Origin: Parasphingorhabdus flavimaris | GTDB lineage: Bacteria; Pseudomonadota; Alphaproteobacteria; Sphingomonadales; Sphingomonadaceae | Length of the DNA: 64,000 nt | Direction of reading: 5' to 3' | NCBI RefSeq assembly: GCF_013371215.1 | Contig: NZ_JABWMH010000003.1 | Span: 714,501-778,500, forward strand | Shown here: positions 1 to 64,000 of the stretch, one piece after another | How the letters are laid out: each line of letters starts with the position of its first letter | Position numbering within the stretch: position 1 is the stretch's first letter | Position numbers and translations under genes: made by a program | The notes under the pieces: model-generated | What the model was told of the DNA's origin: nothing | What the model saw: only the letters and a program-made list of their open reading frames with translations | Database searches by the model: none

Positions 1-917
1 GGATCGACCAGCGCTATCTTGCCTGCGAGCCGGATTATTATCTCGAACCGCGCAGCTGGACCGGCAGGGCGGAGATATATGACGAAGTCGGAACGCGGCT
101 TGCGCATCGGGCGGCTGGTGATGCGCTGGACAAGGCAGGGCTTGCTCCGGCTGTGATTGACGCGATCGTGCTGATTTCGACCACCGGCACGATGACCCCT
201 TCCATCCCCAGCCGGATGATCGAGGCGATGGGCTTTGATCCTTCGACCCAGACCATTCCGGTATTCGGCTATGGTTGCGCCGGCAGCGTGCTGGGCCTCC
301 GGCTGGCCAACGACCTGGCGGCGGCGAACGGCGGGCAGAATATTCTGCTGGTCTCGCTGGAATTGTGCAGCCTGTCTTATGACTATAGCCAGTTCGACAA
401 GAAGAACATGATCGCGACCGCGCTGTTTGCAGACGGATGCGCGGCTGCGGTGATCAGCGGCAGGGAGGGACCGGCTGACGCGCCCAGCTTTCGCGCCTTT
501 GACCAGAAGACCTGGCCCGGCACTTGCGACATGATGGGCTGGGAGATCGGGCACACCGGTTTCGATCTGGTGCTGGCCCGCGACATCCCGAGTTTCGTGA
601 CCAGGGATTTCGCGCCTTTCTGCGATGCGTTTCTCGCCGCCCAGGGGCTCGCCAAATCGGACCTGTCGGAGCCGGCCTGCCACCCCGGCGGCGGCCGGGT
701 GGTGGAAGCATTGGAAGCATATTTTGCGCCGGAGCTGCCCGGCATCCCGGCGACCCGCGACGTGCTGCGCGATCATGGCAACATGTCCTCGCCGACGGTG
801 CTGTTTGTGCTCGACAGGCTGCTGGCGGACGGGCCCGACAAGCCGATCCTGCTCACCGCACTCGGCCCCGGCTTCACCGCAGCGCTCGGGATAGTCGACC
901 CGCGGGGTGCAGCATGA
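1..917 (+). CDS. type III polyketide synthase (5' end outside window)
   Basis: This is the C-terminal part of a chalcone/stilbene-synthase-type polyketide synthase, a cytosolic homodimeric ketosynthase that extends an acyl-CoA starter with malonyl-CoA. The frame is open from base 3, so the start lies upstream of the window. All three catalytic residues of the family are visible: Cys in YGCAGS (codon at 276), His in CHPGG (codon at 681) and Asn in GNMSS (codon at 780). The stop overlaps the next gene, a methyltransferase, by ATGA, so the two are translationally coupled. By analogy with BpsA/BpsB of Bacillus and SrsA/SrsB of Streptomyces, the product is probably an alkylpyrone or alkylresorcinol lipid. 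The product is inferred; the family assignment is firm. Confidence 0.9.
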   Translation, partial: IDQRYLACEPDYYLEPRSWTGRAEIYDEVGTRLAHRAAGDALDKAGLAPAVIDAIVLISTTGTMTPSIPSRMIEAMGFDPSTQTIPVFGYGCAGSVLGLRLANDLAAANGGQNILLVSLELCSLSYDYSQFDKKNMIATALFADGCAAAVISGREGPADAPSFRAFDQKTWPGTCDMMGWEIGHTGFDLVLARDIPSFVTRDFAPFCDAFLAAQGLAKSDLSEPACHPGGGRVVEALEAYFAPELPGIPATRDVLRDHGNMSSPTVLFVLDRLLADGPDKPILLTALGPGFTAALGIVDPRGAA

Positions 918-1444
918 GCGGACAGCTCGGCGCTCTTTTTACCACCAGCCCGACGCTGGTGACCTGGCTACTGGTCTATATCGTGGTCCAGCGGCTGGGC
1001 GAACTGGTCCACGCCAGCCGCAACACTCGACGGCTGCTGAGCGAGGGCGGGGTGGAGCATGGCGCGGACCATTATCATTATTTCATTTTCCTCCACAGCG
1101 CGTGGATCGCCGTCATCGCCCTGCTGGTCGACCCGCAGCATGATATTCATCCGGTGATGCTGACGCTGTTCGCGGGCACGCAGTTGCTGCGGCTATGGAC
1201 GCTGGCCAGCATCGGCCGGTGGTGGACGACAAGGATCATCTCCGCTCCGCATTTCGACCGGATCAGGCGTGGGCCGTATAAATATGTCAACCATCCCAAT
1301 TATCTGGTCGTGGTGCTCGAGATCGCGATTGTACCGCTGATGCTCGGCCTGCCGTGGGTGGCGCTGCTCTTCTCTGTCCTAAACGCGATCCTGCTGCGCC
1401 ACCGGATCGGCGTCGAGAACGCGGTGCTCGGCGAGCGCGGCTGA
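914..1444 (+). CDS. isoprenylcysteine carboxyl methyltransferase-family membrane protein
   Basis: This 176-aa integral membrane protein belongs to the ICMT/phospholipid methyltransferase family. Hydrophobic segments are seen near residues 10-30, 55-75, 78-95 and 133-155. The family's SAM-binding region is recognisable near residues 115-130 (RRGPYKYVNHPNYL, with the usual HPxY). The ATG lies inside the stop of the polyketide synthase gene, which favours this start over upstream in-frame codons. ICMT-like proteins next to type III PKS genes (BpsB, SrsB) O-methylate the pyrone or resorcinol product, and that is the likely role here. The substrate is inferred. Confidence 0.85.
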   Translation: MSGQLGALFTTSPTLVTWLLVYIVVQRLGELVHASRNTRRLLSEGGVEHGADHYHYFIFLHSAWIAVIALLVDPQHDIHPVMLTLFAGTQLLRLWTLASIGRWWTTRIISAPHFDRIRRGPYKYVNHPNYLVVVLEIAIVPLMLGLPWVALLFSVLNAILLRHRIGVENAVLGERG

Positions 1445-1623
1445 TCCGAAGTTTGTCAAAGTTCGGGCCAAGGAGGGGTTTTTGCCGCGCCTTCGGGCGA
1501 GACGCGCTCCGGCTGGCAGACGCGCGAATGTTACAACGCCCCGCCCGAAATCTATCAAGATGCAGCCCTGTAGGAAAGGCGTTTTATGCCCGCCCCGAAA
1601 GGCGCCCGCCGGTCAGCGAAATA

Positions 1624-1651
1624 TTGAGCTTGGCGATGGACGGTCTATAAT
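1624..1651 (+). promoter_or_regulatory. sigma-70-type promoter for the 1682 gene
   Basis: TTGAGC (1624-1629) and a perfect TATAAT (1646-1651) are separated by 16 bases, about 30 bases upstream of the ATG. A GGGGGAG ribosome site lies in between. No expression data are available. Confidence 0.6.
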
Positions 1652-1681
1652 GAGTGGCCAAGTCATCGGGGGAGTCGCATC

Positions 1682-2065
1682 ATGCCGAAACTAGCGAAGA
1701 TCATCGTTGCGATTGTCGCGATCCTGCATCTCTATATCGCCTGGTTCGGGATATTCGCCTGGCAAGGGCAGGGACCGTCCACCTTCCCCGATCTTCCGGC
1801 CAGCCTGTTCGAACCGACCAGCGCGATGGCCGCCAATCAGGGTGTCTACAATCTTTGCCTTGCGGCCGGTCTGATCTGGTCCCTGTTCATCCGCGACAGC
1901 GAATGGCAGCGCAAGGTTGCGACCGGATTCCTATTGTTCGTTGCCACTGCCGGCATTTTTGGTGCCGCGCGGGTGTCGTCCGACATCGCGCTGGTCCAGG
2001 CCGGTCCGGCGGTGATCGCCCTGTTGCTGCTTTGGCTGCCGAGGGGGAAGATGCGGCGGGGATGA
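1682..2065 (+). CDS. small four-helix membrane protein, DUF1304-like
   Basis: This 127-aa protein has four predicted membrane helices, near residues 5-27, 48-68, 78-98 and 103-120. The N-terminal pattern (ILHLYIAWFGIFAW), the AANQGVYN motif after the first loop and the overall size match the DUF1304 family of uncharacterised inner-membrane proteins. The ATG follows GGGGGAG at a suitable distance and has its own promoter-like sequence upstream. It is monocistronic, and the neighbour on the right is convergent. No biochemical function is known for the family. Confidence 0.75.
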   Translation: MPKLAKIIVAIVAILHLYIAWFGIFAWQGQGPSTFPDLPASLFEPTSAMAANQGVYNLCLAAGLIWSLFIRDSEWQRKVATGFLLFVATAGIFGAARVSSDIALVQAGPAVIALLLLWLPRGKMRRG

Positions 2066-2171
2066 CTGCCGCTCCGACCGATTCTTGCCGCCGGCGGGCG
2101 TCACGCGATTTGTGCGGCTATGGTATCGGGAAAGGCAAGGGCGTGGCAGCGGTCGCGATATTGTCCCGCAA

Positions 2172-3350
2172 TCAACCGATGTTGCGCGACGGCCGGTTTG
2201 CGGACCGACGGTCGCTCCTGCTCGTGCGCTTCATTCTGTAGAGCGCGCCGTCGGCGGCCTTGAGCAATTGCTCGGTGCCGTGGCCGTCGAGCGCATGAAC
2301 CGCCGTACCGATGCTGGCCGACGCGGTGAGAACATGCCCGCTAATATGGGCTGGTCGGGCAAAGCCGGAAAGATAGGCCGTCGCTTTTGCGGACGCCTGT
2401 TCACGGCTGGATATGTCCGGGATCAGGATCAGAAACTCATCCCCGCCAAGACGCCCGACGATCTCGCCCGCGGCGCTGCTGTGCTTCAGTCGCCCGGCGA
2501 CTTCGACCAGCAGCTGGTCACCGATATCATGGCCGAGATTGTCGTTCACCTGCTTGAAGCGGTCGAGGTCGATCAGGGCGACGGCAAAGCCGGTGCTGTG
2601 ATTGGCAAAGGCCTGCTCGGCGACGCGGAGATGGTTCATCATCGCCCGGCGATTGGCAAGACCGGTCAGCGGATCGCTATGGGCCTGTTTCCAGATCATG
2701 TTGCGCATGATCAGCGAGGAGATGATCTGGTTGTAGCTGTCGATGATGAACCGGACCATGAGCAGCGCGATCGTGATCATGCTCCAGCCCATGATCATCT
2801 CGTCGAATCCGCCGACCAGGATCATCGCCATGGCGGTTGGGATGACGCCGACAACCAGCACGGTGATCGCCGCCTTCTTGATGCAGGCGAGGCAATGCGC
2901 GATACAGGTGGACCCGAATACCAGCGATGTCGGAATGAACATCTGGTTTTCGAATATATCGGTCGAGATTGCGTAAACCGACCAGACGCTCAGAAAGGTA
3001 ATGCCGCCGACCGATATGACGGTAAGATTGTGCAGGGTTTTTTGCGCGCTGGTTCCGTAAGACCGGTGTCGGGGAGCGCGCATCCACGATATCATCCGGA
3101 CCGCGGAGCCAATCGCCAGCACCCCCATCCAGGCATAATATTGCGGTTCGACGCCTTCGTGCGCCGACAGGACCATCGCCGCCACCAGATTGAAAATGCC
3201 GACCAGATAGATCATCGGCACATGGGTCAGCGCCCGTTGCAGCTGCATATCCTCTACCGAGGAGCGGATGTCATCCGGGATTTCGGGGGATCGCCAGGGA
3301 GTGCGCCAGGACGCCCGCCAGGTCTCCTTGGGTAGCGGCGCTGAATCCAT
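2172..3350 (-). CDS. membrane-anchored diguanylate cyclase (GGDEF)
   Basis: A 392-aa protein with about six N-terminal membrane helices (residues ~45-215) forms an MHYT/7TM-like sensor of unrecognised type. A GGDEF domain follows. The domain begins at DPLTGLANRR, carries the metal-binding LIDLDRFKQVND segment, and has an intact GGDEF signature near residues 302-306. It should therefore make cyclic di-GMP from two GTP at the inner membrane. No RxxD inhibitory site is evident just upstream of GGDEF. I chose the ATG at 3350, with AGGA 13 bases upstream, over an in-frame TTG at 3395 that lacks a good ribosome site. The signal sensed is unknown. Confidence 0.9.
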   Translation of the reverse strand: MDSAPLPKETWRASWRTPWRSPEIPDDIRSSVEDMQLQRALTHVPMIYLVGIFNLVAAMVLSAHEGVEPQYYAWMGVLAIGSAVRMISWMRAPRHRSYGTSAQKTLHNLTVISVGGITFLSVWSVYAISTDIFENQMFIPTSLVFGSTCIAHCLACIKKAAITVLVVGVIPTAMAMILVGGFDEMIMGWSMITIALLMVRFIIDSYNQIISSLIMRNMIWKQAHSDPLTGLANRRAMMNHLRVAEQAFANHSTGFAVALIDLDRFKQVNDNLGHDIGDQLLVEVAGRLKHSSAAGEIVGRLGGDEFLILIPDISSREQASAKATAYLSGFARPAHISGHVLTASASIGTAVHALDGHGTEQLLKAADGALYRMKRTSRSDRRSANRPSRNIG

Positions 3351-3577
3351 GGTTGTGCATATTCCTGTAATAGCTGGCGATATATTGCCGGCCAAGCCTA
3401 GGCTGCGCTTGTAAAAATAGGGTTAACAATATGCTGTCACGATAGCGTGAATGTCTGGTTACCGGCGTGGACTTAACTATCTGATTTAAATGAATATTTA
3501 TCTCTCCGCGCGGTGACGGAGGCAACCTTTGGGGCGCTGGCGCGTTGAATGTCCGAACCAGAAAAAAGGACATTATC

Positions 3578-3970
3578 ATGGGCACACTCAACTTTCCGGA
3601 AGAAACATTTGTCGTTATCGCCACCGGCGAGCAAGCAAAGACCTTCTATGTCAGGAGCGGCTCGCTCGAGCATGATGGCGACTGGGCGCCCGGCAACCTG
3701 GCCGATGAAGGCCCGTCCGGCAAATCGCCGCCGGAGCGCTCGGCGAAGGACAGCATGGAGGCGACCTTCTCCAAGCAGATCGCCGAGCGCCTATACGCCC
3801 ATTCCCACCAGGGCGCCTATGAACGGCTGATCCTGGTCGCCGACCCGACGACCATGGGCGAGATCCGGCCGCTGCTGCACCAGGAAGTGAGCGACAAGAT
3901 CGTGCTCGAGCAGGCGAAGACGCTGATCAATTCGCCGGTAGAAGACATCGAGAAGTCGATCTCGCAATAG
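3578..3970 (+). CDS. host attachment family protein (PF10116-like)
   Basis: This 130-aa soluble protein resembles the 'protein required for attachment to host cells' family, first noted in Agrobacterium attachment work. Recognisable features are the N-terminal beta-strand with a GEQAKTFYV-type segment, the central KDSMEATFSKQIAERLY helix and the ILVADPTTMGEIRPLL strand-loop. The ATG at 3578 has AAAAAGGA eight bases upstream. An in-frame TTG at 3545 has no comparable site. A terminator follows directly. The molecular function of this family is not established, and the name should not be read as evidence of a host-associated lifestyle. Confidence 0.8.
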   Translation: MGTLNFPEETFVVIATGEQAKTFYVRSGSLEHDGDWAPGNLADEGPSGKSPPERSAKDSMEATFSKQIAERLYAHSHQGAYERLILVADPTTMGEIRPLLHQEVSDKIVLEQAKTLINSPVEDIEKSISQ

Positions 3971-3980
3971 CGCTGGAACC

Positions 3981-4040
3981 GCGCCAGCCCGTCTCTTCTG
4001 CCCTTGGGGCTATTGAAGCGATGGGCTGGCGCTGATTTTT
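3981..4040 (+). terminator. intrinsic terminator after the host-attachment gene
   Basis: A perfect 10-bp inverted repeat (GCGCCAGCCC, 3981-3990, with GGGCTGGCGC, 4023-4032) is followed by TGATTTTT. The 32-base loop is long, but the stem and T-run fit a terminator between two convergent genes. Confidence 0.65.
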
Positions 4041-4050
4041 AACAAACAGC

Positions 4051-6366
4051 CTAGAATTTCGCGCTGGCCTGGATGCCGTAAAAGCGCGGTTCGGCCGGGA
4101 TGAAGGTCGGAATGCCAAAACCACCACCAGTGTTGCCTGCATCGAGCAGATAATCCTTGTTGGTGAGGTTGCGCGCAAATCCAGCGATCTCGAACTGTTC
4201 GTCGGCGAAAGAGATGCCCGCGCGCAGATTTACGAGCGTCACAGCAGGCTGGCTGATCAGGTTCGAATTCGGCGCTTCGAAAAAGACCCGGCTGCGATAG
4301 GTGACGCTGGGCGTGGCAAACAGGCGGGTTTCGTTGCCGATAGGGTAGTCGAGCGTCAGGCCTGCCGCCGCCTGGACTTCCGGCTGGAGACGGAAACGTG
4401 CGCCAGCTAGGTTGCCATTGCCGGGATCATTGTCGATGCCTCCGTCGATATAGCCGATATTGGCGAACAGGCTTAGCCAGTCAGCCGCGCGCACGTTGAC
4501 CTCGGCCTCAACCCCGAAATTGGTTGCACTGCCAGCGCTGCGGGTGATTGTGGTACCGGGCCTGGTCGGGTCGTTCACACTAACCTGGAAATTCTCATAG
4601 GTTTGGTAATAGACGCCAAGAGAACCGGATACCGGTCCGACCGCGCCTTTCAGACCGACTTCATAGTTCCACACGATTTCCGGTGCGATGTCGGTGAAAT
4701 TGCCGACCGGCCCGGTAGCGGTAGCGATCGCGCCAGCGTTTACCGTCGCCGAGCGCCGGCCTTTGGAGACCGTGGCGAAACCGTTGATATCATCGGAGAA
4801 GCGGTAGAGGATGTTGAAGCGCGGCAAGATCGCGGAGAAACTGTCTTCGGTGCGGAAGGTCTGGCCAGCGGTGTCGGTGAGCGGGAAGGGCGGCGAGCCG
4901 GTGAAGAACGAACCCGGAGCGGTCGCGCGATAGCCGGAGCGGCGCTTTTCGATCAGCACGCGGACGCCGGCGGTCATCTCGAGGCTGGGGGTCGGTATCC
5001 AGGTGCCATCGGCGAATACCGAATAGCTGTCATTCTTGCCGAGATTTTCGAACACAGCCTGATAAGGCACTGCTCCGACCGCGCCGTTGGTCAGCGCAGT
5101 GATCGCATCTCCGGCGGGCACGCCATTGGCATCGACACAGGGCACGCCCGGGACGACGATACCGGCGAGACATTGAAAATAGGTCACTTCATCGGTCGAG
5201 AAAGGCACTCGCTGATTGCTGTCTTCGCGGAACAGATTCCAGCCGAAGCTGCCACGGAATGTGTCGCTTGTGTAGGCAAAGCGGGTTTCGTGACTGCCCT
5301 GTTCGCCGTTTGCGTCCTCGGCAAATTCGAGAAAATAGGCGGCCGAGCCGTCGGCGTCGAACACTTCGTTGGAATTGAACTTGCGAAAGCCGTTGACCAT
5401 CGTGATGTTCCAGTCGTCGGCAAAGTCCCAGCTCATCGTCAGATTGGCGTCATAGACGTCGCGGGTCAGGCCAAGCTCGGTATCGCCGAGCACTGCGGCG
5501 GAGACAGGCGATCCGCGCAAGTCGGCTGCGCCGAAGGGATCTGCCGGTCCAGCGCTGGTTGGCAGCGTGCCGGAAATGAACGGCGTCCCCGAATTGCGCT
5601 GCCGGTCATAGGTCAGGATCAGGTCGGCGGTGAAGTCGCTACTCGGCGTGAAGCGGAAGGATGCGCGGGCGCCAAACTGGTCCTGCGCGTATAGATCCTC
5701 CTGGTTGGGCGCGAGATTGGTGACATAGCCGTCGCGTTTCTTATAGGCCCCGGCGACCCGCACCGCGAATGTGTCATTGCCGGCGTTGAGATGGCCGCCC
5801 AGAGTATAGGCATCAAAATTGCCATAGCTTCCAGAAATTTCCCCGGAAAGACCGGGTTCCGGCCGGGCGGAGATGATGCTGATCGCGCCGACGGCAGAGG
5901 CGGTCCCGAGCAGGGTTGCCTGCGGACCCTTGATCACCTCGACCCGGTCGATATCGTAGAGGTCCTGATAGGAACCCCGCGAACGCGAGATATCGACGCC
6001 ATTATAATAGAGCGTCACGCGCGCCGCCTGCTGCGCCGAGCCACTGTCCGAGGTGATACCGCGAATCACGATACCGGGATTGTTCGCGCTCTGCTCCTGG
6101 ATATTGAGGCCGGGCACATAGTTGGACAGCTCGTCGAGATCGGACACGCCGAGCTGCTTGAGCCGCTCGCCGGTGTTCGCGGAGATGGTGATCGGCACAT
6201 CGGTGGACTTCTGCTCGATCTTCTGGGCGGTCACGATGATCACATCGCTATCGGCATTTTCGGCGATATCGTCGGTGGCGCTCTGGGCATATAGCGGATT
6301 GAAGGTTGCCGAGCAGCAGAGCAGGGTGGCGATCACGGATCGGGGCGTCGGGGAAATATATTTCAT
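4051..6366 (-). CDS. TonB-dependent outer-membrane receptor
   Basis: The protein has 771 residues: a signal peptide (residues 1-~28, cut after YAQS), a TonB-box-like DVIIVTAQK, a plug domain (residues ~45-165 with GIVIRGI and DRVEVIKGPQATL) and a 22-strand barrel ending in a C-terminal Phe (ASAKF). It imports a substrate across the outer membrane using TonB-ExbBD energy. The ATG at 6366 gives a proper signal peptide; the upstream in-frame extension does not look like protein. No transport or regulatory partner gene is adjacent, and the substrate cannot be read from sequence. The barrel resembles the large Sphingomonadales group of orphan receptors for plant-derived or siderophore-like molecules. 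Confidence 0.93.
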   Translation of the reverse strand: MKYISPTPRSVIATLLCCSATFNPLYAQSATDDIAENADSDVIIVTAQKIEQKSTDVPITISANTGERLKQLGVSDLDELSNYVPGLNIQEQSANNPGIVIRGITSDSGSAQQAARVTLYYNGVDISRSRGSYQDLYDIDRVEVIKGPQATLLGTASAVGAISIISARPEPGLSGEISGSYGNFDAYTLGGHLNAGNDTFAVRVAGAYKKRDGYVTNLAPNQEDLYAQDQFGARASFRFTPSSDFTADLILTYDRQRNSGTPFISGTLPTSAGPADPFGAADLRGSPVSAAVLGDTELGLTRDVYDANLTMSWDFADDWNITMVNGFRKFNSNEVFDADGSAAYFLEFAEDANGEQGSHETRFAYTSDTFRGSFGWNLFREDSNQRVPFSTDEVTYFQCLAGIVVPGVPCVDANGVPAGDAITALTNGAVGAVPYQAVFENLGKNDSYSVFADGTWIPTPSLEMTAGVRVLIEKRRSGYRATAPGSFFTGSPPFPLTDTAGQTFRTEDSFSAILPRFNILYRFSDDINGFATVSKGRRSATVNAGAIATATGPVGNFTDIAPEIVWNYEVGLKGAVGPVSGSLGVYYQTYENFQVSVNDPTRPGTTITRSAGSATNFGVEAEVNVRAADWLSLFANIGYIDGGIDNDPGNGNLAGARFRLQPEVQAAAGLTLDYPIGNETRLFATPSVTYRSRVFFEAPNSNLISQPAVTLVNLRAGISFADEQFEIAGFARNLTNKDYLLDAGNTGGGFGIPTFIPAEPRFYGIQASAKF

Positions 6367-6506
6367 CGGAGAATCAACCTTACTGATGTGGTGGAAATCA
6401 AATTCAATGGTGCAGTGCAGCAAAGGTGTGACCGGATGAGGCATTTTATGTGACGGTTCGGTAAAATCGGGATGACGCAAATGTGACCTAGCTTTTCGTC
6501 TCCATG

Positions 6507-6535
6507 TTGACGAACCGGCGAATCCCGTCTAAGGG
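6507..6535 (+). promoter_or_regulatory. possible promoter of the str operon
   Basis: TTGACG (6507-6512) is followed after 17 bases by a weak -10 (TAAGGG, 6530-6535). It lies about 130 bases upstream of rpsL in the divergent gap with the TonB receptor. The leader between them holds a small hairpin, CCTGC-ttcat-GCAGG (6627-6641). The -35 is good and the -10 is poor. Confidence 0.4.
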
Positions 6536-6668
6536 GCGCGCTTCCGCTCCATCGGGTTCGCTCGATGCCGCAGAAAACTTACATAGGCAAAACACTTGCC
6601 GTCACAATGGACGGTGAGAGTAACCCCTGCTTCATGCAGGACCATTTCTACTATAAGGTGAAGACTTT

Positions 6669-7040
6669 ATGCCAACGATTAACCAGCTCGTCCGTAAGGG
6701 ACGGGTGGCCCAGAAGACGAAGTCCAAAGTGCCGGCCATGGAAGCCAACCCACAGAAACGTGGCGTTTGTACCCGTGTCTACACAACGACTCCAAAGAAA
6801 CCAAACTCCGCTCTGCGTAAGGTTGCCAAGGTTCGCCTGACCAACCAGCGCGAGGTCATCAGCTATATTCCCGGTGAAGGTCATAACCTTCAGGAACATA
6901 GTGTTGTCCTGATCCGCGGCGGCCGTGTTCGCGATCTTCCCGGTGTGCGTTACCACGTACTGCGCGGCGTTCTCGATACCCAGGGTGTCAAGGACCGCAA
7001 GCAGAGCCGCTCGAAATATGGCGCCAAGCGTCCTAAATAA
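6669..7040 (+). CDS. rpsL: 30S ribosomal protein S12
   Basis: At 123 aa this is the universal length of S12. It lies at the decoding centre and is the classic streptomycin-resistance target. The N-terminus [11 protein letters not shown] and the conserved [18 protein letters not shown] block are unmistakable. Lys at the position equivalent to E. coli K43 (PKKPNS) is the wild-type, drug-sensitive residue. It is the first gene of the str operon rpsL-rpsG-fusA-tuf, 22 bases upstream of rpsG. Confidence 0.98.
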
Positions 7041-7062
7041 TTCAGTTTCGGAGTTATAAGAT

Positions 7063-7533
7063 ATGTCACGTCGTCGTCGTCCCGAAAAACGGGTCATTTT
7101 ACCCGATCCTAAATTCAAGGATCTCATCCTTTCGAAATTCATGAACAACCTGATGATGGATGGTAAGAAATCCACCGCAGAGCGCATCGTATATGGTGCC
7201 TTTGACAGCGTTGAAGCCAAGGCGAAGAAAGATCCCTTGCAACTGTTTCATGATGCTCTGAACAATATCAAGCCGGGCATCGAAGTTCGCAGCCGCCGTG
7301 TTGGTGGTGCGACCTATCAGGTTCCCGTCGAAGTGCGTCCCGAACGTGCGCAGGCTCTGGCAATCCGCTGGATGATCTCTGCCGCTCGCGGTCGCAGCGA
7401 AACCACAATGGCTGCGCGCCTGTCGGGTGAAATCCTCGATGCGTCGAACAACCGTGGCAACGCAGTGAAGAAGCGGGAAGAAGCGCACAAGATGGCGGAA
7501 GCCAACCGCGCGTTCGCTCACTACCGCTGGTAG
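7063..7533 (+). CDS. rpsG: 30S ribosomal protein S7
   Basis: A 156-aa S7, the primary 16S rRNA-binding protein that nucleates assembly of the 30S head. The N-terminus SRRRRPEKR and the block [15 protein letters not shown] are diagnostic. It is the second gene of the str operon. In E. coli S7 is the feedback repressor of this operon; whether that holds here cannot be seen. About 200 bases containing a long palindromic repeat separate it from fusA. Confidence 0.98.
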
Positions 7534-7545
7534 TATAAGTTTAGA

Positions 7546-7640
7546 CCGTTCGTCCTGGGCCTGTCGTAGGGCGCTTCTCGCCAGGGAAGCATATTCTCGA
7601 TCGAGGCGCTTCAACAGGCTCAGTGCGAACGGACTTTTTG
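7546..7640. repeat. REP-like imperfect palindrome between rpsG and fusA
   Basis: Arms starting CCGTTCGTCCTGGGCCTGTC (7546-7565) and ending CAACAGGCTCAGTGCGAACGG (about 7612-7632) form a long imperfect inverted repeat, followed by ACTTTTTG. The core is the same family as the element at 51272-51340 (TTCGTCCTGAGCCTGTCGAA). Elements of this type are dispersed in many sphingomonad genomes. The T-run suggests that it may also attenuate transcription into fusA. Confidence 0.7.
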
Positions 7641-7734
7641 CCGTTAAAATACACCATCACAGGGCTGGCATTGTTCAGCCCATTTCACTATAGGGCAGCC
7701 AGAATTTGGTTCCCCACATACTGGAGTACAGACT

Positions 7735-9828
7735 ATGGCACGCAGCCATCCGCTCGAACGATATCGCAATATCGGCATCATGGCCCATATTGACGCTGGT
7801 AAAACAACCACCACCGAACGTATTCTTTTCTATACGGGCAAGTCCTACAAGATCGGCGAAGTGCATGATGGCGCGGCGACGATGGACTGGATGGAGCAAG
7901 AGCAGGAGCGTGGTATTACCATTACCTCTGCTGCGACCACCTGTTTCTGGAATGCCGAAGACCGCAAGGGTCCCGAGCACCGGATCAACATCATCGATAC
8001 GCCGGGCCATGTTGACTTCACGATTGAAGTCGAGCGTTCGCTGCGTGTGCTCGATGGCGCGGTAGCCTGTTTCGACGGCGTTGCCGGCGTTGAGCCGCAG
8101 TCCGAAACCGTGTGGCGCCAGGCTGACAAATATAAAGTGCCGCGGATGTGCTTCATCAACAAGCTCGACCGCACCGGCGCCAACTTCAAATTCTGCGTCG
8201 AGTCGATCATCGAGCGTCTCGGCGCGACGCCTGCTGTCCTGTATCTTCCGATCGGCATCGAAGCCGATCTGGTCGGTCTCGTCGATCTGGTGAACGAACG
8301 TTCGATCACCTGGAAGAACGAAGATCTCGGCGCTGAATATACTTATGGCGAAATTCCTGCGGACATGGCCGACGAAGCGGCCGAATATCGCGAGAAGCTG
8401 ATCGAGCTTGCCGTCGAGCAGGACGATGACATCATGGAGCAGTATCTGGAAGGCAATCTGCCGGATGCGGCGACCCTGAAGTCGCTGATCCGCAAGGGTA
8501 CGCTGAACCAGAGCTTCGTTCCCGTGCTGTGCGGCTCGGCGTTCAAGAACAAGGGTGTCCAGCCTTTGCTCGACGCGATTGTCGACTATATGCCAAGCCC
8601 GCTCGACGTTCCTGCCATTAAGGGCGTGAAGCTGGACGGCGAAACCGAAGACAGCCGTGAATCATCCGATGACGCGCCATTTTCGGCGCTTGCCTTCAAG
8701 GTCATGAACGATCCGTTCGTGGGAACCCTGACCTTCTGCCGCATCTATTCCGGCAAGCTGGAAAAGGGCACCGTGCTGAACTCGGTCAAGGACAAGAAGG
8801 AAAAAGTCGGCCGTATTCTCGAAATGCACTCCAATGACCGCAAGGACATTGAAGAGGCATTCGCAGGCGACATCGTTGCTCTGGCGGGTATGAAAACCAC
8901 CACGACCGGCGATACGCTCTGCAATTCCGAGAAGCCGATCATTCTCGAGCGCATGGAATTCCCTGAGCCGGTTATCGAGCTCAGCGTTGAACCAAAGACC
9001 AAGGCCGACCAGGAGAAGATGGGTGTTGCCCTGAACCGTCTGGCTGCCGAAGATCCATCCTTCCGGGTGACGACTGACCACGAATCGGGTCAGACGATCA
9101 TCAAGGGCATGGGCGAGCTTCACCTCGACATTCTCGTTGACCGCATGCGTCGCGAATTCAAGGTCGAAGCCAATGTCGGTGCGCCTCAGGTGGCCTATCG
9201 TGAATCGCTCGGCAAGGCGGTCGACCTCGACTACACGCATAAGAAACAGTCCGGCGGTTCCGGTCAGTTCGCGCGTATCAAGTTCGAAGTCACTCCGGGC
9301 GAGCGCGGCGCTGGCATCACCTTCAGCGACGAAGTCAAGGGCGGTAACATTCCGAAGGAATATATCCCGTCGGTTGAAAAAGGTATGCGCGAGACGGCTG
9401 AAACCGGTTCGCTGATCGGCTTCCCGATTATCGATTTCGACATTCGCGTATATGACGGCGCCTATCATGACGTTGATAGTTCGGCGCTGGCATTTGAAAT
9501 CGCCGGTCGCGCAGCAATGCGCGAAGCGGCCCAGAAGTCCGGCATCAAGTTGCTTGAACCGATCATGAAAGTTGAAGTGATCACTCCGGAAGACTATCTT
9601 GGTGATGTGATCGGCGATCTCAACTCTCGCCGTGGTCAAATCCAGGGTACAGACACACGCGGTATCGCCCAGGCTGTGGACGCCATGGTGCCGCTGGCCA
9701 ACATGTTCGGTTATGTGAATGAGTTGCGTTCCTTCAGTCAGGGACGTGCACAATATTCGATGCAATTTTCTCACTATGAGGAAGTGCCGAGCAACGTGGC
9801 CGAAGAGATCAAGGAGAAAATGGCTTAA
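7735..9828 (+). CDS. fusA: elongation factor G
   Basis: A 697-aa translational GTPase that drives ribosomal translocation and, with RRF, ribosome recycling. GTP-binding motifs are clear: G1 AHIDAGKTT, switch [10 protein letters not shown], and [10 protein letters not shown]. The domain IV/V region ([36 protein letters not shown]) is typical of bacterial EF-G. The ATG is preceded by GGAGTACAGACT. It is the third gene of the str operon, about 150 bases before tuf. Confidence 0.98.
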
Positions 9829-9906
9829 CCGCCACTCCTTTTCGAGGTAACGCGCTTTCCTTTTGCGTTGGCCTGACGGGAAAACCGCCAGACCGGCAAA
9901 AGGGTG

Positions 9907-9935
9907 TTGACAGAATTAGAGAGTCTCGCCAAAGC
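9907..9935 (+). promoter_or_regulatory. possible internal promoter upstream of tuf
   Basis: A perfect TTGACA (9907-9912) lies about 70 bases before tuf, in the 152-base fusA-tuf gap. At 17 bases spacing the -10 would be CAAAGC, which is poor. The call therefore rests mainly on the -35. Confidence 0.3.
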
Positions 9936-9980
9936 GCGGCGCAGACTATCAAGACGATAGAAAATCAGAGGTAATATAAA

Positions 9981-11171
9981 ATGGCTAAAGAGAAGTTTGA
10001 GCGGAACAAGCCGCACTGCAACATCGGAACCATCGGTCATGTTGACCATGGCAAAACGACGTTGACCGCGGCGATCACCAAAGTGCTTGCTGAATCCAGT
10101 GGCGGTACCGCCGTTGACTTCGCAAATATCGACAAAGCGCCTGAAGAGCGTGAGCGCGGCATCACCATTTCGACGGCCCACGTTGAATATGAAACCGAAG
10201 CCCGTCACTATGCGCACGTCGATTGCCCAGGACATGCCGACTATGTGAAGAACATGATTACCGGTGCTGCTCAGATGGATGGCGCCATTCTCGTGGTTAA
10301 CGCTGCTGACGGCCCAATGCCACAGACCCGTGAGCACATCCTGCTCGCTCGTCAGGTTGGTGTTCCTGCACTCGTTGTCTTCATGAACAAGGTCGACCAG
10401 GTCGATGATGAAGAACTGCTTGAGCTGGTTGAAATGGAAATCCGCGAACTGCTTTCCTATTATGACTTCGACGGCGACGCCATTCCTGTTGTATCCGGTT
10501 CTGCGCTGGCTGCTCTCGAAGGCCGCGACGACGAAATCGGCAAGAACAAGATTCTTGAACTGATGAAAGCTGTCGACGAAGCCATTCCACAGCCAGAGCG
10601 TCCAGTCGACCAGGCATTCCTGATGCCAATCGAAGACGTGTTCTCGATCTCCGGTCGTGGTACGGTTGTTACCGGCCGTGTTGAAACCGGCATCGTCAAT
10701 GTTGGTGACGAATGTGAAATCGTCGGTATCAAAGATACCACGAAGACCACCGTTACCGGCGTTGAAATGTTCCGCAAGCTGCTCGACTCCGGTCAGGCTG
10801 GCGACAACATCGGTGCCTTGATCCGTGGCGTTGACCGTGAATCGGTTGAACGTGGTCAGGTTCTCTGCAAGCCGGGTTCGATTACCCCGCACACAGAATT
10901 CTCGGCTGAAGTTTATGTGTTGTCGAAAGACGAAGGCGGCCGTCACACGCCATTCTTCGCCAACTATCGTCCACAGTTCTACTTCCGCACGACCGACGTA
11001 ACCGGCGAAGTGATCCTTCCTGAGGGCACCGAGATGGTTATGCCAGGTGATAACGTCACCATCGGCGTGAAACTGATTGCTCCAATCGCTATGGATCCAG
11101 GTCTTCGCTTCGCTATTCGCGAAGGTGGCCGTACTGTTGGATCAGGGGTTGTCAGCAACGTAACAAAGTAA
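9981..11171 (+). CDS. tuf: elongation factor Tu
   Basis: A 396-aa EF-Tu that delivers aminoacyl-tRNA to the ribosomal A site as a GTP complex. Motifs are [18 protein letters not shown] and NKVDQVDD, with the conserved domain III end VGSGVV. The ATG follows GAGGTAATATAAA. Two adjacent hairpins with T-runs end the unit before rpsJ. No second tuf copy is visible in the window, although many proteobacteria carry two. Confidence 0.98.
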
Positions 11172-11185
11172 TATAGAAACGCCTC

Positions 11186-11239
11186 GCTGCCCGGATCGGT
11201 GATTCGGGCAGCCAGATTTTTCGCCGCTCCGGCTTTTTT
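11186..11239 (+). terminator. tandem terminators after tuf
   Basis: The first hairpin is GCTGCCCG (11186-11193) with CGGGCAGC (11205-11212), followed by CAGATTTTT. Directly after it is a short GCCG-ctc-CGGC stem (11223-11233) followed by six T. Together they mark the end of the str transcription unit before the S10 operon. Confidence 0.7.
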
Positions 11240-11293
11240 CGTTAGAAAATCGGGGCGGTTTATTTTTGGCTCTTTGACATTGGTAACAGGTAC

Positions 11294-11605
11294 ATGGAAA
11301 CGCAGAATATTCGCATCCGCTTGAAGGCATTCGACCATCGGGTTCTGGATCAGGCAACCGGCGATATCGCTGATACTGCACGCCGCACTGGCGCGCTCAT
11401 TCGTGGACCGATACCTTTGCCAACGCACATTGAAAAATTCACCGTAAACCGCGGACCGCACGTGGACAAAAAGTCCCGCGAGCAGTTCGAGGTGCGGACC
11501 TACAAAAGGTTGCTCGATATCGTGCAGCCGACCCCGCAGACGGTCGATGCTTTGATGAAGCTCGACCTTGCTGCTGGTGTGAATGTCGAGATCAAGCTGG
11601 CCTAA
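11294..11605 (+). CDS. rpsJ: 30S ribosomal protein S10
   Basis: A 103-aa S10, a 30S head protein that also serves as NusE in antitermination complexes. The conserved [14 protein letters not shown] and GPIPLPT blocks are present. It opens the S10 operon, but a gap of about 200 bases separates it from rplC. Confidence 0.97.
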
Positions 11606-11802
11606 GCCACTTGATCAGCGATGCCCGCCATTGGCGGGGATCCAGACGAACGACAGGATACCGCCGGATTTAACCGGGCAGCGTCCTCCGTCTCGTTCCG
11701 AAAGTTTCGGAACAATTACAGCCCGGACGGGGTGACGCATGACAATTTGGGCTGGCAAGCCGGACGAAATGGTTCGTTCGGCCTCTGTGAAGGAGATTGA
11801 TC
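11606..11802 (+). promoter_or_regulatory. structured intercistronic leader between rpsJ and rplC
   Basis: This 197-base gap is long for this operon. It holds a CCCGCC-att-GGCGGG hairpin (11624-11638) and a perfect 9-bp inverted repeat, GTTCCGAAA-g-TTTCGGAAC (11695-11713), upstream of the rplC ribosome site. No ORF is convincing. It may be a regulatory leader; the regulator is unknown. Confidence 0.5.
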
Positions 11803-12639
11803 GTGCGTACAGGCGTGATCGCGAAAAAAATGGGGATGACCCGCTTGTTTCAGGAAGATGGTCGGCACGTGCCGGTAACCGTTCTTTCCCTGGAAGAATG
11901 TCAGGTTGTCGGAGCCCGCAATCAAGAACGTGATGGCTATTTTGCCGTTCAGCTTGGTGCTGGTGCCCGTAAAGCGAAAAATGTAAATAAGCCGCAGCGT
12001 GAAGCTTTTGCCAAGGCAGAAGTTGAGCCAAAAGCGCGAGTTGCCGAATTCCGGGTCGATAGCGAAGATGCTTTGCTCCCCATCGGTGCTACCGTGACTG
12101 CAGACCACTTCATTGCCGGCCAGATGGTTGATATCCAGGGTGTTACCCAGGGTAAAGGCTTCGCCGGTGCGATGAAGCGCTGGGGTTTCGGCGGTATGCG
12201 CGCAACTCATGGTGTTTCCATCTCTCACCGTGCCCACGGTTCTACTGGTCAAAACCAGGATCCGGGCAAGGTGTTCAAGGGCAAGAAAATGGCCGGTCAC
12301 ATGGGCGCGAGAAATCGTACCCAGCAGAATCTGGAAATCGTCCGTACAGACGCCGCTCGCGGTTTGATCTTTGTGCGCGGCAGCGTTCCCGGTTCCAAGG
12401 GTGGCTGGCTTCTGGTTAAAGATGCAGTGAAAGTTGCTCTTCCCGAAGGCGTTCCATTCCCGGGTGCCATGCGCCGCAACGCGGATGAAACGAAAACGGA
12501 AGACGCGCCTGCAGGCATGATCGAAGCGGATGCAGCGATCGAAGCGCCAGCTAGCCCGACCGATGCAGAAGTAGCGGCAGCAGCTGCGGCTCCAGCAGAG
12601 AAATCTGATGCTGCAGATGATGCAGGGAAGGAGGGCTAA
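11803..12639 (+). CDS. rplC: 50S ribosomal protein L3, with C-terminal extension
   Basis: L3 of 278 aa, an early-assembly 23S rRNA-binding protein near the peptidyl transferase centre. The GTG at 11803, seven bases after AAGGAG, gives the canonical N-terminus (M)[15 protein letters not shown]. The body contains the expected [13 protein letters not shown] and [19 protein letters not shown] blocks. About 60 residues beyond the usual end form an Ala/Asp/Glu-rich, probably disordered acidic tail. Similar tails occur in alphaproteobacterial L3. Confidence 0.97.
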
Positions 12640-12642
12640 GCC

Positions 12643-13269
12643 ATGAAATTGAAAGTGATAACCCTCGACGCCAAAGCCAAGGGCGACATCGAATTGAACG
12701 ATGACGTTTTCGGTATCGAAGCGCGTGCAGATATTCTTCACCGTGTCGTTAACTGGCAGCGCGAAAAAGCACGCGGGACGGCTCGTCCGACCCGTGAGCG
12801 TTCGGACGTTGCCCGGACCGGCAAGAAGTACGGCAATCAGAAGGGCGGCGGTACAGCTCGTCATGGCGACCGTCGTGCTCCGATCTTCATCGGTGGTGGT
12901 AAAGCCCACGGTGCCCGCAAGCGTGATTTCAATCCTTCGCTGAACAAGAAAGTTCGCGCATTGGGTCTGAAGATGGCGCTGAGCGACAAGGTCAAAAACG
13001 AAAATCTGATCGTGCTTGAAAATATTGATTTGAAGGAAGCCAAAACACAGGCGCTTCTGGCCAATATCGCAAAGCTTGGTTTCGGCAAATCTGCACTGAT
13101 CATGGATGGTGATGTTGTGAATGACGCTTTCTCGAAAGCATCGAACAACATTCCACGCATCAACGTGATGTCAGCTGCCGGTGCCAATGTTTATGACATT
13201 TTGAACCATGAAACCCTGGTGCTGACGCGCGCAGCGGTAGAAAAGCTGGAGGCGCGCTTCAATGGCTAA
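12643..13269 (+). CDS. rplD: 50S ribosomal protein L4
   Basis: A 208-aa L4 with the conserved extended loop ([18 protein letters not shown]) that lines the nascent-peptide exit tunnel. In E. coli L4 also represses the S10 operon. It starts four bases after rplC and its end overlaps rplW by 8 bases. Confidence 0.97.
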
Positions 13270-13570
13270 AAAAGAAGCTGTCGATATCCGTCATTATGAC
13301 GTGATTGTTGGCCCGCACATCACCGAAAAATCAACCTTGCTCAGCGAACATAACGCTGTGGTGTTCAAAGTTGCGAACACGGCAACCAAGCCGCAGATCA
13401 AGGCAGCCATCGAGGCGTTGTTTGATGTCAAAGTCAAGAACGTCAACACGCTGGTGCAAAAGGGCAAGACCAAGAAGTGGAAGGGTCGTCCCTACACTCG
13501 TAACGACATCAAGAAGGCTGTTGTCACTTTGGCCGAAGGCCAGACCATTGACATCACCACGGGAGTTTAA
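13262..13570 (+). CDS. rplW: 50S ribosomal protein L23
   Basis: A 102-aa L23, located at the tunnel exit, where it docks trigger factor and SRP. The conserved ITEKSTLL and [20 protein letters not shown] blocks are present. Its ATG lies inside the end of rplD, implying translational coupling. Confidence 0.97.
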
Positions 13571-13576
13571 GGGCAC

Positions 13577-14413
13577 ATGGCATTAAAATCCTATAAACCG
13601 ACGAGCCCCGCCCGGCGTGGTCTTATCCTGGTCGACAAGAGCGGCCTGTGGAAAGGCAAGCCTGTCAAGAAGCTTGTCGAAGGCAAGAACAAGACGGGTG
13701 GCCGGAACAACAAGGGTCATGTTACATCGCGCGGCATCGCCGGCGGTCACAAGCAACGCTATCGTCTGATCGATTTCAAGCGGCGCAAGTGGGACATGGC
13801 GGCTACGGTCGAGCGGATCGAATATGATCCCAACCGCACTGCCTTTATCGCGCTGTTGAAATATGAAGACGGCGAACTGGCCTATATCATTGCACCGCAG
13901 CGTCTCGACGTTGGCGACAGCGTGATTGCCGGTCACAAGACCGACGTGAAGCCGGGTAACGCGATGCTATTGTCGCAGATGCCCGTCGGTACGATCGTCC
14001 ACAATGTCGAAATGAAGCCAGGTAAGGGCGGCCAGATCGCTCGTTCCGCCGGTGCTTATGTCCAGATTGTCGGTCGTGATCGCGGTATGATCATTGTTCG
14101 CCTCAAGAGCGGCGAGCAACGTTACCTGCGCTCCGATTGCATGGCGACCGTTGGCGCGGTTTCCAACCCCGACAATTCGAACCAGAATTTCGGCAAGGCA
14201 GGCCGCACCCGCTGGAAGGGACGTCGTCCTCTTACCCGCGGTGTTGCAAAGAACCCAGTCGATCACCCGCATGGTGGTGGTGAAGGTCGGACATCCGGTG
14301 GTCGTCATCCAGTGACGCCATGGGGTAAACCAACCAAGGGTGCTCGTACCCGTAGCAACAAATCGACTGACAAGATGATCATCCGGTCGCGTCACGCGAA
14401 GAAGAAGAGGTAA
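13577..14413 (+). CDS. rplB: 50S ribosomal protein L2
   Basis: A 278-aa L2, required for subunit association and peptidyl-transferase activity. The functionally essential histidine region [14 protein letters not shown] is intact, as is [19 protein letters not shown]. The start is six bases after the rplW stop. Confidence 0.98.
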
Positions 14414-14415
14414 GC

Positions 14416-14691
14416 ATGGCTCGTTCCATCAAAAAAGGTCCATTTGTTGACCTCCACCTGCTGAAAAAAGCGCAGACTGCGCAGGAAAACAATGCTCGTA
14501 CCCCGATCAAGACCTGGTCGCGTCGTTCTACTGTTCTTCCTGACTTTGTCGGCCTGACCTTCAGCGTTTACAACGGCATGAAGTTCATCCCGGTTTCGGT
14601 GAATGAAGACATGGTCGGTCACAAGCTTGGCGAGTTCGCTCCAACGCGTAACTACTACGGCCATGGCGCTGACAAAAAAGGCAAGAAATAA
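14416..14691 (+). CDS. rpsS: 30S ribosomal protein S19
   Basis: A 91-aa S19, a 30S head protein forming bridges to the 50S subunit. The N-terminus [17 protein letters not shown] and the C-terminal [15 protein letters not shown] are typical. Its last base is shared with the first base of rplV. Confidence 0.98.
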
Positions 14692-15074
14692 TGGGTAAGG
14701 CATCATCACCCCGCCGCGTTGGCGACAATGAAGCTTTGGCTGTCGGCAATTCCATTCGTGGTTCTGCCCAGAAGCTGAACTTGGTTGCTCAATTGATCCG
14801 TGGCCACAAGGCTGGCGACGCGCTGAACATCCTTTCCTTCTCGAAGAAGGCGATGGCAAAAGACGTCAGCAAGGTTCTGGCTTCGGCTATCGCCAATGCC
14901 GAGAATAATCACAATCTGGATGTCGATGCTTTGATCGTTCACGAAGCGAGCGTCGGCAAGTCAATCACGATGAAGCGCTGGAAAGCGCGTGCTCGTGGTC
15001 GTTCAGCCAAGATTATCAAGCCATTTAGCCGCGTCCGCATTGTCGTGCGCGAGCATGAAGAGGAAGAGGCGTAA
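14691..15074 (+). CDS. rplV: 50S ribosomal protein L22
   Basis: A 127-aa L22 whose beta-hairpin lines the exit tunnel and interacts with macrolides. The conserved segment [18 protein letters not shown] and the hairpin [14 protein letters not shown] are present. It overlaps rpsS by one base. Confidence 0.97.
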
Positions 15075-15076
15075 CC

Positions 15077-15778
15077 ATGGGTCAAAAGAGTAATCCTATC
15101 GGGCTTCGCCTGCAGATCAACCGGACCTGGGATAGTCGCTGGTATGCGGAAGGTTCCAATTACGGCGAGCTCTTGATGGAAGACATCAAGATGCGCAAAT
15201 TCATCTTTAAAGAACTGCCTCAGGCAGCGATTTCAAAGGTTGTCATCGAGCGCCCGGCCAAGAATTGCCGCGTTTCTATCTATGCTGCCCGTCCTGGTGT
15301 GATCATCGGGAAAAAAGGCGCGGATATCGAAAAGCTGCGTCGCAAGCTGAGCGAAATGACGTCGAGCGACGTTTCGCTGAACATCGTCGAAATCCGCAAG
15401 CCGGAAGTTGACGCGAAGCTGGTGGCTCAGGGCATTGGTGATCAGCTGATCCGCCGTGTTGCATTCCGGCGCGCCATGAAGCGCGCAGTGCAGTCTGCAT
15501 TGCGCCTTGGTGCCGAAGGTATTAAAATTGTTTGTGGTGGCCGTTTGGGCGGCGCGGAAATCGCGCGGGTTGAATGGTATCGCGAAGGCCGCGTGCCGCT
15601 CCATACGCTGCGCGCCAATATCGACTATGCTGAATATGAAGCGCTGACCGCTTACGGCATCATCGGTATCAAGGTCTGGATTTTCAAAGGCGAAATATTG
15701 GGTCACGATCCAATGGCTCAGGATCGGTTGAACGTGGAAGCACAGACTTCCGGCGTCCGTCCGCAGCACCAACGTTGA
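15077..15778 (+). CDS. rpsC: 30S ribosomal protein S3
   Basis: A 233-aa S3 that forms part of the mRNA entry pore. The KH-type segment [17 protein letters not shown] and the C-terminal [24 protein letters not shown] are diagnostic. The start is two bases after rplV. Confidence 0.98.
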
Positions 15779-15802
15779 TATTTGAGGAATAGGTAGAGCA
15801 TC

Positions 15803-16234
15803 ATGCTGCAACCCAAGAAACATAAATTCCGCAAGGCTTTCAAAGGCCGGATTAAAGGTAAGGCGCCAGGCGGTGCTACTCTGAACTTCGGCAGCTATGG
15901 CCTGAAAGCCATGGAACCGGACCGGATTACCGCCCGTCAGATCGAAGCGGCTCGCCGCGCGATCACGCGTCACATCAAACGTCAGGGCCGGTTGTGGATC
16001 CGGATTTTTCCCGACGTGCCAGTATCCAAGAAGCCTGCCGAAGTTCGTCAGGGTAAAGGTAAGGGCTCGGTTGAATATTGGGCTGCTCGGGTCAAGCCAG
16101 GTCGGATTTTGTTCGAACTGGACGGCGTTCCCGGACCGATAGCAGCAGTCGCTTTCGAGCGGGCAGCGATGAAGCTCCCGATCAAGACAAAGGTTGTGGC
16201 CCGCCTCGGCGATACGTCACATCTGGAAGGTTAA
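15803..16234 (+). CDS. rplP: 50S ribosomal protein L16
   Basis: A 143-aa L16, needed for A-site tRNA positioning. Diagnostic segments are [16 protein letters not shown] and [19 protein letters not shown]. The Arg in this last region is the usual hydroxylation site in species with YcfD; whether it is modified here is unknown. Confidence 0.97.
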
Positions 16235-16239
16235 GGTAG

Positions 16240-16458
16240 ATGAGCATTAAGACAGAAGATTTGCGGACCAAAACCGACGATGAACTCGGGGCGGAACTGG
16301 GCGAACTGAAGCGCGAGGCATTCAACCTGCGTTTTCAGGCTGCGACCAACCAGCTCGAAAAGCCAAGCCGGACCCGCGAAGTGCGTCGCACGATCGCCCG
16401 GATCAAAACATTGCAGGCCGAGCGTGCAAACGCGGCGACCGCAGAAGCTAAGGCGTAA
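16240..16458 (+). CDS. rpmC: 50S ribosomal protein L29
   Basis: A 72-aa two-helix protein near the tunnel exit. The conserved LGELKREAFNLRFQAATNQLEKPSR pattern identifies L29. It starts five bases after rplP; a C-terminal Ala-rich tail is slightly longer than in E. coli. Confidence 0.96.
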   Translation: MSIKTEDLRTKTDDELGAELGELKREAFNLRFQAATNQLEKPSRTREVRRTIARIKTLQAERANAATAEAKA

Positions 16459-16467
16459 GGAACCGAT

Positions 16468-16830
16468 ATGCCAAAACGTATTCTCACCGGCACGGTTGTG
16501 TCAGACAAGGGCGACAAGACAGTTGTCGTCAATGTCGAACGCAAGGTGAAGCACCCGCTTTACGGAAAAATTATCCGGCGCTCGAAAAAATATCATGCGC
16601 ATGATGAAAATAACGAGATCAGCATGGGTGAAACCGTGCGTATCGAGGAAACGCGTCCGATTTCCAAGTTGAAGACCTGGAAAGTTCTGGAGCGGGTCGG
16701 CGCAGCAGCCGGTGTAGCAACACCGACCGTCAGCGAGATTACGGCTAGCGATCCGAAAGACGAAAAGGTCAAGGCGCCAGTGAAGCCACAGGCTGAACCC
16801 GCTGCCGAAGAAAAGGCCGCAGGCGAATAA
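16468..16830 (+). CDS. rpsQ: 30S ribosomal protein S17, with C-terminal extension
   Basis: A 120-aa S17, a primary 16S rRNA binder. The OB-fold core ([40 protein letters not shown]) occupies the first ~80 residues. The remaining ~35 residues are an Ala/Glu/Lys/Pro-rich tail absent from E. coli S17. It is the last gene of the S10-like block before a small hairpin-bearing gap. Confidence 0.96.
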
Positions 16831-16839
16831 TTAGAATAT

Positions 16840-16887
16840 CCCGGTAGGTACCGGGGTGACGACGTAGGAAACGCCCGGTTCGCCGGG
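16840..16887 (+). promoter_or_regulatory. two hairpins at the S10/spc operon junction
   Basis: The 80-base gap between rpsQ and rplN holds CCCGGT-aggt-ACCGGG (16840-16855) and CCCGG-ttcg-CCGGG (16874-16887), the second followed by TTT. It sits where the E. coli S10 and spc operons are separated. A regulatory or partial terminator role is inferred. Confidence 0.5.
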
Positions 16888-16910
16888 TTTATGAAGAAGG
16901 AATTGGATCC

Positions 16911-17279
16911 ATGATCCAGATGCAATCGAACCTGGAGGTCGCTGACAATAGCGGAGCCAAACGCGTGCAGTGCATCAAGGTGCTGGGCGGCTCTAAGCGT
17001 CGCTTTGCCGGCGTTGGCGACATCATTGTTGTGTCGATCAAGGAAGCTGCTCCACGCGGCAAGGTCAAGAAGGGCGACGTTCACCGGGCGGTGATCGTGC
17101 GCACGAAGAAAGACATCCGTCGCAAGGACGGCTCGGTCATTCGCTTTGACAGCAATGCAGCGGTTCTGGTCAACAACAACCAGGAGCCAATCGGCACCCG
17201 CATTTTTGGCCCCGTGGTTCGTGAACTGCGTGCGAAAAAGCATATGAAAATCATCAGCCTTGCGCCGGAGGTAATCTAA
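16911..17279 (+). CDS. rplN: 50S ribosomal protein L14
   Basis: A 122-aa L14, a subunit-interface protein. The start [18 protein letters not shown] and the end [19 protein letters not shown] are canonical. It opens the spc-type block; AAGGAATTGGATCC precedes the ATG. Confidence 0.98.
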
Positions 17280-17281
17280 TC

Positions 17282-17605
17282 ATGGCCAACGCAAAGATCA
17301 AAAAAGGCGACACCGTTGTTGTTCTGTCCGGCAAGGACAAGGGCAAGTCGGGTGAAGTCAGCAAAGTGATGCCGAAGGATGGCAAGTGCATCGTTTCGGG
17401 CATCAACATTGCTGTTCGTCACCGCAAGCCGACCCAGGCAAACCCTCAGGGTGGCCTCGAGCGGCGCGAAGCAGCGATGCACATCAGCAAAGTGGCTCTG
17501 GCGGATCCGAAAGACGGCAAGCCGACGCGGGTCCGATTTGAAAAGACAGAAGACGGAAAGATGCAGCGTATCGCTGTAAAGTCCGGGGAGAAAGTCGATG
17601 GCTGA
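17282..17605 (+). CDS. rplX: 50S ribosomal protein L24
   Basis: A 107-aa L24, an assembly initiator on 23S rRNA. The KOW motif is clear ([18 protein letters not shown]). Its end overlaps the start of rplE by 8 bases. Confidence 0.97.
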
Positions 17606-18185
17606 TAAAAAATATATCCCACGCATGCGCACCAAATATGACGAGGAAATCGTCAAAGCGATGCAGGAAAAATTCAACTATTCCAATCACATGGAAGTTC
17701 CTCGGATCTCGATGATCACGATCAACATGGGTGTGGGCGAAGGCAGTCAGGACAAGAAAAAAGTCGCGACCGCAGCCGCAGAAATGGAATTGATTGCTGG
17801 TCAGAAGCCAGTGATTACCAAGGCGAAAAACTCGATCGCGACGTTCAAGTTGCGTGAAGGCATGCCAATTGGTTGCAAAGTCAATCTGCGTCGGGAACGG
17901 ATGTACGAATTCATCGATCGTCTGGTGACCGTGGCTATGCCGCGTATCCGAGATTTTCGTGGTCTGAATCCGAAAAGCTTTGACGGCCGTGGCAATTTCG
18001 CCATGGGTCTGAAAGAGCAGATCATTTTCCCGGAAATCGCCTATGACAACATCGATGTTGTCCGCGGCATGGACGTGATCGTAACGACGACCGCAAAAAC
18101 AGACGACGAAGCGCGTGCGCTTTTGGCACTATTTGGTTTCCCGTTCCCTAAAGAGGAACAATCGGAAGAAAAAGAAGCCGCGTGA
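17598..18185 (+). CDS. rplE: 50S ribosomal protein L5
   Basis: A 195-aa L5 that binds 5S rRNA and contacts P-site tRNA. Conserved segments are [10 protein letters not shown]-like [26 protein letters not shown] and [21 protein letters not shown] short Glu-rich tail is slightly longer than in E. coli. The ATG lies inside the end of rplX. Confidence 0.97.
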
Positions 18186-18222
18186 GCGCGCTTCATAATA
18201 CGGAAGGACGAGAACTTAAGTC

Positions 18223-18528
18223 ATGGCGAAACTGAGTTCCATTAACAGAAACGAAAAACGCAAGCGGATGGTGAAGAAATACGCCGGCCGTTATGCGAAA
18301 TTGAAGGCTATGGCAGCAGACCAGTCTCTTGATGAGACCGAGCGTCTGATGGCACGCCTCAAGATGGCGGAAATACCGCGCAATGCGAATCCAACCCGCG
18401 TGCGCAACCGCTGTGAAACCACAGGACGGCCGCGCGGCTATTACCGCAAATTCCGCCTGTGCCGTATCGAGCTGAGAGACATGGCCAACAAAGGTCTGAT
18501 TCCCGGCGTAACGAAATCAAGCTGGTAA
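18223..18528 (+). CDS. rpsN: 30S ribosomal protein S14
   Basis: A 101-aa S14 of the long type without the zinc-ribbon cysteines (the C-C-C-C set of the short form is absent). That form is normal in zinc-replete proteobacteria. The C-terminal [20 protein letters not shown] and [12 protein letters not shown] are diagnostic. Confidence 0.97.
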
Positions 18529-18540
18529 GGGAGAGATAAT

Positions 18541-18936
18541 ATGGCTTTTACCGATCCCTTGGGTGACATGCTCACCCGTATCCGTAACGGACAACAGGCG
18601 CGCAAAGACAGCGTGGTAACTCCTGCGTCCAAATTGCGTGGTGCCGTCCTCGAAGTGTTGCAGCGCGAAGGTTATATTCGTGGCTACAGCGAAGAAGAGG
18701 TCAACAAGCACCCCGGTCTGCGGATTGAATTGAAATATTTTGAAGGCGAGCCGGCTATCCGCCACGTGGCCCGCGTTTCAAAGCCTGGTCGTCGCGTCTA
18801 TAGCGGTTCGGAAGATCTGCCACGGGTTCGCAATGGCCTGGGCATAACAATCGTATCGACGCCCAAAGGTGTTTTGTCTGACGCAGAAGCGCGTCATGCA
18901 AAGGTCGGCGGCGAAGTACTGGCTGAGGTATTCTAA
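18541..18936 (+). CDS. rpsH: 30S ribosomal protein S8
   Basis: A 131-aa S8, a primary 16S rRNA binder and in E. coli the spc-operon repressor acting at rplE. The start [18 protein letters not shown] and the end [19 protein letters not shown] are typical. Confidence 0.97.
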
Positions 18937-18938
18937 TC

Positions 18939-19472
18939 ATGTCCCGTATTGGCAAAAAATCAGTAGCTATTCCGGACGGCGTCACCGCTGTGATGGAAGA
19001 TGGTCTGGTCAAGATCAAAGGACCCAAGGGCGAACTTACGACCCCGATGTCTGACGATCTGACCTATGAACTGAGCGACGGCGGTTTGCAGGTTATGCCG
19101 GCAAACAAGTCGAAAACCGCACGTGCCTTCTGGGGCATGCAGCGTACGCTGGTCCAGAATCTGGTCGAAGGCGTAACCGCCGGGTTCACCAAGGTTCTGG
19201 AAATCAACGGCGTTGGTTATCGTGCAGCCGCTCAGGGCAAGAACCTCAACCTGCAGCTCGGTTACAGTCACGACGTCAATTTTGCGATCCCGGACGGTAT
19301 CGAAATCAAGACGCCTGACCAGACGACCATCGAAATTTCCGGCATGGACAAGCAAAAAGTTGGCCAGGTCGCTGCTGAAATCCGGCGCTGGCGCAAGCCC
19401 GAGCCGTATAAAGGCAAGGGTATCAAATATCGCGGCGAATATATTTTCCGCAAAGAAGGGAAGAAGAAATAA
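18939..19472 (+). CDS. rplF: 50S ribosomal protein L6
   Basis: A 177-aa L6 near the GTPase centre. The N-terminus MSRIGKKSVAIPDGV and the C-terminal RRWRKPEPYKGKGIKYRGE are canonical. It starts two bases after rpsH. Confidence 0.98.
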   Translation: MSRIGKKSVAIPDGVTAVMEDGLVKIKGPKGELTTPMSDDLTYELSDGGLQVMPANKSKTARAFWGMQRTLVQNLVEGVTAGFTKVLEINGVGYRAAAQGKNLNLQLGYSHDVNFAIPDGIEIKTPDQTTIEISGMDKQKVGQVAAEIRRWRKPEPYKGKGIKYRGEYIFRKEGKKK

Positions 19473-19475
19473 GCC

Positions 19476-19829
19476 ATGGCGAATATTTCTCAGTTCAAAC
19501 GGCGCCAGCAACGCGTACGCAGCAAATTGCGCAAGCGCGGGCTCTCAAAGCCTCGTTTGTCCGTGCATCGCACGAGCCGGCATATCTATGCTCAGGTTAT
19601 CGACGATGCCGAGGGCAAAACGCTGGCTTCCGCTTCGACCATCGACAAGGCGTCCAAAGTCAAGACCGGTGCGGATAGCAATGCTGCCGCCGATGTTGGC
19701 AAGCGCGTTGCCGAAGCAGCCAAGAAGGCTGGCGTTAAAGAAGTAATTTTTGACCGTGGCGGGTTCCTGTTTCACGGACGTGTGAAGGCTCTGGCCGACG
19801 CAGCACGTGAAGGCGGATTGGAGTTTTAA
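19476..19829 (+). CDS. rplR: 50S ribosomal protein L18
   Basis: A 117-aa L18 that binds 5S rRNA. The [18 protein letters not shown] segment and the C-terminal [20 protein letters not shown] are diagnostic. Confidence 0.97.
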
Positions 19830-19830
19830 T

Positions 19831-20604
19831 ATGGCCGAAGAGAACACAACACCAGACGGCGCGGCAAAGCCAGGCACGACAGGCGAGGGCAATCAGCCTG
19901 CGGCTGCTGTAGCGGCTGAAGCCAAAACCGGTGGCGCTCCCGATCGTCCAGCACGCGGTGGAAACCGTGGCGGCGGCGGTGGCAACCGCGACAACCGCGG
20001 CGGCGGTCGCGACAATCGTGGCGGCGGACGCAACAACAACCGTGGTGGCCGTGGCAACAATGACGGCGGCGAAGAGCTGATCGAGAAATTGGTCCACATC
20101 AACCGTGTTTCGAAGACTGTTAAGGGCGGTAAGCGCTTCGGTTTCGCAGCATTGGTCGTGGTTGGCGACGGCAAGGGCCGCGCCGGTTTCGGCAAGGGCA
20201 AGGCGCGTGAAGTGCCGGAAGCCATTACCAAGGCTACTGCTGCAGCGAAAAAGGCCATGGTTCGTGTGCCGCTTCGTGAAGGTCGTACCCTGCACCATGA
20301 CGGCACTGGCCAGTTTGGCGCCGGTAACGTGACTGTTCGTTCGGCACCTGCCGGTACCGGTATTATTGCTGGTGGCCCAATGCGTGCTGTTTTCGAAAGC
20401 CTCGGCGTTTCCGACGTTGTGACCAAGTCGAACGGTACAGCCAATCCTTACAACATGATCCGCGCGACTTTTGCCGCGCTAGCAGATCAGTCGAGCCCGA
20501 AAGCTGTTTCGCAGCGTCGCGGCAAGAAAGTTACTGACCTGCTCGCACGTGCTGGCGGTTCGGCTGCTGAAGTGGCAGCAGATGCTGCGGCAGTTACGGA
20601 GTAA
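19831..20604 (+). CDS. rpsE: 30S ribosomal protein S5, with RGG-rich N-terminal extension
   Basis: S5 lies at the mRNA entry and affects translational fidelity. The conserved core starts near residue 80 ([23 protein letters not shown]) and contains the [12 protein letters not shown] and [15 protein letters not shown] segments. The protein has 257 residues, against about 166 in E. coli. The first ~80 are an Ala-rich stretch followed by tandem [14 protein letters not shown] repeats at residues ~42-76. A short Ala-rich tail is also present. The ATG two bases after the rplR stop is the only good start. Confidence 0.97.
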
Positions 20605-20609
20605 TTTTG

Positions 20610-20789
20610 ATGGCTAAAATTAAAATCAAGCAGATCGGATCTCCGATCCGTCGTCCGGAATCGCAGCGCAAGACGCTGATCGGTCTCGGTCTCAACAAGA
20701 TGCACCGTGTTTCCGAACTGGAAGATACCCCTGAAGTCCGGGGTATGATCGGCAAAGTACATCATCTGGTGGAAGTTGTTGAAGGGTAA
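20610..20789 (+). CDS. rpmD: 50S ribosomal protein L30
   Basis: A 59-aa L30 ([15 protein letters not shown] ... [14 protein letters not shown]). The ATG at 20610 gives the canonical start; an in-frame TTG one codon earlier is not needed. It lies between rpsE and rplO, as in most bacteria. Confidence 0.97.
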
Positions 20790-20834
20790 CACCCGACACT
20801 TCCGTGCGAATAAAAGCGAAAGCGAGTACAAGAC

Positions 20835-21389
20835 ATGAAATTAAACGAACTTAAAGACAATGATGGCGCGCGCAAATCGCGCATGCGTATTGGCCGCGGC
20901 ATTGGCTCGGGCAAAGGCAAAACCGGCGGACGTGGCCAAAAAGGTCAGAAATCGCGCTCCGGTGTAGCTATCAAGGGCTTTGAAGGTGGCCAGATGCCAC
21001 TCCACATGCGTCTTCCAAAGCGCGGTTTCAACAACCCGTTCGGCACAGACTATGCGGAAGTGAACCTGGGCATGATCCAGAAATTCATCGACAGCAAGAG
21101 CCTCGACGGCAAAGGCACGATCGATCACGCGACTTTGAAAGCCGCTGGTCTGGCTCGTGGCGGCAAGGACGGCGTCCGTCTGCTGGCCAAGGGCGAATTG
21201 AAAGCCAAGATCACGATCGCCGTTGCAGGCGCTTCCAAAGCGGCTGTTGCAGCGGTTGAAAAAGCCGGCGGCAAGGTCGAAATTCTTCCAGCGGGTGGCG
21301 AACGCCGTCCCAAGGGCGAGAAAAAGGCTGTTGCTTCCAAGCCAGCCCGCGAGAAAAAAGCCGCTAACCGCGCGAAAAACAAAGATTGA
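20835..21389 (+). CDS. rplO: 50S ribosomal protein L15, with basic C-terminal tail
   Basis: A 184-aa L15, a late-assembly protein. The N-terminal glycine/arginine-rich [20 protein letters not shown] and the [12 protein letters not shown] segment are diagnostic. The last ~35 residues form a Lys/Ala/Arg-rich tail beyond the E. coli length of 144. A strong terminator follows within 10 bases of the stop. Confidence 0.97.
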
Positions 21390-21395
21390 TCTTCG

Positions 21396-21424
21396 AGAGG
21401 CGCTAGTTTTAGCGCCTCTTTTTC
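21396..21424 (+). terminator. strong intrinsic terminator between rplO and secY
   Basis: AGAGGCGCTA (21396-21405), loop GTTT, TAGCGCCTCT (21410-21419) and then TTTTC make a perfect 10-bp stem with a four-base loop and a T-run. This splits the usual spc operon just before secY. Confidence 0.88.
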
Positions 21425-21588
21425 TGGCCCCTTGTTTTTGTCGGACTAACATCCGATATGGGGCGGGTTGCATAGCTTTATATCCAGCTATTCATCTCCG
21501 GAGATTGCACCATACGCAATAGTTGGAGATGGGCTTCTGCCCAGGCAGAGGCGCGTGGCAAACTAATTTTGGGGCAGGGAAGTCAAGC

Positions 21589-22962
21589 ATGGCATCAAGA
21601 GCCGATCAGGTCGCAGCCAATCTAAGCCTGGCGAAATTCGGGCAAGCTACCGAATTGCGCAAACGTATCTGGTTTACACTCGGTGCGCTCGTCATTTTCC
21701 GCCTGCTCAGCTTCGTACCGCTGCCGGGTGTGGATCCGGTCGTACTGGCTGATCTTTATGACCAGACCCGTGGCGGCGTTCTCGACATCTTCAACACTTT
21801 CTCTGGCGGTTCGCTGGAGCGGATGAGTCTGATCGCTCTGGGTGTGATGCCCTATATTACCGCGTCGATCGTGGTTCAGCTGGCCGCGGCCTTGTCGCCC
21901 ACGCTGGCCGCCATCAAGAAAGACGGCGAAGCAGGCCGCAAGAAACTCAATCAATATACCCGCTATGGTACGGTCGGCCTGACCGCCGTCCAGGGCTATT
22001 TCATCGCCGTCGGCCTGGAAAGCTTTGCGTCCCAGTCGGGGCTGCAGGCGGTCGTCGAACCCGGATATATGTTCCGCATCGGCGCGGTTATCAGTCTGGT
22101 CGGCGGAACGCTGTTCCTGATGTGGCTGGGTGAGCAGATCACCAGCCGCGGTATCGGCAACGGTATTTCCCTGATCATCATGGCCGGCATTGTCGCCCAG
22201 ATGCCTACGTTTGTCGGCAACCTGCTCGAAGGCAGCCGCAGCGGATCGTTTAGCCCGTTGCTGATCGTCGGTTTGATCGCGATGGTTGTCGGGCTGGTAT
22301 TGTTCATCTGTTTCATGGAGCGCGCGCAGCGTCGGGTTCTCATTCAATATCCCAAGCGCGCAACCCAGCACGGGGTTATGCAGGCCGATCGCAGCCATCT
22401 GCCGCTGAAGGTCAACACCGCCGGTGTTATCCCGCCGATTTTCGCATCTTCCTTGTTGTTGATGCCGCTGACGGTGAGCCAGTTTGCCGGCAACGCGACG
22501 GCAGGCGAATCCGCCTTTGGTGATTTTGTGATCACCCTCAACCAGTATCTCGCGCACGGCCAGCCGCTTTACATGGCGCTCTATGCGGCAGGGATCATCT
22601 TCTTCTGCTTCTTCTACACCGCGGTTGTCTTCAACCCGGAAGAGACCGCCGAGAATCTCAAGAAAAACGGCGGCTTCATTCCCGGCATTCGTCCGGGCAA
22701 GAATACGGCCGATTATCTGGATTATGTCCTCACCCGGATTACCGTGGTCGGTGCCGCCTATCTGGCGCTGGTCTGTGTTCTGCCGGAATATGTCATGGCG
22801 CAAACCAATCTGCCGATTTTCTTCCTTGGCGGAACAAGCCTGCTGATCATCGTCAACGTGACGGTCGATACGGTGACCCAGATCCAGAGCCACTTGCTGG
22901 CGCTGCAATATGGGGATTTGCTCAAGAAAGCGAAACTCAAGGGCGGTCGCCGTAGACGCTAG
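21589..22962 (+). CDS. secY: preprotein translocase channel subunit SecY
   Basis: A 457-aa inner-membrane protein with ten predicted helices, forming the Sec channel with SecE and SecG. Diagnostic segments are PGVDP near the start, the YITASIVVQLAAAL plug/TM2 region, GEQITSRGIGNGISLIIMAGI, and the cytosolic loop KKNGGFIPGIRPGKNTADYL. The ATG at 21589, after GGGGCAGGGA, gives the canonical MASRADQVAANLSL start. A longer in-frame ORF upstream starts within the leader and is not needed. The 165-base gap after the rplO terminator should contain a secY-adk promoter; none was assigned. Confidence 0.97.
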   Translation: MASRADQVAANLSLAKFGQATELRKRIWFTLGALVIFRLLSFVPLPGVDPVVLADLYDQTRGGVLDIFNTFSGGSLERMSLIALGVMPYITASIVVQLAAALSPTLAAIKKDGEAGRKKLNQYTRYGTVGLTAVQGYFIAVGLESFASQSGLQAVVEPGYMFRIGAVISLVGGTLFLMWLGEQITSRGIGNGISLIIMAGIVAQMPTFVGNLLEGSRSGSFSPLLIVGLIAMVVGLVLFICFMERAQRRVLIQYPKRATQHGVMQADRSHLPLKVNTAGVIPPIFASSLLLMPLTVSQFAGNATAGESAFGDFVITLNQYLAHGQPLYMALYAAGIIFFCFFYTAVVFNPEETAENLKKNGGFIPGIRPGKNTADYLDYVLTRITVVGAAYLALVCVLPEYVMAQTNLPIFFLGGTSLLIIVNVTVDTVTQIQSHLLALQYGDLLKKAKLKGGRRRR

Positions 22963-23017
22963 GGTCTGAACGCGCTAGTTCCAGATCAGAATCATTTCAC
23001 GACACAGGGGTTATTTC

Positions 23018-23665
23018 ATGGACATCATCTTGTTGGGACCTCCTGGTGCCGGGAAGGGTACCCAGGCTAGCCGTCTTGAAAATGAGCATGGCATGGTACA
23101 ATTATCCACCGGCGACATGCTGCGGGCAGCGGTAAAGGCGGGTACAGAAGTGGGCCTGAAGGCCAAGGCACTGATGGATGCTGGCGAACTGGTTCCTGAC
23201 GAAGTGGTCTCGGGCATCATTGGTGACAAGCTCGACGAGCTCGGTCCCGACAAAGGCGTGATCTTTGACGGTTATCCCCGGACGGCGGCGCAAGCGGCGT
23301 CGCTCGACGAAATCCTGGCGGCAAGAAACCGTTCGCTATCCTATGTGATCGAACTGGCGGTCGACGAAGATGCTCTGGTCGAACGCATCGTTGGCCGGTT
23401 CACCTGCGGCAATTGCGGGGAAGGCTATCACGACACGTTCAAGCAGCCCGCCAAGGAAGGCGTCTGCGATGTCTGCGGCTCGACCGAATTCAAACGGCGC
23501 CCGGACGACAATGAAGATACCGTCCGCACCCGGATGCAGGAATATCGCGCCAAGACAGCGCCGATCCTGCCGATCTACGAAGCGCGCGGCATCGTGCGCA
23601 AGGTTAACGGCATGGGCAGCATGACGGAAGTCAATGACGCGATCGAGGCGGTTCTTTCGCTCTAG
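23018..23665 (+). CDS. adk: adenylate kinase, zinc-type lid
   Basis: A 215-aa enzyme interconverting ATP + AMP and 2 ADP. The P-loop GPPGAGKGTQ, the STGDMLR AMP site and the FDGYPRT motif are present. The lid domain carries four cysteines (CGNC ... CDVC, residues ~130-155), so it should bind structural zinc, unlike E. coli Adk. It is 55 bases after secY, the usual pairing. Confidence 0.97.
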   Translation: MDIILLGPPGAGKGTQASRLENEHGMVQLSTGDMLRAAVKAGTEVGLKAKALMDAGELVPDEVVSGIIGDKLDELGPDKGVIFDGYPRTAAQAASLDEILAARNRSLSYVIELAVDEDALVERIVGRFTCGNCGEGYHDTFKQPAKEGVCDVCGSTEFKRRPDDNEDTVRTRMQEYRAKTAPILPIYEARGIVRKVNGMGSMTEVNDAIEAVLSL

Positions 23666-23689
23666 GCGGTTTTCACAGGAGGCATGGCG

Positions 23690-24322
23690 ATGATCAAGCA
23701 GGCAAACCGGATCTTTCTGGCGATAGCCGCGCTGACGGCCATGACCAGCGCCCGGGCCGAAGTAACCAATAGCGCCGACAACGGCTTCACGGTCCAGCAT
23801 CAGACGGTCATTGCCGGCGACAGCGAAGCGGTCTGGAAGGCGATGGTCATGCCTTCGCGCTACTGGAACGGTGACCACAGCTGGTCCGGCAATGCCGAGA
23901 ATTTCTATCTGATCCCTCAGGCGGGCGGCTGTTTCTGCGAGCTGATCCGCACGACCGCGGATGACAATATCAAATCCTCCGAGGGCAGCGTTCAGCATAT
24001 GCGCGTGATTTACGCCCATGAAAACAAGATGCTCCGTCTTTCCGGCGCGCTCGGGCCTTTGCAGGGTGAAGCGGTAACCGGGACATTGACGATGCAGCTG
24101 CAGCCGCAAGGCGAGACCACGGTAGCGCGGTTCACCTACAAGGTTGGCGGCTATATGGAATTTCCTGTCGACGAGATTGCTCCCGCCGTGGATTCGGTGA
24201 TCGGAGAACAGCTTTCGCGCCTGTCTGCCCTGTTCGCAGACGCTGCCAATGCTGAGCCCGGCGCGCCGGAGGATGGCGGCGATGCAGCAGGCGATGGTCC
24301 GGCAGACGACGACCAGAACTGA
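23690..24322 (+). CDS. exported SRPBCC/START-like protein
   Basis: A 210-aa protein with a signal peptide (cleavage after residue ~22, SARA-EV). A polyketide-cyclase/SRPBCC-like fold is suggested by the segments IAGDSEAVWKAMVMPSRYWNGDHSWSG and AVTGTLTMQLQPQGE. The last ~25 residues are an Asp/Gly/Ala-rich acidic tail. The ATG at 23690 is seven bases after AGGAGG; another ATG at 23684 is too close to that site. It is likely periplasmic, and its ligand and role are unknown. It begins the non-ribosomal block between adk and rpsM. Confidence 0.7.
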   Translation: MIKQANRIFLAIAALTAMTSARAEVTNSADNGFTVQHQTVIAGDSEAVWKAMVMPSRYWNGDHSWSGNAENFYLIPQAGGCFCELIRTTADDNIKSSEGSVQHMRVIYAHENKMLRLSGALGPLQGEAVTGTLTMQLQPQGETTVARFTYKVGGYMEFPVDEIAPAVDSVIGEQLSRLSALFADAANAEPGAPEDGGDAAGDGPADDDQN

Positions 24323-24454
24323 TTCCTTCCTGATGTCTGGGGGTTTACAACCCGGCCTAATAGTTGAATGGTAGTTTCATGGTTGCTGCCGGTGTGAGGA
24401 GATCGCCAGTGATGTTCGGGTCGTGCTGATATTCACTTTCCAGGGGGTTAGACT

Positions 24455-25810
24455 ATGGCTGTATCCGATCATGTAGATTTTCCGACATTCATGGAGGGCG
24501 TCAAGAAGCGCAATCCGGGCCAGCCTGAATTTGTTCAGGCGGTGCAGGAAGTCGCGATGGACATTTTCGATTTCATCGAAGACAAAGAAGCATATCATAC
24601 AGCTCAGATTTTGCGGCGCATCGCCGAACCCGACCGGGTCGTATCGTTCCGGGTCTGCTGGGAAGACGACAATCACAATGTCCGTGTCCAGCGCGGTTTC
24701 CGGATCCAGAATAACAACGCGATCGGCCCCTATAAAGGCGGCATCCGTTTCCACCCGAGCGTGACCGAAAGCGTGCTGAAATTTCTGGCGTTTGAACAGA
24801 CTTTCAAAAACTCGCTGACCGGACTGCCCATGGGCGGCGGCAAGGGCGGCGCGAACTTCAACCCCAAGGGAAAATCCGACGGAGAAGTCATGCGCTTCTG
24901 CCAGTCCTTCATGACCGAACTATATCGTCATATCGGTCCGGACACGGATGTTCCTGCCGGCGATATCGGCGTCGGCGGCCGCGAGATCGGCTATATGTTC
25001 GGCCAGTACAAGCGCATCACCAACCGCTGGGAAGGCGTGCTGACCGGCAAAGGCATCGAATATGGCGGGTCGCAGATGCGTCCCGAAGCAACCGGCTATG
25101 GCGCGGTTTATTTCATGGAAAACATGCTCAAGCATCGCAACGACGCGATCGCTGGCAAGACCGCGGTTATTTCCGGTTCGGGCAACGTTGCTACCCACGC
25201 AGCGGAGCAGATTACCAAGCAGGGCGGCAAGGTCCTCACGCTCTCCGACAGCGGCGGCTTCATCCACGATCCTGACGGTATCGACCAGGAGAAGATCGAC
25301 TGGGTCAAGCATCACAAGACGCATACCAGAGGCCGGATCAGCGAATATGCCGATCATTTCACCGGCGCATCCTATCACGAAGGCGCACGCCCCTGGAGCG
25401 TACCATGCGATCTGGCATTGCCATGCGCCACCCAGAATGAACTGAACGAAACGGAAGCCAAGGAACTGGTCGCCAATGGCGTGATGGCAGTGTCCGAAGG
25501 CGCGAACATGCCGACCACGCTGGAAGGTGTTCATGTCTTCCACGATGCCAAGATCATGTACGGTCCGGGCAAAGCGGCCAATGCCGGCGGTGTGGCTGTG
25601 TCAGGGCTCGAAATGAGCCAGAATGCGGAGCGGATCAGCTGGAACCACGCGCGGCTTGGCGAGATGCTCACCGATCTGATGGAAGGCATCCACGGCAAAT
25701 GCGTCGAATATGGTGATCAGGGCGATGGCTATGTCGACTATGTGAAGGGCGCCAATATCGCGGGCTTCAAGAAAGTCGCCGATGCCATGCTTGCTTATGG
25801 TGTCGTCTAG
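24455..25810 (+). CDS. gdhA: glutamate dehydrogenase, NADP-type
   Basis: A 451-aa hexameric enzyme that aminates 2-oxoglutarate to glutamate. The substrate segment GGGKGGANFNPKGKSD contains the catalytic Lys, and DVPAGDIGVGGREIGY holds the catalytic Asp. A Rossmann motif (SGSGNVATHAAEQ) follows. The length and the VSFRVCWEDDNHNVRVQRGFR start match the NADP-specific E. coli GdhA group. It is an ammonium-assimilation gene and is unrelated to the ribosomal genes around it. Confidence 0.95.
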   Translation: MAVSDHVDFPTFMEGVKKRNPGQPEFVQAVQEVAMDIFDFIEDKEAYHTAQILRRIAEPDRVVSFRVCWEDDNHNVRVQRGFRIQNNNAIGPYKGGIRFHPSVTESVLKFLAFEQTFKNSLTGLPMGGGKGGANFNPKGKSDGEVMRFCQSFMTELYRHIGPDTDVPAGDIGVGGREIGYMFGQYKRITNRWEGVLTGKGIEYGGSQMRPEATGYGAVYFMENMLKHRNDAIAGKTAVISGSGNVATHAAEQITKQGGKVLTLSDSGGFIHDPDGIDQEKIDWVKHHKTHTRGRISEYADHFTGASYHEGARPWSVPCDLALPCATQNELNETEAKELVANGVMAVSEGANMPTTLEGVHVFHDAKIMYGPGKAANAGGVAVSGLEMSQNAERISWNHARLGEMLTDLMEGIHGKCVEYGDQGDGYVDYVKGANIAGFKKVADAMLAYGVV

Positions 25811-25828
25811 ACCATAATTATCTTGCGC

Positions 25829-25866
25829 AAAAAAGCGCCATCGGCCAAATCATCGGCCGATGGCGC
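25829..25866. repeat. 12-bp perfect inverted repeat spanning the rimB start codon
   Basis: GCGCCATCGGCC (25835-25846), loop AAATCATC, GGCCGATGGCGC (25855-25866). The ATG at 25860 lies inside the right arm. On the minus strand the stem is followed by six T (25834-25829), so it also has the form of a minus-strand intrinsic terminator, although no minus-strand gene enters it. Confidence 0.75.
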
Positions 25867-26339
25867 AAGCACAAAACCCTAAAGCGAAACGGCTTCCTAA
25901 GAAACTCAAGGAGCCGTGCGAAATCGGTTGGTGCGAGCTGATTGACATCCCCGGTCTGGGGGTCGTGAATCTTCACGCCAAGGTCGATACCGGAGCAGCG
26001 ACCTCTTCGCTCCACGCCACCCGGATCAAGCCATTTGAAAAAGATGGCCAGCAATTTGTGAAATTTACCATCCCCATGGGGTCGGGGATTGCCGATCACC
26101 AATGCGAGGCGCGGGTCTATGGCCAGCGCAGAATTAAGAGTAGCAATGGTGTCATGCAAACCCGTTATGTGATAGAGACAGTCATGAAGCTCGGACCACT
26201 GGAGTGGCTCGGGCATATGACACTTGCAAATCGGCAGTCGATGATATTTCCGGTCCTGATCGGACGCAGGGCACTGAAGCGGGGATTTCTCGTCAACAGT
26301 GCCAAGCGCTGGATGCTGGGCCGGCACGAAGAAAGATAA
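25860..26339 (+). CDS. RimB-like ATP-dependent zinc protease family protein
   Basis: A 159-aa protein of the PF05618 family, a retropepsin-like fold despite the 'zinc protease' name. The key aspartate motif is KVDTGAATSSLHA at residues ~40-52, and FPVLIGRRALKRGFLV is the conserved second half. In Pseudomonas the relative RimB acts with RimA and RimK to process poly-glutamate tails on ribosomal protein S6. It lies three bases before rimK, supporting the same pathway. No Shine-Dalgarno is visible before the ATG, which sits in a hairpin. Confidence 0.85.
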   Translation: MAQAQNPKAKRLPKKLKEPCEIGWCELIDIPGLGVVNLHAKVDTGAATSSLHATRIKPFEKDGQQFVKFTIPMGSGIADHQCEARVYGQRRIKSSNGVMQTRYVIETVMKLGPLEWLGHMTLANRQSMIFPVLIGRRALKRGFLVNSAKRWMLGRHEER

Positions 26340-26342
26340 TTT

Positions 26343-27248
26343 ATGAAGATCGCCATGCTCGCGCGAAACCCGAATCTCTACTCGCACAAACGACTGGTGC
26401 AGGCAGCAGAAGAACGGGGGCATACGCTCGATATATTGAATACCACCCGCTGCACGGTGAATATCGCCAGTCACCGGCCGACCATCACCTATGATGGTCA
26501 CAGGCTTGAAGGCTATGAAGCGGTTATTCCGCGGATCGGCGCGTCGATCACCAACTATGGCACCGCGGTGCTGCGCCAGTTTGAAATGGCCGGTGTCTGG
26601 CCGCTCAACGAAAGCGTCGCCATTGGCCGCAGCCGCGACAAGCTGCGCTCGATGCAGATATTGTCCAAATATGGACTCGGTCTGCCGCTGACGGCCTATG
26701 CCAACGATCCGAAACAGGCCGAAGAGATTATCAAGGCGGTCAACGGCCCGCCGGTGGTGATCAAGCTGCTGGAAGGCACGCAAGGCATTGGCGTGGTTCT
26801 CGCCGAGACGATGTCGAGCGCCAAGTCGGTGATCGAGGCCTTTCGCGGTGCCAATGTGAACATATTGGTGCAGGAATTCATCAAGGAAGCCGGCGGCACC
26901 GATATCCGGGCGCTGGTCGTCGGCGGCAAGGTGGTCGCCGCCATGAAGCGCACCGGTGCGCCGGACGATTTCCGCTCCAACCTGCATCGCGGCGGCAGCG
27001 CCCAGATCGTCAAGATCACGCCCGAGGAGCGGTCAACCGCCTTGCGCGCGGCCAAGCATATGGGGCTGAATGTCTGCGGCGTCGACATGTTGCGGTCCAA
27101 TCACGGTCCTGTGATCATGGAAGTGAACAGCTCGCCCGGTCTCGAAGGCATCGAGAATGCCACCGGCAAGGATGTCGCGGGCCAGATTATCGAATTTATC
27201 GAGAAAAATGCCAAGCCCGGGAAGACCAAGACGCGCGGGCAGGGGTGA
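26343..27248 (+). CDS. rimK: RimK-type ATP-grasp glutamate ligase
   Basis: A 301-aa ATP-grasp enzyme. The N-terminal domain starts [25 protein letters not shown]. The ATP-grasp core shows [18 protein letters not shown] (nucleotide-binding Lys and glycine-rich loop), [18 protein letters not shown] and the metal-binding [13 protein letters not shown]. RimK adds glutamates to the C-terminus of ribosomal protein S6. It is co-transcribed with the rimB-like gene, and its location inside the ribosomal cluster is consistent with a ribosomal substrate. Confidence 0.93.
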
Positions 27249-27397
27249 TGGCTATGCCGGGCGATGCTGCATAATGCAGGTCCGTCCGGCACAGGCAGGC
27301 GCTTGATTGGCGGAGGCGGTCCCGGGCGGGATATCATTCGCTGTCGGCACGAGCCTCAAGCGTTTGCATTCTGTTGGCGCAAAGCCCGTTAGCTGAT

Positions 27398-28450
27398 CTA
27401 GATCACTTCATCCTCGTCCAGCAGCTGGTTGCTGGTGATCGCGTCCTCGATTTTCTCGAGCCGCTCTCCGACCGTATCGAAAATCCGCACCTCGGCGATG
27501 TGGAGCAGGGCGTCGCCCTGGTTGACGACCGGCAGATTGCTGTGGCCGATGACGATCCCGTCGACCGGGGAGAGTATGGCTTCTTCGCCGTCGCCGAAAA
27601 TATCGCTGATGCAGGCGACCATGTCGCCCTTGTGGACCTTGCTGCCGGACGGCGAGATCATGCGACAGATGCCGCCCCGCGTCGAGCGCAGCCACACCGT
27701 GCGGGTGGCCTGGGCGGGTGGTACCCCGCGCTTGCCGAGCCGCTTGGTGTCGATCATCCCGAGTTTTTTCAGCACCCGCAAGATACCGTTGACTCCGGTC
27801 AGGACGGAAAACTCGTCGAACCGCAGCGCTTCTCCGGCTTCCATGAGCAGCATGTCGACACCGGCTTCCCTCGCCAGCGCGCGCAGCGAGCCGGGGCGCA
27901 GCTCCGCTTCGATAACCACCGGCGGCCCGAATTCGAGAGCCAGTTCCCTGAGTTCCGGATTGCCCGAGGCGATCCGGATCTGTGGCAGGTTATAACGGTG
28001 CTGCGCGGCACTGTGGATGTCGATGCCCAGAGAGCAATGATCGATAATCTCGGTCGAGAAAATATTGGCCAGTTGCGATGCGAGCGAGCCTTTCTCGGTG
28101 CCCGGGAAGGACCGGTTGAGATCGCGGCGGTCGGGCAGGTAGCGGCTGTGGGTGATAAAGCCGAACATATTGACGACCGGCACGAATATCACCGTGCCGG
28201 ACATGCGGCCCGGATGGAGTTTCTTCATCACCCGCCGGATGATCTCGGTGCCGATGATTTCATCGCCGTGGATCGCCGCGCTGACAAAGATCGTAGGGCC
28301 GGTGCGCTTGCCGTGAAACACGCGCACTTCCATATTGGCCTGCATGCCGGCGGAAAGGTCGCTGATCGGAATCGCGATGTCGCCGGTCTTGCCCGGAGCT
28401 ATTCTGGTGCCGCTAATCTCGAAAAGATCATATTTGTTACGGATGGTCAA
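27398..28450 (-). CDS. succinylglutamate desuccinylase/aspartoacylase-family zinc deacylase
   Basis: About 350 aa of the AstE/ASPA M14-like fold. Zinc ligands are visible in SAAIHGDEIIGTE (His, Glu) and in the later DIHSAAQHR (His). A C-terminal barrel-sandwich-like region (GSKVHKGDMVACI) is typical of the subgroup that lies beside rimK in many marine bacteria. The reaction is probably hydrolysis of an N-acyl amino acid or amide bond. There is no in-frame ATG near the expected start. I propose the TTG at 28450, after GGGGGCAAG, which matches family length; the frame stays open to 28561. It is convergent with rimK. Confidence 0.85.
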   Translation of the reverse strand: MTIRNKYDLFEISGTRIAPGKTGDIAIPISDLSAGMQANMEVRVFHGKRTGPTIFVSAAIHGDEIIGTEIIRRVMKKLHPGRMSGTVIFVPVVNMFGFITHSRYLPDRRDLNRSFPGTEKGSLASQLANIFSTEIIDHCSLGIDIHSAAQHRYNLPQIRIASGNPELRELALEFGPPVVIEAELRPGSLRALAREAGVDMLLMEAGEALRFDEFSVLTGVNGILRVLKKLGMIDTKRLGKRGVPPAQATRTVWLRSTRGGICRMISPSGSKVHKGDMVACISDIFGDGEEAILSPVDGIVIGHSNLPVVNQGDALLHIAEVRIFDTVGERLEKIEDAITSNQLLDEDEVI

Positions 28451-28976
28451 ACTTGCCCCCAATCTGTCCCATTCTATTCCGAGCGTCCCGCTGGTTTTGC
28501 AAGGTAAAAGAGGCTGCAGGGCAGGCGGCACGCATTTCGATATGATGGTGAACCGGGTCAAATCGACCTATGCATCGTTGGCGCTGCACCTCGGCCGAAT
28601 GCAATTTCGGTCGGGATGGCTTTGTAGGCCATTTCTTTTGCGACGCTATTGCGCTTTCCGGGACGAAATATAACGGGGTGGGTGACCTCGCACCCTTCGG
28701 CACCGCCCGCCTGGCAATGTTTATTGCAATAATTGCCGAGCAACTTGTTATAGAAGGATAAAAGCAAACATCATTTTCTTAAGATTTGATGATCGCGTCA
28801 TTCCTGCGCTTGACAGCGCGCGCGACTCCTCCTACTTCACAGCTATTCGAAATCCAACACAACCGGCAGCGCCCTTCGTGCGTCCGCTGGTTTTGTGCGT
28901 TTTGGGTGTGTTTTTAACGACTTGGCTATGAGATAGGTGCCGGCGAATCGGTCCCTGTGGAGCATGGAGAAAAATA
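28451..28976 (+). other. intergenic region carrying the alpha-operon leader
   Basis: Apart from a possible N-terminal extension of the deacylase on the minus strand (to 28561), no gene is convincing. The right part holds the promoter at 28810-28838. It is followed by a leader of about 135 bases with a short CAGCG/CGCTG stem (near 28868-28891) and T-rich tracts (near 28890-28917), a possible attenuator. Nothing else was recognised. Confidence 0.5.
28810..28838 (+). promoter_or_regulatory. sigma-70-type promoter of the alpha operon
   Basis: A perfect TTGACA (28810-28815), a 17-base spacer and TACTTC (28833-28838), about 140 bases before rpsM. It explains how rpsM-rpsK-rpoA-rplQ can be expressed although they are separated from the spc genes by five unrelated genes. 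Confidence 0.7.
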
Positions 28977-29345
28977 TTGGCACGTATTGCTGGGGTAAAT
29001 ATCCCAACTAACAAGCGCGTAATCATTGCGCTGACCTACATTCACGGTATCGGACGCACTGCTGCGGCTGAAATTGTTGAGAAATTGAAGATTGATCCGA
29101 CCCGTCGGGTTCAGGACCTTACCGATCAGGAAATCTTGCACATTCGTGAAACGATTGATGCCGAACATACGGTTGAAGGCGATTTGCGGCGTGAAGTTGC
29201 AATGAACATTAAGCGTTTGATGGATCTGGCCTGCTATCGCGGCCTGCGTCATCGTAAAGGCCTGCCGGTTCGCGGACAGCGTACGCATACCAATGCGCGC
29301 ACCCGCAAAGGCAAGCCCAAGGCGATTGCTGGCAAAAAGAAATAA
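28977..29345 (+). CDS. rpsM: 30S ribosomal protein S13, TTG start
   Basis: A 122-aa S13, at the top of the 30S head contacting the 50S subunit and P-site tRNA. The translation (M)[14 protein letters not shown] fits the universal S13 N-terminus exactly only if the TTG at 28977 is the start. It is preceded by GGAGAAAAATA. The C-terminal [15 protein letters not shown] is intact. A TTG start on a highly expressed ribosomal gene is unusual and may limit its translation. Confidence 0.96.
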
Positions 29346-29395
29346 GACTTGTCTCCGGATGAGTATCTTCAAGATATTAGGTAGGAATTTATCAC

Positions 29396-29785
29396 ATGGC
29401 ACGCGAACCGCAGCGCATAAAAAAGAGCGCGCGCAAAAATATTTCGGCAGGCGTAGCGCACGTCAATGCCACTTTTAACAACACGATGGTCACCATCACC
29501 GATGCACAGGGCAATGCGATCAGCTGGTCCTCGGCAGGCATGATGGGCTTCAAAGGCTCTCGTAAGTCGACACCATATGCAGCTCAGGTTGCAGCGGAAG
29601 ACGCCGGTAAAAAAGCAGCCGACCACGGTGTGCGTACGCTTGAAGTAGAAGTGAAAGGCCCCGGCTCCGGTCGTGAATCCGCCCTTCGTGCGCTTCAGGC
29701 AGTTGGTTTCACGATCACCTCGATCCGTGACGTGACACCGATCCCGCATAACGGTGTTCGTCCATCCAAAAGACGTCGGGTCTAA
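29396..29785 (+). CDS. rpsK: 30S ribosomal protein S11
   Basis: A 129-aa S11 on the 30S platform near the Shine-Dalgarno helix. Diagnostic segments are [21 protein letters not shown] and [14 protein letters not shown], with the end [18 protein letters not shown]. It is the second gene of the alpha operon. Confidence 0.98.
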
Positions 29786-29890
29786 TTACCGCCTGAGCTT
29801 TCGAGGCAGGCAGGCTGGCCGGTCTCACATTTTTACATTCAGAGCGGCAACGTCGTCCAAACCCGCTCTTTGAACCATTAGGGGAAGTCC

Positions 29891-30949
29891 ATGACTGTCA
29901 ATATGAAGAACTGGCAAGAACTGAAGAAGCCCAACGTCCTCGACATCAAGCCCGGCGGAGATCCGAAGCGCAAAGCAACTTTCGTTGCCGAACCTCTGGA
30001 ACGCGGTTTCGGTCTGACCATGGGCAACGCGCTTCGCCGCGTGCTTCTGTCGTCGCTTCAGGGCGCAGCGGTTACATCGATCAAGATCGAAAACGCCTTG
30101 CACGAATTTTCGTCGCTTCCCGGAGTTCGTGAAGATGTCACCGACATCGTTCTGAACGTCAAGCAGATCGCTTTGAAAATGGAAAGCGAAGAAGCCAAGC
30201 GCTTGCAGCTTTCCGCGACAGGCCCTGGTGAAGTGAAGGCTGGCGACATCGCTGTCTCCGGCGACATTGAAATCATGAACCCTGACCTGATTATCTGTCA
30301 TCTTGACGAAGGCGCTTCGCTCAACATGGAACTGACCGTCAATGTCGGCAAGGGCTATGTTCCTGCGGTTGCCAACCGTCCGGCAGACGCACCAATCGGC
30401 CTGATCCCGATCGACTCGCTTTACTCGCCGGTCCGTCAGGTATCCTACAAGGTCGACAATGCCCGCGTTGGTCAGGAGCTCGATTTTGACAAGCTGAACC
30501 TCACCATCGAAACCGACGGCACGGTTACCCCTGAAGATGCGATTGCTTATGCAGCCCGCATCCTGCAGGACCAGTTGCAGCTTTTCGTACACTTCGAAGA
30601 AGCTCTCGAGCAGGTTTCCTCGCCTATCGGCATGGCCGCCCAGCAGAGCCAGGCAGAAAGCGACGCCAACCAGCTCAACCGCTATCTTCTCAAGAAGGTC
30701 GACGAACTGGAACTCAGCGTTCGCTCCGCCAACTGCCTCAAGAACGACAATATCATCTATATTGGCGATCTCGTGCAGAAGACCGAAGCGGAAATGCTGC
30801 GCACGCCAAACTTTGGCCGCAAGTCGTTGAACGAAATCAAGGAAGTTCTTTCCAGCATGGGTCTGCGTCTCGGCATGGACATTCCTGGATGGCCACCTGA
30901 AAATATCGAAGAAATGGCCAAGAAGCTCGAACAAGAGCTGCTCGGTTAA
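29891..30949 (+). CDS. rpoA: RNA polymerase alpha subunit
   Basis: A 352-aa alpha subunit. The N-terminal assembly domain has [20 protein letters not shown]. The C-terminal domain, which binds UP elements and activators, has [20 protein letters not shown] and [12 protein letters not shown]. It follows rpsK as usual. No rpsD lies in this window, so the alpha operon here lacks the S4 gene found in E. coli. Confidence 0.98.
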
Positions 30950-31048
30950 TTTTACCGTCTACGACAAGGGGCCTGTTGGTGATGCCTCATTAAAATCACC
31001 TGCTGCGGGGTACCTCATACGGCCCCATAACGAACGAAGGAAATAACC

Positions 31049-31471
31049 ATGCGTCATAGAATGAAGGGCCGCCGGATGCAGCGGACCGGTGCTCACCGTC
31101 AGGCTCTGCTCAAGAACCTCGCGGCCGCACTGATCAAGCACGAGCAGATCATGACAACCCTGCCAAAGGCGAAAGAATTGCGCCCAGTGGTTGAAAAGCT
31201 GATCACGCTCGGCAAAAGAGGTGGCCTGTCCAACCGTCGTCTCGCGCATGCGCGTTTGATGGATGAAACCCAGGAAAAGAAACTTTTCGAAGTTCTGGCC
31301 GATCGTTATGCTGAACGCAGCGGCGGCTACACCCGTATCATTCGCGCCGGTTTCCGGGCTTCCGATGCCGCTCCTATGGCGATTATCGAGCTGGTTGACC
31401 GCGATGTAGACGCAAAGGGTCAAGACTCCGGCCCGGACCAGAGCGTTCAGGATGAATACGAAGACGCCTAA
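31049..31471 (+). CDS. rplQ: 50S ribosomal protein L17
   Basis: A 140-aa L17. The core [20 protein letters not shown] and the [26 protein letters not shown] end are canonical. About 20 extra residues form an acidic Asp/Glu/Gln tail. It is the last gene of the alpha operon and a terminator follows. Confidence 0.97.
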
Positions 31472-31504
31472 GTCCTTCATCCAGGATACAGTTTCAATTG
31501 ATAT

Positions 31505-31545
31505 GAGAGGCCGTGAGCGATAAGCTTGCGGCCTCTTTTCTTTTG
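31505..31545 (+). terminator. intrinsic terminator of the alpha operon
   Basis: AGAGGCCG (31506-31513) pairs with CGGCCTCT (31529-31536) across a 15-base loop, followed by TTTCTTTT. It lies just after rplQ and overlaps the leader of the peptidase gene. Confidence 0.85.
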
Positions 31546-31557
31546 TCCGGGGTGAAT

Positions 31558-33702
31558 ATGCGTAGTTTGACCATTTTGACATTGGCTATCGGATTGGCCG
31601 CCATTGCTCCCGCGCAGGCGGCGGAGCATGAAAACAAGGAAACTCCCCTGACATATCCGGAAACCAAGACGGTTGACGTCGTCGACGAGCAATTTGGCGA
31701 ATATATCTCCGATCCTTATCGCTGGCTGGAAAATGACGTCCGCGAGGACGCCGAGGTGGCCGACTGGGTGAAGGCACAGAATGCCGTCACCGACGCCTAT
31801 CTCGAAACGCTTCCCGGCCGTGACGCGCTCGCCCAATCGATGGAAGAATTGTTCGATTACGACGATCTCGGCAATCCGGTCGAGGCCGGCGGCAAATATT
31901 TCTACGAGCGCAAGAGCGGCGGACAGAACCAGGCGGTTCTCTATGTCCGCGATGGTGCGGAGGGCGAAGAACGCGCTCTGATCGATCCGGCTGGCTGGTC
32001 GGACGACGGGGCAACCGCTCTGGCCGGCTGGAAACCGTCCGGAGACGGCAGCCTGCTCGCTTATGCGGTGCAGGATGGCGGCTCCGACTGGCGGACGCTG
32101 AAAGTGCTCGATGTGAAAACGGGCGAGGTCAGGGCGGACACGGTCGAATGGGCCAAGTTCACCGATCTGGTGTGGATGCCCCAGAATTTCGGTTTTCTCT
32201 ATTCGCGCTTTCCGGAACCGGAAGAAGGCGAGGCATTCCAGTCGCTGAACGAGAATCACGCCGTTTATCTGCATCTTATCGGCACCGATCAGGAAAAAGA
32301 TACGAAGGTTTACGCGACGCCCGATCAGCCGGAGCTCAATCATGTGGCGGACCTGACTTCGGACAAGGAATGGGTGGTGATCACCTCATCTTCCGGCACG
32401 GATGACCGCTATGAAATCACCCTCGTCAAGGTCGATGCGCCGAAGCTGGAAACGCGCAAGCTGGTCAGCGGATTCGAAAATGACTGGCGACTGATCGACG
32501 GCGCCGGTGATACGCTCTATTTCGTGACCAACAAGGACGCGCCGCGACTGCGGGTGGTGAAAACCGATCTGAGCGCCGACCAGCCTGAATTTACCGAGCT
32601 GGTTGCGGAAAGCGATGCGGTCGTCGACGGTGCAATGATCGTCGGTAACCGGCTGGTCGTCAGCTATCTCGTCGATGCGAAGAGCCAGCTGTCCGTTTTC
32701 GATCTTGACGGCGAGGCGCTTGGCACGCTCGACCTACCCGGACCGGGGCAGGTGGGCAGCCTCAGCGGATCGATGAAGAGCGACGAAGGCTTTTTCACCT
32801 TCCAGAGCTTCAACCGGCCGACGACGGTATTCCGTTACGAGCCATCGTCGGAACCGACCGTCTGGGCCGCACCTTCGCTGCCATTTGATCCGGATACGGT
32901 CGAAGTGAGCCAGCGCTTCTACGAAAGCAAGGACGGGACGAAAATCCCGATGTTCCTGGTCCACATGAAGGGGCAGGATCTCTCGGAAGGCGCGCCGACC
33001 ATGCTTTATGGCTATGGCGGCTTCAACATTTCGGTATTGCCGCAATATAAGCCGGCCTGGATGGCGTGGATCAAGGCGGGCGGCGTGTTTGCCTCGGCCA
33101 ACCTTCGCGGCGGCGGCGAATATGGCAAGGAATGGCATGACGGTGGTCGCTTGCAGAACAAGCAGAATGTGTTTGACGATTTTATTGCCGCTGGCGAATA
33201 TCTGCTCACCATGGGTATCACCTCGCAAAACGGACTGGCCATAGAAGGGCGGTCCAACGGCGGATTGCTGGTCGGCGCAGTGATGAACCAGCGCCCCGAT
33301 CTGTTCACTGCCGGACATGCCGCGGTCGGGGTGATGGACATGCTCCGCTTCGACCGGTTCACCGCCGGACGCTATTGGGTCGATGATTATGGCTATCCGA
33401 ACAAGGAGCAGGATTTCAGAACCCAGCTTGCCTATTCGCCTTATCACAATATCGAGGACGGGATCGATTACCCGGCCCTGATCGTTTCGACCGCCGATAC
33501 CGACGACCGGGTCGTGCCCGGTCACAGCTTCAAATATACCGCGCGGTTGCAGGCACTGGATACCGGCGACAAGCCTCATATCATCCGCATCGAGACCCGG
33601 GCCGGTCATGGCAGCGGCAAGCCGACCGACAAGGTGATTGAGGAATATTCCGATATATACGCTTTTCTGGCGCACGCGACCGGGTTGGAGCTCGATCAAT
33701 AG
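31558..33702 (+). CDS. prolyl oligopeptidase family serine peptidase, exported
   Basis: A 714-aa S9A-family enzyme that cleaves short peptides after proline. It has a signal peptide (AIAPAQA cut), a seven-bladed propeller (residues ~80-420) and a C-terminal alpha/beta hydrolase domain. The catalytic set is visible: Ser in GRSNGGLL, Asp in TADTDDRVVP and His in RAGHGSGKP. The ATG at 31558, after CCGGGGTGA, gives the clean signal peptide; an upstream in-frame start would run through the terminator. It is likely periplasmic and monocistronic. Confidence 0.93.
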   Translation: MRSLTILTLAIGLAAIAPAQAAEHENKETPLTYPETKTVDVVDEQFGEYISDPYRWLENDVREDAEVADWVKAQNAVTDAYLETLPGRDALAQSMEELFDYDDLGNPVEAGGKYFYERKSGGQNQAVLYVRDGAEGEERALIDPAGWSDDGATALAGWKPSGDGSLLAYAVQDGGSDWRTLKVLDVKTGEVRADTVEWAKFTDLVWMPQNFGFLYSRFPEPEEGEAFQSLNENHAVYLHLIGTDQEKDTKVYATPDQPELNHVADLTSDKEWVVITSSSGTDDRYEITLVKVDAPKLETRKLVSGFENDWRLIDGAGDTLYFVTNKDAPRLRVVKTDLSADQPEFTELVAESDAVVDGAMIVGNRLVVSYLVDAKSQLSVFDLDGEALGTLDLPGPGQVGSLSGSMKSDEGFFTFQSFNRPTTVFRYEPSSEPTVWAAPSLPFDPDTVEVSQRFYESKDGTKIPMFLVHMKGQDLSEGAPTMLYGYGGFNISVLPQYKPAWMAWIKAGGVFASANLRGGGEYGKEWHDGGRLQNKQNVFDDFIAAGEYLLTMGITSQNGLAIEGRSNGGLLVGAVMNQRPDLFTAGHAAVGVMDMLRFDRFTAGRYWVDDYGYPNKEQDFRTQLAYSPYHNIEDGIDYPALIVSTADTDDRVVPGHSFKYTARLQALDTGDKPHIIRIETRAGHGSGKPTDKVIEEYSDIYAFLAHATGLELDQ

Positions 33703-33833
33703 CTGTTCATAAAAATAGCACTTAACATGAACGGCTCCTGTCGGGGCAGTTCAGCCTTCACTCAAGCCGAATCACCTAGAAGGGCTTTGCAAGCTCGGGA
33801 AAAGGTTTCGGGCAGTGTGAAAGGAAAGTGGAT

Positions 33834-34364
33834 ATGAACAAGTTGAACAAAGCTCTTGTCGGAACCGCTGCTGCTGCTGCAATGGCCGTTTCCGCAACCC
33901 CTGCAATGGCGAAGGACAGCCGCAATGGCGGACCGAGCGCCGGCGAGGTAATCGCCGGAGTTGCGATTATCGGCGCGATTGCCGCAATCGCCAGCTCGGG
34001 CAGCAAGAACCGTGGCTATAGCGATGCGAATTATCGCGGAGACCGTTATGACAACGGGCGTTACACCGAAACCCGCTATGGCAATAATTACCGTCAGATC
34101 GGCCAGCGCCAGGCGGTTAACCGCTGCGTGCGTGCCGCCGAGAGCGAGGCAACACGGCGTGGCCGGGCATCGGTAACCGACATCCGCGACGTCGACCGGA
34201 CGCGCTACGGCTATCGGGTCAAGGGCAAGATTCTGGTCGAACAGGGTCGGGGCGGTCGTCATTATCGATCGAACTATGCCGATCAGGGCAAATTCACCTG
34301 CTATATCGAAGGCAACCGGGTTAGCGACGTCCAGTTCAGCGGGCTCAACTACAGCCGCCGCTAA
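33834..34364 (+). CDS. small exported glycine/arginine-rich protein (paralogue A)
   Basis: A 176-aa protein with a signal peptide (cut after PAMA-KD). A short hydrophobic segment, GEVIAGVAIIGAIAAIASS, follows at residues ~38-56, then a Tyr/Arg/Asn-rich linker and a C-terminal domain with two conserved Cys (NRCVRAAESEA, KFTCYIEG). The next gene shares this architecture. It resembles uncharacterised sphingomonad envelope proteins; no function is known. The ATG at 33834 has AAGGA eight bases upstream. Confidence 0.75.
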   Translation: MNKLNKALVGTAAAAAMAVSATPAMAKDSRNGGPSAGEVIAGVAIIGAIAAIASSGSKNRGYSDANYRGDRYDNGRYTETRYGNNYRQIGQRQAVNRCVRAAESEATRRGRASVTDIRDVDRTRYGYRVKGKILVEQGRGGRHYRSNYADQGKFTCYIEGNRVSDVQFSGLNYSRR

Positions 34365-34394
34365 GTAGGACGATCAGTCCTGACCAAGAGAAAA

Positions 34395-34422
34395 TGGTTC
34401 AGCCTGGTGACAGGCTGGACCA
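34395..34422 (+). promoter_or_regulatory. 12-bp hairpin with GUGA loop in the paralogue B leader
   Basis: TGGTTCAGCCTG-gtga-CAGGCTGGACCA forms a 12-bp stem with one G-U pair and a GNRA tetraloop, 65 bases before the next ATG. No T-run follows, so it is more likely a leader or stability element than a terminator. Confidence 0.6.
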
Positions 34423-34486
34423 ACTATATTCGGTTCAACTGCAGGATTCTTTACGGGAAGTCTGCGCCAAAACGGGGATAACAGAC

Positions 34487-35116
34487 ATGACCATCGTAAC
34501 GAGAATTTCTGCCGTTGCAGCTTCGACTGCACTGATTTTTACCGGCGTATCGCCGGCATTTGCGGCGCCCATGAATGGCGGCAGCGCGATTGCTACGCCG
34601 ATTGACGCGTCCGCGCTCGGCTGGAATGCCGACAGCGACATCGCCGAGGGCTGGCGGTCCAACCGCGGCTATCGAGGCTATCGCGGACATCGTCGCCACC
34701 ACCGCGGGATCAGCGGTGGAGACGTTCTGGCCGGCATTTTGGTGATCGGCGGAATTGCCGCAATTGCCAGCGCGGCATCAAAGAGCAATGATGACCGGCG
34801 TTCCGATGATCGCGACTATCGCACCGATCGCCAACGCCAAGACGACTGGCGTGCCGAAACCCGCAACGACAACCGCGACAGTCGTGGAACCAATGCGATG
34901 GAATCGGCGATCAATGCCTGTTCCTCTGCCGCCGAGCGGCAAGCCGGTCGCGACGCGCAGGTTGTCGCCATTGAATCGGTGGTCCGTGATGGCGAGGGCT
35001 GGCGGGTTGAAGGCGAATTGTCAAACAGCGACCGGAGCACATTTCTGTGCGGAGCCACCGAAGGCCGCGTGGACTTTGTCCAGATCGGCAATGGTGGCCT
35101 CGCGTTCGCGAATTGA
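34487..35116 (+). CDS. small exported glycine/arginine-rich protein (paralogue B)
   Basis: A 209-aa protein with a signal peptide (ending VSPAFA-AP). It has a Tyr/Arg/His-rich tract (RGYRGYRGHRRHHRG), a hydrophobic GGDVLAGILVIGGIAAIASA segment, an Asp/Arg-rich linker and a C-terminal domain with two Cys (INACSSAAERQ, STFLCGATEG). The order and spacing copy the preceding gene, so the two are a diverged tandem duplication. Probably an envelope protein; function unknown. The ATG at 34487 follows GGGGATAACAGAC. Confidence 0.72.
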   Translation: MTIVTRISAVAASTALIFTGVSPAFAAPMNGGSAIATPIDASALGWNADSDIAEGWRSNRGYRGYRGHRRHHRGISGGDVLAGILVIGGIAAIASAASKSNDDRRSDDRDYRTDRQRQDDWRAETRNDNRDSRGTNAMESAINACSSAAERQAGRDAQVVAIESVVRDGEGWRVEGELSNSDRSTFLCGATEGRVDFVQIGNGGLAFAN

Positions 35117-35129
35117 CTTTCTGGTCTGA

Positions 35130-35927
35130 CTAGACCGCAGTCCGGCCGAATTCCTGACGGGTGACCGGGTGCGATGCGCTCAGTCCGCCGTCGACGGCGA
35201 TCGCCTGGCCATTGACATAAGACGAGCGGTCGGACGCCAGAAACAGTGCGACCTCCGCCATCTCGCTGGGCGATGCACCGCGGCGTAGCGGGTTGAGATA
35301 GCCGAGCCGGTCTTCCTTGCCCTTTTCCCGGGCCTTGTCGTAGATGAACTGGGTCATGCCGGTTTCGGTAATGCCGGGACAAATCGCATTGCACCGGACG
35401 TTGGATGTCGCGAATTGCTGTGACGCCACCTTGACCAGATTGATGACGCCGGCCTTCGAGGCTGAGTAGGCTGGTCCACCCGCGCCGGACCGGATACCGG
35501 CTACGCTGGCGGTGCAGATGATCGATCCGCCATGTTTGCTTTCGGCGATCACCTTGCCGGCATATTTGCAGGCCAGAAACGGGCCGATCAGATTGACCCG
35601 CAACACTTCCTGCCATTCGGCGACGCTGCTGTCGAATATGCCCTCAAACCCGCCGCCGATTCCGGCATTGGCGAAAAAGACATTGAGGTCGCCGAAGCGT
35701 TGCTGGGCCGCTTCCACCAGCATTTCGACATCGCCTTCCGAACCGGCATCGGCCTTGATCGCGATGATATTTCCTTCGGAACCTTTTGCAGTGTCTTCGA
35801 CCGCGTCGGTCACGTCGCTGGCTATGACCTTGGCGCCATGCTGGGCGAAGAGCAAAGCCGCAGCGCGGCCAATCCCGCTACCGGCTCCGGTAATGATCGC
35901 GACTTTGTCCTTGAGGTCCATGCTCAT
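35130..35927 (-). CDS. short-chain dehydrogenase/reductase
   Basis: A 265-aa classical SDR. It has the cofactor motif [10 protein letters not shown], Asp in ASDVTD favouring NAD(H), NAG in FANAGIGGG, catalytic Ser (CTASVAG) and YSASK. Its ATG overlaps the stop of the APH-like kinase gene (ATGA), so it is the last gene of a co-transcribed minus-strand set. It is probably an oxidoreductase for a hydroxyacyl-CoA or alcohol in the same pathway; substrate unknown. Confidence 0.9.
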
Positions 35928-36985
35928 GCTCCTGCTCGCTTTGCGGCTTCCCAGCCGGCTATTGCCAATGGGGTGACCCGATCCGACATTTCGGCGGCTG
36001 CCGCGCTATTGGCGGTGCCGTCGGCAACGCGCTTCCGGATGCCTTGCAAAATCGCGGCAATGCGGAAGAGATTATAGGCGAGATACCAGTCCATCGGCGG
36101 CAGTTCTTTCATACCCGACTTCTCGCAATAGCGGGCAATCGCTTCTTCGCGCGACGGAATACCGAGCGCTTCCAGATCGACGCCCTTGAGGCCGCTGCGG
36201 CCTTCCGGCTCCATTTCATAGGACATCAGCCAGTAAGCGAAATCGGCAATCGGATCACCCAGCGTCGAGAGTTCCCAGTCGAGAACGGCGATCACCTTGG
36301 GTTCGTCATGGGCAAAGATCATATTGTCGAGACGATAGTCGCCATGGACGATGCCAAAGCCTTTCTGCTCGGGGATGGTCTTGGTGAGCCATTCGATCAG
36401 CCGGTCCATTTCCGGAATCTCGTCGATTTCGGACAATTTATATTGCTGCGTCCAGCGGGAAATCTGGCGTTCGCAATAATTGCCAGGCTTGCCATGCTTC
36501 TCCAGCCCCAGTTCAGCCGGGTCGAAGCTGTGCAGCAGGGCCAGATTGTCGATCATTTCATAATAGATCGCGCGGCGCTCTTCGGGATTGCTGTCGGGCA
36601 GCGTGCCTTCCCACAAGGTCCGGCCATCCGCCATGTCCATGACGTAGAACATTGTCCCGATCACGCTGTCGTCATCACACAGGCCATAAGGCTTGGGGAC
36701 CGGGAACGGCGTGGGGTCGAGCCCTGCAATCACGCGAAACTCGCGATCAACGGCGTGGGCCGACGGCAGAAGCTTTCCGAAAGGTTTCTTGCGCAAGACA
36801 TAGGATTTGTTCGGCGTGTCGATCTTGTAGGTCGGATTGGATTGCCCGCCCTTGAATTTGGTCAGGGTCAGGGGGCCGGCATAGCCTTCGACATTGGCCT
36901 CCATCCAGCGGGCCAGATTCGCTTCGTCCAGTTTGTCTTTTTCCGGCACGTCCATCGTGCCGACCATATCAACCTGTGGGTTCAT
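35924..36985 (-). CDS. APH-family phosphotransferase (ACAD10/11 kinase-domain-like)
   Basis: A 353-aa aminoglycoside-phosphotransferase-fold kinase. Motifs are [10 protein letters not shown] (nucleotide loop), YVLRKKPFG (Lys), the catalytic loop [13 protein letters not shown] and the metal-binding [12 protein letters not shown]. This subgroup is the stand-alone version of the kinase domain fused to ACAD10/ACAD11 in animals, and resembles LvaA of Pseudomonas. Those enzymes phosphorylate the 4-hydroxy group of 4-hydroxyacyl-CoAs. Two genes away is an ACAD10/11-like dehydrogenase, supporting that role rather than drug resistance. Confidence 0.88.
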
Positions 36986-36999
36986 GGATTCCTCTTTCT

Positions 37000-38085
37000 T
37001 TATCCGAAGACGATCACGGAACGGGCCGCATCACCTTTTTTCATTTTATCAAAGCCGTCGTTGATCTGCTCGAGCGGGATTGTTTCGGCGACGATGCTGT
37101 CCAGATCAAGCATCCCGCGCAGATAAAAATCCACCAGCCGGGGAATATCAACCGGGAAGCGATTGGCCCCCATTAGCACACCCTGCAATTTTTTGCCCGA
37201 AAGCAAGTCCATCGCGCTCAGCCCGACCTTGTGATCGAGCGGCATCATGCCGAGTATGGTCGCCGTGCCTCCGCGCTTGAGCGAACCGACTGCCAGGTCA
37301 CCGGAAGCCGGACGCCCGACCGCCTCGATCGCATGATCGACGCCACCCTTGGTGAGCTCGACTATCTGCTCAGCCGCATCGTCGGCAGCCGCATCGATCA
37401 CGTCGGTCGCACCCAGCTTGATCGCCAGATCGCGTTTTTCCTTGATCGGGTCCGCAGCGATAATCCGGCCAGCACCCGCAATTTTAGCGGCATTGATGGT
37501 CGCCAGACCGACCCCGCCGCAACCAACGACCGCCACTGTTTCACCAGGTGTCACCGCGCAGGCGTTGAAGATGGTGCCCGCGCCGGTGGTCACCGCGCAG
37601 CCGATGACGGCAGCGCGATCCAGCGGCATGTCCGGATCGATCCGCACACAGGCATGTTCGTGAATCAGCATCTGTTCGGCAAAGGCCGAAAGATTGAGCA
37701 TCTGCCCGACGGTCGATCCGTCCGGACGGGTGATCCGCGGCGCGTCATCGGGGCTCCGCCGGGTGTCGGCGCCGAGGCACAGGGACATCCGGCCGGATAC
37801 GCAAAATTCGCAATGGCCGCAAAAAGCCGACAGACAGCTGACCACCGCATCACCAACGGCGACGGTGCGGACTTCGCTTCCGATAGCCTCGACGATCCCC
37901 GCCGCCTCGTGGCCCGGAATCGCGGGCAGGGGATGCGGATAGGCGCCATCGATGAAATGGAGATCCGAATGGCACAGCCCGCAGGCTGCTGTCCGGATCA
38001 ACACTTCATGGGGTCCCGGTTTGGAGATTACGACATCCTCAATGACGAGCGGTTTTCCCGCTTCTATCAGTACTGCTGCTTTCAT
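37000..38085 (-). CDS. zinc-dependent alcohol dehydrogenase (MDR family)
   Basis: A 361-aa medium-chain dehydrogenase. Catalytic zinc ligands are in CGLCHSDLHF and PGHEAAG. The structural zinc cysteines are in CGHCEFCVSGRMSLC, and the Rossmann motif GCGGVGLATINAA is followed by an Asp typical of NAD use. It is closer to class III-like and aryl/allyl alcohol dehydrogenases than to yeast ADH. It lies 9 bases from the acyl-CoA dehydrogenase gene in the same operon. The alcohol oxidised is unknown. Confidence 0.9.
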   Translation of the reverse strand: MKAAVLIEAGKPLVIEDVVISKPGPHEVLIRTAACGLCHSDLHFIDGAYPHPLPAIPGHEAAGIVEAIGSEVRTVAVGDAVVSCLSAFCGHCEFCVSGRMSLCLGADTRRSPDDAPRITRPDGSTVGQMLNLSAFAEQMLIHEHACVRIDPDMPLDRAAVIGCAVTTGAGTIFNACAVTPGETVAVVGCGGVGLATINAAKIAGAGRIIAADPIKEKRDLAIKLGATDVIDAAADDAAEQIVELTKGGVDHAIEAVGRPASGDLAVGSLKRGGTATILGMMPLDHKVGLSAMDLLSGKKLQGVLMGANRFPVDIPRLVDFYLRGMLDLDSIVAETIPLEQINDGFDKMKKGDAARSVIVFG

Positions 38086-38094
38086 TATCTGCTC

Positions 38095-39396
38095 CTAGCG
38101 GGTGACGGCGAGATCGCCGGACGAAAAGTCTTCCTTCATCTTGCTGCCGTCGGCGGTCTCGGCATATTTGCCATATTCCATCTTGGCGATCGTGCGATTG
38201 TGTACTTCGTCAGGACCGTCGGCAAGCCGCAGGGTCCGCTGATGCGCATAGGCCTGGGCGAGACCGAAGTCGTCGGAAACGCCGCCGCCGCCATGGGCCT
38301 GGATCGCATCGTCGATAATCTTCAGCGCCATGGTCGGTGCCTGAACCTTGATCATGGCGATCTCGGCCTTGGCATATTTGTTGCCGACCTTGTCCATCAT
38401 GTCCGCCGCTTTCAGGCAGAGCAGGCGGCTCATGTCGATGTCGATCCGGGCGCGGGCAACCCGTTCGTCCCAGACGCTATGTTCGGAAATGCGCTTGCCG
38501 AATGCGATGCGCGATTGCAGACGCTTGACCATTTTCTCGAGCGCTTCTTCGGCGACACCGATGGTCCGCATGCAGTGATGGATACGACCGGGCCCGAGGC
38601 GACCCTGGGCGATTTCAAAACCGCGCCCTTCGCCGAGGATGATATTCGAGGCGGGAACGCGAACGTCCTTCATTTCGACTTCCATATGGCCGTGTGGCGC
38701 ATCGTCATAGCCGAACACCGGCAGGTGACGGATGACGTTCACACCGGGGGCATCGGTCGGCATGAGGATCTGGGACTGCTGGGTATAGCGGCTGCCTTCG
38801 AACGTGGTCTTGCCCATCAAAATGGCAATCTTGCAGCGCGGGTCGCCGAGGCCGGATGACCACCATTTGCGGCCATTGATCACATATTCATCGCCATCGC
38901 GAACGATCGCTGTTTCGATGTTTGTCGCGTCGGAGGATGCCACGGCCGGCTCGGTCATCAGGAAGGCGGAGCGAAGCTCGCCGTTCATCAGCGGCCGCAG
39001 ATATTGTTCCTTTTGCTCCAACGTACCGTAGCGGTGGAACACTTCCATATTGCCGGTGTCGGGAGCGGAACAGTTGAACACTTCCGAAGAAAAGCCGACG
39101 CGGCCCATTTCTTCTGCGCACAAGGCATATTCCAGATTGGTCAGGCCGGGGCCTTCAAATTCGAACGTATCGTCAATGTGCGACAGATTCGGATTCGAGG
39201 GCGGCATGAAGAGATTCCAGATGCCGGCTTCCTTGGCCTTTTTCTTCTCTTCCTCAATGACTTGCAGGACCTTCCAGCGATCACCTGTTGCATCTTCCTT
39301 TTGATAGTCAGCGATGCGGGGACGGAGATGGGTATCGATGTGATCGCGAACCCGGTTGCGCCAATATTCCTGTTTTTCAGTGAGATCGAAATCCAT
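38095..39396 (-). CDS. acyl-CoA dehydrogenase, ACAD10/11-like
   Basis: A 433-aa FAD enzyme. The segments [18 protein letters not shown] and [18 protein letters not shown] are characteristic of the ACAD10/11 subgroup. The C-terminal [17 protein letters not shown] replaces the YEGT of ordinary acyl-CoA dehydrogenases. Family members act on phosphorylated 4-hydroxyacyl-CoA, removing phosphate, and cooperate with an APH-type kinase like the one encoded two genes downstream. The enzyme role is inferred from family and context. Confidence 0.9.
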
Positions 39397-39508
39397 TCCC
39401 CAGCCCTTTTCTTTCTGTCTGCAATTTAACTACACGATTAACTTATCAGAGGCGGCGAGGCTTTGCCACAGCGAAAGCCGCGCCGAACGCGTTTTTATTC
39501 CGTCTCCG

Positions 39509-40939
39509 TCATTTCACCTTCGGCATGGCTACGGCGAGCTTTGCCACGCGCTCGCCATGGTCCTGTTCGGTCAGCGGGAACAGGCTGTAGGCCCATGTAC
39601 CGGCGAGTCCGATCACGGTAACCAGTGACACGAAAATCAAGGCGAGATTGTCGACAATCGCCGGATCCACGCTTCCCGGAACCGCCTGCGCGGGCAGCTG
39701 GATGAAGGAAATGATCAGGCCCGACAGCAATATGCCCATGCCCCCGACCATCTTCTGCATGAACCACATGCCGGAGGAGAACAGGCCTTCGGTGCGTTTG
39801 CCGACCGCGAATTCATAGGCGTCTGTCACATCGGCCATCATCGACATGGTCAGGATCATCGCCGAGATGCTGGCGCCAATGCCGATCACGAGGAAGGTGA
39901 AAAGAACGGGAATCAGCGGCGGTGATCCGGGCGGCGGAAAGGCATCGATCATACGCAGCCAGTAAGGGGCCGTGCCGACGATCACCGCAAACAGCGTAAA
40001 AAAGGAAGCCGCCTTGGGTTTGCCGAATTTTTTCGATACCGGCGTGACCAGGATGAATGCCAGAATGACCCCGATGAACAACACCGCAGAATAGAGCGTC
40101 ATTTCCGCCGAGCCGAATTCCCAGACATGGGTGAGCAGATAAGGCGTCATCGAAAACAGCAGCCCCTGATTGGTAAAGGCGAATATGCCCGCGAACATCA
40201 GCAGCAGAAAGGGCGAAAAGCGGAACGCGGACAGCATTTCCGAGAAGCTTTCGGCGGTCTTTGGCTGGGTTTTTTCAGCCTTGTACCGGCCAACCATCCG
40301 CTTGTGGGTGCCGACGGCCGACACCAGGACGGCAAAGGCCATGATGCTGGCGCCGATGATCGCGAAGGTCGAATAGCCGTCGATGTTGAGCATTCCGACG
40401 GGATATTTTTCGCTGGGGACCAGCAGGACGCCATAAGCAAATACCATGATGCCCAGGCCGCTGGCCCAGCCGAACAGGGTGCGGTAGCGCAATGTACTGG
40501 TCCGTTCATGATAATCGCGGCTGAGTTCCGGCAACAATGCCAGCGAGGGGACTTCGTAAGCCGACAGGGAAATCCGCACCAGCATCGCCATCGTCAGCAG
40601 ATAGAAAAACTGGATCGCGGCGCTGGCTTCGGGTGGATGCCACAGCAGCAACCAGGCGGCGGCGATCGGTATGGCCGCGCCGTATAGCCACGGGTGGCGC
40701 CTGCCTATCGGGGTGCGGGTCCGGTCGGTCATCTGGCCGATCAGCGGGTCGATAAATGCGTCCACGAACAGGGCGATGGCAATCGCCAGGCTGACGACGT
40801 CGGCGCGCATGCCGATAACCTGGTTATAATAGAAGAGCAGGAAAACGGAGAAACCGTTATCCTTGATCCCGTAGGCCGAAGCCCCGAAGCCGTATAATAT
40901 TTTGGTTCTGAGCGGGAGCTTGTCGGAAGTGTCTGTCAA
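39509..40939 (-). CDS. MFS transporter, glycoside-pentoside-hexuronide (GPH) type
   Basis: A 476-aa twelve-helix permease. The N-terminal NGFSVFLLFYYNQVIGM and the signature DAFIDPLIGQMTDRTRTPIGRRHPWL match GPH cation symporters (MelB-like). The start is TTG at 40939, overlapping the SDR stop, with GGAG eight bases upstream. In lipid-degradation clusters such transporters may import steroids, terpenoids or glycosides, and the substrate here is unknown. It is in line with the dehydrogenase genes that follow. Confidence 0.88.
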   Translation of the reverse strand: MTDTSDKLPLRTKILYGFGASAYGIKDNGFSVFLLFYYNQVIGMRADVVSLAIAIALFVDAFIDPLIGQMTDRTRTPIGRRHPWLYGAAIPIAAAWLLLWHPPEASAAIQFFYLLTMAMLVRISLSAYEVPSLALLPELSRDYHERTSTLRYRTLFGWASGLGIMVFAYGVLLVPSEKYPVGMLNIDGYSTFAIIGASIMAFAVLVSAVGTHKRMVGRYKAEKTQPKTAESFSEMLSAFRFSPFLLLMFAGIFAFTNQGLLFSMTPYLLTHVWEFGSAEMTLYSAVLFIGVILAFILVTPVSKKFGKPKAASFFTLFAVIVGTAPYWLRMIDAFPPPGSPPLIPVLFTFLVIGIGASISAMILTMSMMADVTDAYEFAVGKRTEGLFSSGMWFMQKMVGGMGILLSGLIISFIQLPAQAVPGSVDPAIVDNLALIFVSLVTVIGLAGTWAYSLFPLTEQDHGERVAKLAVAMPKVK

Positions 40940-41772
40940 CGTAGATGCTCCGGCGCGATCGCATCGAGCATGCCCGGCACTTCCGGGTTCCAGCTGCCCG
41001 GCGTGCCGACCAGCATACCGCCGTCGACCAGCAAATGCGTGCCGGTGACGAAGCCCGCCGCTTCGGACGCCAGATAGGCGGCTGCTTCGGCGATGTCGCT
41101 AGGCACGCCCGGGCGGGCAACCGGCTGCGCGTTGGCAGCGGCCTGGCCGAGCACCGAATTGATCTGCCGGGCTTCTTCCTTGTTCGCCCCGAGACTGGCA
41201 GCAAAAATATTGGTCTGGATGAACCCGGGGCAAATCGCGTTTACCCGGATCTTATACTGGGCCAGTTCGGCTGCGGCGACCTTGGTCAGATGCAGGACAC
41301 CGGCCTTGGCCGTGGAATAGGCAATCGGGCCATAGCCGGCCTGAAAAGCACAAATGGAGGCCGTGTTGACGATCGCTCCACCGCCGCGTTGCTTGAGATG
41401 CGGTGCCGCGTGGCGAATCCCCATCGCGACGGACTTGAGCAGCAAGGCCATGGCAAAATCCCAATCATCGCCGCTGATCTCGTCGATCGCATCGCGCGGG
41501 CCACCGGCGCCTGCATTGTTGAACAGAATATCGATGCCGCCGGTTTTTTCCGCAGCATAGTCCATCAGCGCCTTGATTTCACTTTCCTGCGTGACATCGC
41601 ATTTTTGGAAAAGAAACGCATCGCCCAGCGCCGACATCATCGCAATGCCCTCCGCCTCATCGATATCGCCCATGACGACCGTGGCGCCCTCACGCAGAAA
41701 AAGTTCAACGCTTGCTCGTCCAATACCCGATGACCCGCCGGTTATCACGGCGGTCTTGCCTTTAAATCGCAT
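40936..41772 (-). CDS. short-chain dehydrogenase/reductase
   Basis: A 278-aa classical SDR: TGGSSGIGRAS cofactor motif, GDIDEAE (Asp, NAD preference), NNAGAGG, Ser in NTASICAF and YSTAK catalytic pair. It is the first gene of the minus-strand catabolic operon and diverges from the acyl-CoA dehydrogenase at 42004. Its stop overlaps the transporter start, indicating coupling. The substrate is unknown. Confidence 0.9.
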   Translation of the reverse strand: MRFKGKTAVITGGSSGIGRASVELFLREGATVVMGDIDEAEGIAMMSALGDAFLFQKCDVTQESEIKALMDYAAEKTGGIDILFNNAGAGGPRDAIDEISGDDWDFAMALLLKSVAMGIRHAAPHLKQRGGGAIVNTASICAFQAGYGPIAYSTAKAGVLHLTKVAAAELAQYKIRVNAICPGFIQTNIFAASLGANKEEARQINSVLGQAAANAQPVARPGVPSDIAEAAAYLASEAAGFVTGTHLLVDGGMLVGTPGSWNPEVPGMLDAIAPEHLR

Positions 41773-41973
41773 CCTCTTGCGCTCCCTTTTATCCTGCCAA
41801 TAAAGCGTTGATGCATTTGTGCGTCAATCACTTGTGCCAACCAATCCTGTTTCCGTTACGGAAATCGAAAGCCTGATCGGTCGCCGAAAAAACATGCGCC
41901 TGATTCCCTGATTCTTTTTGACTTCCGACGAAGGGAATCGTTGAATCAATCCACGCATTTATGATAGTCGAAC

Positions 41974-41991
41974 TTTAATTGATCAATTAAA
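41974..41991. promoter_or_regulatory. 18-bp perfect palindrome, candidate operator
   Basis: TTTAATTGATCAATTAAA is fully self-complementary. It lies in the divergent gap between the two catabolic operons, directly before the AAGGA ribosome site of the gene at 42004. The size and symmetry suit a TetR- or MarR-type repressor, but no regulator gene is nearby. Confidence 0.6.
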
Positions 41992-42003
41992 AGGAAATTC
42001 GTG

Positions 42004-43197
42004 ATGTCCGATCTTGAAACATTCCGGGCGGAAACCGCCGCCTGGCTCGAAGCCAATTGTCCGCCAGAGATGCGCCAGCCAATGACGAGCGAAGACGATG
42101 CCGTCTGGGGTGGCCGCAACGCAACGTTCAAACCGGGCCAGAAAGAATGGCTGGATATCATGGCGGCGAAAGGGTGGACCGTACCCGACTGGCCGACGGA
42201 ATATGGCGGCGGCGGATTGTCGCGGGCCGAAGCAAAAGTTCTCGGACAGGAAATGGCCCGGCTCAGATGCCGTTCGCCCTTGTCGAGCTTTGGCATCTGG
42301 ATGCTTGGCCCCGCATTGCTGCACTTCGGCACCGAAGCGCAGAAGAAATATTTCCTGCCCCAGATCGCTCGCGGAGAAATTCGCTGGTGTCAGGGCTATT
42401 CCGAACCGGGTTCTGGTTCCGATCTCGCGTCGCTGCAAACCAGCGCGATCGACCAGGGCGATCATTATCTGGTCAACGGCCAGAAAATCTGGACCAGCTA
42501 TGCCGATCAGGCCGACTGGATCTTCTGCCTGACGCGCACCGACAAGAACGAGAAGCATAAAGGCATTACCTTCCTGTTGTTCGACATGGCCAGCGAGGGC
42601 GTCTCGACCAAGCCGATCAAGCTGATCTCCGGTGCATCGCCATTTTGCGAAACTTTCTTTGACGACGTGAAAGTGCCCAAAACCTATGGTGAAGACGTGT
42701 CCGCCATCGTCTATGAGGAAAACAAGGGCTGGGACGTTGCCAAATATCTGCTGGGTCACGAACGCAGCATGATTTCCGGTCAGGGCGGCTCGGCTGGCAG
42801 TTCGCTGGGCGAGAAATTTGCCGACAAGATCGGCCGCGATGAAATGGGCCGTCTAGACGATCCGATCCTCCGCGCGAAACTGGCTGACCTCGATATGGAA
42901 CTGCTCGCCTTCCGCGCGATGGCCGAGCGTTTCGGCGACACGTTCAAGGCAGGCCTCTGCCATCCGGCGCAACCCAATATGATGAAATATGTCGGCACCG
43001 AGCTCAACAAGAGTCGTTACGAACTGATCATGTCCTCTGGCGGCAGCGCGGTTCTGGAATGGGAAAGCGATGCCAGCAACGGCGGTCTCACTGCCCGCGA
43101 CTGGCTGCGGACCAAGGCCAACAGCATCGAGGGTGGCACCAGCGAGGTTATGCTGAACGTCATTTCCAAACAGATATTGCGGTTGCCCGGCGCCTAG
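42004..43197 (+). CDS. acyl-CoA dehydrogenase (catalytic-type subunit)
   Basis: A 397-aa FAD-dependent dehydrogenase: WPTEYGGGG, the QGYSEPGSGSDLASLQT flavin segment, KIWTSYADQADW and the C-terminal NSIEGGTSEVMLNVISKQILRLPG. The last of these has the catalytic-Glu region (EGGTSE) intact. The ATG at 42004 follows AAGGA by eight bases. Next to it is a second, shorter dehydrogenase that lacks this Glu. Such pairs form alpha2beta2 enzymes (FadE/ChsE type) acting on bulky acyl-CoAs such as sterol side chains. Confidence 0.92.
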   Translation: MSDLETFRAETAAWLEANCPPEMRQPMTSEDDAVWGGRNATFKPGQKEWLDIMAAKGWTVPDWPTEYGGGGLSRAEAKVLGQEMARLRCRSPLSSFGIWMLGPALLHFGTEAQKKYFLPQIARGEIRWCQGYSEPGSGSDLASLQTSAIDQGDHYLVNGQKIWTSYADQADWIFCLTRTDKNEKHKGITFLLFDMASEGVSTKPIKLISGASPFCETFFDDVKVPKTYGEDVSAIVYEENKGWDVAKYLLGHERSMISGQGGSAGSSLGEKFADKIGRDEMGRLDDPILRAKLADLDMELLAFRAMAERFGDTFKAGLCHPAQPNMMKYVGTELNKSRYELIMSSGGSAVLEWESDASNGGLTARDWLRTKANSIEGGTSEVMLNVISKQILRLPGA

Positions 43198-43279
43198 CAG
43201 GGCTCTTTCCGACCACCGTTCCGGCGGAACGGGTTTGCGAGCGTGCTCGCAGTACACAGATCAAGACAAGGACTAGAAA

Positions 43280-44416
43280 ATGCCTCTTTATTTGAACGAT
43301 GATCAGAAGATGCTCCACGACAGCGCGGTAGAATTCATGAAGGGCGAGGCACCGGTTTCGCACATGCGCGAATTCCGTGACAAGCAATGCAAGGACGGCT
43401 TCTCGCACGCTTTGTGGAAGCAGTTTGCGGAGATGGGCTTTACCGGCATCTTGATCGGCGAAGACGAAGGCGGGCTTGGGCTCGGCCATGTCGAAGCGGG
43501 TGTCGTGCTGGAAGAAATTGGACGCAATCTCACGCCATCGCCCTTTCTAACCACAGCGGTTGCCGGTGTCGAAGCGCTCAACGCGGGCGGCAAGGCATTG
43601 CGCGACAAATATTTTCCCGGCATCCTTTCCGGGGACACGGTATTGGCGCTGGCCATTGATGAAGGCGCGAAACATCGTCCCGACCAGATCGGCATGGCGG
43701 CGACCCGCGAAGGCAACGGCTTCAAGCTCGACGGCAAGAAGCAGTTCGTGGTCCAGGGCGGTTCGGCCGACATGGTCCTCGTCGCAGCGCGGACCAGCGG
43801 CAAGGCTGGCGATGAAAAAGGCCTGACGCTTTTCGCGGTCGACACCGGTGCAAAGGGTGTCTCCAGAGACAATGCGCGGCTGGTTGACAGCGCGATGGCA
43901 GCGCATATGCAATTTGACGGCGTTCTCGTCGACGCCGACGCGGTGGTTGGCGAAGTCGACGACGGCGACGCGGTCTTGCGGCGCTTGCTCAATGCCGGTC
44001 GCTCCGGTGCCGCAGCCGAAACGCTCGGCGTGGGGTCCGGCGCGATGGATATCACCGTCGACTATATCAAGGGCCGGAGCCAGTTCGGTTCGCTGATCGG
44101 ATCGTTCCAGGCGCTGCAGCACCGTATTTCGCATCTCTACAGCGAGATCGAAGTCGCACGGGCCTGCGTTCTGAAAGCCCAGCAATTGCTCGATGAAGGC
44201 TCGGCCAGTGCCGACATGATGGTTTCCGTTGCCAAGGCAAAGGCCGGCAAGGCAACCGCGCTTTCGGTCAAGGAAGGCGTCCAGATGCACGGCGGCGTCG
44301 GCATGACCGACGAATATGATATCGGTCTCTATATGAAGCGCGACCGCGCTCTGCAGGAGTTCATGGGAGATGTGAATTATCACACCAATCTCGTCGCTGA
44401 AATGCAAGGCTATTAA
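43280..44416 (+). CDS. acyl-CoA dehydrogenase (non-catalytic-type partner subunit)
   Basis: A 378-aa acyl-CoA dehydrogenase-fold protein: LNDDQKMLHDSAVEFM start, ILIGEDEGGLGLGHVEAGVVLEEIGR, and HGGVGMTDEYDIGLYMKRDRA near the C-terminus. The YEGT/EGGT catalytic-Glu segment of the neighbouring subunit is absent. The simplest reading is a partner for the upstream dehydrogenase in a heterotetramer. The gene is 82 bases downstream with its own ribosome site (AAGGACTAGAAA). Confidence 0.9.
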   Translation: MPLYLNDDQKMLHDSAVEFMKGEAPVSHMREFRDKQCKDGFSHALWKQFAEMGFTGILIGEDEGGLGLGHVEAGVVLEEIGRNLTPSPFLTTAVAGVEALNAGGKALRDKYFPGILSGDTVLALAIDEGAKHRPDQIGMAATREGNGFKLDGKKQFVVQGGSADMVLVAARTSGKAGDEKGLTLFAVDTGAKGVSRDNARLVDSAMAAHMQFDGVLVDADAVVGEVDDGDAVLRRLLNAGRSGAAAETLGVGSGAMDITVDYIKGRSQFGSLIGSFQALQHRISHLYSEIEVARACVLKAQQLLDEGSASADMMVSVAKAKAGKATALSVKEGVQMHGGVGMTDEYDIGLYMKRDRALQEFMGDVNYHTNLVAEMQGY

Positions 44417-44428
44417 AGGATAATGACG

Positions 44429-45220
44429 ATGGATTTTAACAAGCTATTCTCTCTCGAAGGGCGTGTTGCTCTCGTCACCGGTGGCCAGCGCGGAATTGGC
44501 GCGATGATCACCGAAGGTTTTCTGGCACAGGGCGCCAAGGTCTATATCTCCGGTCGCAAGGCCGATCAGGGCGAAGCCGCTGCTGCCGAATTCGGCGACA
44601 ATTGCACCTATATCCAGGGCGATATCTCGACCTATGAAGGTTGCAAGGCACTGGCTGCAGAAATCGCATCGCGCGAAGAGAAGCTCGACATATTGGTGAA
44701 TAATGCCGGTGTCGCATGGGGCGAGGAATATACGTCTTTTTCCGAAGGCGGCTGGGACAAGGTCATGGACACCAATGTCAAAGGCCTGTTCTTCCTGACC
44801 CAGGCTTTGCATCCGCAACTGAAAGCCGCCGCCAGCTTCGAGCGCCCGGCCAAGGTTATCAATATTGCCTCGATCGACGGTCTGAGAGTCAACCCGTGGG
44901 AAACCTACAGCTATCAGGCGTCCAAGGCGGCGGTGGTCCATTTGACCCGCAAAATGGCGTCCAAGCTGGTCCAGGAAGATATCATCATGACCGCCATCGC
45001 GCCCGGCGCCTTTGCTTCGACCATGAACAAGGCGGCTCGCGATCATGAGGACAAGGTCGAAAAAGGCATTCCGGCAAAACGCATCGGTCGCCCCGAAGAC
45101 ATGGCGGCGGCAGCGCTATTCCTCGCCAGCTCGGCCGGTGACTATGTCGTCGGTTCAACGCTTCCCGTCGATGGCGGCGTCGTCAATGCTGGTAATCCGG
45201 GAACCTCGATCGAGGCCTGA
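44429..45220 (+). CDS. short-chain dehydrogenase/reductase
   Basis: A 263-aa SDR starting at the ATG eight bases after AAAGGA (an ATG at 44423 is too close). It contains VTGGQRGIGAMITEGF, NNAGVAWGEE, Ser in NIASIDGL and YSYQASK. It ends the plus-strand arm of the catabolic cluster. It is probably a 3-hydroxyacyl-CoA-type or alcohol dehydrogenase working with the two acyl-CoA dehydrogenases. Exact substrate unknown. Confidence 0.9.
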   Translation: MDFNKLFSLEGRVALVTGGQRGIGAMITEGFLAQGAKVYISGRKADQGEAAAAEFGDNCTYIQGDISTYEGCKALAAEIASREEKLDILVNNAGVAWGEEYTSFSEGGWDKVMDTNVKGLFFLTQALHPQLKAAASFERPAKVINIASIDGLRVNPWETYSYQASKAAVVHLTRKMASKLVQEDIIMTAIAPGAFASTMNKAARDHEDKVEKGIPAKRIGRPEDMAAAALFLASSAGDYVVGSTLPVDGGVVNAGNPGTSIEA

Positions 45221-45245
45221 ATCCAGACTGACGCTTGACGAGATA

Positions 45246-45285
45246 CCCTCCAGACTGTATTAATTCAATAATACAGTCTGGAGGG
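45246..45285 (+). promoter_or_regulatory. 17-bp perfect hairpin containing the lipoprotein ribosome site
   Basis: The left arm starts CCCTCCAGACTGTATTA (45246-45262), the loop is ATTCAA and the right arm TAATACAGTCTGGAGGG runs 45269-45285. The right arm ends in GGAGGG, the Shine-Dalgarno of the ATG at 45292. In RNA it would sequester the site completely. It could also serve as an operator, or as terminator of the upstream operon, although only TTTT follows. Confidence 0.85.
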
Positions 45286-45291
45286 ATTTTC

Positions 45292-45810
45292 ATGTCTACC
45301 AAATATCTTATTCTACTGGCGGCATTGCCGCTTGCTCTGTCGGCTTGCAGCAAGTCTGAAGACGGTTCCGCCGTATCGATAGATTTCAGCGACGACGACA
45401 AATCCGAAGCCGAGAAGGTCAAAATCGGCGGCGACGGTGAGGACAGCAAATTCTCGATCAAGGCGGACGGCTTTTCAATGGAGGTCGATCTCCCGGACAT
45501 CACTCTCGACAGCGATGATTTCGACATGAACGATGTCGATCTCTATCCCGGCAGCCAGGTCACCGGTTTCGATATCGAGGACAAGGACGGGCAGGGCGGC
45601 GAGGTCCGGATCAGCTTCAAATCGCCAGCCGGTGTCGAGAAACTGGCCGACTGGTACGAAAGCCGTTTGACCGGCAATGATTTCAAGGTCGTACGCGATG
45701 GCACCAGCCTTTCGGGCGAAACCGCAGAGGGTGATCCATTCTCGCTCGACCTGACGGAATTGTCCGGGACCGAGACCAAAGGCATATTGCTGTTTTCCGA
45801 ACGCAAATAG
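45292..45810 (+). CDS. predicted lipoprotein, acidic
   Basis: A 172-aa protein with a type II signal peptide: MSTKYLILLAALPLALSAC, lipobox LSAC, so lipidated Cys19. The mature part is rich in Asp/Glu/Lys, with a stretch of strand-forming segments (VDLPDITLDSDDFD) and a C-terminal EVRISFKSPAGVEKLADWYESRL domain. That domain resembles small sphingomonad envelope lipoproteins of unknown role. Translation appears to be controlled by the hairpin covering its ribosome site. Confidence 0.8.
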   Translation: MSTKYLILLAALPLALSACSKSEDGSAVSIDFSDDDKSEAEKVKIGGDGEDSKFSIKADGFSMEVDLPDITLDSDDFDMNDVDLYPGSQVTGFDIEDKDGQGGEVRISFKSPAGVEKLADWYESRLTGNDFKVVRDGTSLSGETAEGDPFSLDLTELSGTETKGILLFSERK

Positions 45811-45922
45811 CGGCGGCGAAAATCTGTCGCTTTGCATGATTTTACCCGATTTGCCGGGGCCGTTCAGGCAAGAGCACAAGGAATATGCTATGATCACCTG
45901 AGTTAAAACAGGAGATATGGTC

Positions 45923-46609
45923 ATGGGGTACGGAAAAGTCTTTAGCAGAACATGCAGCGCCATCGCGCTTGCGACCACGCCGTTGGCGATGATGGCTTTC
46001 GCGGCGACCCCCGCCATGGCGCAGAGCACAGGCGTGAAAAGCCTGCTCGGCGACGCGTCCGACAATGCGCTCGACAAGCTGTCCGAACCCGGCGCATTCT
46101 ACGCGGACAAGGCGGTGCGGATATTGCTGCCCGGCCCGCTCGCAAAGGCCACCAGCATATTGCGTTTCACCAGCAAGGCGGGGCTGACCAAGGATATTAC
46201 CAAGACACTCAATGACGCCGCCGGCAGGGCCGCTCTCGAAGCCAAGCCGGTGTTCCGCTCGGCTATCGATGGCCTGACATTGCAGGATGGCGTCGGTATC
46301 GTGACCGGCGGCGAAGCGGCAGGCTCCGACTATTTGCGCCGCACATCGGGTGAAGAACTGGCGGTCAAGGTCCGGCCATTGGTGGAAAAGGCGCTCGGTG
46401 ACCTCGGTGCCTATGACCAGGTCGAACGGCTCGGCTCTATTTCCTCGCTGGCCCGACTGGGCGGTGCAGATTTTTCGCGTGATGGCCTGACCGACAGCGT
46501 CACCGATCAGGCGCTCGAAGGTATCTTCACCTATATCGGCAAGGAAGAAGCGAATTTCAGGAGGAACCCGCTCGACAAGGGCAAGAAACTCCTTAAGAAT
46601 ATATTCTGA
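45923..46609 (+). CDS. exported DUF4197-family protein
   Basis: A 228-aa protein with a signal peptide (MMAFAATPAMA-QS). The mature protein shows the DUF4197 pattern: GVKSLLGDASDNALDKLSEPGAFYADKAVRILLP, near-central helices, and the C-terminal DQALEGIFTYIGKEEANFRRNP. The second ATG (45923), eight bases after GGAG, is preferred to the one at 45917. The function of the family is unknown. Confidence 0.8.
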   Translation: MGYGKVFSRTCSAIALATTPLAMMAFAATPAMAQSTGVKSLLGDASDNALDKLSEPGAFYADKAVRILLPGPLAKATSILRFTSKAGLTKDITKTLNDAAGRAALEAKPVFRSAIDGLTLQDGVGIVTGGEAAGSDYLRRTSGEELAVKVRPLVEKALGDLGAYDQVERLGSISSLARLGGADFSRDGLTDSVTDQALEGIFTYIGKEEANFRRNPLDKGKKLLKNIF

Positions 46610-46631
46610 TATTTCAATTAGATAGAATTTA

Positions 46632-46656
46632 CTCAGTTGCGTTTCATGCAACTGAG
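46632..46656. repeat. 9-bp perfect inverted repeat after the DUF4197 gene
   Basis: CTCAGTTGC (46632-46640), loop GTTTCAT, GCAACTGAG (46648-46656). No T-run follows, so a terminator role is doubtful. It lies 16 bases before the -35 of the next promoter. Confidence 0.5.
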
Positions 46657-46672
46657 GTGACTCCATTCTCAA

Positions 46673-46700
46673 TTGAAACCTTTATCGGAAGCGACCATCT
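46673..46700 (+). promoter_or_regulatory. sigma-32-like promoter candidate upstream of the small-RNA locus
   Basis: TTGAAA (46673-46678), then after 16 bases CCATCT (46695-46700), resembles the RpoH pattern CTTGAAA-N14-CCCATnT loosely. Transcription would begin near 46708. The match is partial. Confidence 0.4.
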
Positions 46701-46762
46701 GGAGCCTGTAAGTTACGCAGGAAAAGAGATGTTTGACAGGCGTTTTAACAAGGAGAAAATCC

Positions 46763-46837
46763 ATGAGAACGCTTTTCAATATTGTCGCCGCCCTGTCCGT
46801 TAGCAGCATGGTATTGCTGTCAACGATTCAGGTCTGA
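46763..46837 (+). CDS. 24-residue hydrophobic mini-protein
   Basis: The ATG at 46763 follows an excellent AAGGAG site (46750-46755), and the ORF ends with TGA at 46835-46837. The peptide starts MRTLFNIVAALSVSSMVLLS, one membrane-spanning or signal-like segment with no mature domain. It sits between the promoter-like site and the tandem hairpins. It may be a leader peptide, a membrane micro-protein, or the remnant of an exported protein. No homologue is recognised. Confidence 0.45.
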   Translation: MRTLFNIVAALSVSSMVLLSTIQV

Positions 46838-46849
46838 GGCAAAGAGTTA

Positions 46850-46991
46850 CAATCCCGGCTGCCACCTCCTCCTCCCAATTGAGGCGCCGGGGTTGGTCCA
46901 AAGGTCCGGTTCTTCGACAATCTCCTCCCGATTGAAGGACCGGACCAGCGGACGACTGGCGCGACTATTTGCCTTCCCGCCGGCACCGTCC
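46850..46991 (+). ncRNA. tandem hairpin RNA with CCUCCUCCC loops (cuckoo/alpha-r14-like)
   Basis: Three hairpins in a row. H1 (46850-46895): CAATCCCGGC pairs with GCCGGGGTTG (one G-U), with an inner GCC/GGC; the loop holds CCTCCTCCTCCC. H2 (46903-46946): GGTCCGGTTCTT pairs with AAGGACCGGACC (one G-U), a CGA bulge, then CAATC/GATTG closing a TCCTCCC loop. H3 (46950-46991): GGACG/CGTCC outside CTGGCG/CGCCGG, with loop CGACTATTTGCCTTCC. Loops exposing the anti-Shine-Dalgarno CCUCCUCCC are the hallmark of alphaproteobacterial CcsR ('cuckoo') and alpha-r14 small RNAs. In Rhodobacter these follow a small-protein gene under a heat-shock-sigma promoter, as appears here. This is inferred from structure and motif only. 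Confidence 0.65.
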
Positions 46992-47449
46992 CAATCTTAT
47001 CCACCACATCGGCAGTAGTTTTCCACCGTTAACTATGCCGCCTGTGGATAACTTCATATTTTCCATTAGGTCCGACTCGGGATCAAGAGTCATATATGGC
47101 TTATCGGAAGGCCACCGGACGAACCAGCGACCAGTCAGCAATGACCCGCAGGACAGCCCGGGAACCGGAAGATCGTCGAGATGACCAGATTGTTTTTTGC
47201 AAGAAAGATAAAATGATCTCACGGCGGATGATCGGAGAATAGCCGAAAAGGGAAGGCGCAAGCCGGAACGGATCGACTGGACGAAGATCATCGGGTGACC
47301 GGACCCAATGCGGGTTGGAGACCGAAGCGAAGAAGCGCAAGCGGACACGTGGAAAACCACCAACCATTAACGCCTTCGGACCGGAAGCCGGACGCCGAAC
47401 AAGCGGCCGCTGGAATCGCAAGAGGACAGCAGCCCCAACAGAGGCGCAG
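46992..47449 (+). other. long non-coding stretch between the hairpins and the terminator
   Basis: No protein gene is convincing: the ORFs present overlap, lack ribosome sites and have no protein-like composition. The left part has four DnaA-box-like sites, at 46997 (TTATCCACC), 47019 (TTTTCCACC), 47043 (TGTGGATAA) and 47059 (TTTTCCATT). The right part (about 47215-47449) is purine-rich. It probably belongs to the transcript ending at 47484. Confidence 0.45.
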
Positions 47450-47484
47450 CGGGAGCTTATCTTCGGATAAGCTCCCGTTTTTTT
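47450..47484 (+). terminator. intrinsic terminator with UUCG loop
   Basis: CGGGAGCTTATC (47450-47461), loop TTCG, GATAAGCTCCCG (47466-47477), then seven T. This perfect 12-bp stem is one of the strongest terminators in the window, yet no protein gene precedes it within 600 bases. Confidence 0.92.
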
Positions 47485-47646
47485 GTCCGGAGACGAGCGC
47501 GACGATGCTCGATATCAGCCACAATATTGCCCGGCGGCCAAACCTGTCCCAAGAAGCAGCTTTTCCGATGATCCATTACTGCTAGTCTGGATCCAGCGAC
47601 TCATGAAATATGAGCGGCATAACAGACAAGAACAGGACAGGATGAT

Positions 47647-48543
47647 ATGGACACCAGCAAACTCATGTTCCGCGACGACCTGATGAAGGGCGAACGGATA
47701 CTCGTAACCGGCGGCGGCACTGGTCTCGGCAAGGAAATGGCCGAGGGCCTGCTCAAGCTTGGCGCAGAGGTTCATATTTGCGGCCGGCGCGGCGAAGTGT
47801 GCCAGGCGACGGCAGAGGAACTGGTCGAAAAACATGGCGGCAAGGTTGTCCCGCACCCGTGCGATATCCGCAGCGCGGAGATGATCAGCGAGATGAACGA
47901 TATCATCTGGCAGCAGCACGGACCGCTGACGGGCCTGGTCAATAACGCCGCGGGCAATTTCATCTCCCGTACCGAAGATCTTTCAATCCGCGGATTTGAC
48001 GCGATTGCCAATATCGTCTTTCGCGGCACATTCTACATGACCCACGATATCGGCAAGCGCTGGATCGAGGGCAAGACTCGCGGCAATATTGTCTCTATCC
48101 TGACCACATGGGTGTGGAATGGCAGCGCCTTTACCGTGCCCAGCGCGATGTCCAAGGCCGGGATCAATGTGATGACCCAGAGTCTTGCGGTCGAATGGGC
48201 GCGTTACAATATCCGTCTCAACGCGATCGCGCCGGGACTGTTCCCGACCGAGGGCATGTCGAGCCGCCTCAATCCCACCGGCAGCGACGAAGAGCGCCAG
48301 CGCAGCGGAGCGCCGATAGACCGGCCGGGTGAAATGCACGAGCTTGCCAATCTCGCTGCCTTCCTGCTTGGTCCCGGTGTGGAATATCTGACCGGCCAGA
48401 CCATTGCGATAGACGGTGGCAGCTATCTTGCCGGCGGCGGCAATTTCTCGCAGCTGCTCGGCTGGGGAGACGAAGAGTGGAGCGCTGCGAAAGACGCGAT
48501 CCAGGGGCAGAACCAGAAGGACCGTGCAAAACGGACGGTCTGA
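47647..48543 (+). CDS. SDR of the 2,4-dienoyl-CoA reductase type
   Basis: A 298-aa SDR: VTGGGTGLGKEMAEGL cofactor motif, GRRGEV (Arg, suggesting NADP), NNAAGNFI, and PSAMSKAGI in place of the usual YxxxK. Loss of the Tyr with retention of the Lys and the AAGNFI segment is characteristic of the DECR1-like reductases, which reduce 2,4-dienoyl-CoA in the oxidation of unsaturated fatty acids. It stands alone after the RNA locus. Confidence 0.85.
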   Translation: MDTSKLMFRDDLMKGERILVTGGGTGLGKEMAEGLLKLGAEVHICGRRGEVCQATAEELVEKHGGKVVPHPCDIRSAEMISEMNDIIWQQHGPLTGLVNNAAGNFISRTEDLSIRGFDAIANIVFRGTFYMTHDIGKRWIEGKTRGNIVSILTTWVWNGSAFTVPSAMSKAGINVMTQSLAVEWARYNIRLNAIAPGLFPTEGMSSRLNPTGSDEERQRSGAPIDRPGEMHELANLAAFLLGPGVEYLTGQTIAIDGGSYLAGGGNFSQLLGWGDEEWSAAKDAIQGQNQKDRAKRTV

Positions 48544-48646
48544 ATAGCGTCCGTCCCGCTGCAGTTTTCGCTGGTCATGGTTTGTTTTTCTTCGGGTCAG
48601 TGATCCCCGTCACAGTCAGCGTAAAAAGACTCGGTTAACAAAATCT

Positions 48647-48768
48647 TGCGGCACCGACCCCATCGGGAAGTTCATCCTTCTCGGTCCCGGTGCCGCACCA
48701 AGCCCATTTTGGGTATCCAGGGGAAGTCCGGCAGTTAATGCGACCCAGCTGCCGGGCTTCTTTGGTTT
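48647..48768 (+). ncRNA. structured intergenic segment, candidate small RNA
   Basis: A perfect 10-bp outer stem, TGCGGCACCG/CGGTGCCGCA (48647-48656 with 48688-48697), encloses a 7-bp inner stem, CGGGAAG/CTTCTCG, with loop TTCATC. CCCA-ttt-TGGG follows. A second hairpin, AAGTCCGGCAG/CTGCCGGGCTT (48724-48734 with 48749-48759, one G-U), is trailed by CTTTGGTTTT. The last looks like an imperfect terminator. It lies in the 396-base gap before the exported catalase gene. The remainder of the gap, upstream and downstream, shows nothing recognisable. Confidence 0.45.
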
Positions 48769-48940
48769 TGGCGCGCGTGCCAACCGTCGGCGATAACAGG
48801 TCTATTGATCGAATGGCTTCCTGACAGATGCTTCAATAATCGACATCCTCGATTGCTCTTAGGAAATTTACTGATTTCGGCATTGTTTCTCCTCGGGCTA
48901 ATCTTCTGTTCATCATGGGATGGTCCCGGAGGAGAGAAAG

Positions 48941-51178
<2,238 letters not shown>

Positions 51179-51196
51179 GCTGACATAAAATGCTGG

Positions 51197-51241
51197 AAAG
51201 CCCGGTGGCCGCGTGAACCGCAGCCGCCGGGCTTTTCTTTT
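51197..51241 (+). terminator. intrinsic terminator of katG
   Basis: AAAGCCCGGTGGC (51197-51209) pairs with GCCGCCGGGCTTT (51223-51235, one G-U) across a 13-base loop, followed by TCTTTT. Confidence 0.85.
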
Positions 51242-51271
51242 GCGGCTGGAATTGGGTGTCTCGGCTCGATC

Positions 51272-51340
51272 CCGTTCGTCCTGAGCCTGTCGAAGGACGG
51301 GTGCGCGCCATCATGCTTCGACAGGCTCAGCACGACCGGA
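51272..51340. repeat. REP-like palindrome (second copy)
   Basis: CCGTTCGTCCTGAGCCTGTC (51272-51291) and an inverted arm containing CTTCGACAGGCTCAGCACGA (near 51316-51335) form a palindromic element of the same family as at 7546-7640. It sits between convergent genes. Confidence 0.8.
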
Positions 51341-51354
51341 GGGTTCCGTTCCCC

Positions 51355-52182
51355 CTATATCGCGGCCTGCGCGCTCATGATCTCTTGTCCGTCATTGCCG
51401 ATGACGGCGAGCGCAATATTCTCGCCCTCCTGTTTGCCGACGAGATAGATCGCGGCATTGGCGAAGGCGGGCGCCTGTCCCCGGAAGGAAAAGCTTGAGA
51501 GCTGATATGCACCCAGTTCGCGTGCGGCCAGATTGAGCAACAATGTCGCCATCAGCGGTCCCTGCACGACCAGCCCGGGATAGCCTTCTTCCTCCATCGC
51601 ATAGGGTCGGTCATAATGGATGCGGTGGCTGTTGAAAGTCAGCGCCGAATAGCGGAACAGCATCGGCTCGGTCGGCACGATTTTCTGTTGCCAGTCCCAG
51701 TCCTGATGGTCCGGCGCTGCGCTGCTGGTCTGGCGTGTCGGTACCGGAGCTGCGGCCGGCTCCCGATAGACGATATTCTGCCGTTCCCTAATCGCGACCA
51801 TTTCGCCAACACGGGTTTCATGGTCGACCGCGACAAACACCAGATCGCCCGACTTGCCGGATTTCTCCTCTATGCTGGCGACGGTCGAAACGCGCGAAAT
51901 TTCGTCGCCGAGCTGCAGCGGATGTTCGAACGAAACTTCGCTCGACGCCCACATCCGGCGGGGCAGGGGGATGGGTGGCAGGAAACCGCCTTTTGCCGGA
52001 TGACCGTCCTCGGCGAGCTGCGCGGTCGGTGTATCGGGCAGGCCAAGACACCAGTGCAGCCCCTGCGGAATGTCATCGGTGACCGGCCGGTCGATGGTCG
52101 CGCAAAAGCGGTGCAGCAGGCCCGGCGTTATCACGTCACGGCGCGTCTCGCTCTTGCCGATCCAGTCTGCCCAGTTGCTCAT
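51355..52182 (-). CDS. hotdog-fold dehydratase (MaoC/FAS1-like, HTD2 type)
   Basis: A 275-aa double-hotdog protein. The N-terminal half has GGFLPPIPLPRRMWASSEVSFEHPL; the C-terminal half has the hydratase-like LFRYSALTFNSHRIHYDRPYA, with Asp/His region for water addition. The pattern matches FAS1-like dehydratase/HTD2 and mesaconyl-CoA hydratase relatives. Its ATG overlaps the stop of the upstream acyl-CoA dehydrogenase (TGATG). It probably hydrates the enoyl-CoA made by that enzyme. Confidence 0.85.
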   Translation of the reverse strand: MSNWADWIGKSETRRDVITPGLLHRFCATIDRPVTDDIPQGLHWCLGLPDTPTAQLAEDGHPAKGGFLPPIPLPRRMWASSEVSFEHPLQLGDEISRVSTVASIEEKSGKSGDLVFVAVDHETRVGEMVAIRERQNIVYREPAAAPVPTRQTSSAAPDHQDWDWQQKIVPTEPMLFRYSALTFNSHRIHYDRPYAMEEEGYPGLVVQGPLMATLLLNLAARELGAYQLSSFSFRGQAPAFANAAIYLVGKQEGENIALAVIGNDGQEIMSAQAAI

Positions 52183-53360
52183 CAATAGCTCCGGGGCAGG
52201 CCCAGCACATGTTCGGCGACATAGGAGAGGATCATATTGGTGCTGATCGGGGCGACCTGGTAGAGCCGGGTTTCGCGGAACTTGCGCTCGACATCATATT
52301 CCGCGGCAAAGCCGAAGCCGCCATGGGTCTGGACGCAGGCTTCTCCAGCGGCCCAGCTGGCGTCGGCGGCCAGCATCTTGGCCATATTGGCTTCCTCGCC
52401 GCAATTTTCGCCCGCCTCATATTTGCGCAGGCCCTCGTGGACCAGCAGCTCGGCAGCGCGCATCTGCGCATAGGCGCGGGCGATCGGGAACTGGACCCCC
52501 TGGTTCTGGCCGATCGGCCGGTCGAACAGCACCCGCTCCTTGGCATAGGCGGTTGCCTTCTCGATGAACCATTTGGCATCCCCGATACATTCCGCCGCGA
52601 TCAGCAACCGCTCGGCATTCATGCCGGAGAGGATATAGCGAAAGCCATTGCCTTCCTCGCCGATCAGATTGGCGGCGGGTACGCGCATATTGTCGAAGAA
52701 CAATTCGGTGGTGCTGTGGTTCATCATCGTGTCGATCGGCCGGATGGTCAGCCCGTTGTCTCTGGCCGCATTCATGTCGACGAGAAATACTGACAGACCG
52801 TCGGTGCGCTTGGCCACCTGGTCGCGCGGGGTGGTGCGGGCGAGCAGCAGCATCAGGTCGCTATGCTCGGCGCGGCTGGTCCACAACTTCTGTCCGTTGA
52901 CGACATAATCATCGCCGTCCCGCTTCGCCACGGTCTTCAGCGCCAGCGTATCGGTGCCGCTGGTCGGTTCGGTCACGCCAAAGGCCTGCAGGCGCAATTC
53001 ACCGGTTGCGATTTTCGGCAGATATTGTGCCTTTTGCGCGTCCGATCCATGGCGCAGCATCGTGCCCATGATGTACATTTGCGCATGCACGGCGCCGCCG
53101 TTGCAACCCTGCGCCTGGATTTCCTCGAGGATCGCCGCTGCCGCCGAAATCGGCAATCCGGCGCCGCCGAATTCCTCAGGGATCAGGGCTGCCAGATAAC
53201 CGGCCTCGCCGAGAGCGGCGACAAAGTCGCTCGGATATTCACGCGCCTTGTCACGCGCCCGCCAATATTCACCCGGGAATTTCTGGCATAGCTTGGCAAC
53301 TTCCTCGCGGATGGGCGTGTAATCCTGGATCAATTCTGCATCTCCCAATATCCGTTTCAT
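52182..53360 (-). CDS. acyl-CoA dehydrogenase
   Basis: A 392-aa FAD enzyme: LIPEEFGGAGLPISAAAAILEEI, the AFGVTEPTSGTDTLALKT flavin segment, KLWTSRAEHSDLM and QTHGGFGFAAEYDVERKFRE near the C-terminus. I start at the ATG at 53360; an in-frame TTG lies at 53393. It is coupled to the dehydratase gene, so the pair should make and then hydrate an enoyl-CoA. Substrate chain unknown. Confidence 0.9.
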   Translation of the reverse strand: MKRILGDAELIQDYTPIREEVAKLCQKFPGEYWRARDKAREYPSDFVAALGEAGYLAALIPEEFGGAGLPISAAAAILEEIQAQGCNGGAVHAQMYIMGTMLRHGSDAQKAQYLPKIATGELRLQAFGVTEPTSGTDTLALKTVAKRDGDDYVVNGQKLWTSRAEHSDLMLLLARTTPRDQVAKRTDGLSVFLVDMNAARDNGLTIRPIDTMMNHSTTELFFDNMRVPAANLIGEEGNGFRYILSGMNAERLLIAAECIGDAKWFIEKATAYAKERVLFDRPIGQNQGVQFPIARAYAQMRAAELLVHEGLRKYEAGENCGEEANMAKMLAADASWAAGEACVQTHGGFGFAAEYDVERKFRETRLYQVAPISTNMILSYVAEHVLGLPRSY

Positions 53361-53525
53361 TGAAACGATTGCGGCGGGAAGATCAACCGTCAATCCGGTG
53401 CCTTGGTCAAATCAACGATTGTGGCGTATGGGTCGGGCCGTCTCAAATTGCAAAATGCGCCTTGCGGACACCGAACACTGTGACCTACAACAGCGAAAAT
53501 CGCTTAACCGAGGAACCTCCCTAAT

Positions 53526-54635
53526 ATGAAAACACGCGCAGCCGTAGCATTTGAAGCCAAGAAGCCGCTCGAGATTGTCGAGCTTGACCTGGAAGGCCCC
53601 AAGGCGGGCGAAGTGCTGGTCGAGATCATGGCGACGGGCATCTGTCATACTGACGCCTATACGCTCGATGGTCTGGACAGCGAGGGCAAGTTCCCGAGCG
53701 TACTGGGCCATGAAGGCGCAGGGATCGTGCGCGAAGTGGGGGCGGGCGTCACTTCGGTGGCTCCCGACGATCATGTGATCCCGCTCTACACGCCGGAATG
53801 CCGCCAGTGCAAAAGCTGCCTGTCGGGCAAGACCAACCTGTGTACCGCGATCCGGTCGACCCAGGGACAGGGACTGATGCCCGACGGCACCAGCCGCATG
53901 TCCTACAAGGGCGAGGCGATCTATCATTATATGGGCTGCTCGACCTTTTCGAACTTCATCGTCGTGCCGGAAATTGCGGTTGCGAAAATCCGCACCGACG
54001 CGCCGTTCAACACCAGCTGTTACATTGGTTGTGGCGTCACCACCGGTGTTGGCGCGGTGACCAACACGGCGAAAGTGGAGCCCGGCTCCAATGTCATCGT
54101 CTTCGGTCTTGGCGGCATTGGTCTCAACGTGCTGCAGGGCGCGCGAATGGTCGGCGCGGACAAGATTATCGGCGTCGACATCAATGATGACCGCGAGGAA
54201 TGGGGCAAAAGATTCGGCATGACCCATTTCGTCAATCCGAAAAAGATCAAGGGTGACATCGTCGAGCATCTGGTCGCGCTGACCGACGGCGGTGCGGACT
54301 ATACGTTCGACTGCACCGGTAATACCGATGTGATGCGTCAGGCGCTCGAAGCCTGCCACCGCGGCTGGGGCGAAAGCATCATCATCGGCGTCGCCGAAGC
54401 CGGCAAGGAAATCTCCACCCGGCCATTCCAGCTGGTCACCGGACGCGTCTGGAAAGGCACGGCGTTCGGCGGCGCGCGCGGCCGGACCGATGTTCCGAAA
54501 ATCGTCGACTGGTATGTCAATGGCAAGATCGAGATCGACCCGATGATTACCCACACATTGTCACTGGAAGAGATCAACAAGGGATTTGACCTGATGCATG
54601 CCGGCGAAAGCATCCGCAGCGTCGTAGTGTTCTGA
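53526..54635 (+). CDS. frmA: S-(hydroxymethyl)glutathione dehydrogenase / class III alcohol dehydrogenase
   Basis: A 369-aa zinc enzyme oxidising S-(hydroxymethyl)glutathione to S-formylglutathione with NAD. Ligands are in [13 protein letters not shown] and LGHEGAGI; the structural cysteines are in [15 protein letters not shown]; the Rossmann motif is [14 protein letters not shown]. It has the class III-typical [10 protein letters not shown] segment. It is followed by the hydrolase of the same pathway with a one-base overlap. Confidence 0.95.
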
Positions 54636-55462
54636 TGGAAAGCATTTCCTCAAGCAGAAGTTTTGCCGGCATTCAGGGTGCCTATTCCCATGCTTCCACC
54701 GTGACCGGGACCGACATGAGCTTTGCGGTCTATGTGCCCGATCATGAAGCAGGCGCGAAAATGCCGGTGCTCTGGTTTCTGTCCGGTCTGACCTGCACCC
54801 ATGCCAATGTCATGGAAAAAGGCGAATATCGTCGGCTGGCGAGCGAACTGGGGCTGGTCGTGGTCGCGCCCGATACCTCGCCGCGCGGCGAAGGTGTCCC
54901 GGATGATTCCAGCTATGATCTCGGGCAGGGCGCCGGCTTTTACGTGGATGCCACCGAGGAGCCATGGGCCGACCATTTTCAGATGCGCAGCTATATCGAA
55001 GAGGAATTGCCAGCCCTGATCGCCGAACAATTTCCGGTCGACATGAGTCGGCAGGGCATATTCGGGCACAGCATGGGCGGCCATGGCGCGTTGACCATGG
55101 CGCTACGCAATCCTGACCGCTTCAAGTCTGCTTCGGCCTTTGCGCCGATAGTCGCCCCGTCAGACTGTCCCTGGGGCAAGAAGGCGCTGGGCCGCTATCT
55201 TGGCGAAAACAAGGCAGTGTGGCGGGACTATGATGCCTGCGCGCTGATCGAGGATGGCGCGCGCTTTCCGGAGTTTCTCGTCGACCAGGGGGCGGCGGAT
55301 AATTTCATGGAGGAGCAATTGAAGCCGCATCTTCTGGCCGAGATTTGCGAGAAGGCGTCAATTCCGCTGACGCTGAACCTGCGTGACGGCTTTGACCATA
55401 GCTATTATTTCATCTCCACGTTCATGGACGACCATTTGCGCTGGCACGCCGCCCGGCTTTAA
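54635..55462 (+). CDS. fghA: S-formylglutathione hydrolase
   Basis: A 275-aa alpha/beta-hydrolase. The nucleophile is in GHSMGGHGALTMAL and the acid/base in DQGAADNF and DGFDHSYYF. The N-terminal ISSSRSFAGIQGAYSHAS is typical. It cleaves S-formylglutathione to formate and glutathione, completing formaldehyde detoxification. Its ATG shares one base with the stop of the dehydrogenase gene (TGATG). Confidence 0.95.
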   Translation: MESISSSRSFAGIQGAYSHASTVTGTDMSFAVYVPDHEAGAKMPVLWFLSGLTCTHANVMEKGEYRRLASELGLVVVAPDTSPRGEGVPDDSSYDLGQGAGFYVDATEEPWADHFQMRSYIEEELPALIAEQFPVDMSRQGIFGHSMGGHGALTMALRNPDRFKSASAFAPIVAPSDCPWGKKALGRYLGENKAVWRDYDACALIEDGARFPEFLVDQGAADNFMEEQLKPHLLAEICEKASIPLTLNLRDGFDHSYYFISTFMDDHLRWHAARL

Positions 55463-55719
55463 CGGCCTGGCCCGTTTCAAACCACGCTGCTGCCATGCCG
55501 ACCTCGGGCAAAAGCCGTATTTTACCAATGGCCGCTATATGTCCGGTCGATAAATGCACATGATTGCGCTTCTGCGGGTCTCACATCCGCAATTCCTTAA
55601 GTAATCTGCATTATCGCCGTAACTCTAGCGAGAGCCAATCCGCCTCTGCATGATCTGTTCTACATGACGAGGCGGAATCCGGTTGGCCGGCGTAGTCTGG
55701 AATATAAAGGCGGTGTTCG

Positions 55720-57621
55720 TTGTTGCGGTTTCAAAATACCATTCTTGAGATGATCGCCACCGGCAAATCACTGGATGTTACGGCGAAAAAATTGTGCCTG
55801 GAAATCGAGCTCCTGCTGCCGGACGTTGCCTGCTCCGTGCTGCGGGTCGAGCGCAACGGACAGCTCTATCCACTTGCAGCGCCCAGCCTTCCCGAGATAT
55901 TTTCCGAACTGGTCAACGGCATCATGATCGGTCCCAATGTCGGTTCGTGCGGCAGCGCCGCCTATCATGGCGAGCCGGTGGCCGTAACCGACATCGCTAC
56001 CGATCCGCGCTGGACCTTGTTCAAGGAACATATTTTGCCAGCCGGTTTCAAGGCTTGCTGGTCGGTTCCGATCTGCAATGCCGAGGGCGAAGTCTGTGGC
56101 ACCTTCGCGCTATATTTCAAGCAGAACAGAATACAGGACGCACTCGAGCAGGAGCTTGTCAACGCCTGCATCCACCTTTGCGCGATTGCGCTCGAGCAGC
56201 ACGAGCGCGTCTTGGAGCGCGAACGCCAGGCATCGATTGATGCACTTACCGGCTTGCCGAACAGAGCAAGCTTTGATGCGGCACTGGGCCGGCTTTCCTG
56301 CGATGAGGCCGGGACCTGGGCGCTGATGGTGGTGGATCTCGACAATCTCAAGACAATCAACGACACCTTTGGCCATCAGGCGGGCGACGACCTGCTGCAA
56401 AGCGTCGCCAAGCGGATAAGAACAGCGGTTCTGCCTGATCATGTGTTTCGGGTTGGCGGCGACGAGTTTGCCGTGATTCTGCAGGAAACCGGCGCGGTTG
56501 CGGATCTGGACGGAACAGCCTCGCGCATTCTCGAAACCGTCGGAACGGTCACCAGTTGCGGGGGCCACATAATCCAGCCACGCGCGACCATTGGCGGAGC
56601 GGCGCTTTCGCCCGGCGACCGCGAGGCCGAAACGGTGCACAGGCATGCCGATTTCGCGCTTTATCACGCGAAGGAAACCGGGCGCGGCGGCTTTGTCCGT
56701 TACTGGCCGGGTATCGGCACGGCAATCAAGAAGCGGATCGAGGTAATTCAGGACGTCGATACCGCATTGGGCGAAGGGCGGATCGAGGCTTATTATCAGC
56801 CGGTGGTCCGGCTCGACACACGCGAGATCGTCGGTCTGGAATCCTTGTGCCGCCTGCGGACGCCGGAGGGCAATATTGTTGCCGCCGGAGCATTTCACCA
56901 GGCGACGACCGATGTGAATGTCGCCGCCAAGCTGACTCAGGCCATGTTGGACCTTGTCGCCGCCGATGCCCGTTCCTGGCTGGACCGCGGCGTCCCGTTC
57001 AAGCATGTCAGCGTCAACATCTCGTCTGCCGACTTTCACAGCGGTACGCTTTATGACCGGATCAAAGCGGCTTTCGGTCGTCACAATATTCCATTGAAAC
57101 ATGTCATTCTCGAAGTTACGGAATCGGTCTATCTGGGGCAGAATGACGAGATCGTCGCAGAGGAAATCAGGTCTCTCCGCTCGCACGGACTCCGTATTGC
57201 GCTGGATGATTTCGGCACGGGCTTCGCTTCGCTGACCCATCTTCTGACCGTCCCGGTTGACATCATAAAAATCGACCGGTCCTTCGTGAAACAGTTGCAA
57301 CGAGATGACCGCAGCAGTGCCATTATCGAAGGATTGCTCGGCATCGCGCAAAAGCTCGGTATCCGGGTGATTGCAGAAGGAATCGAGACCGAAAGCCAGG
57401 CCGGTCAGCTGGACGAAATCGGTTGTCAGCTGGGACAGGGCTATCTCTATTCGGCCGCGGTCCCGCCTGAAGCAGCAAGAAAATTGCTGCTCGACCACGG
57501 GCAAGGGGACAGGCTCGGGCAACGCGCGCCGATCATTGCATTCCCCGAGCCACCGATCACCGAACAGACCATCCTGGAAGAAGCCGTTCCGGTTAGGAAG
57601 CGCGGCGTCGCCGGACGATAA
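55720..57621 (+). CDS. GAF-GGDEF-EAL cyclic-di-GMP signalling protein
   Basis: A 633-aa cytosolic protein: GAF sensor (residues ~5-155), GGDEF (residues ~175-330, with VGGDEF intact) and EAL (residues ~345-600). In the EAL domain the signature is ESL (GLESLCRL), and the loop 6 DDFGTGF is intact. The Asp/Glu metal ligands I could check are present, so phosphodiesterase activity is likely. GGDEF may be active or act as a GTP sensor. No ATG fits the start of the GAF domain; the TTG at 55720 is proposed, with an ATG at 55750 as the alternative. It stands alone. Confidence 0.9.
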   Translation: MLRFQNTILEMIATGKSLDVTAKKLCLEIELLLPDVACSVLRVERNGQLYPLAAPSLPEIFSELVNGIMIGPNVGSCGSAAYHGEPVAVTDIATDPRWTLFKEHILPAGFKACWSVPICNAEGEVCGTFALYFKQNRIQDALEQELVNACIHLCAIALEQHERVLERERQASIDALTGLPNRASFDAALGRLSCDEAGTWALMVVDLDNLKTINDTFGHQAGDDLLQSVAKRIRTAVLPDHVFRVGGDEFAVILQETGAVADLDGTASRILETVGTVTSCGGHIIQPRATIGGAALSPGDREAETVHRHADFALYHAKETGRGGFVRYWPGIGTAIKKRIEVIQDVDTALGEGRIEAYYQPVVRLDTREIVGLESLCRLRTPEGNIVAAGAFHQATTDVNVAAKLTQAMLDLVAADARSWLDRGVPFKHVSVNISSADFHSGTLYDRIKAAFGRHNIPLKHVILEVTESVYLGQNDEIVAEEIRSLRSHGLRIALDDFGTGFASLTHLLTVPVDIIKIDRSFVKQLQRDDRSSAIIEGLLGIAQKLGIRVIAEGIETESQAGQLDEIGCQLGQGYLYSAAVPPEAARKLLLDHGQGDRLGQRAPIIAFPEPPITEQTILEEAVPVRKRGVAGR

Positions 57622-57769
57622 GGACTCAGGTGGGAGCGAGACCCACGCAGCAAAGCCTCCCTTCAACCCGTTTGACGATTGCAATATGCTGCGAGCGTGG
57701 CCGGCGCGCAAAGCGTGCACTTTGTGTGAAATGGGTTATAGGCGGGGCAATCATTGCGGAGAAACAATC

Positions 57770-58930
57770 ATGACGACAGTATCGCGACCGCCATCGATCG
57801 GCGACGCCGAACGCGAGCAGCGGCTGGACCGTTTACGCGGCGCGATGCCGGCCAGCGGTTTTGATGCGGTGATCATCACCCCCGGCAGCAATATGCGCTA
57901 TTTTTTCGCCGAGGCATTTTATGAAAGCGAGCGTTTTGTTGGCGTACTGATTACCGCGGACCGCATTGTCTTCATCTGCCCGAAATTCGAGGAATCCGCG
58001 ATCCGCGCCAAATTCCCGATGGCGTCGGAAATGGCCTTCTGGGAAGAGCATGAATGCCCCTTCGCGCTGATAGCGTCTTTGCTGGCGGACAACGAAAGCC
58101 GGGCTTGCGCGCTCGATCCAGAATGTTCCTACGGCCACGCCGCGCGTCTGTTCGACGCGCTGGCGCAGCGCGAGAATCCTGTTCTCTGTGGCTCTGCCGC
58201 CCCGGTTATCGCTCCATTGCGCGCGATAAAATCACAGGCCGAAATCGACCTGATGATCGCGGCGATGCAGCTGACGCTGTCGGTTCACAAGACGGTCTTC
58301 GAGTGGGTCAAGCCGGGCATGAAGGCCAGTACCGTGATCGCCGAAATCGACCGTCTGCATCGCGCCGGCGGGGCCGATGGCGGCAACAGTTTCTGCGCTG
58401 TCCAGTTCGGCGAAGCGACCTCCCATCCGCATGGCGTCCCGGGTGACCCGGCGCTCGAGGAAGGCGAGCTGATCCTGATCGACACCGGCTGCACCATCGA
58501 CGGCTATAATAGCGACATTACCCGCACCTATGCCCTGTCGAAACTGGACAGCGAAGTCGAAAAACTGTGGCATGCGGAAAAACAGGCCCAGCAAGCCGCC
58601 TTTGACCGCGCCGCCATCGGCACGCCCTGCGAAGACGTCGACAAGGCCGCCCGCGATGTGCTGATCAGCCACGGCCTCGGCCCCGACTATGATCTGCCGG
58701 GTCTGCCACATCGCACCGGCCACGGCATCGGGCTCGACATTCACGAAGGCCCTTATCTGGTGAAGGGCGACAAGACGCCGCTGGCGGCGGGCATGTGCTT
58801 TTCCAACGAGCCGATGATCGTTGTGCCCGGCCAATATGGCATCCGGCTGGAAGACCATTTCTACATGACGGCGGCGGGTCCGGCGTGGTTTACACAGCCG
58901 CAAGAGGATATTTATCGACCGTTCGGATAG
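57770..58930 (+). CDS. M24-family Xaa-Pro aminopeptidase-like metallopeptidase
   Basis: A 386-aa two-domain protein: creatinase N-domain (residues 1-~150) and pita-bread M24 domain. Metal ligands are present: Asp in LIDTGCTIDGYNSD, His in HRTGHGIGLDIHE, and Glu in SNEPMI and RLEDHF. The ATG at 57770, after GCGGAGAAACA, fits the family N-terminus; the longer frame upstream does not. It is probably cytosolic and cleaves X-Pro peptides. It is convergent with the TspO-like gene. Confidence 0.92.
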   Translation: MTTVSRPPSIGDAEREQRLDRLRGAMPASGFDAVIITPGSNMRYFFAEAFYESERFVGVLITADRIVFICPKFEESAIRAKFPMASEMAFWEEHECPFALIASLLADNESRACALDPECSYGHAARLFDALAQRENPVLCGSAAPVIAPLRAIKSQAEIDLMIAAMQLTLSVHKTVFEWVKPGMKASTVIAEIDRLHRAGGADGGNSFCAVQFGEATSHPHGVPGDPALEEGELILIDTGCTIDGYNSDITRTYALSKLDSEVEKLWHAEKQAQQAAFDRAAIGTPCEDVDKAARDVLISHGLGPDYDLPGLPHRTGHGIGLDIHEGPYLVKGDKTPLAAGMCFSNEPMIVVPGQYGIRLEDHFYMTAAGPAWFTQPQEDIYRPFG

Positions 58931-58992
58931 GGAGTCGGGGACAGTTCACCGGATGGATAGATTGTCTATAGCCTATAGGAAAGCGCGGCCGC

Positions 58993-59691
58993 TCAACCCG
59001 TATGTCTGTTCCGCCAAATCGACAGGCCAAGAACCAGGATTGCGGCGGCCAGAGCCGCGACGGCGACCATCTCGGAGGAGTCCATATTGGCGACCGCAAT
59101 CCCGAAAAAGCCCCAGGCCACCGCTGCCCCGTAGGGCCATGATGCCAGGCGATAGCCGTTATAGGCCGCAAATGCTGTTGCCAGGACAAGCGCGACGATC
59201 GCTGCGGGTATTTCTTCCATCCAGCCATAGCCGGCAAGCAGCAGGCCGATCGAGACAAATGACGCGGCGGAGAGCCAGCCTGCATAGAGCGCCACTGGCC
59301 AGCGGGCGATCCAAGAGGGCGTTGCGCCGGCGGACTGATAGAGGGAGGCCAGTGCCGAAAGCAGCATGACCCAAATCAATATCGTCGCCCAGATCGGCGA
59401 CAATAAAGCGACCGGAAGCCAGATCGATCCAATCGCCAGCGACACAAGCAATGCAATGCGACCGCGGTCCCATGCAGTATCTTTCCCGTATTTCAGAACA
59501 CCGAAAGCTGCATGAATGATAAGGCCGAGGTAGATGATGCCCCAGATGCCGAACGCCCATCCCGCAGGCTGAACCGCAGCATTGCGTTGCGGTATCGGAT
59601 AGCGCTCGGGGTCAAAGCCGCCAAATTCCGGTGATAAAAACGGCGAAATGGCAAATGCAATCGACGCGATCAGAACGAAGACGGCTTTCAT
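58993..59691 (-). CDS. TspO/tryptophan-rich sensory-like membrane protein
   Basis: A 232-aa protein with about six membrane segments. The QPAGWAFGIWGIIYLGLIIHA segment near residues 45-65 matches the TspO/MBR-like family of tryptophan-rich proteins. TspO binds porphyrins and sterols in other bacteria; this longer version has no known ligand. The ATG at 59691 gives the hydrophobic start MKAVFVLIASIAFAIS; an upstream in-frame start is less likely. Confidence 0.7.
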   Translation of the reverse strand: MKAVFVLIASIAFAISPFLSPEFGGFDPERYPIPQRNAAVQPAGWAFGIWGIIYLGLIIHAAFGVLKYGKDTAWDRGRIALLVSLAIGSIWLPVALLSPIWATILIWVMLLSALASLYQSAGATPSWIARWPVALYAGWLSAASFVSIGLLLAGYGWMEEIPAAIVALVLATAFAAYNGYRLASWPYGAAVAWGFFGIAVANMDSSEMVAVAALAAAILVLGLSIWRNRHTG

Positions 59692-60047
59692 AAATGGTGA
59701 CTCCAGATAAGCGGTGGCCAGATCCCTGACGACCGGAATGGCGCTTGCAGCGATTTTTATTCCAACGCCCGCCGCCGAAGGTGGTTCCAACCTGTTATCG
59801 GCATCTGGATGTTTTGAAGAAATCTATGGCGCGAGGAGCAGGCAACGGAACTGCCCCGTCCGACTGCATCCAGCCGAGTTCGCTGACGCTCCGGTCGCGA
59901 CATTCCAGATATCCCTTGTACACGGGCAAGGCAGAAAAGCCGTTCCTTGGCGCGAACTTTGACAAGCTTGGAAACAGATTGTGGCAACTTCAGGTGAGGT
60001 GTTGCAACGACCGCTCGTTTTCCGGACGCCCTCTGGCTCCAGAAAAT

Positions 60048-60092
60048 TGGTCGGGACGAGAGGATTCGAACCTCCGACCCCCACACCCCCAG
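60048..60092 (-). tRNA. 3' fragment of tRNA-Pro(GGG), probable attachment site
   Basis: Read on the minus strand, the 45 bases start CTGGGGGTGTGGGGGTCGGA and end CGTCCCGACCA. They comprise the anticodon loop with GGG, half of the anticodon stem, the variable loop, a complete T-arm (GGAGG-TTCGAAT-CCTCT), the 3' acceptor strand and CCA. The 5' half is missing, because the next bases do not continue a tRNA. This is what is left at one end when an element integrates into a tRNA gene at the anticodon loop. The integrase gene begins 184 bases away. Confidence 0.85.
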
Positions 60093-60222
60093 TTGATAAA
60101 TGCGTGATATTTACTGGGACGGTTTGGTATGATTTGGGACTATAATTGCAATAAAATCAAAAAGATAGCTTGATTTTGACGTTCCCGTTTTGTACTCATT
60201 GATCCCGGTAGATTTCATCATT

Positions 60223-60244
60223 TTGCACTTACATTGCACTTACA
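60223..60244 (+). repeat. tandem TTGCACTTACA repeats before the integrase
   Basis: Two perfect adjacent copies (60223-60233, 60234-60244) and a third near-copy, CTGCACTTACA, at 60289-60299 inside the first codons of the integrase. Such direct repeats next to an integrase suggest arm-type binding sites. The surrounding 584-base gap (59692-60275) otherwise holds only the tRNA fragment. Confidence 0.5.
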
Positions 60245-60275
60245 GAAAAAGTGCGTGTGTTGAGATAGAAAGGAA

Positions 60276-61493
60276 ATGGCCGTGCAAACTGCACTTACAC
60301 AGGCTGTCATAGACCGTGCCAAATTGGCTAAAAGACCTTATGAAATTAGAGATAGCCGTTTGAATGGTTTTCTGGTTCGGGTGCAACCTTCGGGCGTAAA
60401 ATCATTCTACTGCGAATATGATCGCGGCAAGCGCTGGCGGCTAGGACGCGCAGACTCCATGGCCGTTGGACAAGCAAGAAATCAGGCTAAACGAATCATT
60501 TCTCAGTATCATTCCGGTATTGATCCGATGGATGAGAAAAAATCAAACGCCAGAGCAATCACGCTCGGTGAGTTTATCGATCTATTTTTCCAACCTTGGG
60601 CTCAATCTCATCAAAAGGCACATGAGCAAAATATCAAGCGGATCCGAACCGTGTTCAAAGATTTTCTGAAAAGTAAAATGGATGATATCAATGTTATTGA
60701 TCTGGAGCGGTGGAGAGCTAGCCGAATTGCTGTGGGAAACAAAACAACAACCACCAATCGCGACATCGCATCCATAAAAGCAGTCTTTAACCGAGCTGTC
60801 GATTTTGAGATCATTGAACAAAATCCAATCGCCAAAGTGAAGAAGGCAAGAGAGGATACCAGGCCGCGTGTTCGCTATCTCAATGATGAAGAACTGAAGT
60901 TGCTGCTCGAATCGTTAGATCGCCGCGAGGAACGCAGGTGCGGTGAACGGGACAGTGCAAACCGGTGGCGAAGTGAACGCGGCTATCGCCGACTTCCTGA
61001 CTTTAAGAAGTGCGCGTTCACAGATCACCTCAAGCCAATGATCATACTTTCGCTGCACACCGGTATGCGGCGAGGGGAGGTATTCGATCTTAAGTGGCAG
61101 CATGTCGATTTTACCGTGAGATCAATTGCTGTTGTTGGTGAAACGGCGAAGTCAGGAAAAACGAGACATATTCCCATGAACCGCACTTGCTTGGAAGTTC
61201 TTGGCCGTTGGCAGAAACAATGCGCAAAATCATCGGGCAGGGTATTTCAAAATGCTGATGGAATGCGTTTTAACAATGTGAAAAAATCGTGGACAGCAAT
61301 CTTAGAACAAGCGGGAATTGTCAATTTTCGTTGGCATGACATGCGGCATCATTTTGCGTCCCGCTTGGCTATGGCGGGAGTGGATTTGAACGCTATCAGA
61401 GAGCTGTTGGGTCATAGCGATTACGAAATGACTTTGCGCTATGCGCATCTTGCTCCCGAGCATAAGAGAAAAGCTGTTGAACTGCTTGATTAG
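60276..61493 (+). CDS. tyrosine-recombinase integrase
   Basis: A 405-aa phage/ICE-type integrase. The N-terminal DUF4102-like arm-binding domain (residues 1-~85) and the SAM-like core-binding domain (~90-190) precede the catalytic domain, which shows all key residues: Arg in HTGMRRGE, Lys in AKSGKTRHIP, HxxR in WHDMRHHFA, His in LLGHSDYEM and Tyr in LRYAHL. It should integrate and excise the element at tRNA-Pro. The ATG at 60276 is close to AGGA; GTG at 60282 is an alternative start. Base composition is more AT-rich than the chromosome to the left. Confidence 0.93.
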   Translation: MAVQTALTQAVIDRAKLAKRPYEIRDSRLNGFLVRVQPSGVKSFYCEYDRGKRWRLGRADSMAVGQARNQAKRIISQYHSGIDPMDEKKSNARAITLGEFIDLFFQPWAQSHQKAHEQNIKRIRTVFKDFLKSKMDDINVIDLERWRASRIAVGNKTTTTNRDIASIKAVFNRAVDFEIIEQNPIAKVKKAREDTRPRVRYLNDEELKLLLESLDRREERRCGERDSANRWRSERGYRRLPDFKKCAFTDHLKPMIILSLHTGMRRGEVFDLKWQHVDFTVRSIAVVGETAKSGKTRHIPMNRTCLEVLGRWQKQCAKSSGRVFQNADGMRFNNVKKSWTAILEQAGIVNFRWHDMRHHFASRLAMAGVDLNAIRELLGHSDYEMTLRYAHLAPEHKRKAVELLD

Positions 61494-61506
61494 CAAATTC
61501 AATTAT

Positions 61507-61716
61507 TCAATTTTTGACACCAATCCAGTCCACTTCAATCCCGTCAACACCGGATTGAACGCCTTCAATGATCACTTGGGTGCCGTCCTTTGGGGTTTTC
61601 ACGTCCAAAAAGTTTAACCGCCAAACATTTTCATCTGCGCATTGAAGCAAATAGTGGCGTTCGCCTTTGATGAGTTTACCGGTTAGCCGAAGGCGGTTTG
61701 AGTTTGAATGGTTCAT
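61507..61716 (-). CDS. small DUF5818-like protein
   Basis: A 69-aa protein starting at the ATG at 61716 (MNHSNSNRLRLTGKLIKGER). The pattern of a beta-rich domain with RLRLTGKL, WRLNFLD and VIIEGVQSGVDGIEVDWIG resembles DUF5818. It lies on the element behind the integrase. Function unknown. Confidence 0.5.
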   Translation of the reverse strand: MNHSNSNRLRLTGKLIKGERHYLLQCADENVWRLNFLDVKTPKDGTQVIIEGVQSGVDGIEVDWIGVKN

Positions 61717-61734
61717 GATCAAGTGTTCTCTGTC

Positions 61735-62401
61735 CTACAGCCCCGATTCTGTCCAGCGCGCAAGGACCTTCTTTACGTAATTCCGTGTTTCCTGGTATCG
61801 GGGAATGCCATTGGCTTTCAGCACGGCGTTAGGTCCGGCATTATATGCCGCCAGCGCTAGGTGAATCCCCCCAAACTTATCCAGCATTTGCTTGAGATAC
61901 CGTGCTCCCCCGTCAATATTGGCGGAAGGATCGAACCGGTTCTCAACCCCAAGGTCTAATGCGGTTCCAGGCATCAACTGCGTAAGACCGCCAGCACCAG
62001 CAGAACTAACAGCCATAGGATTGTACCGCGATTCCTGCCAAATTAGAGCGTCGAGCAACCCAAAGGGTAGGGCGTGTTTTTTTTTCGGCTGCCCGGATGG
62101 AGGTTAGGTAAATAAACCGCCTTGACGAGGCTGATCGGCTTAGTCCTGTAAGCTTTCTTGGTTGTAGATTGGTTTTAGTACCTTCATGATTTGTCGGTGC
62201 TCCAGTCACGGGCTTTAGCTGATTTTCCGGTTGCCAAATTCCATGCTGGAACAACCGAAACGTGGGTTTTTCACTTGCGTGTTGATCCAGAGCTTCCCGT
62301 TCAGTGGGGGCATTGCTTTCTTGTAAACTCACATCCTGCGCCCATGTCACGCTTGAACACATCGCTATTGTAAGCAGTCCCATTGATAGCTTCTTTGCCA
62401 A
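61735..62401 (-). pseudogene. lytic transglycosylase split by a frameshift at A9
   Basis: Two frames make one protein. The first (62401 to ~62077, TTG start after GGAG) has a signal peptide (SMGLLTIAMCSSVTWA) and a linker. The second (in frame from the ~62085 run to 61735) is an SLT domain: LLDALIWQESRYNPMAVSSA (catalytic Glu), GGLTQLMPGTA and AAYNAGPNAV. They meet at nine A on the coding strand (62077-62085). Eight A would join them in frame as EKKHALPFGLLDALIWQES. It could be a real mutation, a sequencing error or slippage. VirB1-like enzymes of this kind open the wall for conjugation. Confidence 0.75.
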
Positions 62402-62537
62402 AATTCATCTCCATCTTGTATCGAATCGGATGAGAACATAAATAGAACATATAGCTGTAGGAAAGTGTTTTCTTACGTGTTGAAGAGGGGAGGCTGCCGG
62501 GAAGGGGAGAACTGGCGCAGATGCAAGGAACTCCTCG

Positions 62538-63446
62538 ATGTCCCGTAACGTCCTGACTAATCCCACATCATCCCTCGAGAATACTGCCAGACAGATTTGT
62601 GAAAAATTTTCAGGCTATTGGAAAAATGACAAAGGAATGTGCTGCTGCCCGGCACATGATGATAATACGCCGTCGCTTGGTGTCAGTATCGGCCGAAACG
62701 CGATTCTCTTTCACTGTTTTGCGGGGTGTCCGCAGAAAGAGGTGCTTGCGGGTTTTGAGCGCCAAGGTGTGCCCGCGCGCAGTCTGTTCAGCGGAAGCTC
62801 CATTCCAATTCCCGCAACAAGTCCCAAAGAGATAAAGCCGAGCGCCAATGCACAGCGACTCTGGCGGCAGGCTCAGCGCCTGCAAGGAACTATTGCCCGG
62901 ACTTATCTCAAAAAGCGCCTGATTAGTATTACTTCTCCAGAATTGCGCTTCCTCGAACGCACGCCGCTTGGTCCCAAGAGCCATGTCCGCTTTCTACCAG
63001 CGATGCTGGCATCGGTGCGCACCGATGCGCATATTATGGCCATTCACCGTACATTCCTGCTTCCCGATGGTTCAGGCCAGTCTGATTTCATAAAACCCAA
63101 ACGCGCACTCGGATCCCTCGGGACCGGGGCTGTGCGCCTTTTTCCACCCAAAGATGGTGTTCTGGGATTGGCAGAAGGCACAGAAAGCGCCATGTCCGCG
63201 ACGCAGCTGACCGGCATCCCGACCTGGGCAACATTGGGCAATGAGCGCTTTGGGATCGTTACCATCCCGGAAAGCGTGAAGCAGCTTTATCTCTTCGTGG
63301 ATCATGACGCTGGCGGCGACCTTGCCGAAGCCAAGGCCCGTGAACATTTTCAGATGCCCGGCCGGTCCATTATAGCGCGCCGGCCTAGCCGGCGCGGCGA
63401 TGACTGGAATAATGAGTTGTTTCGAGCAAACGCAGCTTCCACCTAA
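62538..63446 (+). CDS. DUF7146-like Toprim/zinc-finger protein
   Basis: A 302-aa protein with an N-terminal CHC2-like zinc finger (MCCCPAHDDNTPSL ... FHCFAGC) and a C-terminal Toprim-like domain: LGLAEGTESAMSATQL (Glu) and LYLFVDHDAGGDLAEA (Asp-x-Asp). This is the primase-like type common on integrative elements of Alphaproteobacteria. It probably takes part in element DNA replication. It is adjacent to a strawberry-notch-type gene, a frequent combination. The ATG at 62538 gives the full zinc finger. Confidence 0.85.
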   Translation: MSRNVLTNPTSSLENTARQICEKFSGYWKNDKGMCCCPAHDDNTPSLGVSIGRNAILFHCFAGCPQKEVLAGFERQGVPARSLFSGSSIPIPATSPKEIKPSANAQRLWRQAQRLQGTIARTYLKKRLISITSPELRFLERTPLGPKSHVRFLPAMLASVRTDAHIMAIHRTFLLPDGSGQSDFIKPKRALGSLGTGAVRLFPPKDGVLGLAEGTESAMSATQLTGIPTWATLGNERFGIVTIPESVKQLYLFVDHDAGGDLAEAKAREHFQMPGRSIIARRPSRRGDDWNNELFRANAAST

Positions 63447-63544
63447 CCCGGTCCACCTGTGATCCAGAGGAAAGGGGGCTTTTCGCTGTTTGTGCACGAG
63501 AAGGCCGTCTGAGGTCTGTCCGTGCCTAACGGAGGAAAACCATC

Positions 63545-64000
63545 ATGACTCTACAAAACGCACAGTTGCAACTTGACGATACACAGGATCTGGCCAGCGA
63601 AATAATAATCAAAGCCGCTCACGAAATAGCAGGTCGTCTAGAGACAAGTTCCCAAGTCACACGAAAAGACATTAATGCCATATTCAAGACCTTCACCGGA
63701 AGCAGCGACGCGACAGATGGTTGGTCGGTAAAAATGTCCGGCTGCGCTATCGAGCTGGCCGAACTGATGTGGCTTCGTGATCATTCCGGTATTTCACTCC
63801 ATTCCGATTTTGCTGAAGCCGACAGATGCTTCGCAACTCTGGAGCAAGTTCTTCCGCCACAACATAACCGGCATGATGACCAGATTGCCCTCCAGCAGTT
63901 TTCGACCCCCGCCCGGCTTGCCTGGGCTATGGCTTTGGCAGCGGGCACAAAGCCCGAAGATATCGTACTCGAGCCATCCGCGGGAACGGGAATTCTCGCC
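63545..64000 (+). CDS. start of strawberry-notch-type protein (3' end outside window)
   Basis: The first 152 codons of a large protein. The segment QQFSTPARLAWAMALAAGTK, followed by the methyltransferase-like DIVLEPSAGTGILA (SAM-binding glycine loop), is the N-terminal half of the large helicase/methyltransferase proteins of integrative elements often named strawberry notch-like. It follows GGAGGAAAAC at nine bases and lies 98 bases after the Toprim gene. The frame is open to the window end. Confidence 0.75.
   Translation, partial: MTLQNAQLQLDDTQDLASEIIIKAAHEIAGRLETSSQVTRKDINAIFKTFTGSSDATDGWSVKMSGCAIELAELMWLRDHSGISLHSDFAEADRCFATLEQVLPPQHNRHDDQIALQQFSTPARLAWAMALAAGTKPEDIVLEPSAGTGILA

Follow-up and report, generated by a model that had tools for sequence, protein, structure and literature searches.

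Does Parasphingorhabdus flavimaris carry a small RNA of the cuckoo, or CcsR-like, kind downstream of its DUF4197 gene, and if so, how closely does it resemble the RNAs of that name? The question was raised by an initial annotation of a 64,000-nucleotide stretch of contig NZ_JABWMH010000003.1 (the window, by which we mean the whole of the DNA analysed), in which three consecutive hairpins behind a heat-shock-type promoter and a mini-ORF were read as a sphingomonad counterpart of these RNAs. Cuckoo or CcsR-like RNAs are defined, as set out in PMC3927594 and PMC10746234, by two to four adjacent hairpins with variable stems, each with a CCUCCUCCC loop.

Layout of the Locus

The elements considered here lie on the + strand between 46636 and 46953, in the order palindrome, promoter, 5′ untranslated region (UTR), 24-codon ORF, hairpin H1 and hairpin H2 (Table 1). 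The palindrome and the outer stem of H2 had both been overlooked in the initial annotation. When 46600–47010 was used as a BLAST query against 60 genomes, matches were found in 30 of 32 Parasphingorhabdus genomes (the two without a match are 80% and 67% complete) and in none of the 28 genomes from elsewhere in the order. The matches stop at about 46955, which is the end of H2. The DUF4197 gene was present in the retrieved stretch at 24 of the 30 loci, and in the window a short-chain dehydrogenase gene lies downstream of the RNA locus. Farther along, the window contains a KatG-like catalase-peroxidase ORF of 752 codons with a signal-peptide-like N-terminus (48920–51178); in several congeners, KatG is found close downstream of the RNA locus.

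Table 1. Features of the locus, in window coordinates.
Feature	Position	Strand	Basis
DUF4197 gene, upstream neighbour	45917–46609	+	PF13852, 155.1 bits
Palindrome GTTGC-N7-GCAAC, LysR-type (T-N11-A) box	46636–46652	.	Conservation across loci
RpoH-like promoter ATTGAA-N16-ACCATCT	46672–46700	+	Constant spacing, consensus likeness
Predicted 5′ UTR with conserved CAGGAAA..ATGTTTGA..GGCGTT	46706–46762	+	Transcription start inferred
Shine-Dalgarno (SD) AAGGAG of mini-ORF	46750–46755	+	Sequence
24-codon ORF, MRTLFNIVAALSVSSMVLLSTIQV, likely hydrophobic microprotein	46763–46837	+	Length conservation, dN/dS
Hairpin H1, loop ACCUCCUCCUCCCAAUUGA	46850–46895	+	Fold z and covariation
Anti-Shine-Dalgarno (aSD) CUCCUCCC in H1 loop	46869–46876	+	Sequence
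Hairpin H2: inner stem, internal loop, outer stem	46896–46953	+	Fold z and covariation
H2 outer stem arms	46896–46899 paired with 46950–46953	+	Covariation
aSD CUCCUCCC in H2 loop	46922–46929	+	Sequence
Third hairpin of the initial annotation	46950–46991	+	Folds in window only; outside conserved RNA

Hairpins H1 and H2

Over 46838–46998, the predicted fold has a free energy of −65.2 kcal/mol, compared with −51.2 kcal/mol for shuffled sequences (z = −3.52), and the predicted transcript as a whole (46706–46960) reaches z = −4.64. H1 and H2 folded from the window sequence gave z = −3.19 and z = −4.94, respectively, bearing out the two strong hairpins with aSD loops described in the initial annotation.

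The pairing is also supported by sequence changes among the 30 loci. RNAalifold predicted 24 pairs, 10 of which had changes on both sides. For a specified structure of 26 pairs, the number was 11 (31 cells with changes on both sides), and 94.8% of cells were paired, compared with 91.7% in shuffles and 26–53% with slid partners. Four of five covariation measures for this structure were matched by none of 500 shuffles; the number of pair types was unexceptional (122 of 500 shuffles, and 136 of 500 in the test with the outer stem of H2). The changed pairs are divided between H1 (6 of 13 pairs, with 96.1% of cells paired) and the inner stem of H2 (5 of 13), so that compensatory changes, on which the initial annotation had staked its claim, are present in both stems. 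In the outer stem of H2, held in a fixed register, 75% of cells were paired and three of four pairs had changed on both sides, giving 14 of 30 pairs when this stem is included. When H2 was excised and folded singly (without a shuffle control), an outer stem of at least three pairs formed at all 30 loci, with arms as different as GUCC/GGAC, AUCC/GGAU, ACCG/CGGU, GUGA/UCAC and UGCGA/UCGCA. A conserved RNA with two hairpins is thus very likely.

By this comparison, the third hairpin of the initial annotation falls outside the RNA. In the window it does fold (z = −2.63, a value reached by 2 of 200 shuffles), but in two relatives the corresponding stretch gave z = −0.87 and +0.51, and its region is not conserved in the alignment. 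Its 5′ arm, GGAC, is also one arm of the conserved outer stem of H2, so that the two would compete. We consequently rejected it.

Loop Sequences

On the + strand of the 64-kb window, CTCCTCCC is found at two places, one in the loop of H1 and one in that of H2; the − strand lacks it. First-order Markov sequences contained on average 0.095 such hairpins, and none of 200 contained a tandem pair. In the H1 loop, CUCCUCCC is found at 26 of the 30 loci, CCUCCUCCC at 22 (window included) and CCUCC at 29. The H2 loop, UCUCCUCCC in the window, has CYCCUCCC at 21 of 30 loci and is AUAUCCCCC-like at seven of the remaining nine; exact CUCCUCCC is found there at two loci and exact CCUCCUCCC at none. Mean column identity is 0.908 in the H2 stem and 0.663 in the H2 loop, the lowest of any part, compared with 0.71 in the spacer. 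Because the H2 loop is variable and mostly lacks exact CUCCUCCC, H1 alone can be taken as a firm aSD element; the alignment shows H2 as a conserved stem that carries a C-rich loop.

We considered whether the hairpins might be merely a structured 3′ end, that is, a stability element or terminator, with the microprotein as sole product and loops devoid of targets in trans. The poor conservation of the H2 loop, the selection on the ORF (see below) and the run of at least five T directly after H2 at 8 of the 30 loci would all fit such an arrangement. In the window, no terminator-like U-run follows H2. The H1 loop is harder to accommodate: its aSD core is the best-conserved unpaired part, at 0.943 even better conserved than its own stem (0.888), which a stability element does not need, and CCUCC is retained in all but one of the loci. 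A crude and small scan for targets, in which GGGAGGAG-N4-11-ATG sites were collected from three genomes, yielded 3, 5 and 5 sites (2, 0 and 0 in the reversed control), and by eye no gene was shared among the three, again in keeping with a structural role. On balance, we consider it doubtful that the hairpins are structural only, and action of the aSD loops in trans probable.

The 24-Codon ORF

The mini-ORF proposed in the initial annotation is upheld: its length of 24 codons is intact at all 30 congeneric loci. The median dN/dS was 0.21, with values below 1 in all 408 pairs retained (dS > 0.1) from 435, which are not independent of each other. Among 21 distinct sequences, residues T3, L4, F5, N6, A9 and Q23 are invariant, and no Pfam match was found at E 0.01. 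The ORF likely encodes a microprotein.

Codons 3–6 are near-invariant even at synonymous positions (30, 29, 30 and 30 of 30 loci), which argues for constraint at the RNA level on the start region of the ORF. A hairpin is predicted around the SD and start codon (46739–46779; GGCGUU/AACGCU and UUGA/UCAA). In an alignment of 27 of the 30 loci, however, none of its 12 consensus pairs had changed on both sides, and the fold of the 5′ UTR is therefore unproven. With its near-invariant synonymous sites, 46739–46779 may be a translational switch, and its hairpin possibly a thermometer. The same constraint could point to action of the loops in cis, with H1 and H2 pairing to the SD of the mini-ORF and limiting synthesis of the microprotein. 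The SD is indeed complementary to CUCCU of both loops, but so would be any canonical SD, and the fold of the whole transcript, from a program that does not model loop–loop contacts, separates the hairpins from it. We regard such autoregulation as unlikely.

Control Region

The sigma-32-like promoter reported previously is confirmed at 46672–46700, where the spacing of ATTGAA-N16-ACCATCT is identical at 29 of 30 loci. The sequence agrees with the sigma-32 consensus of E. coli, CTTGAAA..CCCCATNT. It also agrees with the RpoH1 consensus CTTGAA-N15-16-CCTATAT given in PMC4843759, in which rpoH1 is described as the only rpoH of Sphingomonadales. A search of the genome for TTGAAA-N14-18-ACCATNT returned seven matches including this locus, compared with none in the reversed control; judged from the ORFs, without a family search, no heat-shock gene was recognised behind the other six. 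The promoter of the organism's own groES differs from that of the RNA locus, and its hsp20 has CTTGAA-N15-CATATCT upstream.

The palindrome GTTGC-N7-GCAAC is exact at 25 of 30 loci, and its core, TGC-N7-GCA, is found at 29. By script, its distance from the promoter is 35 bases at 28 of 30 loci (one of the others was not matched by the expression used, and one lacks the box). Its centre lies about 64 bases upstream of the predicted transcription start, and most congeners have TGCA-N6-GCAA at about −70 to −57. By itself the box sequence is common, with 33 occurrences in the window compared with 31 expected, and GTTGC-N7-GCAAC has 8 sites in the genome compared with 7 in the reversed control. Since the motif is not enriched in the genome, the case for the palindrome rests on its conservation and position. 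A similar box has been described: in Sinorhizobium meliloti, the LysR regulator LsrB activates the RNA NfeR1 via TGCA-N6-GCAT at −72 to −60, according to PMC10746234. In Agrobacterium, VtlR, a regulator of the LsrB type, switches on an sRNA as well as a gene for a small protein, according to PMC7486931. Control of the locus by RpoH together with a LysR-type protein is plausible. Alternatively, TTG(A/C)AAC at −35 may belong to the LysR box as a second half-site.

One of the other seven palindromes in the genome lies 84–99 bases upstream of the start of a LysR-type gene, a lead found after the fact and not a test. The product has Pfam LysR domains, and its best NCBIfam match is the GcvA model, at 206.4 bits with a cut-off of 288. 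This palindrome, GTTGCAAACTTTGCAAC (L134:1501–1517), is situated between the GcvA-like gene (L134:524–1417, − strand) and a divergent AAA-ATPase-like ORF.

Distribution

Searches beyond the BLAST set returned the locus to the same genus. With model R1, seven of 396 genomes of the order had matches at E ≤ 0.01, six of them the six genomes of the genus listed in this sample, and the source genome had a single copy at this threshold; distant copies may have been lost, since only nine candidates per genome were scored. A profile of the peptide run against 298 genomes of the family gave six matches within the genus at E ≤ 5.6e-14, the best value elsewhere being 0.0123. A pattern for the 5′ UTR matched 27 records from named genomes, including Parasphingorhabdus marina DSM 22363, Sphingorhabdus sp. 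109 and EL138; 22 of these contained the full 24-residue peptide, one was cut by the record's edge, and four were chance matches without the peptide. Of the 396 genomes, 48 contained a tandem-loop pattern; since many genomes also matched its reversed control, matches outside the genus were treated as chance. At 29 DUF4197 loci of other genera, the mini-ORF motif and the downstream hairpin pair were both absent; in five of them, the stretch contained one isolated hairpin.

Neither model R1, nor the peptide profile, nor the DUF4197 loci gave a convincing second home. A cuckoo-like aSD-loop RNA downstream of a small gene and a sigma-32-like promoter has good support, but the description as a sphingomonad counterpart needs narrowing, since these searches placed the RNA in one genus. 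Searches of an open-licence library turned up no account of a comparable RNA from Sphingomonadales, and an earlier mention elsewhere is possible.

The best R1 match outside the genus was statistically marginal: 30.6 bits, with E 0.0015 for a single genome among the 396. Located in another genus of the family (L037:1501–1594), immediately 3′ of an AhpC-like peroxiredoxin gene, it is a pair of hairpins whose loops are CAUCCUCCU and CCUCCCCCUCCC.

Relation to Known RNAs

No Rfam model matched the window at its gathering threshold. The ar14 model (RF02344) aligned to 46848–46947, spanning both hairpins, with 19.4 bits (E 0.18; gathering cut-off 58.8), and no ar14 match at E ≤ 5 was found in the 20 of the 30 loci that were examined. 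Across 190 genomes of the class, eight had ar14 matches at E ≤ 0.001, none of them above the cut-off (0 of 14 controls).

CcsR-type RNAs are linked in published work to DUF1127 proteins, which aid RNA maturation. The initial annotation had proposed a diverged host gene here; instead, the ORF is hydrophobic, 24 codons long and unrelated to DUF1127 genes, and DUF1127 (PF06568) was found in none of 99 family genomes, source genome included. The same search did find the domain in E. coli (1 of 14 controls) and, at 53.8 bits, in an ORF from one of the loci that the ar14 search of the class had brought up, where it is followed by at least seven CUCCUCCUCCC hairpins (counted by eye), making this a CcsR-like locus. 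Where a CIN1 locus is recognised by its DUF1127 host gene, the present locus has an ORF without a Pfam match; of the hairpins that define a cuckoo RNA it has two, adjacent, with exact CCUCCUCCC at 22 of 30 loci in H1 and at none in H2. By the ar14 score and the lack of DUF1127, the locus is not a formal member of ar14 or CIN1, and its H2 loops lack the exact cuckoo motif; we therefore call it a variant. Model R1 gave 17.0 bits for the CcsR-like locus and 20.0 for L102 (see below); since the wrong strand of the window scored 17.5, we do not claim homology with CcsR on this basis.

In arrangement, the locus resembles CcsR1–4 and ccaF1 of Rhodobacter sphaeroides, in which aSD hairpins lie downstream of a small-protein gene with an RpoH-type promoter; CcsR1–4 come from the 3′ UTR of the small-protein mRNA, transcribed from an RpoHI/RpoHII promoter, as reported in PMC10253847 and PMC8625941. 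A further mark of CcsR-like RNAs is that RNase E cuts them out of the 3′ UTR. In P. flavimaris, by comparison, the host ORF has 24 hydrophobic codons and lacks DUF1127, one of the two hairpins keeps the canonical loop, and there is an additional LysR-type box. The likeness to alpha-r14/NfeR1 of Sinorhizobium lies in the variability of the stems, in loops of the CCUCCUCCC type and in a LysR-type T-N11-A box, which stands at a comparable distance upstream. Here, however, an ORF precedes the hairpins, whereas NfeR1 is portrayed in PMC10746234 with a sigma-70 promoter and three hairpins that all bear the same motif; its aSD loops silence ntrB, and LsrB activates it. AbcR1 and AbcR2 of Sinorhizobium are sRNAs controlled by LsrB and RpoH1, the two inputs that would come together at the present locus, but they differ in structure, and in PMC8844928 each input serves an sRNA of its own. 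The alpha-r8 RNAs SisA–D of Caulobacter share an aSD-type UUUCCUCCCU core, which in the account of PMC12559287 is single-stranded, without tandem hairpin loops. Since these C/U-rich RNAs are reported there to pair with a G/A-rich sponge, CrfA, the RNA described here might likewise be a decoy for purine-rich regulatory RNAs and not a silencer of mRNAs; we consider this very improbable. From the parallels above, the RNA probably works like CcsR and NfeR1.

Two further arrangements were seen elsewhere. In two genomes of one other alphaproteobacterial family (loci L099 and L105, also among the ar14 matches in the class), hydrophobic ORFs of about 40 codons share LLALYG.A.LTQ and have no Pfam match; behind them lie hairpins with CCUCCC in the loop, and a terminator. 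Loci L102 and L103, from two genomes of a single genus, each have two hairpins with CCUCCUCCC loops; the second acts as a terminator by its form, with a T-run, and no small ORF is evident upstream.

Proposed Function and Significance

We propose, with a probability of about 0.6, that the locus produces a stress transcript with two products, a hydrophobic microprotein and a 3′ aSD RNA that acts like CcsR and NfeR1. With the aid of a LysR-type regulator at the palindrome, RpoH would start transcription near 46706–46709, and the RNA is probably stress-induced. The 5′ part would encode the 24-residue microprotein, as the selection on its sequence supports, and the 3′ part would fold into the two hairpins revealed by covariation, to be freed by a ribonuclease or to act within the mRNA. 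The exposed C/U-rich loops, mainly CCUCCUCCC of H1, would pair with the SD of particular mRNAs and so keep these from being translated during stress, in the manner of NfeR1 and CcsR. H2 with its outer stem would also form the end of the transcript, serving as an intrinsic terminator where the clade has U-runs and presumably as a protecting 3′ stem elsewhere.

More tentatively, aSD hairpins may have been recruited anew behind a different microprotein, of membrane type, in a family devoid of DUF1127, and brought under both a sigma factor for heat shock and a LysR regulator of the redox type. If so, the joining of a 3′ aSD RNA to the mRNA of a microprotein would be a stress module that arose by convergence, and the cassette rather than the host gene would be the unit of evolution. 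This suggestion is prompted by the hydrophobic ORFs, CCUCCC-loop hairpins and terminator of the unrelated L099/L105 family.

A peptide of 24 residues under purifying selection could easily be overlooked by gene callers. If our reading is correct, RpoH and LysR inputs that are separate in AbcR1 and AbcR2 meet at a single locus. Finding the same kind of RNA with another tiny hydrophobic protein raises the question of whether the protein partner is exchangeable, which can be tested, since the genus has cultured members.
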